Shown here one piece after another: positions 1-64,000 of a stretch of 64,000 bases of DNA. Positions within the stretch are counted from its first letter, which is position 1. Each line of letters starts with the position of its first letter. The notes beneath the pieces were generated by a model. It made no database searches. It saw only the letters and a program-made list of their open reading frames with translations, and was not told the DNA's origin. The stretch comes from Mesorhizobium shangrilense (GTDB lineage Bacteria > Pseudomonadota > Alphaproteobacteria > Rhizobiales > Rhizobiaceae): contig NZ_JBEWSZ010000001.1 of NCBI RefSeq assembly GCF_040537815.1, positions 992,001 to 1,056,000 on the forward strand. Reading direction: 5' to 3'. A program made the translations under genes and the position numbers.

Positions 1-297
1 TTCACGGCAGGCGCGGCAGAGCCCGCAGGTGCGCGCTCCGTAAATCGACACAAGCTGCCCGGGGACGAGATTGGAAACGCCGGGGCCGACCGCTTCGACT
101 TCGCCGGAGGCTTCCGCGCCGACAACGAGCGGCAGCTTGCGTTTGGCGAAGGCCATGCCGCGCCAGCCCCACACGTCGATGTGGTTGAGCGCCACGGCCT
201 TGATGCGCAGGGTCACTTCGCCGAGCGACGGCGGCGGGGGAGGCGGCAGGTCCACCGTCGCTAAACGGCGATCCTCGATAAGTTGCAATGCGCGCAT
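1..297 (-). CDS. Zinc-type alcohol dehydrogenase of the lipid A VLCFA cluster, N-terminal part
   Basis: The first 99 residues of a medium-chain dehydrogenase (start MRALQLIEDRRLATVDLPPP) are visible; the gene runs off the left edge. The GroES-like fold signature is clear (VALNHIDVWGWRG, then VVGAEASGEVEAVG), followed by the structural-zinc cysteine cluster beginning ARTCGLCRACRE. It lies 36 bp downstream of a ketosynthase gene on the same strand. This is the position that the adh2XL gene holds in the rhizobial acpXL-fabF2-fabF1-adh-lpxXL cluster, so a role in making the 27-hydroxyoctacosanoate chain of lipid A is inferred from context, not from substrate motifs. lpxXL would be expected just outside the window. 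Confidence 0.8.
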   Translation of the reverse strand, partial: MRALQLIEDRRLATVDLPPPPPPSLGEVTLRIKAVALNHIDVWGWRGMAFAKRKLPLVVGAEASGEVEAVGPGVSNLVPGQLVSIYGARTCGLCRACRE

Positions 298-333
298 GGA
301 GCCTGTCGGTTCTGTTGAGCGGAAGGGGCTCGC

Positions 334-1605
334 TTAGACCGGTTCCCGCGCCATGACAAGGCAAGTGTTCTGGCCGCCAAAGCCGAAGGAGTTCGAAAGC
401 ACGCTGCGAACCTCGGCATTGCGCTTCTTGTTGGGCACCACGTCAAGCACGATCGCGGGATCGGGATTGTCGTAGTTGATGGTCGGCGGAATAACGCTTT
501 CGCGCATCGTCATCAGCGAGAACGCGGCCTCGACAGCGCCGGCAGCCGACAGTGTGTGGCCGATCATCGACTTGTTCGACGAGATCGGCATCGAGCCGAT
601 GCGGTCGCCGAACACGGTCGACAGCGACAGATGCTCCATCTTGTCGTTTTCAGGCGTCGAGGTGCCGTGGGCATTGACGTAGTCGATCTCGACCTCGCTC
701 AGGCCAGCATCGGCAAGGGCGGCCCGAACCGCGGCGATCGCCGGCGAACCGTCCGGCTTCGACCGGGTGCGATGGAAATCGTCGGCTTTCTCACCGCAGC
801 CGCTGAGGATGCCGAGAACGGTCGCGCCGCGTGCAAGGGCAGCCTCGAGCGATTCCAGCACAAGCGCGCCGGAGCCTTCGGCCAGCACGAAGCCGTCGCG
901 GTCCTTGGAGAACGGTTTTGACGCCTTCTCGGGATTGTCATTGTGGGTCGACAGCGCCGACAACAGCGAGAAACGGATCAGCGCCTCGGCGGTTGCAGAG
1001 CCGTCGGCGCCGATCGACAGCGCCCGGTCGCATTCGCCGCGCCGGATCGCCTCGACGCCGAGCTGGATCGCGGTGGCGCCGGAGGCGCAGGCGGTCGACA
1101 GCGTGATCGGCAGGCCGCGCGTGCCGAAAAGGTCGGCGAGGCGGTCGGCGATCGTGCCGAACTGAGTGGTTTCGAAGATGTCGAGTTCCTTCAGCCCGCG
1201 CGCCACCCGCAGCAGCCTTTCGGCGCCGGAGTCCTGGCTGTCGGAATTGTAGAGCGAGAAGCGTTCGTGCCAGTCGAGCTCGACCGGTGGCGAGGCAAGG
1301 AAGAGCGGGCCACCGAAATCACCGGAGTCGAGACCGGATTCCGCTACGGCTTCACGCGCGGCGGTTTCGGCCAGCTCATAGGTGAGGGGGCTGGCGCCCT
1401 TCGAACTGGACGGCAGGAAGTCGACCATGCCGGAGATGCGGGTGTTCAGGTGGTCGACCGGAAAGCGGGTGATCGGATGGATGCCGGATTTGCCTGATGT
1501 CAGCGCCGCCCAATTGTCGGTCTTGCCGACGCCAAGCGAGGTCACAACGCCGATGCCGGTGACGGCGACGATCGGCCTGCCCATGTGATCATTCAGTTTG
1601 GCCAT
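334..1605 (-). CDS. fabF1XL: Beta-ketoacyl-ACP synthase (FabF type), VLCFA cluster
   Basis: A 423-residue KAS II enzyme that condenses malonyl-ACP with a growing acyl chain. The catalytic triad is intact: Cys173 in STACASG, His313 in NAHGTSTPEND and His350 in SMIGHTLSAAGA. The C-terminal SFGFGGQN motif is also present. The ATG at 1605 starts a normal-length FabF. It lies 51 bp downstream of a second, degenerate ketosynthase and 36 bp upstream of the alcohol dehydrogenase, all on the minus strand after acpXL. In Rhizobium this set loads the C28 acyl chain onto AcpXL. The general function is certain; assignment to the VLCFA pathway rests on synteny. Confidence 0.9.
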   Translation of the reverse strand: MAKLNDHMGRPIVAVTGIGVVTSLGVGKTDNWAALTSGKSGIHPITRFPVDHLNTRISGMVDFLPSSSKGASPLTYELAETAAREAVAESGLDSGDFGGPLFLASPPVELDWHERFSLYNSDSQDSGAERLLRVARGLKELDIFETTQFGTIADRLADLFGTRGLPITLSTACASGATAIQLGVEAIRRGECDRALSIGADGSATAEALIRFSLLSALSTHNDNPEKASKPFSKDRDGFVLAEGSGALVLESLEAALARGATVLGILSGCGEKADDFHRTRSKPDGSPAIAAVRAALADAGLSEVEIDYVNAHGTSTPENDKMEHLSLSTVFGDRIGSMPISSNKSMIGHTLSAAGAVEAAFSLMTMRESVIPPTINYDNPDPAIVLDVVPNKKRNAEVRSVLSNSFGFGGQNTCLVMAREPV

Positions 1606-1656
1606 GCGGTAGCCCTCGACCGTTTATCGTTGCGGCACGGAAATTTCGACGCCGCC

Positions 1657-2844
1657 TTACGCGGCGTTGACGAGCGCCATGCCCTCGAATTGGTGATAGC
1701 CGATCGCCGTTGCAAGAACACTTTTCGGAATGCCTTCAAACGGCTTTTCGACTGCGGCGTCAAAAACTGGGTAGGCGGCCTTGCGGTCGACAGCGAGTGC
1801 CGCCAGCGCCACGGCGAATGGAAACTGCGCTTCCTTCATGTGTCCGGTCAGCGTCGAGAAGCCGCGCGTGGTGATCGCCGGATTGGCGTCGAGCGCTGCC
1901 TTCTCGGCGGTGGTTGCCGCGTGGGCGCCCGATGCACCTGATAGAGCCAGCAAATTGCCGTTCGGCAACGCGGCTTGGCTGAGCAGCGTGGCAATCTCCG
2001 CGTCGAGTTCGCCCCGCCGCCGTCTGGCGCGGCCAGAGACGACCGACCCCAGCTCGGCATAGATTTTCCGTCCACGGCTTGTCGCGTGTTCGCGCTGCTC
2101 CAGCACCAGGAACGCGCCGCCGGATCCCGACACCACGCCACCGCCTTCCGCGCCCTGTCTTTGCCAGACCGGCTTCCATGGGCCACGATGCAGATAGCCG
2201 GCCAGCTCATAGCCGAGCAGCATGTCGGAATGTTCAGTCTGGAAGGCACCGCCAACGAGGATATGCGTCGACTGGCCCGAGCGGATGCGCGCGGCAGCCG
2301 TCTCGACGGCAGAGACACCCGCACCTTCCTCTCCCATGAAGGTGCGCGACGATCCCGTCACCTTGTGGACGATGGAGATGTTGCCAGCGAGCAGATTGGA
2401 AAGCTGGGCCAGGAACAGGGTTGGCCGCAGTTCGGTGGTCAGCTTCTCGTTGAGCAGCACGTCGCGGTCGTTGCGGCTTTCCGAAGCGGCCAGAATATCG
2501 GCGTCGACCGTCTCGTCGCGCTCGCCGCCGCCGGCGGCCACGACCATATCCATGGTCGTGCAGAGCTCGTCATTGCCCTTGATGCCGGCATCGTCCAGCG
2601 CGAGCCCGGCGGCATAGGTGCCGAGCCGCTGCCAGGTTTCCATCTGCCGCTGATCGCCGCGCTTGGCGATCTGCAGGTTCCAGTCGATCTCCGGCAGCGG
2701 GTGGACGGTGTAAGGCGCGAACCGCCCGGATTCGAGCACGGGGCTCAGACCTGGCTGGGCGAGTTTCTGCCAGTGCGCATCCGGACCCTCTCCCAGCGAA
2801 GAGACAAGGCCAATGCCGGTGATGACGACGTCGTGAGGGCTCAT
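1657..2844 (-). CDS. fabF2XL: Ketosynthase-like protein without the active-site Cys (chain-length-factor-like), VLCFA cluster
   Basis: A 395-residue thiolase-fold protein starting VVITGIGLVSSLGEGPDAHW, the usual KAS N-terminus. The nucleophile loop reads SIVHKVTGSSRTFMGEE (about residues 157-172), so no cysteine replaces the TACxSG of an active KAS. The NAHGT histidine motif is also gone (SGASGAHAATTAE, about 302-314). One histidine survives, His335 in TLTGHMKEAQ. This pattern resembles the KS-beta/chain length factor of type II polyketide synthases, which pairs with an active KS. The neighbouring 334-1605 enzyme has a full triad, so a heterodimer that sets the C28 chain length is a reasonable inference. 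Confidence 0.82.
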   Translation of the reverse strand: MSPHDVVITGIGLVSSLGEGPDAHWQKLAQPGLSPVLESGRFAPYTVHPLPEIDWNLQIAKRGDQRQMETWQRLGTYAAGLALDDAGIKGNDELCTTMDMVVAAGGGERDETVDADILAASESRNDRDVLLNEKLTTELRPTLFLAQLSNLLAGNISIVHKVTGSSRTFMGEEGAGVSAVETAAARIRSGQSTHILVGGAFQTEHSDMLLGYELAGYLHRGPWKPVWQRQGAEGGGVVSGSGGAFLVLEQREHATSRGRKIYAELGSVVSGRARRRRGELDAEIATLLSQAALPNGNLLALSGASGAHAATTAEKAALDANPAITTRGFSTLTGHMKEAQFPFAVALAALAVDRKAAYPVFDAAVEKPFEGIPKSVLATAIGYHQFEGMALVNAA

Positions 2845-2902
2845 GGGCGGCCGTTGTGGGTCAGGCTGCAGGGCGCGTCAAGGTTGCGCGGCTTGCACCA
2901 CA

Positions 2903-3184
2903 TCAGGCGGTCTTGGCCGCGACCAGCGCGTCGATCTTGGCGCACAGGTTCTTCATGACGAAATAGTCGTCGGTGGAGGCCTTGCCGTCATTGACTTCCT
3001 GCGTCCACTTTTCCAGCGGCACCTTGATGCCGAATTCCTTGTCGATGGCAAAGACGATGTCGAGGAAGTCGAGGCTGTCGATGCCCAGATCGTCGATCGT
3101 GTGGCTCTCGGGCGTGATGGTGTCGATATCGATCTCGCTGGTGTCGGCAATGATCTTGGCGACTTTGTCGAACGTGGTGGACAA
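2903..3184 (-). CDS. acpXL: Acyl carrier protein AcpXL for very-long-chain fatty acids
   Basis: A 93-residue acidic carrier protein. The phosphopantetheine site is Ser37 in [12 protein letters not shown], followed by [18 protein letters not shown], which is typical of rhizobial AcpXL rather than housekeeping AcpP. AcpXL carries the 27-hydroxy-C28 chain that LpxXL transfers to lipid A in the cytoplasm. The start is a TTG (TTG TCC ACC ACG), chosen because it gives the family's usual length and has AAGGA about nine bases upstream; no in-frame ATG fits better. It is the first gene of the minus-strand cluster, 58 bp before the Cys-less ketosynthase. The fabZ-like dehydratase often found at that spot is absent. 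Confidence 0.92.
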
Positions 3185-3351
3185 GGGGCTTTTCCTTCAT
3201 TTGCGGGCGGAATCTGTCCGCATGTGGTTGCGCGCTGTCTAATCGGTTTTTCCCGGCAGGAAAAGACCGAATGCGCCGCGCGGGAATGGGATACAGGGGT
3301 GCAATCGGCCAAAATGATGGCGTTGCCAGCGGAGGGGCGCTGCGGATGTCG

Positions 3352-3900
3352 TCAAAATGTCACGCGGCCGAGGACGCGCAAGCCCTCGCCCTGCGGCTCG
3401 ACGACCACCGCTTCGCCTTCGCGCGGCGAGATGCCGGTGAGCGCGACGATGTCTTCCAGATGCGTGACCATGACCAGATTGTCGGAGCCGGAATAGGCGC
3501 GGATCTCCTTCATGATCGCCGCGATCTGTGCGGCCTTCTCCGTCTCGTCGGTCGACAGCAGGTCGAGCGGCGCAAAGAGTTCCGGCTCGGCCTCGAAGGC
3601 GGTGCGGGCGGTGTCCAGGCACCGGCAATAGCGGCTGGACAAGACGCGGGAGACGGGCGCCGCGCGGGCGGCGAACAGTGCGCCGATCTTGCTCGCCTGC
3701 TGCTTGCCGCGCGCCGACAGATTGATCTGGGTGGAACAGTTGGCGATGTCGAAATTCGCGGGATCGGTGGTGCCGGTGACCATCGCATGACGAAGCAGTA
3801 CGACATGCCCGCCATCGCGCAGCAGCGCCCAGCCGGCGTCGGTCGCATGAGCAGAAGCGGGAATGACAAGCAGGAACAGCGCCAGGGCGAATCGAATCAT
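3352..3900 (-). CDS. Secreted histidine phosphatase family protein
   Basis: A 182-residue protein whose ATG at 3900 opens a clear signal peptide (MIRFALALFLLVIPASAHA), so it should act in the periplasm. The phosphatase catalytic loop is VVLLRHAMVTG, an RHA variant of the usual RHG. Downstream are LSARGKQQASKIG, the arginine motif VLSSRYCRCLDTA and the second catalytic histidine in MVTHLEDIVALTG. This is the SixA/phosphoglycerate-mutase-like branch of the superfamily. The substrate is unknown. It stands alone between acpXL and a divergent AEC carrier. The frame extends upstream in sequence, but the signal peptide fixes the start. Confidence 0.8.
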   Translation of the reverse strand: MIRFALALFLLVIPASAHATDAGWALLRDGGHVVLLRHAMVTGTTDPANFDIANCSTQINLSARGKQQASKIGALFAARAAPVSRVLSSRYCRCLDTARTAFEAEPELFAPLDLLSTDETEKAAQIAAIMKEIRAYSGSDNLVMVTHLEDIVALTGISPREGEAVVVEPQGEGLRVLGRVTF

Positions 3901-4089
3901 CAAGTATCCTTTAAAGGTCGCCAGCAGGCGGTTGCTGAAGACCGGTATATAGGGACGGTAAAGTTTGCCGAAAGACAAGGCACGGCCGCGTGAGCTAGTG
4001 ACCGGGGCACGTGCGACAAGCATGCTTCAAGGCCTGATCGCAGCGCGGGGCGATTGCGCTGCAATCAGGGCTCGCCTATCACCAGGGAA

Positions 4090-5040
4090 ATGTCTCCGCT
4101 GACTGAAACAGTCCTTTTCGTCTTCAGCCTTGTCGCGCTTGGCTACCTCGCCGGGCTCACCGGCTATCTGAAGCCGGCGAGCGGAGAGGGAATATCCGAC
4201 TTCGCGGTCAGCGTGGCGATGCCGCTGCTGCTGTTCCAGACCATGGTCGACGCCGATTTTCATGGCGTGGCGCCGTGGTCGTTGTGGTCAGCCTATTTCA
4301 TCGCGGTGGCGCTCACATGGGCCGCCGGCCATCTGGTCACCACACGGATCTTTGGACGCGATGCGCGCGCCGGGATCGTTGGCGGCGTGTCCTCGTCCTA
4401 TTCCAATATCGTCCTGCTCGGCGCCCCGTTCATCCTTGGCATATTCGGGCCGAACGGGTTCGAGGTGCTGTCGCTGCTGGTGTCCGTGCACCTGCCGATC
4501 ATGATGATGGCCTCGATTGTCCTGTTCGAGATGTTTGGCCGTGGCGGCAATGAACCAATGCATCCCCTGCGCGTCGCCAGGAGTTTCCTGCGGAAACTGC
4601 TCGTCAATCCGCTGATCATCGGCATCCTGGCCGGCCTCGCATGGCGCATCAGCGGAACGCCGCTGCCGGGGCTTGTCTCTCGGCTGGTCGACGCGCTGGC
4701 CAGTACCGCTGGTCCGGTGGCGCTGTTCGCGATGGGGCTCAGCCTGCGCCGTTTCGGCATTTCCGGCAACATCCGGCCGGCGCTGGCGCTCTCAGTGCTG
4801 AAACTGTTCCTGATGCCGGCGCTGGTTCTCGTCCTTGTCTGGCTGTTCGGGCTGCCGCCTCTGACGGCCAAGGTGGCGGTTGTGGTGGCGGCGCTGCCGT
4901 CGGGCATCAATTCCTACCTCATTGCCGTGCAGTTCAACACAGGCCAGGCGCTGGCGTCGAACCAGATGACCATCGCCACCGCTTGCGCGGCCTTCACCAC
5001 CGCCTTCTGGCTGGCCGTTGTCGGATACGTGTTCGGGTAG
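4090..5040 (+). CDS. AEC-family (auxin efflux carrier type) transporter
   Basis: A 316-residue integral membrane protein with about ten hydrophobic segments, starting MSPLTETVLFVFSLVALGYLAG. The family's features are the N-terminal GYL segment, an acidic DFAVSVAMPLLLFQTM stretch, the SSSYSNIVLLGAPFI motif and the C-terminal half ending ATACAAFTTAFWLAVVGYVFG. AEC carriers export or import small organic acids such as malate or malonate; the substrate cannot be read from the sequence. The ATG at 4090 is preferred over an upstream one (4054) because it begins at the first membrane segment and has AGGGA just before it. No partner gene is adjacent. Confidence 0.82.
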   Translation: MSPLTETVLFVFSLVALGYLAGLTGYLKPASGEGISDFAVSVAMPLLLFQTMVDADFHGVAPWSLWSAYFIAVALTWAAGHLVTTRIFGRDARAGIVGGVSSSYSNIVLLGAPFILGIFGPNGFEVLSLLVSVHLPIMMMASIVLFEMFGRGGNEPMHPLRVARSFLRKLLVNPLIIGILAGLAWRISGTPLPGLVSRLVDALASTAGPVALFAMGLSLRRFGISGNIRPALALSVLKLFLMPALVLVLVWLFGLPPLTAKVAVVVAALPSGINSYLIAVQFNTGQALASNQMTIATACAAFTTAFWLAVVGYVFG

Positions 5041-5205
5041 TTTTTCCCTGGCCCAAAGCCTATATGCCATCTTGCAATTGCTTGCCGGGCTTGCCCTCGG
5101 TAAAGAGCAGTGGCTCACGATCTGACGTACCGGCATCAGTACCGTCAGGACGTTCACAAGAAATCCACAGACCGGCCCGTAAGTGCGCCGAACGGAGGCT
5201 AGACC

Positions 5206-6663
5206 ATGCTTCAGAAAACCAGCCATTTCATGCGGCAGGCCAATCTCATCAACGGCGAGTGGGTGCAGGCCGACAGCGGCCAGACCGTCGACGTCAACAA
5301 CCCGGCCACTGGTCTCAAGATCGGCACAGTGCCGAGGTCGGGCAAGGCCGAGACCCGCCGCGCCATCGAAGCCGCCGACGCTGCCTTCAAGTCATGGCGC
5401 AAGACCACCGCGCTCGACCGTTCGAAGCTGCTGCGCAAGCTGCATGACGCGATCATGGACAACCAGGATGTGCTGGCCGAACTGCTCACCATCGAGCAGG
5501 GCAAGTCGCTGTTTGAATCGAAAGGCGAGATCGGCTCGGCCGCGGCCTACATCCTGTGGTTCGCCGAAGAGGGCCGCCGCACCTATGGCGACGTCGTTCC
5601 GTCGCCGTGGGCCGACCGCCGCATCCTGGTGACCAAGGAGCCGGTTGGCGTCATCGCTGCCATCACGCCGTGGAATTTCCCGTCCTCGATGCTGGCCCGC
5701 AAGCTCGGTCCGGCACTCGCCGCCGGTTGCACCGCAGTGGTCAAGCCGGCTTCGCAGACGCCTTATTCCGGCCTCGCCTGGGGCGCGCTTGCCGAGGAAG
5801 TCGGCTTCCCGAAGGGCGTCATCAACATCCTGACCGGTGCCGCCGGCGAGATCGGCGACGAGATCTGCTCCAATCCGCTGGTGTCGAAGATCACCTTCAC
5901 CGGCTCGACCGAGGTCGGCAAGATCCTCATCCAGAAGTCGTCCGTCACCGTGAAGAAGGTCTCGATGGAACTTGGCGGCAACGCCCCGTTCATCGTCTTC
6001 GACGATGCTGATCTCGAGCGGGCCGTAGCCGGCGCCATCACCGCCAAGTACCGCAATTCCGGCCAGACCTGCGTCTGCACCAACCGCTTCCTGGTTCAGG
6101 CCGGCGTCTACGACAAGTTCGTCGAAAAGCTTGCCGCTGCCAGTAACGGGCTGAAGGTCGGTTCCGGCCTCGAGGACGGCGTGCAGCAGGGACCGCTGAT
6201 CGACGAGAAGGCGGTCGAGAAGGTCGAGGAGCTGATCGCCGACGCCACCGCCAAGGGCGGCAAGGTCGTCGCTGGCGGCAAGCGTCATGCGCTGGGCGGC
6301 TCGTTCTTCCAGCCGACGGTCATTGCCAACGCGACGCCCAAGATGCGCTTCATGAAGGAAGAGATCTTTGGCCCAGTAGCCCCCGTGTTCAAGTTCGAGA
6401 CCGAGGAAGAGGCCATCGCACTCGCCAACGACACCGAATTCGGTCTCGCCTGCTATTTCTACACCGGCGACCTCGGCCGCGCCTTCCGTGTGATGGAAGG
6501 GCTGAAATACGGTATGGTCGGCGTCAATGAAGGCCTCATCACCACGCCCGAGGCGCCGTTCGGCGGCGTCAAGGAATCGGGTCTCGGCAAGGAAGGCGGA
6601 CATCAGGGTATCGAGGATTACCTCGACACCAAGTATGTTTGCATTGGCGGCCTCGGCCTCTGA
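5206..6663 (+). CDS. gabD: NAD(P)-dependent succinate-semialdehyde dehydrogenase
   Basis: A 485-residue aldehyde dehydrogenase, full length for GabD. Residues 153-159 carry the cofactor motif ITPWNFP, 231-239 FTGSTEVGK. The general base is Glu255 in MELGGNAPFIV and the nucleophile Cys289 in SGQTCVC. The C-terminal EEIFGPVAPVFKF and ESGLGKEGG motifs are present. The overall pattern (ANLINGEWV, KPASQTPYSGLA) is that of succinate-semialdehyde dehydrogenase, the last step of the GABA shunt. A glutarate-semialdehyde activity cannot be excluded. No gabT lies nearby. The stop is followed after 58 bp by galM. Confidence 0.88.
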   Translation: MLQKTSHFMRQANLINGEWVQADSGQTVDVNNPATGLKIGTVPRSGKAETRRAIEAADAAFKSWRKTTALDRSKLLRKLHDAIMDNQDVLAELLTIEQGKSLFESKGEIGSAAAYILWFAEEGRRTYGDVVPSPWADRRILVTKEPVGVIAAITPWNFPSSMLARKLGPALAAGCTAVVKPASQTPYSGLAWGALAEEVGFPKGVINILTGAAGEIGDEICSNPLVSKITFTGSTEVGKILIQKSSVTVKKVSMELGGNAPFIVFDDADLERAVAGAITAKYRNSGQTCVCTNRFLVQAGVYDKFVEKLAAASNGLKVGSGLEDGVQQGPLIDEKAVEKVEELIADATAKGGKVVAGGKRHALGGSFFQPTVIANATPKMRFMKEEIFGPVAPVFKFETEEEAIALANDTEFGLACYFYTGDLGRAFRVMEGLKYGMVGVNEGLITTPEAPFGGVKESGLGKEGGHQGIEDYLDTKYVCIGGLGL

Positions 6664-6721
6664 TTCTCCAGCCGGTCCGCAAGGTCAGGCAGGCATCCAT
6701 CAACGACTGGCGTTTGCGGGC

Positions 6722-7747
6722 ATGGCAATGAAGGACGGCGAGGTTTTCGGGACGACGCAGGCGGGCGAGGACGTCCGCCGCTTCACCATCAAGGGCGGCG
6801 GCCTCACCGCCAGCATCATCGGGCTGGGCGCGATTATCCAGGATCTGCGCCTGACTGGCCATGATGCGCCGCTGGTGCTCGGCTACGACCGTTTCCAGGC
6901 CTACGAAACGGACACGGCCTTCTTCGGAGCGGTTGTCGGGCGCTTCGCCAACCGCATCCGCGACGGCCGCTTCACGATTGCCGGCAATCGCTACCAGACC
7001 GAACGCAATTTCCTCGACAAGCATACGCTGCATGGCGGCTCGCAGGGCTATTCCCGCCGGGCTTGGGCGGTTTCTCTGCACGGCCGGGATTTTGTCACGC
7101 TGACGTTGCATGACCCTGACGGCTCGATGGGATTTCCGGGCGCGCTCGAGGTGACCTGCACCTATCGGTTGAAGATCCCGGGCACGCTCAGCGTCGAGCT
7201 GACGGCGACCTGCGAGGAGCCGACGCTGTGCAATCTCGCCCAGCACTCCTATTTCAACCTGGATGACGGTGGTGCGGGCGATATCCTCGACCATCGGCTG
7301 ATGCTGAATGCCGGCGCCTATCTGCCGGTGGACGGCGACATGATCCCGACCGGCGTCGTGAAGCCCGTCGACGGTACGGCCTTCGATTTTCGCCAGGCTC
7401 GGCCGATACGCATGGAAAACGAGGGCGAACAGCTCCCTTACGACCAGAATTTCTGCCTGGCGCCAACGCGCGGCCCGCTCAGGCAGGCGGCGTGGGCGCA
7501 GGGCGCAAGCTCAGGCGTCGAGATGGAGGTCTGGACCACTGAGCCCGGTGTCCAGCTCTATACTGGCCAGTATGTGGCGCCGGTTTCCCTGGGGCTGGGT
7601 GGGCGCCGTTACGGGGCGTTCTCCGGCCTCTGCCTGGAAGCGCAGGTCTGGCCGGACGCACCCAACCGTCCGTATTTCCCACAGGCGACGCTATGGCCTG
7701 GCGCGATCTATCATCAGGTGACGGAATACCGGTTCAGGCTGCCTTAA
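6722..7747 (+). CDS. galM: Aldose 1-epimerase
   Basis: A 341-residue mutarotase that interconverts alpha and beta anomers of sugars. Family motifs are VVGRFANRIRDGRF near residue 75, LHGGSQGYSRRAW with the substrate-binding histidine, LCNLAQHSYFNLDD with the catalytic-acid histidine, PYDQNF, and the C-terminal SGLCLEAQVWPDAPN containing the catalytic glutamate. The ATG at 6722 (MAMKDGEVFG) begins where homology begins; the longer upstream frame would overlap gabD and is rejected. It sits convergently, 14 bp from a sugar kinase, which suggests sugar or sugar-acid catabolism. Confidence 0.88.
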   Translation: MAMKDGEVFGTTQAGEDVRRFTIKGGGLTASIIGLGAIIQDLRLTGHDAPLVLGYDRFQAYETDTAFFGAVVGRFANRIRDGRFTIAGNRYQTERNFLDKHTLHGGSQGYSRRAWAVSLHGRDFVTLTLHDPDGSMGFPGALEVTCTYRLKIPGTLSVELTATCEEPTLCNLAQHSYFNLDDGGAGDILDHRLMLNAGAYLPVDGDMIPTGVVKPVDGTAFDFRQARPIRMENEGEQLPYDQNFCLAPTRGPLRQAAWAQGASSGVEMEVWTTEPGVQLYTGQYVAPVSLGLGGRRYGAFSGLCLEAQVWPDAPNRPYFPQATLWPGAIYHQVTEYRFRLP

Positions 7748-7761
7748 GTCGGTCTTTCGAC

Positions 7762-8682
7762 CTATCCCGCAAACGCGTTGCGCAAAACCTCGAACGGTGC
7801 CAACGCGCCGCGTACCTGCACGACAGCGGCAGCGACGCGATGCGCATGTGCAGCGGCTTCGGTCGGCGCGTGGCCGGCCAGCCGGGCAGCGAGATAGCCG
7901 CCATTGAAGGAATCGCCGGCGCCCGTCGTGTCGACTGGTGCGGCGACATGGACAGCCGGCACGCGCTTGGTCGCACCGTTTGAAACGACAAGCGCCGGTT
8001 CCTCGCCATTCTTGACGACGATCTCGCCAACGGTCCGTCCCAGCCGCTCCGCCGTCGCCTCCGGTGTCGTATCGCCAAACAGCATCTGCTCGTCGGGAAA
8101 GGTCGGCAGCGCGATGTCGGTGACGGCAAGCGCTTCGAGGATCGCGGCTTGCGCGTCTTCGCGATTGCGCCAGAGCCGTGGCCGGTAGTTGGGGTCGAAT
8201 GCGATCCGACTGCCCGCGCCGCGCGCGATCGCGATAGCCGCAAGCAAGGTCTTGCGCGCGGTGTCGTCCAGAATTGCCAGGGTGATTCCGGAAAAGTAGA
8301 CAACCGACTGGTTTTGCAGGCTTTTCGCCAGGGCGGCAGGGTCGGAGGCAAGCTGCCTGGCGGCCGCATCGCCGCGCCAGTAGGTGAAGGAGCGTTCGGC
8401 ACCGGTCAGGGAGATGGCGTAAAGGCCGGGACGCGCGCCAGCGATGATCGGGCTGGCGCCGATGCCGATACCGTTCTGGGCGAAGAATCCGATCTGGTCA
8501 TGCGAGAACGGGTCATCGCCGAAGGCCGATACGTAGGTCGCGGGCCGATCGCCGCTCAGCGCATGCAGCGCCCACAGCGTGTTGAACGTGTCTCCGGCAA
8601 AGCCCATGCGCCAGTTCGGGCCGGCCTGGCCCGAAAGTTCAAGCATGCATTCACCGACCGATGCGACGCCGTTTCCTGCCAT
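7762..8682 (-). CDS. kdgK: PfkB-family sugar kinase, probably 2-keto-3-deoxygluconate kinase
   Basis: A 306-residue ribokinase-fold enzyme. The N-terminus VASVGECMLELSG followed by MGFAGDTFNTLWAL is the usual KDG kinase opening. The conserved signature PVDTTGAGDSFNGGYLA near the C-terminus holds the catalytic aspartate and the anion hole. The internal motif SFTYWRGDAAAR also fits KdgK, which phosphorylates KDG to KDPG for the Entner-Doudoroff route. The start MAGNGVASVG at 8682 is chosen because homology begins there, although an in-frame upstream codon exists at 8700. Another ketose kinase activity remains possible. Confidence 0.78.
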   Translation of the reverse strand: MAGNGVASVGECMLELSGQAGPNWRMGFAGDTFNTLWALHALSGDRPATYVSAFGDDPFSHDQIGFFAQNGIGIGASPIIAGARPGLYAISLTGAERSFTYWRGDAAARQLASDPAALAKSLQNQSVVYFSGITLAILDDTARKTLLAAIAIARGAGSRIAFDPNYRPRLWRNREDAQAAILEALAVTDIALPTFPDEQMLFGDTTPEATAERLGRTVGEIVVKNGEEPALVVSNGATKRVPAVHVAAPVDTTGAGDSFNGGYLAARLAGHAPTEAAAHAHRVAAAVVQVRGALAPFEVLRNAFAG

Positions 8683-8833
8683 GGATATCCCTTTGCGCAA
8701 GTCCCGCTGTAGCTTTTTGCTGTTCGCAGCGCCATGCTTGGCAAAGACGGATTTTTCCGCCAGATGCGTTTTCCCACAGGCTGGCGGGACGCTATGTGTC
8801 CGCCATAACGTTATCTGCGCAAGAGGAACCGGT

Positions 8834-9283
8834 TTGGCATCATTATGGCGTTATCTTCTGGCGGGTCTTGGTCTGGCTGCGCTGCTGGCCGGCATCCTTG
8901 CCGTGGTCTACCTGGCCACGCCGCAAACGGCGCAGCTTGCCGGTCCGGACATTTCCCGATCGAAGAAGACCGACAATGGGCTCTTCATGACGAGCTTCGA
9001 ACCGGAGCGGGGCGTCGTGCGCCAGGGCGAGCTGGAATCCTGGCTGCTGACATTGAAGACAACCACAGGAGATCCGGTGGAGGGCGCGGCCATCGCAGTG
9101 TCGGGCGGCATGCCGCAGCACAATCATGGCTTGCCGACCAGCCCACAGGCGACCGACTATCTGGGCGAGGGGCGTTATCGCATCGAGGGCGTGAAGTTCA
9201 CGATGGCTGGCTGGTGGCAGCTGCATTTCGCCGTTTCCGCCACCGCCGGTTCCGATACGGTCGTCTTCAACGTGGTCTTGTGA
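8834..9283 (+). CDS. YtkA/FixH-like membrane-anchored protein, TTG start
   Basis: A 149-residue protein with one N-terminal membrane segment (LLAGLGLAALLAGILAVVYLA) and a periplasmic YtkA/FixH-like beta domain. It contains a His/Met-rich patch, SGGMPQHNHGLPTSP, which resembles a copper site. The start is inferred to be TTG at 8834: AGAGGA lies six to seven bases upstream and the hydrophobic segment follows at once, while no ATG fits. It ends eight bases before a di-haem peroxidase gene, so the two are almost certainly co-transcribed. A role in copper or redox handling for that enzyme is plausible but unproven. Confidence 0.72.
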   Translation: MASLWRYLLAGLGLAALLAGILAVVYLATPQTAQLAGPDISRSKKTDNGLFMTSFEPERGVVRQGELESWLLTLKTTTGDPVEGAAIAVSGGMPQHNHGLPTSPQATDYLGEGRYRIEGVKFTMAGWWQLHFAVSATAGSDTVVFNVVL

Positions 9284-9290
9284 GCCGCCG

Positions 9291-10499
9291 ATGAGGCGTC
9301 TTCTTCGCCTTTCCGGTTTTCTTGCGCTTTCGCTGGCCACCATCCTCGCCGGCTGCGGCAAGCCGGATTTCTCCGATGCCGAGAAGAAGACCATCGCCTC
9401 CCTGGCGCTCTCGACGCTGCCGTCGCTGAAGCCCGATACCACCAATCGCTTCGCCGATGTGCCCGCCGCCGCGGCCCTTGGATCGACGCTCTTTTTTGAC
9501 AGCAAAATGAGCCGCGACGGGACGGTTTCGTGCTCGACCTGCCACAAGATCGACCGGCAGTTCCAGGACGACCTGCCGCAAGCGGTCGGTGTCGGGCGCA
9601 CCAACCGGCGGACACCGGCTTTGGCCGGCATAGCCTATGATCCCTGGTTCTTCTGGGATGGGCGGCGCGACAGTCTTTGGGCGCAAGCGCTGACGCCGCT
9701 TGAAAATCCATTGGAGCAGGCGGGAAACCGCGCCGCCTACGCGCACTACATCAAGGCCCGCTTCGGGGAGCGCTATGAGCGTATCTTCGGGCCGTTGCCG
9801 GACCTCTCAGCCATTCCAGCCAACGCCAGCCCGCTCGGCAACGATGCCGAGAAAGCGGCATGGAACAGCATGAGCGACGAGCAACGCGATGCGGTCAATC
9901 GGGTGTTTTCCAATATAGGGAAGGCGATCGCGGCCTTCGAACGATCGATCATGCCGCCGCAGACACGCTTCGACCGGTTTACCGTGGATCTGGCGACAGG
10001 TGCCGAGCCGAAAGGCGACGCCGCCTTTTCCGCCCAGGAGATGCTGGGACTGAAACTGTTCATAGGCAAGGCCAATTGCGTGACATGCCACAACGGCCCA
10101 CGCTTCACCGACAACAGCTTCCACAACACCGGTGTGCCGCCGGTTGCGGACCTGCCGCTGGATCGCGGCCGCATAGACGCGGTGGCGCAAGTCGAAGTCG
10201 ATCCGTTCAACTGTTTCGGCGCCTTTCGCGATGGCGACGCCAGCGCCTGCGGCGAAGTGCGCTTCATGGTCAAGGACGCGCCGCAGTTGATCCGCGCCTA
10301 CAAGACGCCGTCATTGCGCGGCGCCGCCACGCGGCCGCCCTACATGCATGCCGGGCAGTTTTCATCGCTGGACGAGGTCGTGGCGCATTACACCAAGGCA
10401 GCACCGAGCGTCGAAGGCGTATCCGAAATCCACCCGCTGGAACTATCGGACAGGGAGCGAGCGGCGCTGGTGGCGTTCCTGAAGACGCTGGCGGAGTAA
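9291..10499 (+). CDS. Di-haem cytochrome c peroxidase (CcpA/MauG family) lipoprotein
   Basis: A 402-residue exported protein with a lipobox (LAGC, lipidated Cys22), so it is membrane-anchored in the periplasm. Two c-type haem sites are visible: CSTCH at 81-85 and CVTCH at 263-267. A C-terminal methionine region (PYMHAGQF) may be a haem ligand. The order and spacing match bacterial cytochrome c peroxidases, which reduce hydrogen peroxide using electrons from cytochrome c; MauG-type cofactor maturation is the alternative. It follows the YtkA-like gene by seven bases and ends convergently two bases from putR. Confidence 0.87.
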   Translation: MRRLLRLSGFLALSLATILAGCGKPDFSDAEKKTIASLALSTLPSLKPDTTNRFADVPAAAALGSTLFFDSKMSRDGTVSCSTCHKIDRQFQDDLPQAVGVGRTNRRTPALAGIAYDPWFFWDGRRDSLWAQALTPLENPLEQAGNRAAYAHYIKARFGERYERIFGPLPDLSAIPANASPLGNDAEKAAWNSMSDEQRDAVNRVFSNIGKAIAAFERSIMPPQTRFDRFTVDLATGAEPKGDAAFSAQEMLGLKLFIGKANCVTCHNGPRFTDNSFHNTGVPPVADLPLDRGRIDAVAQVEVDPFNCFGAFRDGDASACGEVRFMVKDAPQLIRAYKTPSLRGAATRPPYMHAGQFSSLDEVVAHYTKAAPSVEGVSEIHPLELSDRERAALVAFLKTLAE

Positions 10500-10501
10500 A
10501 G

Positions 10502-10954
10502 TCACCTGTCCTTCACCGTCTCCATCGCCACGAAGGTCGAAGTCTGGGCGACATGGGGCAGGGCTGAGATGCGTTCGCCCAGCACGCGGCGATAGGCGGC
10601 GATGTCCCTGGTTCGCACCTTCAGCAGATAATCGAAGCTCGACGCCATCATGTGGCATTGCTCGATCTCCGGCACGGACTGGACGGCTCGGTTGAAGGCA
10701 TCGAGCGCGGCGGAACGGGTGTCGGACAATTTCACTTGCACAAAGGCGACGTGGCCTTCGCCCATGCGCTCGCGATCGATGATCGCCTGGTAGCCGCGGA
10801 TATAGCCATCCTTCTCCAGCCGCTTCAGGCGCGCCTGCACCGGCGTCTTCGATAGGCCGACCTTTGCCGCCAGTTCCGACATCGACAGCCGGCCGTCGCT
10901 GGCCAGTGCCGACAGGATGTTGCGGTCAATGCGGTCCAATTGGTCTTCTGTCAT
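10502..10954 (-). CDS. putR: Lrp/AsnC-family regulator, probable activator of putA
   Basis: A 150-residue Lrp/AsnC protein. The winged helix lies at about residues 5-60 (IDRNILSALASDGRLSMSELAAKVGLSKTPVQARLKRLEKDGYI), and a ligand-binding RAM domain follows (HVAFVQVKL, CHMMASSFDYLLKVRTRD). It is divergent from putA with 162 bp between the start codons. In Agrobacterium and Rhodobacter an Lrp-type PutR activates putA in response to proline, and this arrangement matches. The upstream region contains several dyads (see 10965-11031). Confidence 0.88.
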   Translation of the reverse strand: MTEDQLDRIDRNILSALASDGRLSMSELAAKVGLSKTPVQARLKRLEKDGYIRGYQAIIDRERMGEGHVAFVQVKLSDTRSAALDAFNRAVQSVPEIEQCHMMASSFDYLLKVRTRDIAAYRRVLGERISALPHVAQTSTFVAMETVKDR

Positions 10955-10964
10955 CGAAATTCTG

Positions 10965-11031
10965 GTCCAAACTTGGGTAAATTGGTCAAATGATAGATCG
11001 ATTGATCTGCCTTGTCGATTTCTTTGGACCG
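10965..11031. promoter_or_regulatory. Nested dyads between putR and putA, candidate PutR operator
   Basis: An 8-bp perfect inverted repeat, GGTCCAAA at 10965-10972 and TTTGGACC at 11024-11031, encloses a second palindrome AGATC-GATT-GATCT at 10996-11009. Lrp-family octamers often bind several spaced dyads and wrap DNA, so this is a good candidate for control of both divergent genes. The repeats are seen directly; PutR binding is inferred. Confidence 0.5.
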
Positions 11032-11116
11032 ACCTAAATCTACACCTGTGCTAGCGTGCGCTATTCGGTCCGGTGACCGCCGGCCCGCTTCCTGACGCTC
11101 GTTCCATAGGACCGCC

Positions 11117-14100
11117 ATGCCAGCGCTCAACGCCATCCGCCAGCAGATCCGCGCCAACTATTTGCCAGATGAGGACGAGGCCGTGAAGCGGTTGGCGGAG
11201 GCGACCGGGCTTTCGGCGAAGGATCGACAAAGCATCTCGGCGCGCGCCGCTGATCTGGTGCGCGCGGTGCGCGGGTCGTCCGATCCACGGCTGATGGAGG
11301 TGTTCCTCTCGGCCTACGGTCTCTCCACCAAGGAAGGCGTGGCGCTGATGTGCCTTGCCGAGGCGCTGCTGCGGGTGCCCGACACCGAGACGATGGACGA
11401 TCTCATCGCCGACAAGATCGCGCCGCATGACTGGTCGGCGCATTCGGGCGGCTCGAGTTCCATCTTCGTCAACGCCTCGACCTGGGCGCTGATGCTGACC
11501 GGCCGCGTGCTCGACGAGGGCGAGGGCGGCATCGAGGGCACGCTGCGTTCCATGGTGCGCCGGTTGGGCGAGCCGGTCATTCGCAAGGCGGTGGCAGCCG
11601 CCATGCGCGAGATGGGCGAGCAGTTCGTGTTGGGCCGCACCATTGCCGAAGCGATCAAGCGCGGCCGGTCGATGACCCAGAAGGGCTATCTCTATTCCTT
11701 CGACATGCTGGGCGAGGCCGCCCGCACCGAGGCGGACGCCTTGCGCTACCACAAGGCCTATGCCGACGCCATTTCCTCGCTCGATGCTGGCTCCAACGGT
11801 CCCGACATCCGCCAGAACCACGGCATCTCGGTCAAGCTTTCGGCGATCCATCCACGCTACGAGGTGGCGCAGAAGGAAGAGATGCTGCCGGTCATGACCG
11901 AGCGGCTTCTGTCGTTGGCGCTTGCGGCCCGGCATTCGCGCATGGGCCTCAACATCGACGCCGAGGAGGCAGACCGCCTCGACCTGTCGCTTGATGTGAT
12001 CGAACGGGTGCTGGCCGACCCCGAGCTGGCCGGCTGGAACGGCTTTGGCGTCGTCGTCCAGGCCTATGGCCCGCGCGCGGCGTTCACCATCGACTGGCTC
12101 TATGCGCTGGCCAAGAAGTACGACCGCACCATCATGGTGCGGCTGGTCAAGGGCGCTTACTGGGACACGGAGATCAAGCGCGCGCAGACGCTTGGGCTCA
12201 CCGGCTACCCGGTCTTCACCCGCAAGGCCAACACCGATGTGTCCTACATGGCCTGCGCGAAGAAGTTGCTTGGCATGACCGACCGCATCTATCCGCAGTT
12301 CGCCACCCACAACGCCCACACCGTCGCCGCCATCCTGTCGATGGCTGTTGACCGCGACTCCTTCGAATTCCAGCGGCTGCACGGCATGGGTGAGGCGCTG
12401 CACGAGACGGTGCGGCAGGCCGAGGGCACGCGCTGCCGCATCTATGCGCCCGTTGGGGCGCATTCCGACCTTTTGGCCTATCTGGTCCGCCGCCTGCTGG
12501 AGAACGGCGCCAACTCCTCCTTTGTCCACCAGCTCACCGACGAGGAAGTCGAACCGGAGGATATTGCCCGCGACCCGCTCGAAACGGTCGAGAGCCAAGG
12601 CCCGGCCGCCAACCCGGCAATCGCCCGTCCCTCGGCGATCTTCGGTGCCGGTCGCCGCAATTCCAAGGGATTCGACATCACCGACACGGTGACGCTGGCT
12701 GCCATCGACAAGGCGAAGGCAGGGTTTGCCGGGCCGGATCGCTGGCACGCTAAACCCATCACGCGCGCCGCCGGCTACGGCAAGCCGCGCCCGGTGCTCA
12801 ATCCGGCCAAGCCTGCCGAAGTGGTCGGCACCGTCCACGAGGCCGTGGCCAAACAGGTCGCAACGGCCGTGCGCATTGCGGTGGAGGCGCAGCCGGCATG
12901 GGCAAAACGCCCGGTGTCCGAGCGATCAGCCATCCTCAATCGCGCCGCCGATCTCTATGAAGCCAACGCCGTCGAGTTCTTCGCGCTAGCCAGCCGAGAA
13001 GCCGGCAAATCGCTGGCCGACGGCGTCGCCGAAGTGCGCGAGGCCGTCGATTTCCTGCGCTACTACGCGGCCGAGGCGGCCAATGCCGAAGCGGGCACGC
13101 AGGCGCGCGGCGCCATTGTGTGCATCTCGCCCTGGAATTTCCCGCTGGCCATCTTCACCGGCCAGATCGCCGCGGCGCTGGTCACCGGCAATTCGGTGAT
13201 AGCCAAGCCTGCCGAGCAGACGCCGCTGATCGCCTTCCGTGCCGTTGAACTGCTGCGCGAGGCGGGCGTGCCGGAGGACGTCATCCAGCTTCTGCCCGGC
13301 GATGGCCCCTCGGTCGGCGGTCCGTTGACCGCCGATCCGCGCATTGCCGGCGTCTGCTTTACGGGCTCGACCGAAGTCGCCAAGCTGATCGAAAAGCAGC
13401 TGGCCGAGACCGCTGCACCGGACGCCATGCTGATCGCCGAGACCGGCGGTCTCAACGCCATGATCGTCGATTCCACCGCGCTGCCCGAACAGGCGGTGCG
13501 CGACATCCTGGCCTCGGCCTTCCAGAGTGCCGGGCAGCGCTGCTCGGCGCTGCGTGTGCTCTACGTGCAGAAGGACGTCGAGAAGAAGATGCTGGAAATG
13601 CTGAAGGGCGCCATGGAAGCGCTTGATATCGGCGACCCCTGGCTGATTTCGACCGATGTCGGCCCGGTCATCGACGACGAGGCGCAGGCCTCGATCCGCG
13701 ATTATTGCACCAGGATGGGCCTGCAAGGCCGGTTGATCGCCAAGCTCGAGGCTCCGAAGGATGGCCGCTTCGTCGCGCCGCACGTCTTCCGGGTCAAGGG
13801 CATCGAGGAGATGGAACGCGAGGTGTTCGGGCCGGTGCTGCACGTCGCGACGTTCGATTCCGACGAAATCGATGCTGTCATAGCCGCCATCAACCGCAAG
13901 GGCTACGGCCTGACCTTTGGCCTGCATACCCGCATCGAGGGCCGCGTCCAGCATTTCGTCGACGGCATCCATGCCGGCAACATCTATGTCAACCGCAACC
14001 AGATCGGCGCTGTCGTGGGATCGCAGCCTTTTGGCGGCGAGGGGCTTTCGGGCACCGGACCGAAGGCCGGCGGCCCGCACTACCTGCGCCGTTTCCGCAA

Positions 14101-14728
14101 GGGGCCGGAGGCCGGCACGCATCTGGCCGAGGGCCACAAGGTGACAGCGACCGAGCTCGCCGACAATCTGCCGGATCCGACGCTTGGCGGTTGGTCGACA
14201 CGGCCCGATCGAGTGGCGATCCTGCGCAAGCATCTGCGCGGCAAGGGTTCGGCGGCCATCGCCGCTGCCGCCGGCATCGATTTCGGCCAGGTCGACCTGC
14301 CAGGGCCGACCGGCGAGGCGAACACGCTGTCACTATCGCCGCGCGGGCGGGTGCTCTGCCTTGGCCCCGATGGCGATACGATGCTTGCCCAGACCATCCA
14401 GGCGCTCGCGGCCGGCAATGCGGTTCTGGCCGTCGCGCCGGGCGCGCCGGCGGCGCTCTCGTCGCTGACCGGCAAGGGGCTGCCGCTTTCGGCCATCGAC
14501 GGTCGTCCCGACCCTGTCGAGGCACGCTCGCTGCGCGTCGACGTCGTCGCCTTCTCCGGCACACCGGAAGCCGCGCGCATCGTACGCAAGGTCATCGCGG
14601 ACCGCAGCGGTCCGATCGTGCCGCTGGTCAGCGAAGTGCTCAACCCCGCTGCCTATGCGCATGAGCGCGCCGTCTGCGTCGACACCACCGCCGCGGGAGG
14701 CAATGCCAGCCTGCTGGCCGGAGCATAG
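11117..14728 (+). CDS. putA: Bifunctional proline dehydrogenase / L-glutamate-gamma-semialdehyde dehydrogenase PutA
   Basis: A 1203-residue enzyme that oxidises proline to glutamate. The FAD-dependent proline dehydrogenase barrel covers about residues 110-480 (SVKLSAIHPRYE, RLVKGAYWDTEIKRAQ, YPQFATHNAHT). The aldehyde dehydrogenase half covers about 560-1010, with CISPWNFPLAIFTG, FTGSTEVAKL, the general base in AETGGLNAMIVD and the nucleophile in SAGQRCSALRVLY. A C-terminal domain of about 190 residues follows. There is no ribbon-helix-helix DNA-binding domain, so the protein cannot autoregulate like E. coli PutA; this fits control by the divergent PutR. The last codons (from about 14693) are duplicated downstream at 16014. 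Confidence 0.96.
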   Translation: MPALNAIRQQIRANYLPDEDEAVKRLAEATGLSAKDRQSISARAADLVRAVRGSSDPRLMEVFLSAYGLSTKEGVALMCLAEALLRVPDTETMDDLIADKIAPHDWSAHSGGSSSIFVNASTWALMLTGRVLDEGEGGIEGTLRSMVRRLGEPVIRKAVAAAMREMGEQFVLGRTIAEAIKRGRSMTQKGYLYSFDMLGEAARTEADALRYHKAYADAISSLDAGSNGPDIRQNHGISVKLSAIHPRYEVAQKEEMLPVMTERLLSLALAARHSRMGLNIDAEEADRLDLSLDVIERVLADPELAGWNGFGVVVQAYGPRAAFTIDWLYALAKKYDRTIMVRLVKGAYWDTEIKRAQTLGLTGYPVFTRKANTDVSYMACAKKLLGMTDRIYPQFATHNAHTVAAILSMAVDRDSFEFQRLHGMGEALHETVRQAEGTRCRIYAPVGAHSDLLAYLVRRLLENGANSSFVHQLTDEEVEPEDIARDPLETVESQGPAANPAIARPSAIFGAGRRNSKGFDITDTVTLAAIDKAKAGFAGPDRWHAKPITRAAGYGKPRPVLNPAKPAEVVGTVHEAVAKQVATAVRIAVEAQPAWAKRPVSERSAILNRAADLYEANAVEFFALASREAGKSLADGVAEVREAVDFLRYYAAEAANAEAGTQARGAIVCISPWNFPLAIFTGQIAAALVTGNSVIAKPAEQTPLIAFRAVELLREAGVPEDVIQLLPGDGPSVGGPLTADPRIAGVCFTGSTEVAKLIEKQLAETAAPDAMLIAETGGLNAMIVDSTALPEQAVRDILASAFQSAGQRCSALRVLYVQKDVEKKMLEMLKGAMEALDIGDPWLISTDVGPVIDDEAQASIRDYCTRMGLQGRLIAKLEAPKDGRFVAPHVFRVKGIEEMEREVFGPVLHVATFDSDEIDAVIAAINRKGYGLTFGLHTRIEGRVQHFVDGIHAGNIYVNRNQIGAVVGSQPFGGEGLSGTGPKAGGPHYLRRFRKGPEAGTHLAEGHKVTATELADNLPDPTLGGWSTRPDRVAILRKHLRGKGSAAIAAAAGIDFGQVDLPGPTGEANTLSLSPRGRVLCLGPDGDTMLAQTIQALAAGNAVLAVAPGAPAALSSLTGKGLPLSAIDGRPDPVEARSLRVDVVAFSGTPEAARIVRKVIADRSGPIVPLVSEVLNPAAYAHERAVCVDTTAAGGNASLLAGA

Positions 14729-14824
14729 AGAGCGAGGGTTTTCGCTTGTTATCCGCTTTGTGTTTATGCAAAAGGCGCCAGGGGATATAGTCGGATATGA
14801 ACTCGACTTGAGGCAAACCACCCG

Positions 14825-15880
14825 ATGCAACGCACGTCCGCGCCTTGTGAGCCGCCGCATGTAGACGTTGTCATCGCGTGCCACAACTATCGCGCCTATG
14901 TCGAGGACGCGATCCGTTCCGTGTTGGCGCAAACCTACCGGAACTGGAGTTGCGTCATCGTCGACGATGCCTCGACAGACGGCTCCGTCGAGCATATCAG
15001 CCAGCTTCTCGAAACCATAGGCGATCCGCGCCTGCGTTTGCTGGTGCGGCCGCAAAATGGTGGCCAGATCGCCTCCTTCCGTGATGGTTTCGCCGCGGGC
15101 AATCTGCCTTTCGTGGCGTTTCTCGACGCCGATGATGTCTGGCTGCCGAATTTTCTCGCCGCTCATCTCTCGGCCCATCTGAACTCGATACACTCAGCGT
15201 CTCTGTCCAGTTCCGATGTTCTTCTGGTCGATCGCAACCGTGTCGTCCTGAGCGGCACCTATGTTGGGTTACGCAAGCCCCGTTCCGGGAAAGACCCAAT
15301 CGGCGTCGCCGTACCGCCCGGCAATCGGCTCGGCGAGGTAGCTGGGATGGCCTATTCATCGGAATATCCGATTACCTATTTGGGGCCGGGAATCCACGGC
15401 TGGATTTGGGCTCCGACATCGTCGATGGTTTTCCGGCGCGGCGTACTGGAACCGGTGCTGGCTTTCCCATTCAAGGTGAGGACGGGGGCAGACTATTTGG
15501 CGGCGACGTGCGCGCATCTGGTGGCCGGCAGCCTGCTGTTGTCGGAATCTCTGGGCCTCTATCGTCTGCACGGGGCCAACCTCTCCACCAATAGCACATA
15601 CGCAGGCGGACATGTGGAGCACACGGCGGCGAATCGCGCCAAGCAGATCGCCTTGGGTGCCGATGTCCTCGAATATGTCCTGGCCAATGCTGCCTGGCTT
15701 GGCGAAATACACGGCGGACGCTTTGTGTCCGGGTTCCTTGCGCATCATGTCAGGCGGTTTGATCGCCTGGTCGATGACCCGCGCATCGTACCTCTTCTTG
15801 ACCGCAAAAACCGCTGGCGCCGGCGGCGCAGGCGTGTCGTCCAGGGGCTGCGGCGCTTGTTCGGCAGGACTTGGGACTGA
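14825..15880 (+). CDS. Family 2 glycosyltransferase, copy A
   Basis: A 351-residue GT-A enzyme. The N-terminus carries the GT2 pattern VDVVIACHNYRAYVEDAIRSVLAQ, then VIVDDASTDGSVEH and the DxD-like FLDADDVWLPNFL. No membrane segment is evident, so it is probably cytoplasmic or peripherally bound. The C-terminus is basic (RKNRWRRRRRRVVQGLRRLFGR). It transfers a sugar to an unknown acceptor, perhaps in surface polysaccharide synthesis. It begins 96 bp after putA and has a close paralogue in tandem at 16143-17201; by eye the two share most residues along their full length. Confidence 0.85.
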   Translation: MQRTSAPCEPPHVDVVIACHNYRAYVEDAIRSVLAQTYRNWSCVIVDDASTDGSVEHISQLLETIGDPRLRLLVRPQNGGQIASFRDGFAAGNLPFVAFLDADDVWLPNFLAAHLSAHLNSIHSASLSSSDVLLVDRNRVVLSGTYVGLRKPRSGKDPIGVAVPPGNRLGEVAGMAYSSEYPITYLGPGIHGWIWAPTSSMVFRRGVLEPVLAFPFKVRTGADYLAATCAHLVAGSLLLSESLGLYRLHGANLSTNSTYAGGHVEHTAANRAKQIALGADVLEYVLANAAWLGEIHGGRFVSGFLAHHVRRFDRLVDDPRIVPLLDRKNRWRRRRRRVVQGLRRLFGRTWD

Positions 15881-15891
15881 CGGCCGCTTGC

Positions 15892-15994
15892 CTGGCTGGC
15901 CACACCGTGTGCGAGGCAAACAGCATGTAGCCCTCCGCCTCGTTGACCGGGCCGCGCAGCAGATGGAACTTCCGAAAACCTTTCGTCTCCGCGT
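15892..15994 (-). pseudogene. Relic of the IsdG-type monooxygenase gene between the glycosyltransferase copies
   Basis: Read on the minus strand this stretch still encodes about 33 in-frame codons, including KFHLLRGPVNEAEGYMLFAS, nearly identical to an internal part of the monooxygenase at 17583-17897 (EFHLLRGPVNETEGYTLFAS). It has no start or stop of its own and abuts the stop of glycosyltransferase copy A within about 12 bp. It is best explained as the right-hand end of a duplicated segment. Confidence 0.85.
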
Positions 15995-16013
15995 CGGCGA
16001 AAACCAGGCTGTT

Positions 16014-16142
16014 GCGGGAGGCAATGCCAGCCTGCTGGCTGGCGCCTGGAGAAGGTTTTCACTTCACGAGCTTGCGTGTATGCAAGGGAACAGGAGCCTG
16101 GGGGGAACTCGGGCACGAACTCGATTTGAGGCGAACCGCCCG
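16014..16142 (+). repeat. Diverged second copy of the putA 3' end and its downstream spacer
   Basis: This segment aligns with 14693-14824: GCGGGAGGCAATGCCAGCCT is shared exactly, then the putA tail, the spacer and the GATGCAACGC around the glycosyltransferase start. The putA stop codon region has diverged (TGG in place of TAG). It is the left end of the second duplicated unit and holds the expression signals of glycosyltransferase copy B. Confidence 0.85.
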
Positions 16143-17201
16143 ATGCAACGCATGTCCGCGCCTTTTGAGCTGCCGCATGTAGACGTTGTCATCACCTGCC
16201 ACAACTATCGCGCCTATGTCGAGGATGCGATCCGTTCCGTGTTGGCGCAAACCTACCGGGGGTGGAACTGTATCATCGTCGACGATGCCTCCACCGACGG
16301 CTCCGCCGAACATGTTCGTCAGCTTCTCCAAACGATAGGCGATCCGCGCTTGCGTCTGCTGGTGCGGCCGCAAAATGGCGGTCAACTGGCATCGTTCCGA
16401 GATGGTTTTGCTGCGGGCAATGAGCCGTTCGTCGCGTTCCTCGATGCCGACGATGTCTGGCTCCCGAATTTTCTCGCCGCGCATCTGTCCGCCCATCTGA
16501 ACGCGATGCACTCGGCGTCTCTGTCCAGCTCCGACGTTCTGCTGGTCGACCGCGACCTTGTCGTCCTGAGTGGCACCTATGTGGCGTTGCGCAAACCACG
16601 TCCCCAGTTGGACGCACGCGGCATTGCCGTGCCGCCCGCCCGCTGGCTCGGCGAGACAGCGCCCGAGGTCGCCTATTCATCGGAGTATCCGATTTCCTAC
16701 TTCGGGCCCGAAACCTATGGCTGGATATGGGCGCCGACATCCTCGATGGTTTTTCGCCGCGGCGCGCTTGAGCCGGTGCTGGCTTTCCCATTCCGGTCGC
16801 TTGTAAACACCGATTATCTTGCGGCGACCTGCGCGCATCTGGTGGCAGGCAGCCTGCTGTTGTCGGAACCCCTGGGCCTCTATCGTCTGCACGGTTCCAA
16901 CGTCTCCACCGACAGCCCATATGCGGGCGGACATGTGCAGCATTCGTCGGCAAACAAGGCCAAGCAGATCGCTTTGGGCGCCGATGTTCTCGACTATGTT
17001 GTGGCCAATGCCGGACATCTCGACGCAATAAACCATGGAGGCTTCGTGTCCGGGTTCCTTGCCCATCACCTCAGGCGGTTTGATAGCCTGATCGGCGACC
17101 CGCGCATCGTGCCTCTTCTTGACCGCAAAAACCGCTGGCGGCGGCGGCGCAAGCGTGTCGTCCCAGGGCTGCGGCGCTTGTTCGGCAGAACTGCGGACTG
17201 A
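16143..17201 (+). CDS. Family 2 glycosyltransferase, copy B
   Basis: A 352-residue tandem paralogue of 14825-15880. The same motifs occur: VDVVITCHNYRAYVEDAIRS, CIIVDDASTDGSAEH, FLDADDVWLPNFL, and YGWIWAPTSSMVFRRG in the acceptor half, with the same arginine-rich tail. The ATG at 16143 is equivalent to the start of copy A. Differences cluster in the middle (about residues 150-180) and near residue 220, regions that often contact the acceptor, so the copies may differ in specificity. The gene ends eight bases before the stop of a convergent VOC gene. Confidence 0.85.
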   Translation: MQRMSAPFELPHVDVVITCHNYRAYVEDAIRSVLAQTYRGWNCIIVDDASTDGSAEHVRQLLQTIGDPRLRLLVRPQNGGQLASFRDGFAAGNEPFVAFLDADDVWLPNFLAAHLSAHLNAMHSASLSSSDVLLVDRDLVVLSGTYVALRKPRPQLDARGIAVPPARWLGETAPEVAYSSEYPISYFGPETYGWIWAPTSSMVFRRGALEPVLAFPFRSLVNTDYLAATCAHLVAGSLLLSEPLGLYRLHGSNVSTDSPYAGGHVQHSSANKAKQIALGADVLDYVVANAGHLDAINHGGFVSGFLAHHLRRFDSLIGDPRIVPLLDRKNRWRRRRKRVVPGLRRLFGRTAD

Positions 17202-17209
17202 CGAAAGGT

Positions 17210-17581
17210 TCACACCTCTTCAGGCGCGCAGCCGAATTTCAACAGATTGCCGTGCGGATCCCAGACGTAGAATTCCTTCATGTTCCAGGGGCGAACCGTG
17301 AAGGCGCTGAGCCTTTCGATGCCGCGCGCGGAAAACTCCGCGTGCAGCGCCGGCACTTCACCGCCTCTGATGTAGCAGGATGATACTTCCGGCAGTTTGC
17401 GGTCCTCGCTCTTCCAGAAATGAATCTCCATCTCGTTGCGGCGCACGATCAGATAGTCTTCCATCTCCGGTCCGATGACGTCGAAACCGAGTTGGTCGCG
17501 ATAGAAATCGCGGGACACGGCAATGTCGAGCGATGGCAGGACAGGGATCGCGCGGGCAGGGTCAGCCGCGGGCGAAATCAT
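17210..17581 (-). CDS. VOC-family (glyoxalase/bleomycin-resistance fold) protein
   Basis: A 123-residue single VOC module: AIPVLPSLDIAVSRDFYRDQLGF at the N-terminus and FYVWDPHGNLLKFG at the C-terminus, the usual paired beta-alpha-beta pattern. Such proteins bind a metal or a small ligand; no specific activity can be assigned. Its ATG lies one base after the stop of the monooxygenase gene, so the two are translationally linked at the end of the hmuR operon. The equivalent gene is missing beside the relic at 15892-15994, so it was either inserted after the duplication or lost from copy A. Confidence 0.75.
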   Translation of the reverse strand: MISPAADPARAIPVLPSLDIAVSRDFYRDQLGFDVIGPEMEDYLIVRRNEMEIHFWKSEDRKLPEVSSCYIRGGEVPALHAEFSARGIERLSAFTVRPWNMKEFYVWDPHGNLLKFGCAPEEV

Positions 17582-17582
17582 G

Positions 17583-17897
17583 TCAGGCGCCTTCGACGAC
17601 CGCAAATCCCTCGAACTGAGGGTGGCCGATATAGTGGACCTTGGTGGTGCCGACGTTCCTGTGGGCGGCGCGAAAATTCTCGGACTTCGTCCAGGCGACA
17701 AAGTCGTCGTGGCTGGCCCACACTGTGTGCGAGGCAAACAGTGTGTAGCCCTCGGTCTCGTTGACCGGGCCGCGCAGCAGATGGAATTCACGAAAACCCT
17801 TCATTTCGGAAAGGCTGGAATCGCGGTTCTTCCAGACGCCCTCGAAGGCATCCTCGGAGCCTTTCTCGACCTTGAAGCGGTTCATGGCGATGTACAT
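17583..17897 (-). CDS. hmuQ: IsdG-type haem-degrading monooxygenase (antibiotic biosynthesis monooxygenase fold)
   Basis: A 104-residue ABM-fold protein, MYIAMNRFKVEKGSEDAFEG at the N-terminus. The residues used by IsdG enzymes to distort and cleave haem (Asn, Trp, His) appear as Asn6, Trp69 and His79; the ten-residue gap between Trp and His equals that of Staphylococcus IsdG (W67/H77 by my recollection). The start at 17897 is supported by AAAGGA six bases upstream; an ATG right after the tonB stop at 17954 is less likely. Its place in the hmuR operon fits release of iron from imported haem in the cytoplasm, as HmuQ/HmuD do in Bradyrhizobium. Part of this gene is duplicated at 15892-15994. 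Confidence 0.78.
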   Translation of the reverse strand: MYIAMNRFKVEKGSEDAFEGVWKNRDSSLSEMKGFREFHLLRGPVNETEGYTLFASHTVWASHDDFVAWTKSENFRAAHRNVGTTKVHYIGHPQFEGFAVVEGA

Positions 17898-17954
17898 GGT
17901 GGTTCCTTTCGGGCGGATTGTGATGGTTGGCGTCGCAGTTTGTTCAGCGCGCAT

Positions 17955-18911
17955 TCAAAATGGACCGACTTCGGCCTCGAAGACCAAACTCTTGCTTGCG
18001 ACCTGTGGTGGAATTGGCGGGAAGGGAGCAGCCTTGCGTACGATGCCAAGTGCGACCTGATCGAAATTTGGCGATCCCGAGCTTTGCAGGATACGCAGGT
18101 CATCAATCCCGCCACGGCTGCCGATCACGAACGTCACGACGGCATTGTTGAGTGCAGTCAACTGCACCGAGGGCGGAACGGCACGGTTGACCCGACTGAG
18201 CTTTCGGATGACGTCGCTGCGGTAGTTGAACTCCGTTTCGGCGCTGCCTGCCTCTTTCTGTTTCTTGCCCTTGCTGGCGGCCACTGCCAGCCGGTCCTGG
18301 CCGTCCGCCGTTCCACGTTTCTCGTCCATTTCCTTTGCAGTCGCGGGAGGTGCCGCCGGAGTTGGACGAGCGCTGGGGATCGGCGGCTGCTCTGGAACAG
18401 CGACTGACATTTCGGGTTTTTCCAACTGGGTGACCGGCTGGTCCGGCACTTTGGTGCTGGCGACAACACTGTCATCCGGGTGAGGGGCTTTGGTCACCAA
18501 TATGTCGGGCTGTTTGGCAGGTTCCGGCGAAGGTGCGGGAAGCTCCGCTGTTGGCTCCCTGGTGGGCTCGGAAGGTTGCTTTGGCGGCATTGGTCTGACT
18601 GGCTTTGCCGGTGCCGGTGTGGGCGGCTCGATTGTCACATTTATTGCTGCCGGGTGCTTGTCCAGCGCGCTCCCGACAACCTTGTCTCCAGATTGATCGC
18701 TGCCTTCCGACTGCTCCGTATTTGGGGATTCCAACTTGCCCTTGGGCGATATCAGGAAAGCTGCCGCCACGCCGGCATGAAGAAGACAGGATAAAATGAT
18801 CGCCGCCGACCATTTGCCTTTGCCGGCTGGCGGCTGCACTTGCGCGAGAGATTCGGCAGGCGTTACGGCCAGTTCGGTGCTGGCGTCGGGGAGAGGGCTG
18901 ATATCCTGCAT
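17955..18911 (-). CDS. tonB: TonB-family energy transducer of the haem receptor operon
   Basis: A 318-residue TonB. One membrane segment at about residues 34-54 contains the SxxxH motif (Ser41-Cys-Leu-Leu-His45) that couples TonB to ExbBD. A long proline-rich periplasmic linker follows (PPTPAPAKPVRPMPPKQPSE and similar). The C-terminal domain at about 240-318 contains LTALNNAVVTFVIGSRGGI and the ending FPPIPPQVASKSLVFEAEVGPF. It passes proton-motive energy to the receptor HmuR encoded upstream. exbB and exbD are not in the window. The ATG at 18911 is chosen; the open frame continues upstream but crosses a perfect hairpin. Confidence 0.85.
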   Translation of the reverse strand: MQDISPLPDASTELAVTPAESLAQVQPPAGKGKWSAAIILSCLLHAGVAAAFLISPKGKLESPNTEQSEGSDQSGDKVVGSALDKHPAAINVTIEPPTPAPAKPVRPMPPKQPSEPTREPTAELPAPSPEPAKQPDILVTKAPHPDDSVVASTKVPDQPVTQLEKPEMSVAVPEQPPIPSARPTPAAPPATAKEMDEKRGTADGQDRLAVAASKGKKQKEAGSAETEFNYRSDVIRKLSRVNRAVPPSVQLTALNNAVVTFVIGSRGGIDDLRILQSSGSPNFDQVALGIVRKAAPFPPIPPQVASKSLVFEAEVGPF

Positions 18912-18980
18912 GTCGCGGGGCGCAAACTGCCGCGATGCATGCGGAATTGTCAAATCAAGATCGGTTGCCTCGAACCATGA

Positions 18981-19020
18981 AACATCGTGGCCTAGCAGAG
19001 GCCAGGCCACGATGTTTCGG
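18981..19020. terminator. Perfect 15-bp stem-loop between the secreted protein gene and tonB
   Basis: Arms GAAACATCGTGGCCT (18981-18995) and its exact complement (19006-19020) flank a 10-base loop. It lies in the 140-bp gap inside the hmuR-orf-tonB series. No clear U-run follows on the minus strand, so it may be an attenuating or mRNA-stabilising element that lowers tonB expression relative to hmuR, rather than a full terminator. Confidence 0.6.
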
Positions 19021-19051
19021 GTGAATGCGATCTCCAGCCCCAACGTTCCTC

Positions 19052-19501
19052 TCAGACGCCGAAAGCGATGCCGGTCTTGGAATCGGTCTTCAGCTTGCGC
19101 ATGCAGGCATTGGGCTCGACGCCCGCGCCGGCGCATTCCGTGGCGCTGTTGATCAGCACGCGGCTGATCTTGGTGCAATCGGTGCCGGCCAGGTCGAAGC
19201 GCGTCACCTTGGTCTTGCCGGCGGGCAGGTCCTTGAAGTCGAGCACGGTCAGCCGGTCGACGACGCCGGCTTCGTTGAACAGCGCGATCTCGAACGCCGC
19301 CTTGGAAAGGTCGGCGCCCAGATTGTTGTTGACCACGAATGTCAGGCGGCAGCCCTTGTCGGAGGGTTGCGCGCCATTGAGCTCGAGGCTCAGGGCAGGG
19401 ACCGGCGCGGACTGTTGAGCCCACGCCGGCACCGTCGCAAGCGACATCGCCAGCGTCGAGGTCAGCAGACGAAGCGATGCCGTCAAGCTCGTCATTGTCA
19501 T
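19052..19501 (-). CDS. Secreted protein of unknown function, translationally coupled to hmuR
   Basis: A 149-residue protein with a signal peptide (LTSTLAMSLATVPAWAQQ, cleavage near residue 28). The mature part has four cysteines (51, 109, 123, 133), which could form two disulfides in the periplasm, and an immunoglobulin-like strand pattern (CRLTFVVNNNLGADLSKAAF, VTRFDLAGTDCTKISRVLIN). I do not recognise a named function. Its ATG overlaps the stop of hmuR (TGATG), so its output is tied to that of the receptor; this argues for a role in haem uptake. A second ATG two codons in is also possible. Confidence 0.8.
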   Translation of the reverse strand: MTMTSLTASLRLLTSTLAMSLATVPAWAQQSAPVPALSLELNGAQPSDKGCRLTFVVNNNLGADLSKAAFEIALFNEAGVVDRLTVLDFKDLPAGKTKVTRFDLAGTDCTKISRVLINSATECAGAGVEPNACMRKLKTDSKTGIAFGV

Positions 19502-21717
19502 CAGCCTCCAAAACGCATCGTTGCCGCCAGCTTCAGGGTTATGCCGGGCTCGTAGATAGCTGTTGTCGTACTGACATTCAGCGGGTTGACGTATTTCACA
19601 TCGAACAGATTGTCGGCGCGGAAATCGACCTTCAAGTTGTCGGTCGCCTGGTAGCTGGCGAAGGCGTTCACCAGCGTATAGTCCTTGGCAATGGCGTTGC
19701 CCTTCGGCTTGCCGTTGTATTGTACTTCGCCGCCCACGGTCAGCTTGTCTTCCAGGAAACGCAATCCGAGCTGTGCGGTGACCTGGGATGACGGGATGGT
19801 GGCAAGATCCGCCACGACGCCCTTGTAGGAAGTGGTCTGACCGTTGGTAATCGAAGCCGAAAGTCCGGCGTAACCCCATCCGGCATCATAGACGCCTTCC
19901 ATCTCGAAGCCGTTGATCTTGGCCTTGGCGAAGTTCTGATACTGATAGCAGATCGGGATGCCCGGGCCGAACGGGCAGCCGCTGCCTGGCGCGAACGGCG
20001 ACAGCGTCACGCCGTCGATATAGTCCCGCACGTCGTTGTGGAAGTACGCGGCCTTCAGGCGCAACGCATCGCCGGATTCAACGATGTCGTTCAGCTTGTA
20101 GTTGACGCCGAATTCCGTTGTCTTGCCGATTTCAGGCCTCAGGTTCGGATTGGGCAGGAACGGGAAGGTAACGCCAGCCGGATGGTTGCCGCTGATCAGC
20201 GTTTCCGTCAGAGACGGCGATCGGTAGCCTTCCGCGTAAGTGCCGTAGAATTGCAGCCCCGACAGGCCGGCTGTCTGGAACGGCGAGACGCCGACGGTGA
20301 TGCGCGGCGACAGCCGGTCGCCAGACGTCTCGTTCTTGCTGTCCTTGAGGCTGTAGTTGTCGTAGCGCAGCCCGCCTATGACTTCGAGCCATTCCCAGGT
20401 CAGCTTGTCCTGGACGTAAGCGCCGGAAACATTCCTCTTGCCCGACGGGGTGTAGAAACTGTCGCCGCCGGTGGTGCCGCCGGTCTTGACGTCGTCATTC
20501 GCCCAGTCGCCGCCATAGGTCAGTTCGTGCGCGATGGCGGCGGTCTCGAACCTCGAGGTGTTCCATATATCGATCGCAGCGGTACCGACATCGAAAGTCG
20601 ACGTGGAACCCGCGGGCAGCACCACGGGCAGACCCGTGACCGGGCTGAACCGGTTTTGCGCGACAAGGCTGGTCAGGTCGAGATTGGTCCTGTTGTAGGA
20701 GGTGTTGATGTGGAGGTCGAGCCAGCTCTTGTCCTCATCGGTGATGTTGTAGCGGGCGGTGAAGGTGTTCGACTTGAGATCAACGTCGTTGACCGGCACG
20801 CCGCCGCTGACCTCGTTCCAGCCATCGCTCGAGCCGACCCAGCCGAGCTTCAACTGGCTGTTTTCGGTTGGGCGGATCGTGGTCTTGAGCATGCCGCTCA
20901 GCACATCGAAGCCAGTGCCCTTGACCGTGTCGCCACCGCCATCCTTGTAGTCGTCATAGTTGCGATAGACGATGTTGCCCAGGGCATCCCAGTTCTCGTT
21001 GAAGCGATAGGCGCCGGTAGCGCTGGTGGTCCAGCCCTTGCCGTTGCTTTCATACCGGCCCGTCACCGAAGCACCCCAGGTTTCGCTGGGCTTGAGGAAA
21101 TCCTCGGCATCCTTGGTGTCGAAGAAGACCACGCCGCCGATCGCGCCCGAGCCATAGGTGTTGGCTACCGGGCCGCGGATCACGTCGACGGATTTGACGA
21201 GTTCAGGGTCGATATAAAAGGTCGATTGGGTGCCGTGGTCTGAGCGCTGGAAATCCTGGCGAGCGCCATCGACGATGACGGCGACGCGACCGAAATCCTG
21301 CAGGCCGCGAATATTGATGCTGGTGCTCACGCGCCTGGCGTCGGCCTGCGCGGCGACACCGGGCACACCCAACAGCATTTCGTTCGGCGTGCTCGCCATG
21401 CGGCGGTCGAGCTGTTCCTGGTCGAGATGGCTGGCGGAAGCCAGCGATTCGATCGCCGTCTCGCCAGTGCGGCTGATGACCAGGATCTTGTCGAGCAGCG
21501 TGACGCCCGCCGGCGCGGCCTTGGCCTCTTCGGCCTTCTTCGTTTCGGCCTGTTGCTGGTCCGTCGGTGCCTGCGCCTGTTGCGCGCTGGCTGGCGGCGC
21601 CAGCAGCGTGATCGCGGCCACGCCGGCCAGCAATCCGGCCATTCCTTTTGCCACGGGCCGATGCGCCGAGACTGTGTCTTCAGCCAGCCCCAGCCGTCCC
21701 CAATGTACCAACCCCAT
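19501..21717 (-). CDS. hmuR: TonB-dependent outer-membrane haem/haemoglobin receptor
   Basis: A 738-residue receptor. A long signal region (to about LLAPPASAQQA), a probable TonB box near ILVISRTGE and a plug domain (RMASTPNEMLLGVPGV, DFGRVAVIVDGARQDFQRSDHG, VDVIRGPVANTYGSGAIGGVV) precede a 22-strand barrel ending in MRFGG. The haem-receptor box is present as YAEGYRSPSLTE (FRAP-like), then a histidine in ISGNHPAG and FLPNPNLRPE (NPNL/NPDL). GGAG lies seven bases before the ATG at 21717. It is divergent from hmuPSTUV and heads an operon with a secreted protein, tonB and a haem monooxygenase. Confidence 0.93.
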   Translation of the reverse strand: MGLVHWGRLGLAEDTVSAHRPVAKGMAGLLAGVAAITLLAPPASAQQAQAPTDQQQAETKKAEEAKAAPAGVTLLDKILVISRTGETAIESLASASHLDQEQLDRRMASTPNEMLLGVPGVAAQADARRVSTSINIRGLQDFGRVAVIVDGARQDFQRSDHGTQSTFYIDPELVKSVDVIRGPVANTYGSGAIGGVVFFDTKDAEDFLKPSETWGASVTGRYESNGKGWTTSATGAYRFNENWDALGNIVYRNYDDYKDGGGDTVKGTGFDVLSGMLKTTIRPTENSQLKLGWVGSSDGWNEVSGGVPVNDVDLKSNTFTARYNITDEDKSWLDLHINTSYNRTNLDLTSLVAQNRFSPVTGLPVVLPAGSTSTFDVGTAAIDIWNTSRFETAAIAHELTYGGDWANDDVKTGGTTGGDSFYTPSGKRNVSGAYVQDKLTWEWLEVIGGLRYDNYSLKDSKNETSGDRLSPRITVGVSPFQTAGLSGLQFYGTYAEGYRSPSLTETLISGNHPAGVTFPFLPNPNLRPEIGKTTEFGVNYKLNDIVESGDALRLKAAYFHNDVRDYIDGVTLSPFAPGSGCPFGPGIPICYQYQNFAKAKINGFEMEGVYDAGWGYAGLSASITNGQTTSYKGVVADLATIPSSQVTAQLGLRFLEDKLTVGGEVQYNGKPKGNAIAKDYTLVNAFASYQATDNLKVDFRADNLFDVKYVNPLNVSTTTAIYEPGITLKLAATMRFGG

Positions 21718-21819
21718 GCCCCAGCTCCAAAAAATCAGGTTTCATGCTGGCTGGCTTGGTGCTTGCTGGCATTTTTCATCGTGTCCGGCGTCTTAAATGT
21801 TGACTCATTTAGTCCTGTA

Positions 21820-21854
21820 TTGCACTGACTAGTAAACATGATTATTCAAGTCAA
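21820..21854. promoter_or_regulatory. Divergent hmuR/hmuP promoter with an IRO (RirA-type) box
   Basis: TGA-N9-TCA, the IRO consensus reported for RirA targets, occurs exactly at 21839-21853 (TGATTATTCAAGTCA). A candidate hmuP promoter TTGCAC (21820-21825), 17 bases, TATTCA (21843-21848) overlaps it, and TTGACT on the minus strand (21854-21849) could be the hmuR -35. A near-match lies at 21801-21815. Repression by RirA, encoded at 26156-26620, is inferred. Confidence 0.5.
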
Positions 21855-21919
21855 GAAATGAATCGGCAATCTACGCAACGCCTAGCCAGACGCCCGGCAC
21901 AGGAAAGGGATCGATCCAG

Positions 21920-22126
21920 ATGAACACGCACAATCCCAATGATTTTCGCTATCGCGTCCGCCGTTCCGACGATGCCTCCGTCCGTTTCGACCGGGTTCCG
22001 CTGGCGGTGCGAACCCTGTCCAGCAACACGCTGTTCCAGGGCGAGCACGAGATCGGCATCGAGCATCACGGCGCGCTCTATCGGCTGAAGATCACCCGTC
22101 AGGGCAAGCTCATTCTCAACAAGTAG
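21920..22126 (+). CDS. hmuP: Haemin uptake protein HmuP (HemP family)
   Basis: A 68-residue protein with the HemP/HmuP signature VRTLSSNTLFQGEHEIGIEHHGALYRLKITRQGKLILNK in its second half (SSNTLFQG, then YRLKITRQGKLILNK). In Rhizobiales and Bradyrhizobium, HmuP is a small activator needed for haem-receptor expression, acting with Irr. It is the first gene of hmuPSTUV, eight bases before hmuS, and divergent from hmuR across the IRO-box region. Confidence 0.93.
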   Translation: MNTHNPNDFRYRVRRSDDASVRFDRVPLAVRTLSSNTLFQGEHEIGIEHHGALYRLKITRQGKLILNK

Positions 22127-22134
22127 GGGTAGAC

Positions 22135-23196
22135 ATGGACCAGCGCGTAAAACCCGCTCCGCACGAAATCCGGCGGGCGCGGACAGACAATCCGAAAACG
22201 CGCGAGCGTGACCTCGCGGCCCAGCTCGGCATCTCGGAAGCCGAACTGGTGGCCGCGCATTGCGGCGACGGCGTCGTCCGCATCGAGCCGCGCGTCAATG
22301 ATCTCCTGACCGGCCTGGAGGCGGTTGGAGAAGTCATGGCGCTGACCCGCAACGAAAGCGCCGTTCACGAAAAGATCGGTGTCTACGACAAGGTGGTCAC
22401 CGGCAACCACAATGCCATGGTGCTCGGCGATAACATCGACCTTCGCATCTTCCCGAAGATATGGGCGCACGGCTTCGCCGTGGAAAAGCGTGACGGTGGC
22501 GAGATCCGCCGCAGCCTGCAGTTCTTCGATGACGCGGGCGAGGCCGTGCACAAGGTGCATCTGCGCCCTGCGTCCAATCTCTATGCCTATCAGAAGCTGG
22601 TGGCCGAACTGGAATCGGCCAACCAGGAGCCGACGGTTGCCGTTTCGGCAGCCAAGGTCTCGGATGATGTCGAAAATCCGGATGCGTCCGCCAGTCTCGG
22701 CGATCTGCGCGATCGCTGGAGCCAGCTGACCGATGTGCATCAGTTCTTCGGCATGCTGAAGACGCTGAAGCTCAGCCGCAGGCAAGCGGTGCGGATGGTC
22801 GGCCAGGACTATGCATGGCTGCTCGACAAGGATGCGGTCGGCGCCATGTTCCACCACGCCGCCGAGGGCGAGATGCCCATCATGTGCTTTGTCGGCAATC
22901 GCGGCTGCATCCAGATACATTCCGGGCCGGTCAAGTCCATCAAGCCGATGGGGCCGTGGATCAATGTGCTGGACGAGACGTTCCATCTGCACCTGCGAAC
23001 CGATCACATCGATGAGGTCTGGGCCGTGCGCAAGCCGACCAAGGACGGGCATGTCACGTCTCTCGAGGTCTATGGCGCCGACGGCAACATGATCATCCAG
23101 TTCTTTGGCAAGCGCCATGAAGGCGAAGGCGAGCGCGACGACTGGCGCTTCCTTGCCGAGAACCTGCCGCGCATCCCAAGCCCGACCGCAGCCTGA
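22135..23196 (+). CDS. hmuS: Haemin-degrading/haem-trafficking factor HmuS
   Basis: A 353-residue HemS/ChuS-type protein built from two structural repeats (about 25-175 and 205-345). Characteristic stretches are VMALTRNESAVHEKIGVYDKV, LRIFPKIWAHGFAVEK, VHQFFGMLKTLKLSRRQAVR and CFVGNRGCIQIHSGPV. It binds haem delivered by HmuTUV in the cytoplasm and passes it on or degrades it. It lies between hmuP and hmuT in a tight operon (12 bp to hmuT). Confidence 0.94.
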   Translation: MDQRVKPAPHEIRRARTDNPKTRERDLAAQLGISEAELVAAHCGDGVVRIEPRVNDLLTGLEAVGEVMALTRNESAVHEKIGVYDKVVTGNHNAMVLGDNIDLRIFPKIWAHGFAVEKRDGGEIRRSLQFFDDAGEAVHKVHLRPASNLYAYQKLVAELESANQEPTVAVSAAKVSDDVENPDASASLGDLRDRWSQLTDVHQFFGMLKTLKLSRRQAVRMVGQDYAWLLDKDAVGAMFHHAAEGEMPIMCFVGNRGCIQIHSGPVKSIKPMGPWINVLDETFHLHLRTDHIDEVWAVRKPTKDGHVTSLEVYGADGNMIIQFFGKRHEGEGERDDWRFLAENLPRIPSPTAA

Positions 23197-23208
23197 GGAC
23201 GAACGACA

Positions 23209-24153
23209 ATGACTCTCTTTTCCAGATTGGCGCCAGCGTCCGGATTTGCGCCCGTCTTCAGGTTGGCACCCGTCTTCAGGCTGGCACTCGCGCCGGCGAT
23301 CGGTTTTTCGCTTGCTCTTGCAACGGCCCTGCCGTCCCGCGCGACGGAAGGCACTGCCGTGTTCGCGGACAAATCCAGGATCGCTGCCATCGGCGGTTCA
23401 ATCACCGAGATCGTCTACGCGCTTGGCGAAGAGGACCATTTGGTGGCGCGCGATTCGACCAGCTATTATCCGGCGGCGGCGCGGAGGCTGCCGGATGTCG
23501 GCTACATGCGTCAGCTGTCGCCGGAGGGCGTCCTGTCGGTCAACCCGACCGGCATATTGGCGCTGCATGGCAGCGGCCCGAAGGAAGCCGTCGATGTACT
23601 GAAGAAGACGAGCATCCCCTTCATCGAGGTGCCCGAGCATTATGACAATGAAGGCATCCTGGAAAAGATCCGTATCGTCGGCAAGGCGCTTGGCGCGGAA
23701 GCCAAGGCCGATGCGCTGGTCGCGCAGGTCGATGCCAAGCTGAAGGCCGCGGAGAAACAGACCGCGTCGATCAAGGAGCGCAAGCGCATCCTGTTTGTCC
23801 TGTCGATGCAGGGAGGCAAGATCCTTGCTGCCGGCGGTGAGACCGCCGCCAACGGCATCATCAAGCTGGCCGGCGGCGTCAACGCTGTCGAGGGCTTTTC
23901 CGGCTACAAGCAAATGTCGGACGAGGCGATCGTCACCGCCAAGCCCGACGTCATCATGATGATGAACAATGCCGGTCCGCCCACGCCGGATGAGGAGTTG
24001 TTCGGCAATCCGTCGATAGCCTCGACACCGGCAGGTGCCGCGCGCAAGATCATTCGCATGGACGGCGGCTATCTGCTTGGTTTCGGGCCACGCACGGCGG
24101 ATGCCATCCACGAGCTCGCCGTTTCGCTTTATGGCGCGCAGGTCACGGACTGA
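23209..24153 (+). CDS. hmuT: Periplasmic haemin-binding protein HmuT
   Basis: A 314-residue substrate-binding protein of the class III (TroA-like) fold. After the signal peptide (cleavage near LPSRA, residue 45) come RIAAIGGSITEIVYALGEE and TSYYPAAARRLPDVGYMRQLSPEGVLS, where the tyrosine ligand of haem-binding HmuT/PhuT proteins is found. The C-terminal MDGGYLLGFGPRTADAIHEL is typical. The signal region contains two copies of PVFRLA, encoded by an 18-bp tandem repeat (23251-23286, 17 of 18 bases alike), which lengthens the N-terminus. It delivers haem to HmuUV. Confidence 0.93.
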   Translation: MTLFSRLAPASGFAPVFRLAPVFRLALAPAIGFSLALATALPSRATEGTAVFADKSRIAAIGGSITEIVYALGEEDHLVARDSTSYYPAAARRLPDVGYMRQLSPEGVLSVNPTGILALHGSGPKEAVDVLKKTSIPFIEVPEHYDNEGILEKIRIVGKALGAEAKADALVAQVDAKLKAAEKQTASIKERKRILFVLSMQGGKILAAGGETAANGIIKLAGGVNAVEGFSGYKQMSDEAIVTAKPDVIMMMNNAGPPTPDEELFGNPSIASTPAGAARKIIRMDGGYLLGFGPRTADAIHELAVSLYGAQVTD

Positions 24154-24164
24154 GCAGGCATATC

Positions 24165-25268
24165 ATGGTCGATCAATCGATCGCCGGTCCGGCAAAGGGT
24201 ATGGCGACAGCATCCGAAGGCGATCGTTCGGGACGTGCCCGCATCGTTATTCTTCTGTTGTGCCTCGGGCTTGGCCTTGCCGTGCTGATATCGCTGACCT
24301 CCGGCGCGTCCGATGCGTCGGCCGTCAGCGTTATTCGTGACTGGCTGTTCGGCATGGTGCCGGGCGACGCGGCGCTGAGCGCACGCGACCGCCTGATCGT
24401 CTACGACATACGCTTGCCGCGCGTCATCCTGGGCATGCTGGTCGGGGCGGCGCTCGCCGTCTCCGGGGCGGTGATGCAGGGCCTGTTCCGCAATCCGCTG
24501 GCGGACCCTGGCCTGATCGGTGTTTCGGCGGGATCAAGCCTTGGTGCCGTGTCCATCATTGTGCTTGGCGGCACTGTGCTGGCGCCGATCACCTTGGCGC
24601 TGGGCACGCTTGCGCTGCCGCTGGCAGCCTTCTGCGGCGGCCTGGCCACCACACTGGTGCTCTATCGGGTCGCCACGCGGCGGGGACAGACGTCCGTCGC
24701 CACCATGCTGCTGGCCGGCATAGCGCTGGCGGCCCTTGCCATGGCGCTGACCGGCATCCTGATTTTCATGGCCGATGATCGCCAGCTGCGCGACCTGACC
24801 TTCTGGTCACTCGGATCGCTGGGGGGCGCGACATGGCAGAAGATCGGTTCCGTCGGGCCGGTCATCGTGCTGGCGCTCGCCGCGATGCCCTTCCTGGCGC
24901 GCGGCCTCAACGCGCTGTCGCTGGGCGAAGCCACTGCCGGCCATCTCGGCATACCCGTGCAGCGGTTGAAATATGTGGCAATCATTGGCGTCTCGGCAGC
25001 GGTTGGCGCGTCCGTCGCCGTCAGCGGCGGTATCGGCTTTGTCGGTATCGTTGTGCCGCATCTGCTGCGGCTGTTGATCGGTCCGGACAATCGATACCTG
25101 CTGCCGGCGTCGGCGCTTCTGGGCGCCGCGCTGCTGCTGTTGGCGGATTCGGTTGCCCGTACCGTCGTTGCGCCCGCCGAGCTGCCGATCGGCATCGTCA
25201 CCGCGATCGCCGGCGCGCCGTTCTTCCTTTGGATCCTGCTGCGCAAGCGCGGCGTCATAGACCTGTGA
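24165..25268 (+). CDS. hmuU: Haemin ABC transporter permease HmuU
   Basis: A 367-residue FecCD/BtuC-type permease with about ten membrane helices. Family motifs include YDIRLPRVILGMLVGAALAVSGAVMQGLFRNPLADPGLIGVSAGS and the C-terminal GGIGFVGIVVPHLLRLLIGPDNR, which contacts the ATPase. It forms the inner-membrane channel for haem with HmuV. An N-terminal cytoplasmic extension of about 20 residues precedes the first helix. It starts 11 bp after hmuT and ends 24 bp before hmuV. Confidence 0.94.
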   Translation: MVDQSIAGPAKGMATASEGDRSGRARIVILLLCLGLGLAVLISLTSGASDASAVSVIRDWLFGMVPGDAALSARDRLIVYDIRLPRVILGMLVGAALAVSGAVMQGLFRNPLADPGLIGVSAGSSLGAVSIIVLGGTVLAPITLALGTLALPLAAFCGGLATTLVLYRVATRRGQTSVATMLLAGIALAALAMALTGILIFMADDRQLRDLTFWSLGSLGGATWQKIGSVGPVIVLALAAMPFLARGLNALSLGEATAGHLGIPVQRLKYVAIIGVSAAVGASVAVSGGIGFVGIVVPHLLRLLIGPDNRYLLPASALLGAALLLLADSVARTVVAPAELPIGIVTAIAGAPFFLWILLRKRGVIDL

Positions 25269-25292
25269 GGCGATCATGAAGGAAGAGCGGGC

Positions 25293-26081
25293 ATGATCGA
25301 AGGACGGGACGTTTGCGTGGCGATCGGTGGCAAGCGCATTGTCGCCAATGTCGATTTCGAGGCGCGGCCAGGCGAAATCGCGGCGATCGTCGGCCCCAAC
25401 GGTTCGGGCAAGACCACCTTTCTCAAGGCACTGTCGGGCGAGCTTGCTTATACGGGCCGCGTCGCTGTCAACGGCCGCGATCTTTCGGCCATGAAGCCGG
25501 TCGAGACCGCAACGCTGCGCGCCGTGCTGCCACAGGCAACCACCTTGTCATTTCCATTCACCGTGCGCGAGATCGTCAAGCTTGGCCTGGTCGGCGGGCG
25601 CTCCGGTGTGCTGCCCGGCGAAGACGCGCGCCTGCCCGAGCGGGCGCTGGCGCGTGTCGACCTCGATGGATTTGCGGGACGTTTCTACCAGGAGCTTTCC
25701 GGCGGCGAGCAGCAGCGTGTCCAGCTTGCCCGGGTGCTCTGCCAGGTCTGGGCGCCGGTGCTCGACGGCAAGCCGCGCTATCTGTTCCTCGACGAGCCGG
25801 TGTCCAGCCTCGACATCAAGCACCAGCTGATCATCATGAACATCGCCCGCGATTTCGCCAGAAGGGGCGGCGGCGTGATCGCCATCCTGCACGACCTCAA
25901 TCTGACAGCCATGTATGCAGACCGGATTTTTGTCATGCATCGCGGCAGGCTGGCCGCGACCGGCTCACCAACGGATGTGCTGAGCGACGACCTGATCGAA
26001 AAAGTCTTTGATTGCCGTCTCAGGGTGGGCGTCTTGCCGGCCGGAAACGTGCCATTCGTGCTGCCGCAGTCGGCCGCGTAA
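25293..26081 (+). CDS. hmuV: Haemin ABC transporter ATP-binding protein HmuV
   Basis: A 262-residue ATPase. Walker A is GPNGSGKTT at 34-42, the signature motif is LSGGEQQRVQLARVL, Walker B is RYLFLDEPVSSLD, and the H-loop is in AILHDLNLTAMYADRI. It powers HmuU for haem import. The last gene of hmuPSTUV, it converges on rirA with 74 bp between; I see no strong hairpin in that gap. Confidence 0.94.
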   Translation: MIEGRDVCVAIGGKRIVANVDFEARPGEIAAIVGPNGSGKTTFLKALSGELAYTGRVAVNGRDLSAMKPVETATLRAVLPQATTLSFPFTVREIVKLGLVGGRSGVLPGEDARLPERALARVDLDGFAGRFYQELSGGEQQRVQLARVLCQVWAPVLDGKPRYLFLDEPVSSLDIKHQLIIMNIARDFARRGGGVIAILHDLNLTAMYADRIFVMHRGRLAATGSPTDVLSDDLIEKVFDCRLRVGVLPAGNVPFVLPQSAA

Positions 26082-26155
26082 GTCTATTGTTATCCGGGTG
26101 AGGGCGGCCTGATCTGAATCTCAACAGACCTGGCCAACCAACGACGTGGCGGGGA

Positions 26156-26620
26156 TCAGGCAGCCGGCGCGCGGCGTTCCACCAGCATGTCGATGCCGAG
26201 AAGATTGCGCACATTGGGACGCGCCGCGACGAGATCGGCGATCGTGTAACGCGCAAGCACGGCAAAGAAGGCGTTGAGCGCCTCGCGCAGCGCGGAATTC
26301 AGCGCGCAGCTGTCGACCAGCGGGCACTCGGCGGCATCGTTCTCAAAGCATTCAGCCATGGCGAAGCTCTCTTCCGTCACGCGCACGACATCGAACAGGC
26401 TGATGGCTTCGGCTGCTCGGCCAAGTTTGACGCCGCCATTGCGGCCGCGCACGGTTTCGACCAGGCCATGCTCGACCAGAGGCTGAAGAATCTTGAACAG
26501 GAAAAGCTCCGACACGGTGTATGCGGCGGCGATCTCGGGGATACGGCTCAGCCGATCGTTGTTCGCCGCGCAATACATCAAGATGCGCATGGCATAGTTG
26601 GTCTGACGGGTAAGCCGCAT
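26156..26620 (-). CDS. rirA: Rrf2-family iron-responsive regulator RirA
   Basis: A 154-residue Rrf2 protein starting MRLTRQTNYAMRILMYCAAN, exactly as RirA does. The helix-turn-helix (SRIPEIAAAYTVSELFLFKILQPL) and wing (VRGRNGGVKLG) are followed by the Fe-S cysteines at 91, 99 and 105 (ECFENDAAECPLVDSC). The same three positions ligate the [4Fe-4S] cluster in characterised RirA. In rhizobia it represses iron- and haem-uptake genes when iron is plentiful, by binding IRO boxes such as the one at 21839-21853. It sits directly downstream of and convergent with hmuV. Confidence 0.95.
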   Translation of the reverse strand: MRLTRQTNYAMRILMYCAANNDRLSRIPEIAAAYTVSELFLFKILQPLVEHGLVETVRGRNGGVKLGRAAEAISLFDVVRVTEESFAMAECFENDAAECPLVDSCALNSALREALNAFFAVLARYTIADLVAARPNVRNLLGIDMLVERRAPAA

Positions 26621-26825
26621 TTTGTCCTCACGAAGCCCAGGTTTGGCGGATTTGACACTCTGCCATGTCGGCGGCATCGGCCTTCAGGAATTGCAAATCC
26701 AAAACCACACCAGATTTCAATTGTTTGCTAGCCTGGCTCCGAACCCGAATTCGCTCTTTGCGTTGTGCGCAAGCAGTATGAATTCCGGATTCGCCACACT
26801 GGCTGCGGCGGAATATGGCCTATAC

Positions 26826-26842
26826 TTTGGAATAATTCCAGA
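26826..26842. promoter_or_regulatory. ICE-like (Irr box) palindrome in the 365-bp rirA / DUF445 gap
   Basis: TTTGGAATAATTCCAGA at 26826-26842 contains the perfect palindrome TGGAAT-A-ATTCCA and fits the iron-control-element pattern bound by Irr (TTTAGAA-N3-TTCTAAA) with few changes. It lies about 205 bp from the rirA start and 144 bp from the DUF445 start. The rest of 26621-26985 has no gene that I can support. Irr control of rirA is known in rhizobia; here it is inferred. Confidence 0.5.
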
Positions 26843-26985
26843 CTGGCTGGCCATAATAGATGAATATCCTCGTCAACTTTACGTGCGCGGCCTTGCAAAA
26901 CGTGAACCAGCTTTTCGATCCGGCGGGTATTCCGGTGGGCGGGACATTAGATATGTCCGCAAGATAGACGAGGAGCGGCCTATCC

Positions 26986-28281
26986 ATGTCACAATCGGCC
27001 CCGGCCCTAGGCCCCGTCCGGCTCGATGCCGATGCGGGCGCAAAGCTTTCGGCGCTGCGGCGCACCAAATTCATCGCCACGGCATCGCTTGCGCTCTGCA
27101 TCCTGATCTTTGCGCTCGCCAAATCGTTCGAAGGCCGCTTTCCGTGGCTGGGTTTCGTCGCTGCCTTCGCGGAAGCCGCGACGATCGGCGGGCTGGCCGA
27201 CTGGTATGCGGTGGTGGCGCTGTTCAAGCGACCACTCGGCCTGCCGATCCCCCACACGGCCATCATCCCGGCAAACCAGACCCGTATCGCCGACAATCTC
27301 GGCCGCTTCATCGAGGTCAATTTCCTGGCGCCGGAGCCGGTACGGGAGAAGCTGGCCGAAGTGGATTTTTCCGCCCTCGTCGCCGACTGGCTGGCCGATC
27401 CCAACAGGGCGGCCGGCCTGTCGCACTTCGTCAGCCGGCTGGTGCCGCAGACACTCGCGGCTGTCGAGCAGTCGGGCCTGCGCGGCTTCGTCACCAGCCG
27501 TATGCTGGAGCAGGTCGAAAAGATACCGCTGGCACCGCTCTTTGCCGATTTGTTGTCGACGTTGACCGACGACCGCCGTCACCAGAAACTCTTCGACGAG
27601 TTCATCAAGGTCATTGGCCGGTTCCTCAACGACGAGCAGGCGCTGGCAACCATGCGCGAGAAGATCCGCGAGGAATTGCCGTCGCTGTTCAACCTGTTTC
27701 GCGCCGACGCATATCTTCTGAAGAAGATCGTCGCCTCCGCCGGGTCGTTGCTCGATGAAGTCCGGGCCGATCCCGATCATCCAATGCGCGCCGAGTTCGA
27801 CCGCTTTGCGGAAACCTTCATCGATCGACTGAGGACATCCAAGCAATATGCCAGGCGTGCCGAGAAGCTGAAACACGATTTTCTCGAAAGGCCCGAGCTG
27901 AAAGCGCTGGCCGGCGATATGTGGGCAAGCCTAAGCCTGTTCATCGAACAAGATGCCAAGGCGCCGAATTCGATGATCCGTGCCCATCTCACGGAGATGT
28001 TCGTCGAGGTCGGTCGCCATCTTGCTGACGACGCGCAGATCAGGGCCGACATGAACCAGGGGTTCGTGGTAGCGCTTGCCTCCTTCGTCGACAGCCAGAA
28101 AAGCGGTGTCTCGAAATTCATCGCCGATCAGGTCAAGCGTTGGGACCTTGCCCAGCTGACGAGGCTGATCGAAATGAACATCGGCAGGGACCTGCAATAC
28201 ATCCGCTTCAACGGCATGATCATCGGCGGCATCGCCGGTGTCGTGATCTATGTGGCGGAGCGGCTGTTCCTCGCCAGCTGA
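26986..28281 (+). CDS. DUF445 membrane protein (YjiN family)
   Basis: A 431-residue DUF445 protein. One membrane segment lies near residues 30-65 (FIATASLALCILIFALAKSF and PWLGFVAAFAEAATIGGLADWYAVVALFKRPLG, the family hallmark), and another at the very C-terminus (MIIGGIAGVVIYVAERLFL). The long middle part is alpha-helical and charged, with motifs PIPHTAIIPANQTRIADNLGRFIEVNFL. Family function is not established. It is transcribed away from rirA and an ICE-like palindrome lies upstream, so iron control is possible. The ATG at 26986 begins the homologous region. Confidence 0.85.
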   Translation: MSQSAPALGPVRLDADAGAKLSALRRTKFIATASLALCILIFALAKSFEGRFPWLGFVAAFAEAATIGGLADWYAVVALFKRPLGLPIPHTAIIPANQTRIADNLGRFIEVNFLAPEPVREKLAEVDFSALVADWLADPNRAAGLSHFVSRLVPQTLAAVEQSGLRGFVTSRMLEQVEKIPLAPLFADLLSTLTDDRRHQKLFDEFIKVIGRFLNDEQALATMREKIREELPSLFNLFRADAYLLKKIVASAGSLLDEVRADPDHPMRAEFDRFAETFIDRLRTSKQYARRAEKLKHDFLERPELKALAGDMWASLSLFIEQDAKAPNSMIRAHLTEMFVEVGRHLADDAQIRADMNQGFVVALASFVDSQKSGVSKFIADQVKRWDLAQLTRLIEMNIGRDLQYIRFNGMIIGGIAGVVIYVAERLFLAS

Positions 28282-28408
28282 CTGACATCCGGCCTCGAAT
28301 CGGCCTCCGCGCATGGCTGGTTCCCTTGCGGGTTCGCATGGACACGCGACGCCCGAGTGCTATTCTCCAGTGCGGGTGCCCATCCGCGGCAACAGGGAGC
28401 GAAAAATC

Positions 28409-28837
28409 ATGGCGAAGCAACCGGATTCAGATTCATTCATGGACATGTTCGGCAGGTTCGGCCGTGACCTGAAGGTGCCGAATGTCGATGTGGAAGCGAT
28501 CCTCGCTCACCACCGCAAGAATCTCGAGGCGCTGGAGAAGTCGGCCAGGGCGAGTGCTGCCGGTGCATCGTCGCTGATGTCGAGACAGCGCGAGATGTTG
28601 CAGGACACGCTGCGCGAAATCACGGATATGGCGCAGAGCTACAGGGCTCCGGGCAATCCGCAGGAATTGATGGCCAAACAAACCGAGTTCGCCAGGAAGT
28701 CCTTCGAGACCGCGTTGAAGAACGCCGGCGAAGTGGCCGAACTGGTCAAGCAATCCGGCACTGAGTCCGTGGAGATCCTGCGGGAGCGCATCAAGGCCGC
28801 GATGGAGGAAATCCGCGCCGGCTACGATAAGAAGTGA
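28409..28837 (+). CDS. Phasin family protein
   Basis: A 142-residue, mostly helical, charged protein. The N-terminal FMDMFGRFGRDLKVPNVDVEAILAHHRKNLEAL and QREMLQDTLREITDMAQSY followed by FETALKNAGEVAELVKQSGTESVEILRERIKAAMEEIR match the TIGR01841-type phasins that coat polyhydroxyalkanoate granules. The ATG at 28409 has AGGGAG upstream. It precedes a MaoC hydratase by 182 bp, which also fits PHA metabolism. Confidence 0.85.
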   Translation: MAKQPDSDSFMDMFGRFGRDLKVPNVDVEAILAHHRKNLEALEKSARASAAGASSLMSRQREMLQDTLREITDMAQSYRAPGNPQELMAKQTEFARKSFETALKNAGEVAELVKQSGTESVEILRERIKAAMEEIRAGYDKK

Positions 28838-28862
28838 ACCATCGACTTTCGGAATACCTCGG

Positions 28863-28893
28863 ACGGCGTTCGCATGTCCGTCGTGAACGCCGT
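28863..28893. terminator. 9-bp perfect stem-loop after the phasin gene
   Basis: ACGGCGTTC (28863-28871) and GAACGCCGT (28885-28893) flank a 13-base loop 25 bp after the phasin stop. There is no U-run, so termination is only probable. Confidence 0.4.
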
Positions 28894-29019
28894 TGCTTGC
28901 GAATGATCCGCAACCCGCCGTGGCAAACCGCGTTTCGCGGAACGGAATCACACGGAGCGAATTGACAGAGGCTGTCGGTTCGTGGTCCGGAGGCGGGAGA
29001 TGTTATCGGGAAAGCAGGA

Positions 29020-29517
29020 ATGACGGAAACACGGCCAAAGGCGCCGCCAACCTACGAACAGCTCAGGGCCATGTCCGGGCAGGAACTTGGTGTCTCGGAT
29101 TGGACGACAGTCGATCAGAACCGCATCAACCAGTTCGCCGAATGCACGGGCGACCATCAATGGATTCATGTCGATCCCGAGAGAGCGCGGCGGCAAAGCC
29201 CGTTTCGCACGACGATCGCGCATGGCTACCTGACGTTGTCGATCATCGGCGCACTGGCGCTCGGCATGGGGATCGTGCCGGAAAACACCCAGGCAGCGTT
29301 CAACTATGGCTTCGACAAGGTGCGTTTCCTGGCGCCGGTCAAGGTTGGCGCGCGCATCAGGCTGCGCGCCACATTGATCTCGATGGAGGCCATGGGCCCC
29401 GGTCAGTATCTGATGAAAGCTGCGAACACGATCGAGATCGAGGGCGAATCGAAGCCCGCGCTCACGGCCGAGACACTCGTCATGCTCTATGAGCGCCGCC
29501 GGCGGGCAGGGGCCTGA
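29020..29517 (+). CDS. MaoC-family (R)-specific enoyl-CoA hydratase
   Basis: A 165-residue hot-dog-fold protein. The hydratase motif is NQFAECTGDHQWIHVDPERA (catalytic Asp and His at about residues 44-49), followed by TTIAHGYLTLSIIGAL. It resembles NodN and PhaJ proteins, which hydrate trans-2-enoyl-CoA and can feed PHA synthesis. The neighbouring phasin supports a link to PHA but the substrate is not proven. It ends convergently 15 bp from an exporter gene. Confidence 0.85.
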   Translation: MTETRPKAPPTYEQLRAMSGQELGVSDWTTVDQNRINQFAECTGDHQWIHVDPERARRQSPFRTTIAHGYLTLSIIGALALGMGIVPENTQAAFNYGFDKVRFLAPVKVGARIRLRATLISMEAMGPGQYLMKAANTIEIEGESKPALTAETLVMLYERRRRAGA

Positions 29518-29532
29518 AGGGTCTCGGCGAAA

Positions 29533-31005
29533 TCACGGACCTTTGACTGCGGATGAGTTGGCGGGCATGCGCCTCGCCGCGGTGCGAGCCGAGAGTATCG
29601 CAAGGATCAGTGCGACAAGCGCCAGGGCGGCAGCCGTCTGGAATGTGACCTGCATCCCATGGGTCGCCGCGGCTGGCGACAGGACGCTTGCACCGGCCTG
29701 TCCCCCTGCCGATGCCATGGCAAAAATGGCACCCATCACCGATGCGCCGGTGATCAGGCCGAGATTGCGCGCCAGATTGAGCAGGCCGGAGACCACGCCG
29801 CGCTGGTCCGCACCGACACCGCCCATCACAGCTGAATTGTTCGATGTCTGGAACAGGGCGTAGCCTATGCAGGTGACTGTGATTGGCACGACATAGCCGG
29901 CAATGCCGAGGTCCGCCCTGGCCAATGACATGAGGACTGTGCCGGCCACGAGGCCGAACAGGCCCGCGACCATCATCCGGTGCGCGCCGAAGCGGTCGAC
30001 CAGGCGCCCAGCCGCCAGCGCTGACAGGGACGAGACAAGCGGTCCGGTCGAAAGTACCAGGCCGACCATGGCGGCATTCAGGCCGAGCGCGCGCGAAAGG
30101 TAGAACGGGGCAACAACCAGTGTCGCCATCATCACCGTGGCGACGATCAGGCTCATGGCGAGGCTTGCGTTCAACGTGCGGTCGCGAAACTTCTCTGGTT
30201 GAATCAATGGGTTGGCAACGCGTGTCTCGGCAAGGGCGAAGAGGAAGCCTCCGGCTGCGGCTGCGACGAGCAGGCCGATATTGAGGGAGCCGAAGCTGCC
30301 CCGGCCAAGCGTCATGGCCAGCGCATAGGCCGCCGGTGTGAGCGCGAGCAGAGTGGTGCCGATACTGTCGAAACCGGCTTGATCCGTCTTGGCCGTCTTC
30401 TTGCGCGCCGGCAAGCTGCGATAGGCGAGGGCGAAAGTGAGGACGCCCAGCGGCACATTGACCAGAAATATCGCCCGCCAGCCGAGCCAGGCTATCAGCA
30501 GGCCGCCAAGCGACGGGCCAAGCGTGGTGCCGATCGACGACATGGCGCCGAGCAGGCCCATGGCACTCCCGGTTTTCGTCTTGGCAACCGTCTCGCCGAC
30601 AAAGGCGAGCGTCAGGGCCATCATCATCGCCGCGCCAAGTCCCTGCACGGCGCGTGCCGCGATGAGCAGCCACAAGGTCGGCGCAAGGCCACAGAGCACC
30701 GACGCTGCCGTGAACAAAGCGATGCCGCAAAGCAGCAGCGGCCGGCGGCCGACCATGTCGGCGAGCCGGCCCGCGCTGACGATCAGGGTTGTGATGGCCA
30801 ACAGATAGGCCAGGACAACCCACTGCACGAGCTGGAACGACGCACCGAACGCCTGCATCAGCGACGGAAGCCCGACGCTGGCGATGCTGGTGCCGAGTGA
30901 TGACAGGAGCGTGGCCAGCGACAGGCTTGCCAGTGCCCATCCGGCGGATCGCACCTCATCCGGCGCCGGTATCAACTCGATGCGACTTTGCTCAGCGATG
31001 GCCAA
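29533..31005 (-). CDS. DHA2-family (14-helix) MFS drug exporter
   Basis: A 490-residue transporter with about 14 hydrophobic segments. Diagnostic motifs are motif A GRLADMVGRRPLL, motif B in IAARAVQGLGAAMMM, and the GAMSSIGTTLGPSLGGLLIAWLGWRAIFLVNVPLG stretch typical of EmrB/QacA antiporters. It should expel drugs or metabolites by proton antiport across the inner membrane. No membrane-fusion partner is adjacent. The divergent LysR gene at 31146 is its probable regulator. Confidence 0.86.
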   Translation of the reverse strand: MAIAEQSRIELIPAPDEVRSAGWALASLSLATLLSSLGTSIASVGLPSLMQAFGASFQLVQWVVLAYLLAITTLIVSAGRLADMVGRRPLLLCGIALFTAASVLCGLAPTLWLLIAARAVQGLGAAMMMALTLAFVGETVAKTKTGSAMGLLGAMSSIGTTLGPSLGGLLIAWLGWRAIFLVNVPLGVLTFALAYRSLPARKKTAKTDQAGFDSIGTTLLALTPAAYALAMTLGRGSFGSLNIGLLVAAAAGGFLFALAETRVANPLIQPEKFRDRTLNASLAMSLIVATVMMATLVVAPFYLSRALGLNAAMVGLVLSTGPLVSSLSALAAGRLVDRFGAHRMMVAGLFGLVAGTVLMSLARADLGIAGYVVPITVTCIGYALFQTSNNSAVMGGVGADQRGVVSGLLNLARNLGLITGASVMGAIFAMASAGGQAGASVLSPAAATHGMQVTFQTAAALALVALILAILSARTAARRMPANSSAVKGP

Positions 31006-31063
31006 GATGATCTCCTTTCCTAAAGCTCCCGAACCGGAGCCATGGGAAAGCTAGCCACCAAGT

Positions 31064-31119
31064 TGATGTGGCGGAACGCGCAGCATTTGCATTCTATCCA
31101 TGCATGAAACGCCACATCA
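31064..31119. promoter_or_regulatory. 10-bp inverted repeat between the DHA2 exporter and the LysR gene
   Basis: TGATGTGGCG (31064-31073) and CGCCACATCA (31110-31119) are exact complements 36 bases apart, in the 140-bp divergent region. A smaller dyad CCACA-TCAC-TGTGG overlaps the right arm. This is the expected place for a LysR operator; binding is inferred. Confidence 0.45.
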
Positions 31120-31145
31120 CTGTGGATCCATGCTACGATCCCGTC

Positions 31146-32039
31146 ATGTCGTCACCCGATCTCAACCTGCTTGGTGCCCTCGATGTCCTGCTGACGGAAG
31201 GCAGCGTCGCGCGCGCCGCCAATCGTCTTCGCCTCAGCCCCTCGGCAATGAGCCGGACCCTGGCGCGGCTGCGCGAGGCGACGGGCGATCCCTTGCTGGT
31301 TCGCGCGGGTCGTGGCCTGGTTCCGACACCGCGTGCCCAGGAGTTGCAGCAGCAGGCTGGCCGTGTGGTCCAGGATGCGGAAGCACTGCTGCGGCCCGCC
31401 AGGCTCCTCAACCCTGCAAGCCTCGACAGGACTTTCACGCTGCGCACCAATGAAAGCTTCGTCGAGGAGTTCGCGCCGCGCCTTGTCGCCCGCATCGAAG
31501 CCGATGCGCCTCGCGTGCGGCTGCGATTTGCACCGAAGTTCGACAAGGACGTCACGTCGCTGCGTGAAGCGGCGATTGACCTCGAGATCGGCGTCGCCGG
31601 CGAAACCGGGCCGGAAATGCGCATCCAGGCGCTGTTTCGCGACCGCTTCATCGGCGCGGTACGGGCTGGTCATCCCTTGAGCGATGGCATCGTGACGGCC
31701 GAGCGCTACGCCTCCGGCCGCCATATCAGTGTTTCGCGGCGTGGCCGCGAGAGAGGGCCGATCGACGAAGCCCTGGAGCGGCTTGGACTGCAACGGACTG
31801 TAGCCTGCATGGTGGCCGGCTTTTCGGCGACGCTGGCTTTGGCACGCGCATCCGACCTGATCGCCAGCGTCCCCGAGCGGCATACCGAGGGTGCACGCAC
31901 GGGCATGCACAGCTTTCCACTGCCGGTCGCCACCGTCGAGGTCACCATCTCGATGCTCTGGCACCCGCGTCTCGATGCCGATCCGGCGCAGCGCTGGTTG
32001 CGCGACCGCGTGCGGGAGGTGTGTTCGGCGTCACGATGA
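31146..32039 (+). CDS. LysR-family transcriptional regulator
   Basis: A 297-residue LTTR. The winged helix covers residues 3-65 (LGALDVLLTEGSVARAANRLRLSPSAMSRTLARLREATGDPLLVRAGRGLVPTPRA). The effector domain continues to the C-terminus (TFTLRTNESFVEEFAPRLVARIEADAPRVRLRF). It is divergent from the DHA2 exporter with an inverted repeat between them, so it probably controls that gene in response to a ligand of unknown nature. The ATG at 31146 (MSSPDLNLLGAL) is used; upstream in-frame codons lie in the promoter region. Confidence 0.86.
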   Translation: MSSPDLNLLGALDVLLTEGSVARAANRLRLSPSAMSRTLARLREATGDPLLVRAGRGLVPTPRAQELQQQAGRVVQDAEALLRPARLLNPASLDRTFTLRTNESFVEEFAPRLVARIEADAPRVRLRFAPKFDKDVTSLREAAIDLEIGVAGETGPEMRIQALFRDRFIGAVRAGHPLSDGIVTAERYASGRHISVSRRGRERGPIDEALERLGLQRTVACMVAGFSATLALARASDLIASVPERHTEGARTGMHSFPLPVATVEVTISMLWHPRLDADPAQRWLRDRVREVCSASR

Positions 32040-32261
32040 TCGGCGTGCTCGCATCAGCGGCAAGAAGACGGCATGGATAGCTGAAACGCTCGTCGTACTC
32101 CATGAGCGTTGACCTCCGCCTGAGGAGCAATTGACCGTGCACGCCGCGGCTCTTTCCGCTAACATGCTCGATGTTTATCCGCGCTGCGCCTATCGACATT
32201 TGGGGAGACACGGCACTCATGCAGTAAAAAGTTAGGATGAATATGGAATGGGAGGGAATGT

Positions 32262-32684
32262 ATGCATACGCATAAGGTTCGTTCGTCAGTTTCGATGTTA
32301 TCGTTTCTGTTTCTTGCGGGATGCGCAACCAGTTCGGATGATAATGTCAGTCATCTTAGCTGGACCAAAACGACCGGTTCAGGAAAACCCGTCCTGCTTT
32401 CCGAACACTATCAAGTGGACCCCAATTGTACCTTCCTGGCGCCTCCGCCGGTCCAGATTGTGTCAGGCCCAGCTCATGGGACCACCAAGATTGAGCCAGC
32501 CAAAGTTTATCCCAGCTTTAAACCTGACAATGTTCGCTACAGATGCAACTCTGTCCTGGGTGATGGACTTAGAGTCTATTACACTCCGTCTCCTGGTTAT
32601 AAAGGTGATGATCAGGTCGTGGTTCGCTCTGATTTTGGCGGCGGAAAGACGAACGAAATAACGGTTAGCATCACCGTGGAATAG
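32262..32684 (+). CDS. Small lipoprotein of unknown function
   Basis: A 140-residue protein with a lipobox (MLSFLFLAGC, lipidated Cys21). The mature part has two cysteines (CTF and CNS) and a beta-rich ending, YYTPSPGYKGDDQVVVRSDFGGGKTNEITVSI, which resembles bacterial Ig-like or cadherin-like strands. I do not recognise a named family. The gene is clearly more AT-rich than its neighbours, as is the 222 bp before it, which suggests horizontal gain. GGGAGGGA lies shortly before the ATG. Confidence 0.72.
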   Translation: MHTHKVRSSVSMLSFLFLAGCATSSDDNVSHLSWTKTTGSGKPVLLSEHYQVDPNCTFLAPPPVQIVSGPAHGTTKIEPAKVYPSFKPDNVRYRCNSVLGDGLRVYYTPSPGYKGDDQVVVRSDFGGGKTNEITVSITVE

Positions 32685-32686
32685 CG

Positions 32687-32740
32687 GGTTCGATGCTTTC
32701 GAACCGCACAATGTTTCGCTCAGCGAGAACCTTGTGCGGT
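32687..32740. terminator. Two overlapping hairpins between convergent genes
   Basis: GGTTCGA/TCGAACC (32687-32705) and ACCGCACAA/TTGTGCGGT (32703-32740, with an inner TCGCT/AGCGA stem) share three bases, so only one can fold completely at a time. They lie between the lipoprotein and the phenicol-exporter stops and may terminate both transcripts. Confidence 0.5.
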
Positions 32741-32797
32741 CCGATCGAAGCAGGGCGCCTCCATTGCGTGCCGAGCGCCTCCCTTGCTATTTCCCAA

Positions 32798-33994
32798 CTA
32801 TATTTTGCCGGCTAATTGCCTCCGCAGGATCCAGAGTGCTCCTGATGCTACCGTCGGCAGGGCTGTGCAATAGGCCACCAATGGCCACGGCGTATCGCCG
32901 TCGAACAAGATGACAAACAGCGTGCCGACAATGCCCACGACAAGGCTTTGGATGCAGAAGTAGAGCGCCACCGCCGTTCCCGCGACATCGCCGAATTCTT
33001 GCAGTGCGCCGTTCGCGGTCACCGATACAGTGAGGACGATGCCCATGGCGACGATCCACATCGGCAGTACGAATGTCACGAAAGAAGGCGACTCAGGCAT
33101 CTGCCCGACCGCCAGCAGGGCGGCGCCCAGAAGCAGCATCGCCATGCCACGGGCAACGCTGTCCGCAATGCTCCATTGCGCTGCGAATGCTTTGACGAAA
33201 CGTGCGGTCACCATCATCACCAGCGCCGCCGTGGCAAAGGCGACGCTGAACCCGACCTGGGAGAAGCCAGCACGATCGATGAGAACCCGTGGCGCCGTCG
33301 AAAAGAAGACGAAGAAGGCTCCCATCGCGGCACTGAAGGCCAGCGTATAGGTCCAGAAAGGCAAGCTGGAGAGGATGGGTCGGAACGCAACACGGGGAAT
33401 GCAGCCAGTCGAGGGGCGGGTCTCGTGCCATCTTGGCCATGCATTGAGCGTGGCGGCCACCGCCAGCATGCCGAGCGTGATGAAGATCGCGCGCCAGCCA
33501 AGACTGTCCGCAATCAGCGCGCCGGCTATCGGCCCCAGCGCCGGCACGAAGGCCAGCATCGAACTGAACAGGCCATAGATGACCGCACCTTCCGGCCTTT
33601 GCGCATAGACGTCGCGCACCGTGGCGAATGTCGCGACGAGAATGGCCGATGCTCCGATGGCCTGCAACACGCGCAGGACCACGAAGGCGCTCGCCACGGA
33701 CGTGCCGACGAGTAGGAAGGAAGCGGCAGCGAACAGCAGCGCGCCTCCGATCAGCACGGGACGCCTGCCCATCCTGTCGGAGATCGGGCCGAAGATGATC
33801 TGTCCCAGGCCGAGCACGATCATGTACAGGCTCAGCGTCAGCTGAATGACCGCAGGCGACGTCTGGAGGACTGCCGGCATCTTCGGGACGACCGGCAGAT
33901 AGATATCCATGGCCAGCGAAGCCAGGATGTCGAAGGGAGCCATCAGCAACAGCGCCGACGGCAAGGAATAGGTCCAGGATTTTGGAGAAGGCAT
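32798..33994 (-). CDS. CmlA/FloR-like phenicol (chloramphenicol/florfenicol) MFS exporter
   Basis: A 398-residue, 12-helix DHA1 transporter of the Bcr/CflA group. The N-terminus WTYSLPSALLLMAPFDILAS, followed by LAMDIYLPVVPKMP, is nearly the FloR sequence as I recall it. Further shared stretches are FATVRDVYAQRPEG, VIYGLFSS, LAFVPALGPIAGALI, FFVFFSTAPRVLI and SVTANGALQEF. Such proteins export chloramphenicol and, for FloR, florfenicol. The ATG at 33994 aligns with the FloR start, though its ribosome site is weak. Upstream on the same strand lies a nine-codon leader with a stem-loop (34067-34128) like that of inducible cmlA. Substrate range is inferred from homology. Confidence 0.85.
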   Translation of the reverse strand: MPSPKSWTYSLPSALLLMAPFDILASLAMDIYLPVVPKMPAVLQTSPAVIQLTLSLYMIVLGLGQIIFGPISDRMGRRPVLIGGALLFAAASFLLVGTSVASAFVVLRVLQAIGASAILVATFATVRDVYAQRPEGAVIYGLFSSMLAFVPALGPIAGALIADSLGWRAIFITLGMLAVAATLNAWPRWHETRPSTGCIPRVAFRPILSSLPFWTYTLAFSAAMGAFFVFFSTAPRVLIDRAGFSQVGFSVAFATAALVMMVTARFVKAFAAQWSIADSVARGMAMLLLGAALLAVGQMPESPSFVTFVLPMWIVAMGIVLTVSVTANGALQEFGDVAGTAVALYFCIQSLVVGIVGTLFVILFDGDTPWPLVAYCTALPTVASGALWILRRQLAGKI

Positions 33995-34066
33995 GATTGA
34001 ACATCCGCTCAAATGGGTACATTTGGCGGCGATCTGCCGTTTTCATCGAAATCAGGAATGACGGGA

Positions 34067-34109
34067 CAGACTGCCGCAACAACAAGCGTTGCTGCGGCTT
34101 ACTTGTCTG
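34067..34109 (-). promoter_or_regulatory. Stem-loop after the leader peptide, candidate translational attenuator
   Basis: In the minus-strand mRNA, GCCGCAGCAA (34098-34089) pairs with UUGUUGCGGC (34082-34073) in ten of ten positions (one G-U) around a six-base loop, starting immediately after the leader stop codon. An outer CAGAC (34109-34105, overlapping leader codons 7-8) can pair with GUCUG (34071-34067) across an internal loop. A ribosome stalled at codon 8 would cover the outer stem. Nearer the exporter start is a second hairpin, CAAATG-N4-CATTTG. How the exporter's ribosome site would be masked is not obvious. Confidence 0.6.
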
Positions 34110-34128
34110 CTGACTTGCCGGTTCCCAT
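34099..34128 (-). CDS. Nine-residue leader peptide upstream of the phenicol exporter
   Basis: A nine-codon frame encodes MGTGKSADK and ends in TAA. AGGA lies seven bases before the ATG. The attenuator leader of transposon-borne cmlA is MSTSKNADK, and its first eight residues (MSTSKNAD) are known to inhibit peptidyl transferase and stall the ribosome when chloramphenicol is present. Six of nine residues are identical, including the C-terminal ADK, and the other three are small polar or glycine changes. It lies 104 bp before the exporter start on the same strand with a stem-loop directly after it. The match in sequence, length, position and context makes chance unlikely; function is inferred. 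Confidence 0.75.
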   Translation of the reverse strand: MGTGKSADK

Positions 34129-34264
34129 GGCTCTATCCTGAAGTGTCATGCAGTGGTGCACTGCGCGGCAAGCCAGTATCAGGCCAGGCTTGGCTCGGCA
34201 AGCTTCGGGCTTGTTCGGCGCGACCCGACGAGGCTTGGCGCGACGCGATCGGATATCTCCAGGA

Positions 34265-35668
34265 TCAATGCGCCATCGCCGCCTCGAGCGTCCTGAAAAT
34301 CCGATCGTCCGCGGACTGGGCAACGTTGAAGCGCAGGAAGCGGCTGGCGGTCTGGGACAGGCTGAACGCATTGCCGGGCGCCAGCACGATCTTGGCTGAT
34401 AGCGCCCGGCGGGCCACGTCAGCCGCATCGACGCCGTCGGGCAGGCTGCACCACAGAAACAGGCCGGCCGGCTGATCGATCCAGGGGGTGATGCCGATCG
34501 CCCGCAGACGCCCGCTCGTCTCATGCATGGCGCGCGAAAGCCGTGCCCGCAGCAAATCCATGTGCTTGCGGTAGCTGCCGTCCTTCAAAAGGGTGAGTAC
34601 GAGTTCCGATGCAAGCCGCCCGCCGCCGAAGGTCGTGGCGATCTTGAGGTCGGTCAGGCGTTCGATCCAGTCGCGAGGCGCCGCGATGAAGCCGCAGCGG
34701 ACCGAGGCCGACAGCGTCTTGGAAAAGCTGCCGATATGGACGACGCGGCTCAGACCATCGAACGCCGCCAGCCTGGGGGCAGGGGCATGTTCGAAATCGG
34801 CGAAGATATCGTCCTCGACGATGGTCAGTTCGGATTGGTCGGCGAGCTTGAGCAGCCGGTGCGCGGTGACCGGCGACAGGATTGCGCCGGTCGGGTTGTG
34901 GATTGCGGAGTTGGTGATGTAGAGGCGCGGCCGATGCTCGGTGAGCGCCTGCGCGAACAGCTCGATATCCGGCCCTGACGGCGTGTAGGGAACGCTGACC
35001 ACCTTGGCCCGGTGCGCGCGCAGCAGGGCATGGAAATTGAAATAGCAGGGATCGTCGACCAGCACCGTATCGCCGGGTTCGAGCAGCAGCCGGCACAGCA
35101 GGTCGATGGCTTGCGTGCCCGATTCCGTCAGCATGATCTGGTCGGGTGAGGCGTCGATGCCGTGCTCGGCCATACGCCGCGCCAGCAATTGGCGCAGCGG
35201 CGGCAGGCCGAGCGGCGTGCCGTAGTCCGCGAGCGTCACATCATCGGCGCGCGCCACGGTCCGCAGTGCCCGGCGCAACCCGGCCTCCGGCATCCACGAG
35301 GCCGGCAGCCAGCCGCAGCCGGGTTTCAGGACGTCGTCGCCGGCTTCCAGCGATTGGCGCGAAACCCAGAGCGGATCGACCGCACGGTCGAGCCGAGGCC
35401 CGATCTCGGCCAGCGACAAGGGCGCCAGTTGGCCGGCGGCATAGAAGCCAGAGCCCGGCCGCGAGCGGATGGTGCCTTCGGCCGCCAGCCGCTCATAGGC
35501 TTCGACCACGGTGGATTTGGAAACCTGCATGGACTGGGCGAAGGCGCGGATCGACGGCAGTTTCGCGCCTGGCGTCAGCGTGCGCGCCGAAATGCGTTGG
35601 CGAATGGTGGCCATGACGCTTTCGACAAGCGTTGCGCCTCCGTCGAGCCTTATGGCTGGTTCATCCAT
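34265..35668 (-). CDS. MocR-type regulator (GntR winged helix fused to an aminotransferase-like domain)
   Basis: A 467-residue MocR/PdxR-class protein. The GntR winged helix is at residues 12-75 (LVESVMATIRQRISARTLTPGAKLPSIRAFAQSMQVSKSTVVEAYERLAAEGTIRSRPGSGFY). The fold-type I aminotransferase-like domain follows, with the PLP lysine at Lys317 in GSFSKTLSASVRCGF and the cofactor motifs SGTQAIDLL and IHNPTGAIL. Such proteins sense PLP or an amino-compound adduct. It diverges from an EamA exporter, its probable target. The ATG at 35668 fits the domain start; the open frame upstream is the mirror of the exporter gene. Confidence 0.9.
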   Translation of the reverse strand: MDEPAIRLDGGATLVESVMATIRQRISARTLTPGAKLPSIRAFAQSMQVSKSTVVEAYERLAAEGTIRSRPGSGFYAAGQLAPLSLAEIGPRLDRAVDPLWVSRQSLEAGDDVLKPGCGWLPASWMPEAGLRRALRTVARADDVTLADYGTPLGLPPLRQLLARRMAEHGIDASPDQIMLTESGTQAIDLLCRLLLEPGDTVLVDDPCYFNFHALLRAHRAKVVSVPYTPSGPDIELFAQALTEHRPRLYITNSAIHNPTGAILSPVTAHRLLKLADQSELTIVEDDIFADFEHAPAPRLAAFDGLSRVVHIGSFSKTLSASVRCGFIAAPRDWIERLTDLKIATTFGGGRLASELVLTLLKDGSYRKHMDLLRARLSRAMHETSGRLRAIGITPWIDQPAGLFLWCSLPDGVDAADVARRALSAKIVLAPGNAFSLSQTASRFLRFNVAQSADDRIFRTLEAAMAH

Positions 35669-35773
35669 CTGTACTCTCCAGAGGACCATGACAGTTTTAT
35701 CGAATTGTACTGCATTGTCTCTGGTGGCACCATAGGGCAAGCCCGATAGAAGCTCCAACAGAAGGAGCCTGCA

Positions 35774-36637
35774 ATGGACAAGACGGCGAGCGGCTGGGTG
35801 AGCGGATTCATCGGCGTGTTGATCTTCAGTGGGTCGCTGCCGGCGACGCGCGTGGCGGTGATGGATTTCGACCCGATCTTCCTGACCTCCGTCCGGGCCG
35901 CGATAGCCGGCCTGCTTGGTCTGGCGCTTCTGCTCGTCTTTCGCGAGAAGCGCCCGGAGCGGGGAGACCTGCTGTCGCTGGTGATCGTCGCGCTTGGCGT
36001 GGTGGTGGGTTTTCCCTTGCTGACCGCGCTGGCGCTGAAGCACGTTACCTCGGCGCATTCCATCATCTTCGTCGGCCTGCTGCCGCTGGCCACCGCGATC
36101 TTCGGCGTGCTGCGCGGCGGCGACCGTCCTCGCCCGGCGTTCTGGCTGTTCTCGTGCCTGGGCAGCGCGCTGGTGGCCGGTTTTGCCCTTCTGCAGGGGG
36201 TGACGGCCTCGCCGGTCGGCGACGGTCTGATGCTCGCCGCCATCGTCGTATGCGGCCTCGGCTACGCCGAAGGTGCCGCGCTGTCGCGCAAGCTCGGTGG
36301 CTGGCAAGTGATCTGCTGGGCGCTGACGCTGTCGCTGCCGGTCATGCTGGTGCTGACTTTTGCAACGCTGCCGCCCACCTTTGCCGGCGTCGGCTCCAAC
36401 GCCTGGATCGGCCTGGCCTATGTCTCGCTGTTCAGCATGCTGATAGGCTTCGTCTTCTGGTATCGCGGCCTGGCGCAAGGCGGGATCGCCGCTGTCGGAC
36501 AGTTGCAACTGCTGCAGCCGTTCTTCGGTCTCGCGCTGGCTGCGACGCTGCTGCACGAACAGGTCAGTCCCGCCATGGTGGCGGTTGCCTTCGCCGTCGT
36601 GCTTTGCGTCTTCGGCGCGAAGAAGTTTGCGAGGTAG
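35774..36637 (+). CDS. EamA-family (DMT) metabolite exporter
   Basis: A 287-residue protein with ten predicted helices in two EamA repeats (GFIGVLIFSGSLPATRVAVMDFDPIFLTSVRA... and the second half ending LHEQVSPAMVAVAFAVVLCVFGAKKFAR). Members export amino acids or other metabolites; the substrate is unknown. It is divergent from the MocR regulator with 105 bp between starts. That gap contains CCAGAG (35679-35684) and CTCTGG (35719-35724) as a spaced dyad, a possible MocR site. Confidence 0.86.
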   Translation: MDKTASGWVSGFIGVLIFSGSLPATRVAVMDFDPIFLTSVRAAIAGLLGLALLLVFREKRPERGDLLSLVIVALGVVVGFPLLTALALKHVTSAHSIIFVGLLPLATAIFGVLRGGDRPRPAFWLFSCLGSALVAGFALLQGVTASPVGDGLMLAAIVVCGLGYAEGAALSRKLGGWQVICWALTLSLPVMLVLTFATLPPTFAGVGSNAWIGLAYVSLFSMLIGFVFWYRGLAQGGIAAVGQLQLLQPFFGLALAATLLHEQVSPAMVAVAFAVVLCVFGAKKFAR

Positions 36638-36662
36638 AGGGTAGCTCCGACGCCGTTGCCTG

Positions 36663-37703
<1,041 letters not shown>

Positions 37704-37815
37704 CGGCAAACTCCAACCAGATGCAACTTGTGCGTTCAAGCAACGATAGCCGATTCCTGGCTACGCTGACTGAAAATCGATTCGGCCAAGCATCGCCCCG
37801 GGTCGTTAGGCCCCT

Positions 37816-38463
37816 CTATTCGGCATCGATCTGGTTCTGGGGCGCTGCTTTCTGGAAGGCCGGCAGCGCCATACACGCGGCATTGATGCGCGCGATCGTC
37901 GGGTAGGGCGTCATGTCGACGCCGAAGCGGGCGTTGTTGGTGACCTGCGCCGCCAGGCAAATATCGGCCAGTCCAGGCGTATCGCCATGGCAGAATGTTC
38001 CGGCCTCGGCTGACGAAGCCAGAATCTTTTCAAGCGGTTGAAAACCTTCGTTCACCCAGTGGCGGAACCAGTTGGTGACATCCTGGTCGCCGGCGCCGAA
38101 CACGGTGCGCAGCGACGTCAGCACGCGCAGATTGTTCACCGGATGGATGTCGCAGGCAATCATCTGCGCCAGCATCCTGACGCGCGCGCGTCCCAGCGCA
38201 TCCTTGGGCAGCAGCGGCGGCTCGGGCTGGGCTTCGTCGATGAACTCGATGATCGCCAGCGATTGCGTCAGCAGCATGCCCTTCCAGATCAGTGCCGGCA
38301 CCAGCCCTTGCGGATTGACCGCCAGGTAGGCGGGCTCCAGGTGCTCGCCATGGCGCAGATGATGCGGCACGTAGTCGTAGGTCAGGCCCTTCATCTCCAG
38401 CGCGATCCGCACCCGGTAGGATGTGGAGGATCGGTAGTAGTTGTGCAGGACGATATCGCTCAT
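37816..38463 (-). CDS. maiA: Maleylpyruvate/maleylacetoacetate isomerase (zeta-class GST)
   Basis: A 215-residue glutathione transferase. The zeta-class signature is SSTSYRVRIALEMKGL (residues 12-27) with VNPQGLVPALIWKGMLLTQSLAIIEFIDE, and the C-terminal domain contains ACDIHPVNNLRVL and GDTPGLADICLAAQ. These enzymes isomerise maleylpyruvate or maleylacetoacetate to the fumaryl form. Seven bases separate it from the upstream fumarylpyruvate hydrolase gene, which favours the gentisate (maleylpyruvate) route, though homogentisate cannot be excluded. No ring-cleavage dioxygenase is present in the window. Confidence 0.85.
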   Translation of the reverse strand: MSDIVLHNYYRSSTSYRVRIALEMKGLTYDYVPHHLRHGEHLEPAYLAVNPQGLVPALIWKGMLLTQSLAIIEFIDEAQPEPPLLPKDALGRARVRMLAQMIACDIHPVNNLRVLTSLRTVFGAGDQDVTNWFRHWVNEGFQPLEKILASSAEAGTFCHGDTPGLADICLAAQVTNNARFGVDMTPYPTIARINAACMALPAFQKAAPQNQIDAE

Positions 38464-38470
38464 AGCTTGA

Positions 38471-39166
<696 letters not shown>

Positions 39167-39349
39167 GCACGGTCCCTGTTTCAGGCGCTATTTTCAGCAC
39201 ATTTGACCGAATTGAACGACCGGGCAAGGGCATGCCGTTCGAGAAACCGCCGGCTCAGCGTCCAGACAAAGATCGTGATGTACTATTTACCAATAATCTG
39301 GCCATGGTCGCGGGACTATCTTGCGTGAGACCGAACTGAAACGAGTTAC

Positions 39350-40033
39350 ATGACCACAGCCAACGACCGCGCCCGGTTCCTGATCATCGACGATCATCCG
39401 CTGTTTCGCGAGGCGCTGCACAGCGCCGTGCAGATGGCCTATCCGGAGGTCGACACGGTCGAGGCGCGTTCGATCACCGAAGCGCTGGAGCTGCTGGCGG
39501 ACGCAAAACCCTTCGACCTTGCGCTTCTCGACCTCAGCATGCCCGATGTGCATGGTTTTGAGGGCCTGCTGCAGCTCAGGACCCGCTATCCGCGCCTGCC
39601 GGTGGTCATCGTTTCCGGCTACGAGGAGCCGAAGATCATTTCCGAGGCACTGTCCTACGGAGCCGCCGGCTTCATCCCGAAATCGGCGCGCAAGAGCGAT
39701 CTGGCCAATGCCATACGCTCGGTGATGGAAGGCGCCATCTACGTGCCGGAAACCTATGAAGGCCAGCCGCCCGACGCCGACAGCACCGACCGCGCCGAGA
39801 TGGTTCAGCGTCTGTCAACGCTGACGCCGCAGCAATTGCGGGTGCTGCAGATGCTGCGCCAGGGCCTGCTCAACAAGCAGATCGCCTACGAGTTGCAGGT
39901 GGGCGAGACCACGGTGAAGGCGCATGTCTCCGAGATCCTGCGCAAGCTCAATGTCTACAGCCGCACGCAAGCGGTGATCGAGGTTTCGAAGCTGGACAAT
40001 GCGGAGTTGTTTCGGGACCAGGCGGGGTTTTGA
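39350..40033 (+). CDS. NarL/LuxR-type response regulator
   Basis: A 227-residue regulator. The receiver domain (about 9-125) has the phospho-acceptor Asp61 in LALLDLSMPDVHG and a conserved lysine in FIPKSARKS. The LuxR helix-turn-helix is at about 160-220 (LTPQQLRVLQMLRQGLLNKQIAYELQVGETTVKAHVSEILRKLNV). The histidine kinase that lies nearby (40638-41978) is a plausible partner. It is divergent from the fumarylpyruvate hydrolase with 183 bp between. Confidence 0.88.
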   Translation: MTTANDRARFLIIDDHPLFREALHSAVQMAYPEVDTVEARSITEALELLADAKPFDLALLDLSMPDVHGFEGLLQLRTRYPRLPVVIVSGYEEPKIISEALSYGAAGFIPKSARKSDLANAIRSVMEGAIYVPETYEGQPPDADSTDRAEMVQRLSTLTPQQLRVLQMLRQGLLNKQIAYELQVGETTVKAHVSEILRKLNVYSRTQAVIEVSKLDNAELFRDQAGF

Positions 40034-40175
40034 GCCTCTGCTTGTGGGCGCCCGAAGGACGAGCGAGACGCGTGGCTCGCCCCGCGACGCGGGGACAGCG
40101 CGACCTCTTCATCCCGCCAGCGAGATCGAGCACATATGGATGAAAGTGCACTGTCAGCGTAATTTCGGTTTCCCC

Positions 40176-40511
40176 TCAGGGGCTTAATCGCCCTCGTCGA
40201 GCAGCCTCTATCAACTGCCCAATCGTCATTTCATTCCTGGGACGCATTGGCGCTGCTCTCATGTGTAGAAGTTCTAAGATGGTGGGCAAGACCGATAAAA
40301 TGGTGGGCTCGGAGTGGAAATATTTTGAGGGATCAAAACCTGAAACATCCATCGAGAATTCTTTCGACACCTCAAGCAAGACATCGATAGCATCATCGCC
40401 GTCCAGCTTCAGGTCTTGGACAAGTCGGGACTGCGTGGTCATCAGATCACGGCTCAACCCACTGATACGCACAACAATAGAGAACACACGCCCTTCAACA
40501 TCCGCCTGCAT
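40176..40511 (-). CDS. DUF1493 acyl-carrier-like protein lacking the phosphopantetheine serine
   Basis: A 111-residue DUF1493 protein. The core RLVQDLKLDGDDAIDVLLEVSKEFSMDVSGFDPSKYF has the helix pattern of an acyl carrier, but the DSL serine is replaced by DGDD, so no 4'-phosphopantetheine attachment is expected. The C-terminus has MTIGQLIEAARRGR, also typical of the family. Function is unknown. The gene is more AT-rich than its neighbours (for example the stretch around 40300-40380), which suggests later acquisition. It lies 126 bp downstream of the kinase gene on the same strand. Confidence 0.78.
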   Translation of the reverse strand: MQADVEGRVFSIVVRISGLSRDLMTTQSRLVQDLKLDGDDAIDVLLEVSKEFSMDVSGFDPSKYFHSEPTILSVLPTILELLHMRAAPMRPRNEMTIGQLIEAARRGRLSP

Positions 40512-40637
40512 GTCGCTGTCCCTGATAGCGTTGATACGTTCCGTACCCGATTACGGTAGCCCCGACGGCTAGAAGCGATGCTGCAGCATACGGATTGGCT
40601 CCCCCAGCAGGCAATCGACCATCGTGTTAGTCATTCC

Positions 40638-41978
40638 CTAAGCCAGCAAATGCGCCAGCAGCGCCCTCAGCTGCGCCGGCTTCAGCGGCTTGCGCATCAG
40701 TTCGATGCCAGCGGTGCGGGCCGCTTTCGCCACCGCTTCCGAACTGTCGGCGGTGACGATCAGCGCCGGTACGGCGCGGCCGAGATAGTCGCGGACTTCG
40801 GCGATGGTGGCGGTGCCGAGGTCGCCGCCGTCGAGATGCTGGTCGGCGATGACGATGTCAGGCACCCAGTCTGTGTCGCCGAGCAGGTCGAGCGCATCGT
40901 CGGTCGAGGTGGCCGCGCGCACCAGGCATTGCCAGCGCTCGAGCAGGAATGTCATCGCCTGCAGCACGTCGGCGTCATTCTCGACCAGCAGCACCTTGGT
41001 GCCGAACAGTCCGTAGCCGCGCGGCCGCTCCATGTCGGCGGCATTGGCGATAGCGTCGGCGGTGGCGCCGATGCCCACGGGAACGTCGATGTGGAAAATC
41101 GTGCCGCGGCCGACCTTCGACGAGAACGTCACGGGATGGCCGAGCGCTCCAGCCATGCGGCGCACGATGGCGAGGCCGAGGCCCAGGCCACCGCCGGCCA
41201 GTTCGGCATCGGCGGAGTTCGTGCCGCGATGGAATTCTTCGAACACGGCTTCGCGTTGCTCTTCGGGAATGCCGCAGCCGGTATCGGCGACATCGATGCG
41301 GATCGTGTCGCCGCGATGCCTGGTTCCGACCAGCACGCCGCCCGCGCGCGTGTAGCGCAGCGCATTGGAGAGGATGTTCTGCAGGATGCGGCGCAGCAAG
41401 GTGCGGTCCGAACGCACGACCGCGTTCACTGGCCGGAATTTCAGCGACAGGCCCTTCAGTTGCGCCACCGGCAGGAAATCCGAGCGCAGCGACGAGAACA
41501 GCGTCTCCAGGCTGACGTCGCCGATGTCGGGCTGGACGACGCCGGCGTCGAGCTTGGAAATGTCCAGCAATGTGCGAAGCAGGTCCTCCATCGTCTCCAG
41601 CGACCGCTCGACCTGGCGGACCAGTTTTTTGCCCTCGTCGCTGGTCTGCACCTCGGCCAAAGCCGAGACAGAAAGATGCGCGGCATTCAGCGGCTGCAGC
41701 ACGTCATGGCTGGCAGCGGCGAGAAAGCGGGTCTTGGAGAGGTTCGCAAGCTCGGCATTTTCCTTGGCGGCGCTGAGGTCGATGTTCGACTGCTCAAGCC
41801 GGCGCAAGGTCGAATGCAGTTCCTCGGTGCGCGTGCGCACCCGATTCTCCAATGAAATGGCTGTCTGGAACAGCGAGAAGGCATTGCCCTGCTGGTCCAT
41901 GGACCGCTCGACGCGGCCGACCAGCGCGGCATTGATCTTCTTCAGCTTCTCCAGGTCGTTGATGTCCTTCAGCGGCAT
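40638..41978 (-). CDS. Soluble hybrid histidine kinase with C-terminal receiver (NahK-like)
   Basis: A 446-residue kinase without membrane segments. A coiled coil (about 5-85) leads into the phospho-accepting His91 (FLAAASHDVLQPLNAAHL), the N box at 196-210, G1 DTGCGIP at 232-238 and G2 GGGLGLGLAI at 262-271. A receiver domain covers about 328-446 with Asp379 in IADQHLDGG. The H-box ASHDVLQPLN resembles that of NahK-type hybrid kinases. Nine bases separate its start from the stop of a FIST-domain gene; in Pseudomonas and Vibrio such FIST proteins (NosP) bind NO-haem and control the partner kinase. Confidence 0.87.
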   Translation of the reverse strand: MPLKDINDLEKLKKINAALVGRVERSMDQQGNAFSLFQTAISLENRVRTRTEELHSTLRRLEQSNIDLSAAKENAELANLSKTRFLAAASHDVLQPLNAAHLSVSALAEVQTSDEGKKLVRQVERSLETMEDLLRTLLDISKLDAGVVQPDIGDVSLETLFSSLRSDFLPVAQLKGLSLKFRPVNAVVRSDRTLLRRILQNILSNALRYTRAGGVLVGTRHRGDTIRIDVADTGCGIPEEQREAVFEEFHRGTNSADAELAGGGLGLGLAIVRRMAGALGHPVTFSSKVGRGTIFHIDVPVGIGATADAIANAADMERPRGYGLFGTKVLLVENDADVLQAMTFLLERWQCLVRAATSTDDALDLLGDTDWVPDIVIADQHLDGGDLGTATIAEVRDYLGRAVPALIVTADSSEAVAKAARTAGIELMRKPLKPAQLRALLAHLLA

Positions 41979-41987
41979 GCGAATGTC

Positions 41988-43238
41988 CTATTCCGCCGCC
42001 TGGCGTTCGCCGAAGGCGATGCCGGTAAAAGTCTGGTTCAGGTGCATGGAGCGATATTGCTCGCCATAGGTGCCGAAGCCAATGACATTGTTGACCCGGT
42101 AGAGTTCTGAAATGTCGCGGAAAACCTGCCTGTTGCGTGCATCGAGTCGCCGTAGAACACAGTCAAAGCCGAGGATCATATCGATGCCGCCCAGCCTGTC
42201 CTCGACATCCCTAAGGGCGGCCCGGGTCGATTCCACCATGCCCTTGGGCTGGGCAATGGAAAGCACCACGCCATCATCTATGGCGCAGAAGAACGATAGC
42301 GAGCCGTCGGGGTGCATCTTCTGGATCGAGCGGCAGTAATATTCGCCGCCAACCTTCACCACCACCGGGTGCGACGCAAAGCTCAGCGGTGTCAGCGTCT
42401 GCGGGATGATGCCGACGGCAGCGGCATATTCCTCCGCCGCATTGGTCGCGTTGAACTCCCGCACGATGCGGTGGTCGGGGTCGGATGCCGTCACCACCAA
42501 TTTCTCGTCGGTGGGAACGAAATTGTCGGTCTTGAAGACGTGGAAGGGAATTTCGCTGGCGATCAGAACGATGATGGCGCTGTCGGAGGTGACCCTGCCG
42601 TTCGAGATCAGGCGCGTGGTCTCGAATTTCAGATCATCGCCGGCCGAGCCGCCGATCAACGGAATGTCGTCGAGCCCCCAGTGGATGGCTGAAGTTACCG
42701 CTTCCTCGGCATAGGACAGTCCGTCGATGAAGCAGAGCGCAAAGGTGCTTTTGGGCCGCTCTTGGCCAATGCGTGCGCGCAGCGACCGCCTCAGCGCCTC
42801 GACTTCGCCGGTGATCCTGTCCATGCCGGATGAGGACAGGTCGTCGACCATTGCGCTGACGGCAGTGAAAGACTCGGATGGAAGCAGCATGGCCAGCACA
42901 TGGCCATCCTCCAGCCCCTGCGGCGTGATTTCGCCGGCGGTGGAGCAGCCCGCATAGTGCAGTGCCGGCGCATGGGTGCGCAGAGCGTCGGACAGGGCGG
43001 TTGCGTCGATGAGGCTCTGCGAGAAAAACAGCAGCGCGAAGCCGGCATCGATTGCAGCGGCCTCCACGGCGATCGCCTTGGCGAACGCATCCATGTCGGG
43101 CTCGTCCGTGGTGAGCGCCGACAGGCCGCATGCATAGCTAGTCCTTGAACTGGCCAGCGCTTCCTCCGCATTTCCTCGGACGCTCTTTTGTGCACGGCTG
43201 TTTTTAAGTGCTTCGGGCGCGCCGGCGTCAGACAACAT
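41988..43238 (-). CDS. FIST-domain sensor protein (NosP-like)
   Basis: A 416-residue cytoplasmic protein with FIST N (about 35-235: [55 protein letters not shown]) and FIST C (about 245-395: [47 protein letters not shown]). The ATG at 43238 ([13 protein letters not shown]) is preferred; the open frame begins earlier. FIST proteins sense small ligands, and those next to NahK-type kinases bind haem and nitric oxide. The immediate downstream kinase gene makes the same role likely here. No iron ligand can be assigned by eye. Confidence 0.85.
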
Positions 43239-43433
43239 TGTTGTCTTCAAGCGACGGTTTGGCAATGGGGCGATTGGGGGCCGCGCTCCGCGAGCAGCCA
43301 TGGCCGAAAGTACAATGTGCCGGGTTTCCGCCGCGCTGTTTTTCATGCGTTATGCAGTATAAGAATAACGGATCGCCGAAGCACCAGCATGGCGTCGGCA
43401 CGTGATGACCAAGGTCGTACCCAGGGAGGAATC

Positions 43434-43934
<501 letters not shown>

Positions 43935-43935
43935 G

Positions 43936-44022
43936 GGAATAAGGGAGTAGGGCCGTAGGGCAGCAGGAATTAGCAGCCAGTTTTTTCCTACTGCCTTACT
44001 GCCCTACTCACCTACTGCCTTA
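43936..44022. repeat. Long imperfect inverted repeat of GTAGGGC-like words
   Basis: The left arm (about 43936-43969) is built of GGGAGTAGGGC and GTAGGGCAGCAGGAA. The right arm (about 43986-44022) is its approximate complement, with TTCCTACTGCCTTACTGCCC and CTACTGCCTTAC. A 16-base loop lies between. Each arm is itself made of degenerate seven- to eight-base repeats. It fills the coxS-coxL gap and resembles a dispersed intergenic repeat family more than an operator. Confidence 0.65.
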
Positions 44023-44043
44023 CAATTTCGGGAGGAATTTCTG

Positions 44044-46395
44044 ATGGGCATTGAAGGTGTTGGCGCTAGGGTCGCGCGCAAGGAAGACAAGAGGTTTATC
44101 ACCGGCGCTGGCCGCTATGTCGACGACATGGTGGTTCCCGGCATGAAGCATGCGGTCTTCGTGCGCAGTCCGCACGCGCATGCGCAGATCAAGAAGATCG
44201 ACGTGAAGAAGGCGCAAGCGATGCCGGGCGTCATCGGCGTGCTGACCGGCAAGGAACTCAAAGCCGATGGTATCGGCAACCTCATCTGCGGCTGGATGAT
44301 CCACTCCAAGGACGGCTCGCCGATGAAGATGGGGGCTTGGTCGCCGCTGGCCTTCGACAAGGTCCGCTATGTCGGCGACGCGGTAGTCATCGTCGTCGCC
44401 GAGACCAAGGGCCAGGCGCGTGACGCTGCCGAAGCGGTCGAGATCACCTACAAGGAACTGAAGGCCGTCGTCGATGCTTCCAAGGCCATGGACAAGGGCG
44501 CGCCGCAGATCCATCCGGAAGCCGAAAACAATCTGATCTTCGACTGGGACATCGGCAATGCCGACGACACCGCCGCCGCTTTCAAGAAGGCGGCCCATGT
44601 CGTCAAGATGGACATCATCAACAACCGGCTGGTTCCCAATGCCATGGAGCCGCGCGCGGCTCTGGGACATTACGACAAGGCCGAGGACCACTACACTTGC
44701 TGGACGACCTCGCAGAACCCGCATGTCGCGCGGCTGGTGATGAGCGCCTTCTACAATGTCGCGCCGGAGAACAAGCTGCGGGTCATCGCGCCGGATGTCG
44801 GCGGCGGCTTCGGCTCGAAGATCTACATCTACCCCGAAGAACTCGTCTGCCTGTGGGCGTCGAAGAAAACCGGCGTGCCGGTGAAATGGGTGGCCGATCG
44901 CACCGAGAGCTTCCTCACCGACGCGCATGGCCGCGACCACCACACCCACGCCGAAATGGCTTTCGACGCGGACCACAAGATCCTCGGTCTCAAGGTCGAG
45001 ACGCAAGCCAATCTCGGCGCCTACATGTCGCTGTTCTCGTCGGCGACGCCGACCTATCTCTACGCGACGCTGCTGTCGGGGCAGTACAACATCCCGGCGA
45101 TCCACGCCAATGTGAAGGCGATCTACACCAACACCGCACCCGTCGACGCCTATCGTGGGGCAGGGCGGCCGGAGGCGACCTTCGTCATGGAACGCATGAT
45201 GGAGACGGCCGCGCGCCAGTTCGGCGTTTCGCCGGCGGAACTTCGCCGCAAGAACTTCGTCACCTCGTTCCCGCACCAGACGCCGGTCATCATGTGCTAT
45301 GACGCAGGCGATTACGCGGCTTCGCTGGACGCGGCGATGAAGGCTTCGGACTATGCCGGCTTTGCCAAGCGCAAGGCCGCCGCCGCCAAGAAGGGGCTGC
45401 TGCGCGGCATCGGCATGAGCTGCTACATCGAGGCCTGCGGCATCGCGCCGTCGGCGGCGGTCGGCTCGCTCGGCGCCGGTGTCGGCCTGTGGGAATCCGC
45501 CGAGGTGCGCGTCAACGCGGTCGGTACCATCGAAGTGCTCACCGGCTCGCACAGCCACGGGCAGGGCCATGAGACGACCTTCGCGCAACTGGTCAACGAG
45601 CGCTTCGGCGTGCCGATCGACTCGGTCTCTATCGTCCACGGCGACACCGACAAGGTGCAGATGGGCATGGGCACCTATGGCTCGCGTTCCGGCGCGGTCG
45701 GCATGTCTGCCATCGTCAAGGCGCTCGACAAGGTCGAGGCCAAGGCCAAGAAGATCGCCGCGCATCTGCTCGAAGCCGACGAGGGTGATATCGTCATCGA
45801 GAATGGCGCGTTGAAGGTGGCCGGCACCGACAAGAGCGTGCCGTGGTTCCAGATGGCGCTTGCCGCCTACACCGCCCACAATCTGCCGGGCGGCATGGAG
45901 CCGGGCCTGAAGGAGACGGCGTTCTATGATCCGTCGAACTTCACCTTCCCGGCGGGCTGCTACATCTGCGAGGTCGAGGTCGATCCGGAAACCGGCACGA
46001 CGGAGATCATCCAGTTCGTCGCCGCCGACGATTTCGGTAACATCATCAATCCGATGATCGTCGAAGGCCAGGTGCATGGCGGCATCGCCCAGGGCGTCGG
46101 CCAGGCGCTGCTGGAGGGCGCCCACTACGACGCCAGCGGCCAGCTGCTGACGGCAAGCTACATGGACTACACCATGCCGCGCGCCGGCGACCTGCCGTCG
46201 TTCAAGGTCTCGACCTCGAACACGCCATGCCCCGGCAATCCGCTGGGCATCAAGGGTTGTGGCGAGGCCGGCGCCATCGGCTCGCCGCCGGCGGTGATCA
46301 ACGCCATCACCGACGCCATCGGCACCAACGATCTTGCCATGCCGGCATCGCCGTCCACCGTGTGGGCAGCGATCCGTGCGGCGACGAAACACTGA
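44044..46395 (+). CDS. coxL: Form II CO-dehydrogenase-like large subunit (molybdopterin hydroxylase)
   Basis: A 783-residue molybdenum-binding subunit. It starts GIEGVGARVARKEDKRFITGAGRYVDDM. Mo-cofactor motifs include VGGGFGSKIYIYPEE and the active-site loop AYRGAGRPE, which defines form II; true aerobic CO dehydrogenases (form I) have AYxCSFR. The last part has GCGEAGAIGSPPAVINAI with the catalytic glutamate. It probably hydroxylates an aldehyde, purine or other N-heterocycle rather than CO. The medium subunit follows after 11 bp. Confidence 0.92.
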   Translation: MGIEGVGARVARKEDKRFITGAGRYVDDMVVPGMKHAVFVRSPHAHAQIKKIDVKKAQAMPGVIGVLTGKELKADGIGNLICGWMIHSKDGSPMKMGAWSPLAFDKVRYVGDAVVIVVAETKGQARDAAEAVEITYKELKAVVDASKAMDKGAPQIHPEAENNLIFDWDIGNADDTAAAFKKAAHVVKMDIINNRLVPNAMEPRAALGHYDKAEDHYTCWTTSQNPHVARLVMSAFYNVAPENKLRVIAPDVGGGFGSKIYIYPEELVCLWASKKTGVPVKWVADRTESFLTDAHGRDHHTHAEMAFDADHKILGLKVETQANLGAYMSLFSSATPTYLYATLLSGQYNIPAIHANVKAIYTNTAPVDAYRGAGRPEATFVMERMMETAARQFGVSPAELRRKNFVTSFPHQTPVIMCYDAGDYAASLDAAMKASDYAGFAKRKAAAAKKGLLRGIGMSCYIEACGIAPSAAVGSLGAGVGLWESAEVRVNAVGTIEVLTGSHSHGQGHETTFAQLVNERFGVPIDSVSIVHGDTDKVQMGMGTYGSRSGAVGMSAIVKALDKVEAKAKKIAAHLLEADEGDIVIENGALKVAGTDKSVPWFQMALAAYTAHNLPGGMEPGLKETAFYDPSNFTFPAGCYICEVEVDPETGTTEIIQFVAADDFGNIINPMIVEGQVHGGIAQGVGQALLEGAHYDASGQLLTASYMDYTMPRAGDLPSFKVSTSNTPCPGNPLGIKGCGEAGAIGSPPAVINAITDAIGTNDLAMPASPSTVWAAIRAATKH

Positions 46396-46406
46396 GGAGG
46401 AAGCCC

Positions 46407-47204
46407 ATGTATTCGGTCAATTACCATCGCGCTGCCTCGGTCGCGGACGCCGCCAAGCTGATCAAGACCGGCGACGCCAAGCTGCTGTCGGGCGGCATGA
46501 CGCTGATCCCCGCCATGAAGACGCGGCTTGCCGCGCCTTCAGACCTGGTCGACCTGTCGCGGATCAAGGAACTGCAGGGCGTCAAGGTTTCGGGCAAGAC
46601 CGTCACCATCGGCGCCGCCACCACGCATTACGATGTTTCCAATGACGAGAAGCTGAGGAAGGCCTGCCCGGCGCTTGCCCATCTGGCGTCGCTGATCGGC
46701 GATCCCGCGGTGCGCCACAAGGGCACCATCGGCGGTTCCATCGCCAACAATGATCCGGCGGCTGACTATCCGGCGGCGATGCTGGCGCTGGGCGCCACCA
46801 TCGTCACCAACAAGCGCGAGATCGCCGCCGACAAGTTCTTCAAGGGCCTGTTCGAGACGGCGCTGAAGGAGGGCGAGATCGTCACCGCGGTGACCTTCAC
46901 CGCGCCGGCCAAGGCGGCCTATGAAAAGTTCCGCAATCCGGCGTCGCGCTACGCGATCGTCGGCGTCTTCGTGGCCAAGGGCAAGGACGGTGTCAGCGTT
47001 GCCGTCACCGGGGCCGGCGATGACGGCGTCTTCCGCTCGAAAGAGATCGAGGCAGCGCTGGCCCGGAGCTTTGAAGCTTCCGCGCTGGAGGGCTTGAAAG
47101 TGCCGGCAAAGAACCTGATGAGCGATATCCACGCGTCCGCCGAATACCGCGCCAATCTGATCGCGGTGATGGCCAAGCGCGCGGTGGCCGCTGCCAACGC
47201 CTGA
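46407..47204 (+). CDS. coxM: CO-dehydrogenase-like medium (FAD) subunit
   Basis: A 265-residue FAD-binding subunit. The FAD motifs are KLLSGGMTLIPAMKTRLAAP (about 28-47) and VRHKGTIGGSIANNDPAADYPAAML (about 100-125). It accepts electrons from the small subunit. GAGGAGG lies upstream of the ATG at 46407, 11 bp after the large subunit. A good terminator follows at 47221-47244. No cox maturation genes (coxD, coxE, coxG) are present in the window. Confidence 0.9.
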   Translation: MYSVNYHRAASVADAAKLIKTGDAKLLSGGMTLIPAMKTRLAAPSDLVDLSRIKELQGVKVSGKTVTIGAATTHYDVSNDEKLRKACPALAHLASLIGDPAVRHKGTIGGSIANNDPAADYPAAMLALGATIVTNKREIAADKFFKGLFETALKEGEIVTAVTFTAPAKAAYEKFRNPASRYAIVGVFVAKGKDGVSVAVTGAGDDGVFRSKEIEAALARSFEASALEGLKVPAKNLMSDIHASAEYRANLIAVMAKRAVAAANA

Positions 47205-47220
47205 GAGTTGGCTGAACGAC

Positions 47221-47244
47221 AAAAGGGGCCTTGCGGCCTCTTTT
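47221..47244. terminator. Bidirectional rho-independent terminator
   Basis: AAAAGGGGCC (47221-47230), loop TTGC, GGCCTCTTTT (47235-47244): ten pairs with one G-T, with A- and T-runs at the ends. It serves coxM and the convergent GNAT gene. Confidence 0.85.
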
Positions 47245-47278
47245 GCTTGCCGGCTTATTATCGCTTGAATCTGGCGCG

Positions 47279-47776
47279 TTACGCCTTCAACTCCCGCAGA
47301 TAGTAGCGCACCGCCTTCTTGCCGCCATGGATCACGGCGTCGCCGACTTCGGCGAAGCCGAGTGCGGCATGGAAGGCATCCGATGCCGGATTGGGCGGTT
47401 CGACATTCACCTCGCAGGTGACGATCGTCTGGCCGGCACGAGAGGCGTGGTCGAACAGATCCTGATACAGCCTGCGAGCATGGCCGCGACCGCGCGCTTC
47501 CGCCGAGACCACGACACGGTCGACATAGACGAAACGCTGGTAGCGTTCGCGAAACCAGAGGAAATTCGGACTGTCGTAGCGCGCGTCCTGATCGAAGGTC
47601 ATGATGAAGGCCTCGAGGCTGCCGATGCGGCGTGCGTAGAACACCTCGCCGAGCAGGAAGGTGAGGCGCTCGGGCTCCAGCCACGACAACTCAGCCGCGT
47701 GTTCGTTGTTGAGCGCGAGAATTATCGCTTCATCGTCGGCCGAGACATGGCTGATCGGGGAGGGGGACGAAATCAT
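47279..47776 (-). CDS. GNAT-family N-acetyltransferase
   Basis: A 165-residue GNAT protein. The acetyl-CoA loop is VVVSAEARGRGHARRLYQDLF at about residues 90-110, followed by VTCEVNVEPPNPASDAFHAALGFAEVG. An aromatic N-terminal half (FLWFRERYQRFVYVDRVVV) precedes it. The acetyl acceptor is unknown. Its ATG overlaps the stop of cutC by four bases (ATGA), so the two are translationally coupled. Confidence 0.84.
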   Translation of the reverse strand: MISSPSPISHVSADDEAIILALNNEHAAELSWLEPERLTFLLGEVFYARRIGSLEAFIMTFDQDARYDSPNFLWFRERYQRFVYVDRVVVSAEARGRGHARRLYQDLFDHASRAGQTIVTCEVNVEPPNPASDAFHAALGFAEVGDAVIHGGKKAVRYYLRELKA

Positions 47777-48543
47777 GCCTTGGCTGCCGCGATGGTTGCC
47801 GCAACGAGGTCCGTGTCGGTCAGGGTGTTGCGATACTCGCGGTCGAGGTCCGAGCCGCCCATGCCGACGTTGGGGTTGCGGTAGTTCATGGCGCTCGGCA
47901 CGTCCTTGAGCGCGGCGAAATGCATTTCGGACAGTCCTGTGGTTTTGCGCACCTCGGCGATGTTTTGCAGGTCCAGCGCGCCGCAGCCGAGGATGATGAT
48001 GCGATCGCCTGCCTGGCGGACGAGATCGGCCAGGAGGGCCTTGCCCTCGACGGCGGTATCGCGTTGGCCGCTGGTCAGCACGCGGCCGACCTTGCTGCGG
48101 ATCAGCGCTTCGAGCGCTTCAATCGGGTCGCGCGTCATGTCGAAGGCGCGGTGGCAGGTAACGGCCAGGGGGCCGGCGGCCTCGGTCAGTTCGCCCATGC
48201 GCTGTTCGTCGATCGTGCCGTCGGCATTGAGGCAGCCGAAGACGACGCCGGCCACGCCGAGGTCGCGCAGCGCCATGACATCGGCAAGCATCGAACGGTA
48301 CTCGGGCTCGCTGTAGAGAAAATCGCCGCCGCGCGGCCGCACCATGACGTGAAACGGTATGGTTGCCTGGACAAGTGCCGCGCGCACCGTGCCGAGGCTC
48401 GGCGTGATGCCGCCCTCGACAAGGCTGGCGCACAGTTCCACCCGGTCGGCGCCGGCGGCTTGCGCGGCCAGGAGGCCATCAATGCCTTCGACGCAGATTT
48501 CGATCAGCGGCAGGCGAGATTCTTTGGTCAAGGTGCGATCCAA
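47773..48543 (-). CDS. cutC: CutC-family copper homeostasis protein
   Basis: A 256-residue TIM-barrel CutC protein. Motifs are LIEICVEGIDGLLAAQAAGADRVELCASLVEGGITPSLGTV at the N-terminus, FHVMVRPRGGDFLYSEPE, VFGCLNADGTID and TCHRAFDMTRDPIEALE. CutC has been linked to copper tolerance, but its molecular role is still disputed; some members act on small metabolites. It is the first gene of a coupled pair with the GNAT acetyltransferase. Confidence 0.9.
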   Translation of the reverse strand: MDRTLTKESRLPLIEICVEGIDGLLAAQAAGADRVELCASLVEGGITPSLGTVRAALVQATIPFHVMVRPRGGDFLYSEPEYRSMLADVMALRDLGVAGVVFGCLNADGTIDEQRMGELTEAAGPLAVTCHRAFDMTRDPIEALEALIRSKVGRVLTSGQRDTAVEGKALLADLVRQAGDRIIILGCGALDLQNIAEVRKTTGLSEMHFAALKDVPSAMNYRNPNVGMGGSDLDREYRNTLTDTDLVAATIAAAKA

Positions 48544-48669
48544 TCCATGATTTCGACGCCAGCCCTAGCATCGTGCTGATTGCCGCGAAAGCGCGAACAG
48601 CGCGTCGCCGCTTGGGCCAAGCGGCGACGCCTGGCGTCTTGGGCTGCTCGATGATTTCGGCGAGGCGCG

Positions 48670-49101
48670 CTACTGCCGCAGAATCGTGTTCTTGGCGCCT
48701 TCCTCGACCTGATCGATCACCAGCAGCTTGACCGGGCCGTCGCCGACATTGGTCGCCTGATGCCACTGGCCGATCATCTCGATGATGAAATCGCCGGTCT
48801 TGTAGGTATTGGCCTTGCCGGTCTCGACATTGGTGACCTGAAGCGTCCCTGCCTCGACATAGGCGTAGCGAGGGAAGGGATGCTTGTGCACCGGCAAGGT
48901 GGCGCCCGGCGCGATGTCATAGGTTGAAACCAGCACCTGCACGTTCTTTTGCGGCAGCGTGATCGGCTGACCGGATGCCGTCGTGGTGCGCGACGCCAAT
49001 GGGGTGACGACAACCGGCGTGCCGGCGCTGTCCAGCGCCAGAACGGCATTTGCATAAAGCGCAGCCGCCATCAGTAGCGTCGAAGCCAGGATTTTGCGCA
49101 T
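48670..49101 (-). CDS. Secreted cupin-domain protein
   Basis: A 143-residue protein with a signal peptide (MRKILASTLLMAAALYANAVLA), so it is periplasmic. A single cupin covers about residues 45-135: motif 1 PGATLPVHKHPFPRYAYVEAGTLQV with the metal-binding histidines, motif 2 TGDFIIEMIGQWHQATNVGDGPVKLLV. Metal binding is likely but the activity is unknown. It stands alone, 126 bp from cutC. Confidence 0.82.
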   Translation of the reverse strand: MRKILASTLLMAAALYANAVLALDSAGTPVVVTPLASRTTTASGQPITLPQKNVQVLVSTYDIAPGATLPVHKHPFPRYAYVEAGTLQVTNVETGKANTYKTGDFIIEMIGQWHQATNVGDGPVKLLVIDQVEEGAKNTILRQ

Positions 49102-49323
49102 GATTACTCCCCAAACCATGCCACCATTGCGCGGCGCGCGGCCCCGCGCAAGCGCATCTAAGTCACAGTCAAGGACTTAAGAACAACCGACTCCCCGTCA
49201 CGGGTCGGCGCCACATGGGACTTCGTGATGTTGGGCCGGGTCTCTGTTTACCCGGCCCGTCGACACATCAGGCCGGCTGAAGCCCTGCAGGCGACAAGCC
49301 ACGCCCAGTGCGGAATGTGTGGA

Positions 49324-49596
49324 TCAGGTCGGAGCCTTGCCCCCGTTCTTCTTGCAGGCGGCGCGGAATTTCTCGCGATCCTTGCCATGCAGGCCTTTCG
49401 CATCGGCCAGCGCGGAGCACTGCTTTGAAATCGCTGTTTTCTCCGGCGTCATCGGCGTTGTCGCCTTCTTCATCGGCGCCGTTGTGGCCGGTGCGGTCGC
49501 TGGTGCTGTCGCCGGCGCGGTTGCCGTGGCGGCCATGGCTCCGCCCGACACGAGCCCGGCCAGAACTACGGAAGCCAAGATGGTGGTAATCCTCAT
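49324..49596 (-). CDS. PsiF-repeat-containing secreted protein
   Basis: A 90-residue protein with a signal peptide (MRITTILASVVLAGLVSGGAMA), a repetitive linker of TAPA units (TATAPATAPATAPATTAP) and one PsiF repeat, KTAISKQCSALADAKGLHGKDREKFRAACKKNG, with two cysteines. PsiF proteins are periplasmic and induced by phosphate starvation in enterics; the function is unknown. The ATG at 49596 opens the signal peptide. Confidence 0.8.
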   Translation of the reverse strand: MRITTILASVVLAGLVSGGAMAATATAPATAPATAPATTAPMKKATTPMTPEKTAISKQCSALADAKGLHGKDREKFRAACKKNGGKAPT

Positions 49597-49803
49597 TGCG
49601 ATCTCCTTTGGTAATCCCCCAACAGCGACGCTAACATCGGCCCATAACGCCAGCAATGCGGGAGGCTCCGCCGATCCGGCGCAGGGTCATCACGATTTCG
49701 TGGTGTCGTCAGGCTTCGGGTTCTGGTCCGGACCGAATTCGGAGCTGATAGCCTGGAATGCGTATCGCTGGTTGGAGAGGACCTATCGCGGAACGCCCCC
49801 CGA

Positions 49804-49968
49804 TCAGGCCGCCCGTTGGCCAGGCTTTCGGTTGGTCTCAACGAAAGCTGCCCGTTGCCTGCGCGGCTGGTGGCGTGATTCCTGGAAGGTGACATACGCC
49901 AGTACAGCTATGAAAAGTACGAAAACGGTGACGATCGAAGTTACGACAAGCAGGCTCTCTGAGGTCAT
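49804..49968 (-). CDS. Small single-helix membrane protein
   Basis: A 54-residue protein with one strongly hydrophobic helix (LLVVTSIVTVFVLFIAVLAYVTF) and a basic tail rich in Arg and Gln (ESRHQPRRQRAAF). The tail should face the cytoplasm. The family is not recognised, but the composition is typical of real small membrane proteins. GGAGAAGACC precedes the ATG at 49968. Confidence 0.6.
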   Translation of the reverse strand: MTSESLLVVTSIVTVFVLFIAVLAYVTFQESRHQPRRQRAAFVETNRKPGQRAA

Positions 49969-50345
49969 GGTCTTCTCCATTCGATGATGGAGGCATGAGA
50001 TCATACCGATCACGCGTCGGCGTTGACTTGCATCAATAGGCTTTGCCGCTGGTAAGGGAGAGAGATTGATGTGGGGGGCTGTCGGGATATGCCCCGGCTC
50101 AAGCGCCGTCGAAGTAAGGAGCGAGTTCCGTGTTGTCGTGCGGGGCTCAGCACGAGCCAGTTCAACAGTCCGGCACCACAGGGGAGCCGCGTGGACCCGG
50201 CGATAGTCCCAAGCCGATGGAAATCAATCCGGCCCGTTCAGACAGTTGATTCGTGGGGTTTCCTCACATGAACCTGTCTGCAACCCTGACGAATATTCCC
50301 CGCAATGAAGGGGCGAGGGAAGGCTAGCAAAGTCTTTGAAAAACT
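49969..50345. other. 377-bp intergenic region without a supported gene
   Basis: The region lies between the small membrane protein and tRNA-Asn. It has several GC-rich self-complementary stretches, for example TCGTGC-N8-GCACGA near 50137-50156, and the GCCCC/GGGG pair just 3' of the tRNA that could end its transcript. No coding frame has convincing composition. A structured RNA is possible but I cannot name one. Confidence 0.4.
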
Positions 50346-50420
50346 TGGCTCCCCGGGCCGGATTCGAACCAGCGACCAACCGGTTAACAGCCGGTTGCTC
50401 TACCACTGAGCTACCGGGGA
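50346..50420 (-). tRNA. tRNA-Asn (GTT)
   Basis: A 75-base cloverleaf including an encoded CCA. The acceptor stem is TCCCCGG/CCGGGGA, the D arm contains TAGCTCAGTGGTAGAGC, the anticodon loop CTGTTAA reads GTT, and the T arm has GGTTCGAATCC. Confidence 0.97.
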
Positions 50421-50642
50421 ACAGTCGCTCTCTTGTGAGTGGGGCAGCCTATAGCAAACCCGTTTCAGCTTTGCAAAGAAGCATTTCGTATTTTTTGTCA
50501 GGTTTTTCACCATACGATTTCTCGCAATCATCTGCGGACGCCCTCATATGAGGATTTTGAAGGGGTTCATGGAGCCAAAAGGCCGGTTGCGGCTTGTGTT
50601 CCTGATCTCCGGGATTTGTGAAACGCGGTTAATTCAATCGGC

Positions 50643-50903
50643 ATGACGGCAGACGACACTCAGGCGCCAGCGCGGAAGATTTCGATTCTTGGCCGCGAGT
50701 TCACCATGCCGCGCTCGCGCGGCCTCAGAATCACGATCGGCATTCTGCTGGCCCTTGGCGGGATTCTCGGTTTCCTGCCGATCCTGGGTTTCTGGATGGT
50801 CCCCCTGGGCTTGCTGGTCCTGTCCTATGAGTTCGCCGTGATACGCCGCCATCGACGTCGATTCGTTGTCTGGTGGGAGCGTCGCCGGCGGCCGAATCAA
50901 TGA
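50643..50903 (+). CDS. Small PGPGW-like transmembrane protein
   Basis: An 86-residue protein. The middle carries two hydrophobic segments around LRITIGILLALGGILGFLPILGFWMVPLGLLVLSYEF, then a basic, aromatic C-terminus (AVIRRHRRRFVVWWERRRR). The pattern fits the family of putative transmembrane proteins named after the PGPGW motif, here changed to PILGFW. Function unknown. It stands alone between two tRNA genes. Confidence 0.7.
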   Translation: MTADDTQAPARKISILGREFTMPRSRGLRITIGILLALGGILGFLPILGFWMVPLGLLVLSYEFAVIRRHRRRFVVWWERRRRPNQ

Positions 50904-50993
50904 TGGCGCCGGCCAGAGGCCTGGGGCGGGCGCCGTGGTGTCCTGGTTTTTGATTCTTGTCGTGGCCCAGCCCGGTAAGCGTGCCGGGGCCGG

Positions 50994-51245
50994 CTAATGA
51001 TTCTGGGCGACGTGCTCTGTGTTCGGGCCAAGGGCGCCCTTGCGGGCTGAACATCTTTCCAATCCCTCACTGATTTCCTTGAGCATGGCGGCGACCGACG
51101 CCAGCCGCGCGCGATCGCGAGGCGACAGGCGGCTTGCTGTCTCCAGGCCAAGACGCTCGATGGCGTGACGCGCAAGCTGCTCGCATCTCAGCAGGGACAA
51201 TTCGCGTAGCGTGCTCTCGTTTCTGTCCGTCTCGGTCTGACGCAT
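50994..51245 (-). CDS. Small hypothetical helical protein
   Basis: An 83-residue, charged, predicted all-helical protein (ESTLRELSLLRCEQLARHAIERLGLETASRLSPRDRARLASVAAMLKEI). I recognise no family. The start at 51245 is preceded by GGAGGACCGC, a good ribosome site, which is the main support. It overlaps nothing else. Confidence 0.55.
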   Translation of the reverse strand: MRQTETDRNESTLRELSLLRCEQLARHAIERLGLETASRLSPRDRARLASVAAMLKEISEGLERCSARKGALGPNTEHVAQNH

Positions 51246-51467
51246 TGCGGTCCTCCTGCTTACCCAACGTAATGACCTTCGCGCGGTTTTCTGGCCTCTC
51301 GGCGCCATGCTCAACAACCGGCTGATGCGCGGATGGGCAGGCACACAGCGGCGTTTCAACGCAAGCGCATGTGCGTGACCGAGGAAACCGCTGGGAATGC
51401 GCCTTGGCCGCTTGACGGCATTTTCGCCGCAACCTATTGGAACCGGGTGGAACGCCGGGAGCAATGA

Positions 51468-51541
51468 GGCCTCGTGGCGGAGTGGTTACGCAGAGGACTG
51501 CAAATCCTTGCACCCCGGTTCGATTCCGGGCGAGGCCTCCA
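51468..51541 (+). tRNA. tRNA-Cys (GCA)
   Basis: A 74-base cloverleaf with encoded CCA. The acceptor stem is GGCCTCG/CGAGGCC, the anticodon loop ACTGCAAAT reads GCA, and the T loop is GGTTCGATTCC. Confidence 0.97.
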
Positions 51542-51631
51542 ATACCCGGGCTCCCGCGCGTCAGCGCCGGAGCGCGACGTTCCGGTCGAAATGAACCGCG
51601 GTTTGTGCGCGGCAAGCGGATTGGTTGGGAC

Positions 51632-52300
51632 ATGAGCGCTGATTTCTCCGAACGCCGCGTGAAGATGGTGGATGGCCAGGTCCGCACCACCGACGTGACC
51701 AGCGCGCCTCTGCTCGACGCCATGCTTTCCATCCCACGCGAGGCTTTTGTCAGCGCCGGCCAGAGCGACCTCGCCTATATCGACGAGGATATCCGCATTG
51801 CCAGCGGGCCCGATGGCGCGCGCTATCTCATGGAGCCTTCGCCCCTGGCCAAGCTGATGCAGCTGGCCGAGATCAATCCAGGCGATTCGGCGCTCGACGT
51901 CGGCTGCGGCACCGGCTATGCGGCCGCCATCCTGTCGCGGCTGGCAAAGTCGGTTGTGGCGCTGGAAAGCGATTCGGCCCTTGCCGAATCCGCCACATCA
52001 ACGCTTTCGGCGCTGGGTTGCGGCAATGTCACCGTGGTCAAGGGGGCCTTGGCCGAAGGCCATGCCGGCAAAGCACCGTACGATGTCATTTTCATCGGCG
52101 GCAGCGTTGAAAAGGTGCCCGCGCCGTTGCTCGACCAGCTCGCCGAAGGCGGCCGTCTCGTTGCCGTTGAAGGGCAAGGGAATTCCGGCGTGGCTCGACT
52201 GTTTTTTAAGGCTGGGGGGGTTGTAACCGGAAGACGCGCATTTAATGCGGCAATAAAGCCACTACCGGGATTTGAACGTGCTCACGCCTTCGAATTCTGA
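51632..52300 (+). CDS. pcm: Protein-L-isoaspartate O-methyltransferase
   Basis: A 222-residue class I methyltransferase. The N-terminus RRVKMVDGQVRTTDVTSAPLLDAMLSIPREAFV and the SAM motif ALDVGCGTGYAAAILSRLAKSVVALE are those of PIMT proteins, which repair isoaspartyl residues. In rhizobia a PIMT-like gene often precedes tolC, as here (181 bp). The ATG at 51632 is used; the frame upstream runs through tRNA-Cys. Confidence 0.88.
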   Translation: MSADFSERRVKMVDGQVRTTDVTSAPLLDAMLSIPREAFVSAGQSDLAYIDEDIRIASGPDGARYLMEPSPLAKLMQLAEINPGDSALDVGCGTGYAAAILSRLAKSVVALESDSALAESATSTLSALGCGNVTVVKGALAEGHAGKAPYDVIFIGGSVEKVPAPLLDQLAEGGRLVAVEGQGNSGVARLFFKAGGVVTGRRAFNAAIKPLPGFERAHAFEF

Positions 52301-52481
52301 GTAATTTTGCCTTGCAGCCAATGCGCTGTCATGGTCGCTTGCGTTAACAATCGTTGCTGATCCGTTTATCCGGGGTGATCCGGGGCTGACAGCAGGGAAC
52401 GTCCAACGCGGCGCCGACTGCTCGAATTTGAGAGAGGCCGGCGCGGCGCAGTTCCCATGTTAAACGAATGAGGGATATACC

Positions 52482-53864
52482 GTGCCGTCTGTACGCAAGA
52501 GTCTTTTCGCCGCCGTCCTTTTCTCCGCGACAGCGCTTTCTCCCCTGGCCGCCTCGGCGGAAACCATCCTTGGCGCACTTGCAAAAGCCTACCAGAACAA
52601 TTCGCAGCTGAATGCGGCGCGTGCCGGCGTCCGCGTCACCGATGAAGGCGTGCCCCTGGCCAAGTCGGGCTGGCGGCCGACGATCAACGGATCTTCGAGC
52701 ATAGACTACACGAAAACAAACTTTCCCGGTGGTAACCTGAGCGCGACGACCGCCAATTTCGGCATCAAGATCAACCAGACCCTGTTCGACGGATTCCAGA
52801 CCAGCAACAATGTGGCGTCGGCCGAAGCCCAGGTGCGGGCGTCCGTTGAAGGCCTGCGCAATACCGAAGAGAACACGCTCTTCAACGCGGCAACCGCGTA
52901 TATGGATGTGATTCGCGACCGGCAGATCGCAGTGCTGACGGAGCAGAACCTGCAATTCCTGACCGAGCAGGCGCGCGCCGCGCGTTCCCGTTTCGAGGTC
53001 GGCGAAGGCACTCGTACCGACGTCGCGCAGGCGGATGCGTCCCGCGCGTCGGCGGTGGCTCAGCTGAGTGCCGCCCGTGCGCAGGCGCTGTCCAGTGCCG
53101 CGACCTACCACCAGATCATCGGTGACGAGCCGGGCAAGCTCAAGGGCGCTTCGCCGCTGGCCAAGCTTCTGCCGGCCAGCCTCAATTCGGCGATCGGCGT
53201 GGCGTCGAACGAGCATCCCGCCATTCTCGCCAATCAGCATCTGGTCGACGCGGCGGGCTTTTCCGTCAAGTCGGCGGAAGGGGCGCTGTTGCCGCAGCTG
53301 TCGGCCTCGGCCGGCGTTTCGGATAGCTACAATCACAACAGTCCGGCATCTTCGTCGAGCCCGAATGGCAATTCGACCTCGGCCAATATTGGCGCGACGC
53401 TGACCATCCCGATCTACTCGGGCGGCCGCACCGAGGCTACGGTGCGTAGGTCCAAGGAATCGCTGAGCCAGGCGCGGATCGAGGTTGATGTCAGCCGCGA
53501 CCAGGTGCGCCAGGCCGTAACCGCGGCCTGGACGCAGTACACGGCGGCTCAGGAAAGTGCCGCCGCCAACAGGCAGGTTATCGATGCGGCCCAGCTGGCC
53601 CTGAACGGCGTCATCGAGGAGCGCAATGTCGGCCAGCGCACCACGCTCGACGTCCTCAATGCGCAGGCCGCCGTCATCACCGCCAAGATCAACCAGGCGG
53701 GTTCCGAGCACGATGTGGTGGTGGCGAGCTATGCCATCCTGTCGGCCATGGGACGCCTGTCGGTCGACCGCCTTGGCCTGCAGGTGACGAAGTATCAGCC
53801 GGAAGAGCACTACAACGCGGTCAAGGACAAGTGGACCGGCCTGCGTACGCCGGACGGCCGCTAG
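52482..53864 (+). CDS. tolC: TolC-family outer-membrane channel
   Basis: A 460-residue outer-membrane efflux protein. A signal peptide (LFAAVLFSATALSPLAASA) is followed by two repeats of the TolC fold: ETILGALAKAYQNNSQLNAARAGV and SLSQARIEVDVSRDQVRQAVTAAWTQYTAAQESA, with VGQRTTLDVLNAQAAVITAKIN near the end. It forms the exit duct for type I secretion and RND or MFS tripartite pumps. The start is GTG at 52482, with GAGGGA upstream. The inner-membrane partners are elsewhere. Confidence 0.93.
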   Translation: MPSVRKSLFAAVLFSATALSPLAASAETILGALAKAYQNNSQLNAARAGVRVTDEGVPLAKSGWRPTINGSSSIDYTKTNFPGGNLSATTANFGIKINQTLFDGFQTSNNVASAEAQVRASVEGLRNTEENTLFNAATAYMDVIRDRQIAVLTEQNLQFLTEQARAARSRFEVGEGTRTDVAQADASRASAVAQLSAARAQALSSAATYHQIIGDEPGKLKGASPLAKLLPASLNSAIGVASNEHPAILANQHLVDAAGFSVKSAEGALLPQLSASAGVSDSYNHNSPASSSSPNGNSTSANIGATLTIPIYSGGRTEATVRRSKESLSQARIEVDVSRDQVRQAVTAAWTQYTAAQESAAANRQVIDAAQLALNGVIEERNVGQRTTLDVLNAQAAVITAKINQAGSEHDVVVASYAILSAMGRLSVDRLGLQVTKYQPEEHYNAVKDKWTGLRTPDGR

Positions 53865-54209
53865 TCAACCCGCCTCCCGGTCCCGGCTTTTGCGCGCCGG
53901 GGACGGGATGATATGCAGCAAGTGCCGATAGAATGTTCTTTCGGCACTTTAGCCTTGGGCAAGGATCCGTCCTGGTTCCGCATTGCGCGGAAATGCCCAT
54001 GGAAATGATCGAGGCCGCATTCCTGCGGGGAATGCTGACACAGGCAACCTGTCTGGCCGTTCATTGCTCTAATCTGTTGAAATCCAACATGTCTCCACAT
54101 TGGGGATTCTCGTGGCGCGATCCGTCGGTTACGCTGGCGCCATGATTCGAATCCGGCATTTTGCCGGACGGGAAATTTGCAACGAGTCACAAGGGCGGCG
54201 GATGTGACG
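53865..54209. other. 345-bp tolC-popZ gap with a hairpin at its left end
   Basis: CCCGGTCCCGGC (53876-53887) and GCCGGGGACGGG (53896-53907) can form a 12-position stem with one mismatch and one G-T just after tolC, a probable terminator without a clear T-run. A short open frame at 53933-54145 has no family resemblance. The remainder should hold the popZ promoter; I cannot place it exactly. Confidence 0.5.
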
Positions 54210-55082
54210 ATGGCGACGGCAAGCAGCGCACAGCGCGAACCTTCCATGGAAGAGATACTGGCCTCGATCCGAAGGATCATCGAGGACAGTGATACCGGCC
54301 GCAAGCCCACGGGCGAATCGGATGAATTGCGTCAGGATATCGAGTCGGCTCCTGCTTCAGTGCAGGATGTGGATGCATTCCGCGCGGAGCTGCGCGGTGG
54401 GTTGGATGTCAGGAAGCCGGTGACCCTGGCGGAAGTCCAGGCTCAACTCCCTGCAACTGAACCGGTCGCCGCTCGCGCGGAGACACCGGTTCGATTCGAT
54501 CCCGCTTCGGTGAAAGCTCCGGTGACGCTGGCGCCTGCAGCCCAGGCGCCCACGACGTTGGCCGAGGTGAGCGCCCGGGTTGCCGCCGCGCCGGCTCCGG
54601 CAGCCGACGCCGATGTGCCTGTCGCCGTGAGGATATCGGAGACGAGCGAGACCATCGTCGCCGATTGGCGGCGCGACATTGCAGCCGTGGGTGAAACCAT
54701 AAAGGCCACGACCTCCCTTTCGGACACAGCCGCCATGCGACGGGCACTTGCGGCCGAGCCGGCGATAGCGGCTCCAGGCAAGGAATCGGCGGTCGAGCCG
54801 GCCGTTGAGCCGGTGACTTCGCGCGGTGGGCCGGCGTGGCCGGCAACAGCCGAGGCGCCCGTCCGTCCGGCGATCCTGTCGGAACATACGGGACGCCAGG
54901 TAGCTGCCGCTTTTGGCGAGTTGTCCGACGCGTTCGCCAGCCGCAGCAAGAAAACCTTCGATGACATGGCCGAGGAGATGCTGAGGCCGATGCTGCAGGA
55001 CTGGCTGGACAACAATCTGCCGACGCTGGTCGAGCGCCTGGTGCGCGAAGAGATCGAACGCGTGGCGCGCGGCGCGCAATAA
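54210..55082 (+). CDS. popZ: PopZ-family polar organising protein (DUF2497)
   Basis: A 290-residue protein with the PopZ plan: a short N-terminal helix SMEEILASIRRIIEDSD, a long Pro/Ala/Glu-rich disordered middle (about 30-215) and a C-terminal helical block (GELSDAFASRSKKTFDDMAEEMLRPMLQDWLDNNLPTLVERLVREEIERVARG) that drives oligomerisation. In Caulobacter and Agrobacterium PopZ forms a polar matrix anchoring the centromere. The ATG at 54210 is preferred over an upstream GTG at 54204. valS follows after a frameshifted gene; popZ-valS proximity is common in Rhizobiales. Confidence 0.9.
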   Translation: MATASSAQREPSMEEILASIRRIIEDSDTGRKPTGESDELRQDIESAPASVQDVDAFRAELRGGLDVRKPVTLAEVQAQLPATEPVAARAETPVRFDPASVKAPVTLAPAAQAPTTLAEVSARVAAAPAPAADADVPVAVRISETSETIVADWRRDIAAVGETIKATTSLSDTAAMRRALAAEPAIAAPGKESAVEPAVEPVTSRGGPAWPATAEAPVRPAILSEHTGRQVAAAFGELSDAFASRSKKTFDDMAEEMLRPMLQDWLDNNLPTLVERLVREEIERVARGAQ

Positions 55083-55138
55083 TTTTTAGGACAATTGCTG
55101 GCTGAAAGCGCCGCCCTTGTGCGACGCTTTCACTTTGG

Positions 55139-55776
55139 TCAGCCGTTCTCGGCGGTGAAGGCGATCAGGTTTCCGTCGACATCCTTGATGATGAATGTAC
55201 GCGCGCCCCACGGCTCGGTCCGCAGTGTTTGATGAAAGCTGACCCCGGCCGCCTGATATTCCAGGAGCAGCGGCTTGATGTTGTCGAGCACGATCGTCGC
55301 CGACAACAGGTGTTCCCTTGTCGGCGAATCCGGGTCGAAAAGAGGTTCGTCGACATGACGCAGGTTCAGCCGCGCGCCGTCGCGAATGACCTGTGCGTAG
55401 AAGGGGGGCTCGCCGTGGGCAAAGCGCGTCGTGAAGCCGAGCTTCTGCTGTAGAATGCGCAGGCGGCATCGATGTCGCAGACAAAGAGTTGCGGCTCGGC
55501 GAAGGCAAGGAGCGGTTTTTCGGCGTCTGATGCGATGCGGTCGGTCACGGTTTGAAGGCCTTTCTTCAGCGCCTGCCAGCTTTCGAAACCCGATTTCCTG
55601 GCGACCAGTTCCTGCGCATCGGCAAGCTTGAAGCTGCCATCGAGGATATCCCTGTCGGTCAAATGACGGAAGCGGGGCAATATCGCCGCGATCGTGTGCG
55701 CGACCGGATAATACCGCTCGCGGTGCCATTTGAGATAGAGCTTGGCCTGTTTCTTGTGGTGTTCGAGAGTGGGCAT
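55139..55776 (-). pseudogene. Frameshifted VOC-family gene with an N-terminal helical domain
   Basis: The frame from 55776 encodes MPTLEHHKKQAKLYLKWHRE, then FKLADAQELVARKSGFESWQALKKGL and the start of a VOC domain, LFVCDIDAACAFY, and then loses sense at about 55450. Another frame continues with QKLGFTTRFAHGEPPFYAQVIRDG and ends EPWGARTFIIKDVDGNLIAFTAENG. One missing base in TAC(C)AGCAG would restore a single 212-residue protein. It is therefore either a recent pseudogene or a sequencing error. The intact form would be a glyoxalase-superfamily protein. Confidence 0.8.
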
Positions 55777-56054
55777 GGGCGCATTGCGTGTTGAGGTGGC
55801 GTAGGCGGGCAATGCCCCTCCGGCCGGAAGCCGATGCGCCCTACAGCAGCAGTGGCAAGCTATTGTGATGGCTGCTCCGGTCAAGGACGAACGGAACACC
55901 TATGTCGTTGGGCATTGCCGCGCATCGGATGGACACTATCTGACGAACAGAACATTTCACGCCGATTGCCAAAGCGCCCATGCGGTTGACTTGGCCAAAA
56001 CCTTCCGATTTACACCGGGTCAGCAAAACTCCCGACAGCGCGGACCATTTCCCC

Positions 56055-58838
56055 ATGCTTGAAAAGACCTACGACGCCAAGACCGTCGAGCCGAAGATCG
56101 CCAAAATCTGGGAAGAGGCGGATGCCTTCCGCGCCGGCGCCGGTGCGGAGGAGGGGGCCGAGGCCTTCACGATCGTCATCCCGCCGCCGAACGTCACCGG
56201 CTCGCTGCATATGGGCCATGCGCTCAACAACACGCTGCAGGACATTCTGGTGCGCTTCGAGCGGATGCGCGGCAAGAACGTGCTGTGGCAGCCTGGCATG
56301 GACCATGCCGGCATCGCCACGCAGATGGTGGTCGAGCGCCAGCTGATGGAGAAGCAGATCCATCGCCGCGACCTGACGCGCGAGGAATTCATCGAGAAGG
56401 TTTGGGAGTGGAAGGCCGAATCCGGTGGCGCGATCTTCAACCAGTTGAAGCGGCTTGGCGCCTCGGCGGACTGGTCGCGCGAACGTTTCACCATGGATGA
56501 AGGCCTGTCCAAGGCCGTGCTCGAAGTCTTCGTCACCCTCTACAAGGAAGGGCTGATCTACAAGGACAAGCGCCTTGTGAACTGGGACCCGAAACTGTTG
56601 ACCGCGATCTCCGATCTCGAGGTCGAGCAGCACGAGGTCAATGGCAATCTCTGGCACTTCCGCTATCCCATCGAGGGCGAGACCTTCGATCCGGAGAATC
56701 CGAAAACCTTCATCACGGTGGCCACGACGCGCCCCGAGACCATGCTGGGCGACACGGCTGTCGCCGTGCACCCGGACGACGAGCGTTTCCGGCATCTGGT
56801 CGGCAAGAACCTCGTCCTGCCGATCGTCGGCCGCAAGATTCCTGTGGTGGCGGATGAGTATTCCGATCCGGAAAAGGGTTCCGGTGCCGTCAAGATCACC
56901 CCGGCGCATGACTTCAACGACTTCGAGGTTGGCAAGCGCCACAAGCTGCCGGCGATCAATATCCTCACCATCGAGGCTGCGATAAACCTCAAGGACAATG
57001 AAGATTTCCTCGCCGGCCTCGACGTGACGCCGGAACGCCAGGCTGTGTGGGATGAACTCAACGGGCTTGATCGCTTCGTTGCGCGCAAGAAGATCGTCGA
57101 GCTGATGGAAGCCGGCGGCTTCCTCGAAAAAGTCGAGCCGCATCGCCATGCCGTGCCGCATGGCGATCGCGGCGGCGTGCCGATCGAGCCGTTCCTGACC
57201 GAGCAGTGGTATGCGAATGCCGCCGAGCTCGCCAAGCCGGCGATCGCCTCGGTGCGCGAGGGCCGCACGAATTTCGTGCCGAAGAACTGGGAGAAGACCT
57301 ACTTCGACTGGATGGAGAACATCCAGCCCTGGTGCATTTCGCGCCAGCTGTGGTGGGGTCATCAGATTCCTGCCTGGTATGGCCCGGACGGGCGTGTCTT
57401 CGTCGAGAAGACCGAGGAAGAGGCGCTTGGCGCCGCGATCGAATATTATCTGGCGCTGGAAGGACCCTGGAAGGCCTGGGTTGAGGACAAGCTCGAGAAC
57501 TTCAAGCCCGGCGAGATCCTGACCCGCGACGAAGATGTGCTCGACACCTGGTTCTCGTCGGCGCTGTGGCCGTTCTCGACGCTTGGCTGGCCGGACCAGA
57601 CGCCGGAACTGAAGACCTACTACCAGACCGACGTGCTGGTGACCGGCTTCGACATCATCTTCTTCTGGGTCGCCCGCATGATGATGATGGGCCTTCACTT
57701 CATGGACGAAGAGCCGTTCCACACGGTCTATGTCCACGCCCTGGTGCGCGACAAGAACGGGCAGAAGATGTCGAAGTCGAAAGGCAACGTCATCGATCCG
57801 CTCGATCTCATCGACGAATACGGCGCCGACGCGCTGCGCTTCACCCTGACGGTGATGGCGGCGCAGGGGCGCGACGTGAAGCTCGACCCGGCCCGCATCG
57901 CCGGCTACCGCAATTTCGGCACCAAGCTCTGGAATGCCACCCGCTTCGCCGAGATGAACGAAGTCGCGCGCAATGACGAGTTCTGGTTGAACGATGCCAA
58001 GCTGGCGGTCAACCGCTGGATCCTGACCGAGCTGACGCGCGCCGCGCGCGACATTACGGATGGGATAACGTCCTACCGCTTCAACGAGGCTGCAGGCGCC
58101 GCCTACCGCTTCGTCTGGAACCTGTTCTGCGACTGGTACCTGGAGCTGCTGAAGCCGGTGTTCATGGGCACGGACGAGGCTGCCAAGGCCGAGAGCCGGG
58201 CTTGCGTCGCCTTCGTGCTCGACGAGATCTACAAGCTGCTGCACCCGATGATGCCGTTCATGACGGAAGAACTGTGGGCGCAGACCGCCGGAGAGGGCAA
58301 GGAGCGGTCGTCGCTGCTTTGCCACGCGGCTTGGCCGGCGCCGGACTTCGAGGACGCGGAGGCGGCCGCCGACATCAACTGGCTGGTTGACCTTGTCTCC
58401 GGCATCCGCTCGGTCCGTTCGGAGATGAACGTGCCGCCGGCGGCGATCGCGCCTCTGGTGGTGATCGGAGCCAACGCGGTGACGCGCGAAAGGCTTCAGC
58501 GCCAGGACTCGGCGATCAAGCGGCTGGCGCGGGTTGGTGACATCTCGCTGGCCGATGCCGCCCCCAAGGGGGCCGCACAGATCGTGCTCAACGAGGCGAC
58601 CATCTGCCTGCCGCTCGGCAGCCTGATCGACCTGACCGCCGAGGCGGCTCGGTTGCAGAAGGAACTGGTCAAGGTGACCGAGGAAATCGCGCGGCTGCAC
58701 AAGAAACTGTCCAACGAGAGATTCGTCGCCAGCGCGCCCGAGGAGATCGTGGCCGCCGAGCGCGAGAAACTCGCTGAGTATCGCGAGGCGCAGGAGAAGC
58801 TCTCAGTGGCTCTGAGTCGGGTGCGCGACGCGGGTTGA
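56055..58838 (+). CDS. valS: Valyl-tRNA synthetase
   Basis: A 927-residue class I synthetase. The ATP motif HIGH is HMGH in PPPNVTGSLHMGHALNN, and KMSKS is in GQKMSKSKGNVIDPLDLIDEYG. The editing (CP1) domain, with TVATTRPETMLGDTAVAV, covers about residues 200-345. The C-terminal coiled coil (EAARLQKELVKVTEEIARLHKKLSNERFVASAPEEIV) is typical of ValRS. The ATG at 56055 (MLEKTYDAKTVEP) is chosen; the upstream extension lacks homology. Confidence 0.97.
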   Translation: MLEKTYDAKTVEPKIAKIWEEADAFRAGAGAEEGAEAFTIVIPPPNVTGSLHMGHALNNTLQDILVRFERMRGKNVLWQPGMDHAGIATQMVVERQLMEKQIHRRDLTREEFIEKVWEWKAESGGAIFNQLKRLGASADWSRERFTMDEGLSKAVLEVFVTLYKEGLIYKDKRLVNWDPKLLTAISDLEVEQHEVNGNLWHFRYPIEGETFDPENPKTFITVATTRPETMLGDTAVAVHPDDERFRHLVGKNLVLPIVGRKIPVVADEYSDPEKGSGAVKITPAHDFNDFEVGKRHKLPAINILTIEAAINLKDNEDFLAGLDVTPERQAVWDELNGLDRFVARKKIVELMEAGGFLEKVEPHRHAVPHGDRGGVPIEPFLTEQWYANAAELAKPAIASVREGRTNFVPKNWEKTYFDWMENIQPWCISRQLWWGHQIPAWYGPDGRVFVEKTEEEALGAAIEYYLALEGPWKAWVEDKLENFKPGEILTRDEDVLDTWFSSALWPFSTLGWPDQTPELKTYYQTDVLVTGFDIIFFWVARMMMMGLHFMDEEPFHTVYVHALVRDKNGQKMSKSKGNVIDPLDLIDEYGADALRFTLTVMAAQGRDVKLDPARIAGYRNFGTKLWNATRFAEMNEVARNDEFWLNDAKLAVNRWILTELTRAARDITDGITSYRFNEAAGAAYRFVWNLFCDWYLELLKPVFMGTDEAAKAESRACVAFVLDEIYKLLHPMMPFMTEELWAQTAGEGKERSSLLCHAAWPAPDFEDAEAAADINWLVDLVSGIRSVRSEMNVPPAAIAPLVVIGANAVTRERLQRQDSAIKRLARVGDISLADAAPKGAAQIVLNEATICLPLGSLIDLTAEAARLQKELVKVTEEIARLHKKLSNERFVASAPEEIVAAEREKLAEYREAQEKLSVALSRVRDAG

Positions 58839-59201
58839 AATACTGGGGATCAGGGAGATCCCAGACTGCGTTAACGATGTCGTTTTTGCCCCGAAAACAG
58901 GCATTCCGCTGCGTTAATGTTGACGTAAACGGAAAGTTTCAGCCCCATTGTTGCCATAATGTAACAATGGGGCGCTGAACCCCTGAAAAGTGCTGTTTTC
59001 GCGCTGTTTTAGACAGTTCTTCCGCATTTTCTTTGCCGATTTTTCCCCAAAAGGTCACTTTTCGGGCCTTCTGGTGGTGGGCCGCACTTTGTCGAAATTG
59101 CGTTCTGATCACCTGTACGTGTACGCCTCTTGAAATCGTTGTTGCGCCGTTAACCTGAATTCGTTCTAGCTTGACGCACTAGTATTTCGGGGAGGAATTC
59201 C
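58839..59201. promoter_or_regulatory. 363-bp AT-rich gap before the FadL porin with a 10-bp stem-loop
   Basis: CCCCATTGTT (58943-58952) and AACAATGGGG (58963-58972) form a perfect 10-bp stem with a 10-base loop. It could end valS transcription or bind a regulator of the porin gene. The region is rich in GTTAAC/GTTAA words (58870, 59150). GGGGAGGAA precedes the porin ATG. No gene is supported here. Confidence 0.5.
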
Positions 59202-60326
59202 ATGGACATTTTGCGTCTGAAAGCACTGTTGGGGGCAGGGTGCTTTTCATTGGCTTTGATCGGTTCGGTACACGCCGGCGGCTTTTCGCGCGGGACCGCG
59301 GACACCGACATCCTTTTTGAAGACGGCAATTTCAACATGCGCACCAGCGTGACGTATGTTGCGCCGACCAGAAAATATTCGGTGAACGGGCTCAATCCGA
59401 ATTTGATCGGCCAGAATTATTCCGACAGCTACGCCGTCCCTTCTGCAGCCGTCAAATTCAAGCTGACGGACAACCTTTCATGTGCGGGCACGTACACGGA
59501 GTCATATGGCGCAAGTGCGACGTGGTCCGCGCCCAGTGGAACTCTTCAGAAGCTCAAGGAAAACTTTACGATTTATGAAGGCGCAGTCACATGCGGCGTC
59601 AAATTTGATTTGAGCAAAGGTCGCATCTGGTTGCTTGGCGGCGTCTACCATGAGGATGTCGATTACAATCTTGTTGCGGTTGGTGGCTTGCTCGATGTGA
59701 ATCTGAAAGAAAGCGATATCGGCTGGCGTGCGGGCATAGCCTACGAGATTCCCGAGATCGCATTGCGTACCCAGTTGATGTACCGTTCAGGTGTGTCGAT
59801 TGACGCGTCCGGTACCGCGAACGCAGTCAGCCCTCCGTTTCCTAAACCGACGGCGCCCGCGACTGGCGATACGCAATTTCCGCAATCGCTGGAGTTCAAG
59901 GCCCAAACGGGTGTTGCACCCGGTTGGCTTGTGTACGGCAGTGTCAAATGGACCGATTGGTCGGTTACCAAGCAGCTCAACCTTCATATCCCACAGGAGG
60001 GAGTCGAGAATGGTAATGACTATTTTTGGCGCGATGGCTGGACACTCACCGGCGGCGTTGGCCACAAATTCAATGACCAGATATCCGGCACCGTGTTCGC
60101 ATCCTGGGATCGTGGTGTCAGTACAGGGTGGGATTTGACCGGTGACAGCTATACGCTCGGCACCGGCGTTTCGATGAAGGACAAGATGGGCGGCGAGCTC
60201 CGGCTGGGTGTTGCTGCGATCTATCTTGCTTCAGTGTCTGAGACGCAATATGCGCCTATTCTTAATCGGACGGTTCAGGGCGACTGGGGCTATGCCTTCT
60301 CGGGCGGCTACAGCATCAAGTGGTAA
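59202..60326 (+). CDS. FadL/OmpP1-family outer-membrane transport protein
   Basis: A 374-residue beta-barrel. The signal peptide ends near VHAGGF; mature FadL proteins likewise begin AGGFxxG. Strand-like motifs include FNMRTSVTYVAPTRKY, GWRAGIAYEIPEIALRTQLMYRS, GWLVYGSVKWTDWS, GWTLTGGVGHKFND and the C-terminal GDWGYAFSGGYSIKW with a terminal aromatic residue. FadL proteins pass long-chain fatty acids or other hydrophobic compounds across the outer membrane. The gene is somewhat more AT-rich than its neighbours. A very strong terminator follows. Confidence 0.85.
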   Translation: MDILRLKALLGAGCFSLALIGSVHAGGFSRGTADTDILFEDGNFNMRTSVTYVAPTRKYSVNGLNPNLIGQNYSDSYAVPSAAVKFKLTDNLSCAGTYTESYGASATWSAPSGTLQKLKENFTIYEGAVTCGVKFDLSKGRIWLLGGVYHEDVDYNLVAVGGLLDVNLKESDIGWRAGIAYEIPEIALRTQLMYRSGVSIDASGTANAVSPPFPKPTAPATGDTQFPQSLEFKAQTGVAPGWLVYGSVKWTDWSVTKQLNLHIPQEGVENGNDYFWRDGWTLTGGVGHKFNDQISGTVFASWDRGVSTGWDLTGDSYTLGTGVSMKDKMGGELRLGVAAIYLASVSETQYAPILNRTVQGDWGYAFSGGYSIKW

Positions 60327-60338
60327 GTCATTCAATCT

Positions 60339-60379
60339 GCTAACAAAAAGGCCGGGCAATGCCCGGCCTTTTTGTTAGC
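60339..60379. terminator. Strong bidirectional rho-independent terminator
   Basis: GCTAACAAAAAGGCCGGGCA (60339-60358) and its exact complement (60360-60379) are separated by one base. In RNA the GGCCGGGCA/TGCCCGGCC core forms the stem, with A5/T5 runs on either side. It ends the fadL transcript. Confidence 0.93.
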
Positions 60380-60625
60380 GTCGGGCTGTCATGAGCGCTC
60401 GCTTCGCGCGAGTTCGCACCCACCGTTGCAGATAAGCCGCACCTGCGTCACCGCTTATGATTGTGATGTTTTGGCAACACTTTCTGAACAACCCCTGCGC
60501 TACAAATCCTGCCAAGGAAATCGCCTATTTCCCGCCATAAACCCGGCGCACCTCGAATTGTCTCGGGACGCGCGCCAAAAGGCTCGGCGATGGGACGGGC
60601 CGCACCGCCAGCGGCAAGGATGAGT

Positions 60626-62350
60626 ATGGACGTCAGAGTCATCTCCAAGGACAAGCTGCCTAGCCGCCATGTGACCGTTGGTCCGGCGCGGGCGCCGCAC
60701 CGCTCCTATCTCTATGCGATGGGACTGTCGGCGGCCGAGATCGCGCAGCCTCTGGTCGGCGTCGCCAGTTGCTGGAATGAAGCAGCACCGTGCAACATCT
60801 CGCTGATGCGCCAGGCGCAAGTGGTCAAGAAGGGCGTGGCCGCGGCCAATGGCACGCCGCGCGAATTCTGCACGATCACCGTCACTGACGGCATCGCCAT
60901 GGGGCACCAGGGCATGAAGTCGTCGCTGGTGTCGCGCGATGTCATCGCCGATTCGGTCGAACTCACCATGCGCGGCCATTGCTACGACGCGCTGGTCGGC
61001 CTCGCCGGTTGCGACAAGTCCTTGCCTGGCATGATGATGGCCATGGTGCGGCTCAACGTGCCGTCGATCTTCATCTATGGCGGCTCGATCCTGCCCGGCA
61101 GCTATCGCGGCCGGCAGATCACCGTGCAGGACGTGTTCGAAGCCGTCGGCCAGCACTCGGTCGGCACCATCAGTGATGCTGAACTGCTGGAAATCGAGCA
61201 GGTGGCCTGTCCTTCGGCCGGCTCCTGCGGCGCCCAGTTCACCGCCAACACCATGGCCACCGTCGCCGAGGCGATCGGGCTGGCCTTGCCCTATTCCTGC
61301 GGGGCGCCGGCGCCCTACGAGATGCGCGACCGCTTCAACTTCGCCTCGGGCGAGAAGATCATGGAGTTGATCGCCAGGAACATCCGCCCTCGCGACATCA
61401 TTACGTTGAAGGCGCTGGAGAATGCGGCGACCGTTGTTTCCGCCACGGGCGGCTCGACCAACGCGGCGCTGCATCTGCCGGCGATCGCGCATGAGGCTGG
61501 CATCAAGTTCGATTTGTTCGATGTCGCCAGGATTTTCGAGAAGACACCTTACATCGCCGACCTGAAGCCGGGCGGCAAATATGTCGCCAAGGACATGTTC
61601 GAGGCTGGCGGCATTCCGCTGCTGATGAAGACCTTGCTCGACCACGGCTATCTGCATGGCGATTGCCTGACTGTGACTGGCCGCACTTTGGCCGAAAATA
61701 TGGAACACGTTGCCTGGAATGAAGATCAGGACGTGGTCCGTCCCGCCAACCGGCCCATCACAAAAACTGGCGGCGTCGTGGGCTTGAAGGGAAACCTTGC
61801 CCCCGAGGGTGCGATTGTGAAGGTCGCGGGCATGGCGGAGCTGAAATTCTCAGGCCCGGCCCGTTGCTTCGATTCGGAAGAGGAATGTTTCGAAGCCGTG
61901 ACGAACCGCGATTACAAGGAAGGCGAAGTGCTCGTCATCCGCTACGAGGGTCCGCGTGGCGGCCCGGGCATGCGCGAGATGCTGTCGACGACGGCGGCGC
62001 TTTACGGCCAGGGCATGGGCGGCAAGGTGGCTTTGATCACAGACGGGCGCTTTTCTGGCGCTACACGTGGCTTCTGCATTGGCCATGTCGGTCCCGAAGC
62101 TGCCGTGGGCGGCCCGATCGGGCTGCTCAAGGATGGTGACGTAATCTCGATCGATGCGGTGAACGGCACGATCGAAGTGGCGTTGTCGGAAACGGAACTG
62201 GAGGCCAGGGCAAGGACATGGAAGCCGCGCACGACCGATTATCAGTCGGGCGCGATCTGGAAGTACGCGCAGACGGTAGGGCCAGCCCGCGATGGCGCGG
62301 TCACCCATCCGGGCGGTGCGAAAGAAACACACTGCTATGCGGACATTTGA
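60626..62350 (+). CDS. ilvD: Dihydroxy-acid dehydratase
   Basis: A 574-residue IlvD/Edd-family Fe-S dehydratase, the penultimate step of valine and isoleucine synthesis. Candidate cluster cysteines are Cys56 (EAAPCNISL), Cys129 ([15 protein letters not shown]) and Cys201 ([16 protein letters not shown]). Other motifs are [23 protein letters not shown] and [13 protein letters not shown]. The start at 60626 ([13 protein letters not shown]) is favoured by AAGGA five bases upstream; 60620 is an alternative. Its last 14 bases overlap the exoR-like gene. Confidence 0.9.
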
Positions 62351-63173
62351 GTTGTTGAGGTCGTCTGTCCTTCCGGCACTGGTCGCGGTTGCGATCTTTG
62401 GCGCCGTGGGCCAGGCCATGGCCTTCGACGACAAGGTGTTCGACGACAAGACCGGGGTGAAGCCGCAGTCCAGCCCGTGGGCTGTATTCCAGTTCGGATT
62501 CTCCGCCTACAAGAACGGCCACAAGGAACAGGCGGCGGAAGCCTATAAATACGCCGCAGAGAACGGCCAGATCGGCGCCACCTGGAAGCTTGCGCGCATG
62601 TATGCCGAAGGCGACGGCGTGGCGCGCGACGACTATGAGGCGTTCAAGTTCTTCTCGGAAATCGTCGACCAGGATGTCGAGCCGGGCTCGCCGGAAGAAA
62701 GCTATGTCTCCGACGCGCTGGTGGCACTGGGCGACTATCTCCGCAAGGGCATTCCCGGCAGTCCGGTCACGGAAAACGAAGTGGCCGCCCAGGAATACTA
62801 CATGCGTGCCGCCGCCAACTACCGCAATCCGAACGCACAGTTCGAGATGGGGCAGATGTTCCTGAAGGGCGAGGGCGGCGTCAAGGCCAGCGTCAAGCAG
62901 GCCGGCCGCTGGTTCCAGCTCGCCGCCGAAAAGGGCCATGCCGGCGCCCAGGCGACGCTCGGCAATCTGCTGTTCCAGAGCGGCAAGATCGTTCGTGGCC
63001 TGGCGATGATGACGGCCGCGCTCGAACGCGCTTCGCCGGCCGATCAGCCCTGGATTCGCGGCATGCAGGAAGAGGCGTTTGCCGCCGCGGGCGAGGCCGA
63101 CCGCCGCACCGCGATTTCGCTGGCCGACGATATCCTTACCAAGGGCGGTGGCGAGGGTAGCGGCGACCAGTAG
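62337..63173 (+). CDS. exoR: Sel1-repeat periplasmic protein, ExoR-like
   Basis: A 278-residue secreted protein (signal peptide [20 protein letters not shown]... cleaved near AMAFDD). It has Sel1-type repeats: [95 protein letters not shown]. Layout and length match ExoR of Sinorhizobium, a periplasmic inhibitor of the ExoS/ChvI two-component system that controls exopolysaccharide and motility. The ATG lies inside the end of ilvD (14-bp overlap), so ilvD translation may influence it. Confidence 0.82.
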
Positions 63174-63218
63174 CCGAGCGATCTTGCGCCGCTCGCGGGT
63201 TCCAGAGTCCCGATAGGA

Positions 63219-63521
63219 TCAGTTTGCCGTCGGCTCCGCCGGGATCACTTTCGGCGGGGGTGTCGAGAGCGGTGCCGTCGGATGCGGTGCGGGCGCGTCT
63301 CCGGGACAGTTGTCCGCCACCTTTGTCCACGACGAGTTGTTGAGGACCTTGTCACATCGGGCCATCTGGTTCTGACCGGCAACCGTGAGGCAAGCCGATT
63401 GGCCGAGCTGGAACGACTTGCCGTTGGCCAGGCATTCCGGGGCGGCGAGAACCACGGTTGTCGCCGCCACTATCGATATCGATCCCACGGCAATCGGGCA
63501 AAGAAGAAGTCGGAAGGTCAC
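63219..63521 (-). CDS. Small secreted protein of unknown function
   Basis: A 100-residue protein with a signal-like N-terminus (LLLCPIAVGSISIVAATTVVLAAPE), then a short domain with four cysteines (ECLANGKSFQLGQSACLTVAGQNQMARCDKVLNNSSWTKVADNCPG) and a proline-rich tail. The GTG at 63521 is chosen because GGAGG lies five bases upstream; the frame also opens further upstream without a ribosome site. The family is not recognised. The cysteine pattern suggests two disulfides in the periplasm. Confidence 0.65.
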   Translation of the reverse strand: MTFRLLLCPIAVGSISIVAATTVVLAAPECLANGKSFQLGQSACLTVAGQNQMARCDKVLNNSSWTKVADNCPGDAPAPHPTAPLSTPPPKVIPAEPTAN

Positions 63522-63615
63522 GGCAGCCTCCGTCGCAGCATCATGATCTCCGATCAAACGCGCGATTGTGGCGAGATGTGGGTTCGGTTGGCGGATGCCC
63601 GGACCGGCCCATTTG

Positions 63616-64000
63616 TCAGGCCGGCTGCAGCGCGAGGTCTATGGCCACGGGAACGTGGTCGGATGGCTTTTCCCAGGCCCGGACATGCTTTTCGATGGAG
63701 GCCGACGAAAACCGGTTGGCGGCCTCCGGCGACAACAGCAGATGGTCGATGCGGATGCCGTTGTTCTTCTGCCAGGCGCCGGCCTGATAGTCCCAGAAGG
63801 TGTAGGTGTCCGGCGCGTCGGTGACCGCTCGCACCGCTTCGGTGAAGCCGAGATTGAGCAACCGCCGGAAGGCCTGCCGCGTCTGCGGCTGGAACAGCGC
63901 GTCGCCCAGCCAGTTCTCCGGGAATTTCGCGTCGATCGGTTCGGGAATGACGTTGTAGTCGCCGGCCAGCACCAGCGCCTCTTCAAGCCGAAGCCGCTCT
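63616..64000 (-). CDS. xthA: Exodeoxyribonuclease III, C-terminal part
   Basis: About 127 C-terminal residues of an exonuclease III/AP endonuclease; the gene continues past the right edge. The catalytic motifs are LVLAGDYNVIPEPIDAKF, then TFWDYQAGAWQKNNGIRIDHLLLS and the final KPSDHVPVAIDL with the catalytic Asp-His pair. The enzyme acts in base excision repair at abasic sites. Confidence 0.93.
   Translation of the reverse strand, partial: ERLRLEEALVLAGDYNVIPEPIDAKFPENWLGDALFQPQTRQAFRRLLNLGFTEAVRAVTDAPDTYTFWDYQAGAWQKNNGIRIDHLLLSPEAANRFSSASIEKHVRAWEKPSDHVPVAIDLALQPA

Follow-up and report, generated by a model that had tools for sequence, protein, structure and literature searches.

The window, that is, the whole stretch of 64,000 nucleotides of Mesorhizobium shangrilense DNA that was analysed, carries on its minus strand a gene for a predicted phenicol exporter of the CmlA/FloR family (Table 1). 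The exporter passes the family model NF033134 but not the allele models (570 of the required 700 bits for FloR, 391 of 875 for CmlA), and is therefore a family member rather than a mobile allele. Among the plasmid proteins listed, it is 64–68% identical to floR products and 50–51% identical to cmlA products. It is the one family match in the source genome at E up to 1e-100, and its next relatives there are about 30% identical. The Shine-Dalgarno sequence of the exporter gene is weak. The upstream neighbour of the leader and exporter is a MocR-like regulator gene (34265–35668, minus strand), which was found upstream in 16 of the 160 distinct exporter loci compared below, including the window, many of these loci having too little flank to show it. 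The attenuator locus is also adjoined by a second exporter, of the EmrB/DHA2 type (minus strand), divergent from a LysR-type regulator (plus strand) at 29533–32039.

Table 1. Features of the exporter locus, in window coordinates. Segments 1 to 4 are the pairing segments discussed in the text.
Feature	Position	Strand	Description and basis
CmlA/FloR-family phenicol exporter, 398 aa	32798..33994	minus	NCBIfam NF033134 cmlA_floR, 637 bits, cut-off 450
Segment 4 (CATTTGAGCGG)	34005..34015	minus	3' arm of hairpin B (91.3% of its cells paired), near exporter start; presumed site of ribosome binding
Segment 3 (GCCGCCAAATG)	34020..34030	minus	5' arm of hairpin B, via GCCGC partner of segment 2; alignment pairing
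Segment 3' (GGCAGA)	34033..34038	minus	Partner of segment 2'; alignment pairing
Segment 2' (TCTGTC)	34065..34070	minus	Pairs with segment 3' in 86.6% of cells; both sides changed at 4 of 6 pairs
Segment 2	34073..34083	minus	Forms the 3' arm of hairpin A, can instead pair with segment 3; least variable segment compared
Segment 1	34088..34098	minus	5' arm of hairpin A, directly after stop; 99.4% of hairpin A cells paired
Segment 1' (GCAGAC)	34105..34110	minus	Codons 7-8; can lengthen hairpin A through pairing with segment 2'; 75.7% of cells paired, 75 rows
Leader ORF MGTGKSADK* (ATGGGAACCGGCAAGTCAGCAGACAAGTAA)	34128..34099	minus	ATG at 34128, stop ending 34099; sequence reading and conservation
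AGGA, ribosome-binding site of leader	34136..34139	minus	7 nt 5' of leader ATG; sequence
Putative -10 element CTGATA of the attenuator's own promoter	34177..34182	minus	Tentative

The original prediction was that a nine-codon frame with its own ribosome-binding site precedes the exporter gene and resembles the leader of the cmlA attenuator. The sequence confirmed the frame, whose stop codon lies 104 nt before the exporter ATG (33994) on the same strand; this is the minus strand, none having been stated earlier, and the plus-strand translation at these positions is unrelated to MGTGKSADK. The likeness to the cmlA leader MSTSKNADK held as well, since six of nine residues, the ADK end and the position agree, and the stall motif is present as KSADK, compared with KNADK in cmlA. 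The sequence MSTSKNADK was read directly from plasmid-borne cmlA1 (L089) and cmlA5 (L090). The analysis supports MGTGKSADK as a homologue of the cmlA attenuator leader, conserved at the peptide level. The -10 element is proposed only tentatively because a consensus scan of the window at 33900–34400 gave no sigma-70 promoter; the motif [CT]TGnTA occurred 62–32 nt before the leader in 42 of 75 loci, whereas two control stretches had it in 2 of 75 each.

The breadth of leader conservation was assessed in 188 exporter loci including the window (80 from a contig search, 66 from genus, family and phylum samples, 34 further loci, and 7 plasmid regions), of which 28 were removed as duplicates, leaving 160 distinct loci. 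The strict scan accepted an ATG or GTG frame of 7–9 codons with Ala, Ser, or Thr at position n-2 (n, last residue) ending 95–220 nt upstream of the exporter. Such a leader was found in 145 of the 160 loci, compared with 5 of 159 far-upstream control stretches, 5 of 160 antisense stretches, and a mean of 10.15 of 160 (maximum 16) in dinucleotide shuffles. When Asp at n-1 was also required, 130 loci remained, with none far upstream, none antisense, and a shuffle mean of 0.25 (maximum 2). With 145 hits against approximately ten in shuffles, the leader is therefore not a product of chance. An unfiltered scan, which accepted any ATG frame of 7–9 codons ending 98–120 nt before the exporter, found a frame in 127 of 160 loci. 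The leader-bearing loci include Mesorhizobium, Rhizobium, Aminobacter, Ensifer, Burkholderia, and Myxococcus.

Fourteen of the 15 loci missed by the strict scan show a longer, shorter, or stop-less variant when judged by eye. The variants read in this manner include MKSSDR from a GTG start (L140), MTGSTKSADK (L171), MNNGNGPQTVR or MSNGNGPQTVR (L158–L160), MSTLKMHITDR (L161), and SATR forms (L188–L192). With these included, the leader is present in 159 of 160 loci; the sole locus without one, by strict scan or by eye, is L084 of Stenotrophomonas. In L052, L063, and L086, the stop codon of the leader MGATPSADR is replaced by three different sense codons and the frame runs on; the stall motif and its spacing to the following hairpin A are kept despite the lost stop codon.

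The exporter itself is distributed unevenly. Among 146 genus genomes, 33 carry it at E up to 1e-100, and 32 have a match that passes the curated cut-off. It was found in 63 of 346 genomes of the family sample, only in the window's own genome among 385 genomes of the class sample, and in 13 of 398 genomes of the phylum sample, which includes its own genome and other genus and family members. This patchy distribution therefore points to frequent transfer or loss. A lack of conservation among close relatives had been named beforehand as refuting the idea; instead, the leader was present in all 33 exporter genomes of the genus. A covariance model of the leader and hairpin A, from which 15 of 75 rows were removed by hand and which was trained in part on loci later searched, gave 75.4 bits at its own locus and at most 19.5 bits elsewhere in the source genome. 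In the 146 genus genomes, it matched 34 places at 59 bits or more (next best, 28.2), of which 33 precede an exporter, one in each of the 33 exporter genomes. In 299 phylum genomes, 11 matches reached at least 37 bits, all in genomes with the exporter; six of the weaker matches (L237, L238, L239, L242, L244, and L245), compared with the exporter, showed no convincing likeness to it, L245 having a single short weak one (E 1e-4). A Rfam search of the window at 33000–35000 with E up to 1 gave two hits, both under the gathering score and outside the leader-to-start stretch, and no match was found in L089, L091, L021, L027, or L065.

The 34th strong match lies in genome G005 (L204, near 1500, minus strand), where a complete leader and switch precede the few first exporter codons and the remainder of the gene is absent. 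What looks by eye like the same MocR gene stands beside this orphan leader. The arrangement looks like a solo attenuator left by deletion. In three further places (G010:C19, G026:C1, and G073:C1), the exporter match covers part of the family profile and the leader score is high; these exporters are possibly decayed or misassembled. The idea that the leader serves other genes was rejected, since the strong covariance matches lie upstream of the exporter family or, in G005, upstream of its remnant.

The nascent-chain position meant in the context rule of chloramphenicol is the penultimate one. Excerpts of a published account describe inhibition as strongest when the nascent chain contains Ala, Ser, or Thr, with a C-terminal Gly counteracting it (PMC10192921). 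In the unfiltered frames, residue n-2 is Ala in 91, Ser in 31, Thr in 5, and nothing else (127 of 127), and 113 of the 127 have Asp at n-1. On the 90-row exporter tree, n-2 changes at least 16 times, within these three residues, and n-1 at least nine times; the leaders of most rows had been picked with Ala, Ser, or Thr required at n-2, and the unbiased figure is the 127 of 127. Gly is absent at n-1 and n in 144 of 145 leaders. The exception, L062, is a wrongly picked frame (MVLPSKTQG), its hairpin-adjoining frame being MAPSLQTVR; both have Thr at n-2. The sequences indicate that the residue that would be penultimate in the stalled ribosome is the chloramphenicol context. For the cmlA leader, a stall with Asp8 in the P site and Lys9 in the A site is cited in the available text of PMC11190716, in which a toeprint is shown for a minimal KNAD leader. 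By homology with cmlA, the leader of the window is predicted to stall with Ala7 penultimate, Asp8 in the P site, and Lys9 in the A site. Gly2, to which the stall rule gives no role, is present in 102 of 123 nine-codon leaders, mostly as GGA, and residues 3–4 vary widely.

A further element of the original prediction was that the codons are conserved at the amino-acid level as the flanking DNA drifts. In codons 5–9 of nine-codon leaders, compared in pairs that are not independent, the synonymous share of changed codons was 34% at 60–70% exporter identity and 41% at 70–80%, against 15% for random placement; in closer pairs it was 26% against 17%. Whole leaders of the closest pairs (90–99% exporter identity) gave no signal (0.18 versus 0.16). 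The DNA 60–20 nt upstream, compared ungapped, differs at 0.70–0.75 per site at 60–80% exporter identity and at 0.48–0.56 in closer pairs. Peptide-level conservation beside a drifting flank was thus borne out, except in the closest pairs. At n-2, 105 of 144 leaders use the codon GCA, and 143 of them all have a codon ending in A or G there; a possible pairing of codons 7-8 with segment 2' would explain this preference. Both the peptide and the RNA therefore appear to be under constraint in the leader.

RNA pairing was analysed in an alignment of 75 rows, obtained from the 145 leaders by removing 12 that start more than 160 nt from the exporter and 58 at 90% identity. A stem-loop directly after the leader, placed where a stalled ribosome would disrupt its pairing, is present in the window. 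This hairpin A has 11 bp, and no gap separates the stop codon from its 5' arm in any of the 75 rows. Four of its 11 pairs have changed on both sides with pairing kept. Hairpin A and its extension hold 26 double-changed cells against 9.8 in shuffles, and the number of double-changed pairs equals that of the shuffles (231 of 500 as high). For hairpin B, over the exporter start region, 7 of 10 pairs have changed on both sides. Its double-changed cells number 37, whereas shuffles give 14.3 and no slid version exceeds 21, and the covariation score is 0.223 against 0.159 (sd 0.008). The shuffle controls leave the relatedness of the rows in place. Without prompting, RNAalifold recovered hairpin A and the greater part of hairpin B. 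Both hairpins are thus well supported by covariation. Four loci not included in the alignment (L188, L189, L191, and L192) have hairpin A arms that both depart in sequence from those of other loci and still pair.

Segments 2 and 2' can also pair with segments 3 and 3' in an alternative helix. In this helix, 92.2% of cells are paired (core, 98.9%; outer part, 86.6%), compared with at most 61% in slid versions, and its covariation score of 0.155 exceeds all 500 shuffles (mean 0.128). The number of pairs with double changes does not beat the shuffles, 72 of 500 of which reach it, and the 11 cells of the helix that changed on both sides fall inside the slid-control range of 5 to 17. The GCGGC:GCCGC core is nearly invariant. 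Segment 2 has a mean pairwise difference of 0.046, compared with 0.125 for segment 1.

The effect of a stalled ribosome was modelled by masking, in which the transcript was cut 8 nt past the stop codon, approximately the edge of a ribosome with codon 8 in the P site; this edge was placed by the toeprint distance. Over the 75 rows, masking lowered hairpin A from 0.98 to 0.03 and hairpin B from 0.80 to 0.45, and raised the 2:3 core from 0.00 to 0.63. The core exceeded 0.5 in 51 of 75 masked rows and in none unmasked, and 24 rows stayed at or below 0.5. It rose from 0.00 to 0.94 in the window, and reached 0.96 in cmlA1 and 0.84 in floR. A cut at the stop codon itself did not flip the fold. Since the outer 2':3' part is predicted at 0.95 in the window even unmasked, only the 2:3 core tells the two states apart. 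Hairpin B, predicted at 0.99 in the unmasked window, fell to 0.53. The mean unpaired fraction of segment 4 rose from 0.17 to 0.24 (up in 24 of 75 rows, down in 2), with 0.17 to 0.19 in the window and 0.39 to 0.33 in floR. A flip of the fold upon stalling is plausible in this model; the last step, the opening of the exporter start, is weak. Among nine loci folded apart, the masked transcripts gave the alternative helix in L158 and L161, and it was absent from the minimum-energy folds of L052, L063, and L188–L192. By alignment-defined columns, hairpin B has a probability of 0 in the cmlA1 and floR (L091, plasmid peH4H) representatives, compared with 0.99 in the window.

We consider it likely that the exporter gene is under the control of a phenicol-responsive translational attenuator at this locus. 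In the absence of the drug, the leader would be translated and released, hairpin A (1:2) would form, and hairpin B (3:4) would fold the exporter start region. In the presence of the drug, the ribosome would stall with Ala7 penultimate and Asp8 in the P site, and its edge, approximately 8 nt past the stop codon, would cover the 5' arm of hairpin A. The freed segment 2 would then pair with segment 3, the base of hairpin B would open, and the exporter start would be exposed. The switch between the two RNA states is taken from the folding model, and we infer that stalling is drug-dependent, that the output is translational, and that phenicols are the natural inducer.

The same stalled ribosome would suffice for transcription attenuation. 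It would then block Rho-dependent or intrinsic termination within the 104-nt gap, and RNA polymerase, not the start codon, would be the target of the hairpins. The higher floR mRNA with phenicols, reported in the available text of PMC8256890, fits this mechanism, and the small predicted exposure of segment 4 leaves room for it. However, the single candidate from a terminator scan of 33900–34400 is on the plus strand, so that the coding strand gave none, and hairpin B, which covaries, is located at the exporter start. We regard transcription attenuation as unlikely and favor control at the exporter start.

Two other explanations deserve far less weight. The locus might be a relic or a chance resemblance, functionless in this strain, and G005, which keeps a leader with the exporter gone, indicates that leaders can outlive the gene. 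The 145 strict hits against approximately ten in shuffles, the leader accompanying all 33 exporters of the genus, and the compensatory changes in the hairpins make this very improbable. Least probable of all is that the leader peptide acts in trans, as does peTrpL of Sinorhizobium meliloti, which, according to excerpts of PMC7298713, acts on a multidrug-resistance operon. The retention of Gly2, which has no role in the stall rule, would suit such a peptide, but the conserved peptide end stands at a fixed spacing to hairpin A (a gap in 0 of 75 rows) and residues 3–4 vary widely. Translational attenuation thus remains our preferred reading of the locus.

Attenuators of the cat/ermC type differ from this locus in the regulated enzyme, the leader, and the hairpin layout. 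They act, as in the mechanism proposed here, through a ribosome that the drug stalls on a short leader and that thereby unmasks a start (available text of PMC8876359). Another of the closest known systems is the attenuator of cmlA in integron cassettes (Tn1696; Stokes and Hall 1991, cited by PMC8876359 and PMC11190716), which is already known, together with its stall at Asp8/Lys9 (PMC8876359, PMC10192921, and PMC11190716). It shares with the window a nine-codon leader with the K-x-A-D-K end, an exporter of the same family, identical hairpin A arms (22 of 22), an equal position, and a stretch that is alignable to the exporter start. In contrast, the window is chromosomal, lies beside a MocR-type regulator, and has an exporter that is 50% identical and a weaker exporter ribosome-binding site. 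The putative floR attenuator of mobile elements likewise has a nine-residue leader (MGNSKSADK in L091), an inverted repeat after the leader, and an exporter that is 68% identical. Excerpts of PMC5890775 and PMC8256890 describe the leader and first hairpin of mobile floR, report induction of floR by phenicols, and state that the stem-loop does not overlap the floR ribosome-binding site, leaving the link between them open. The exporter-proximal hairpin and the possible alternative helix, which our comparison adds, offer a candidate answer to how a stem-loop far from that site could act there.

The device is therefore of a known kind. What we add is the chromosomal setting, the breadth of occurrence, the rule for residue n-2, and the half of the switch that lies nearer the exporter. 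The original prediction set chromosomal leaders against those of mobile elements; a leader is indeed present in a rhizobial chromosome, but the device is not new, as the mobile floR leader is in print (excerpts of PMC5890775 and PMC8256890). For the rhizobial chromosomal form, no paper recognizable as treating it was listed in the open-licence literature searched.

The exporter tree (90 rows; two paralogues of the source genome, L195, and L084 left out) is unrooted, and gain and loss of the leader are indistinguishable on it. Rooting with the two paralogues was rejected, as the outgroup branches were very long and did not fall on one side of a branch. Four loci, which may themselves be floR copies acquired by transfer, join the mobile floR genes (L091, L092, L093, and L095) in a group of 8 rows (99/96). 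This group lies within a 16-row group (100/97), with weaker intervening branches, whose other eight rows comprise one locus of the window's genus, five of its family, the Rhizobiales isolate L059, and Chelatococcus L046. cmlA1 sits on a long branch, in a group (98/94) that it forms with L161 and four loci from the family of the window. Mobile floR thus appears to have received the device from a rhizobial lineage, and the device appears to travel with the exporter. The predicted origin of the attenuator in soil Rhizobiales is supported for mobile floR, which groups among rhizobial exporters, and may or may not extend to cmlA, given its long branch.

The presence of the leader on all sides of the unrooted tree fits an ancestral origin. 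We give even chances to a broader reading, in which the leader and four-segment switch would be the ancestral phenicol sensor of the whole CmlA/FloR family. The sensor would have followed the exporter through descent and transfer, with rhizobial chromosomes as its home. It would already have been attached when mobile floR, and perhaps cmlA, was captured, and the variation restricted to Ala, Ser, and Thr would record old selection by natural soil phenicols. Our results suggest that the sensing device is older than the mobile resistance genes. Because the leader occurs in 145 of 160 related loci from several genera, they also suggest that the assembly of inducible phenicol resistance predates use of the drugs in clinics or on farms, and that it was mobilised as a unit. 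The residue rule at one leader position would then be an evolutionary record of the context preference of the drug.

Leader and gene are not always inherited together. In L155 (1351–1503) and in plasmids NZ_CP118678.1, NZ_CP045917.1, NZ_CP150797.1, and NZ_CP115818.1, cmlA leader DNA runs into a floR2-type switch and gene. In L155 and the four plasmid records, the change from cmlA to floR2 falls, judged by eye, within hairpin A. The joining of cmlA leader DNA to a floR2 gene therefore indicates that leaders also move between genes.
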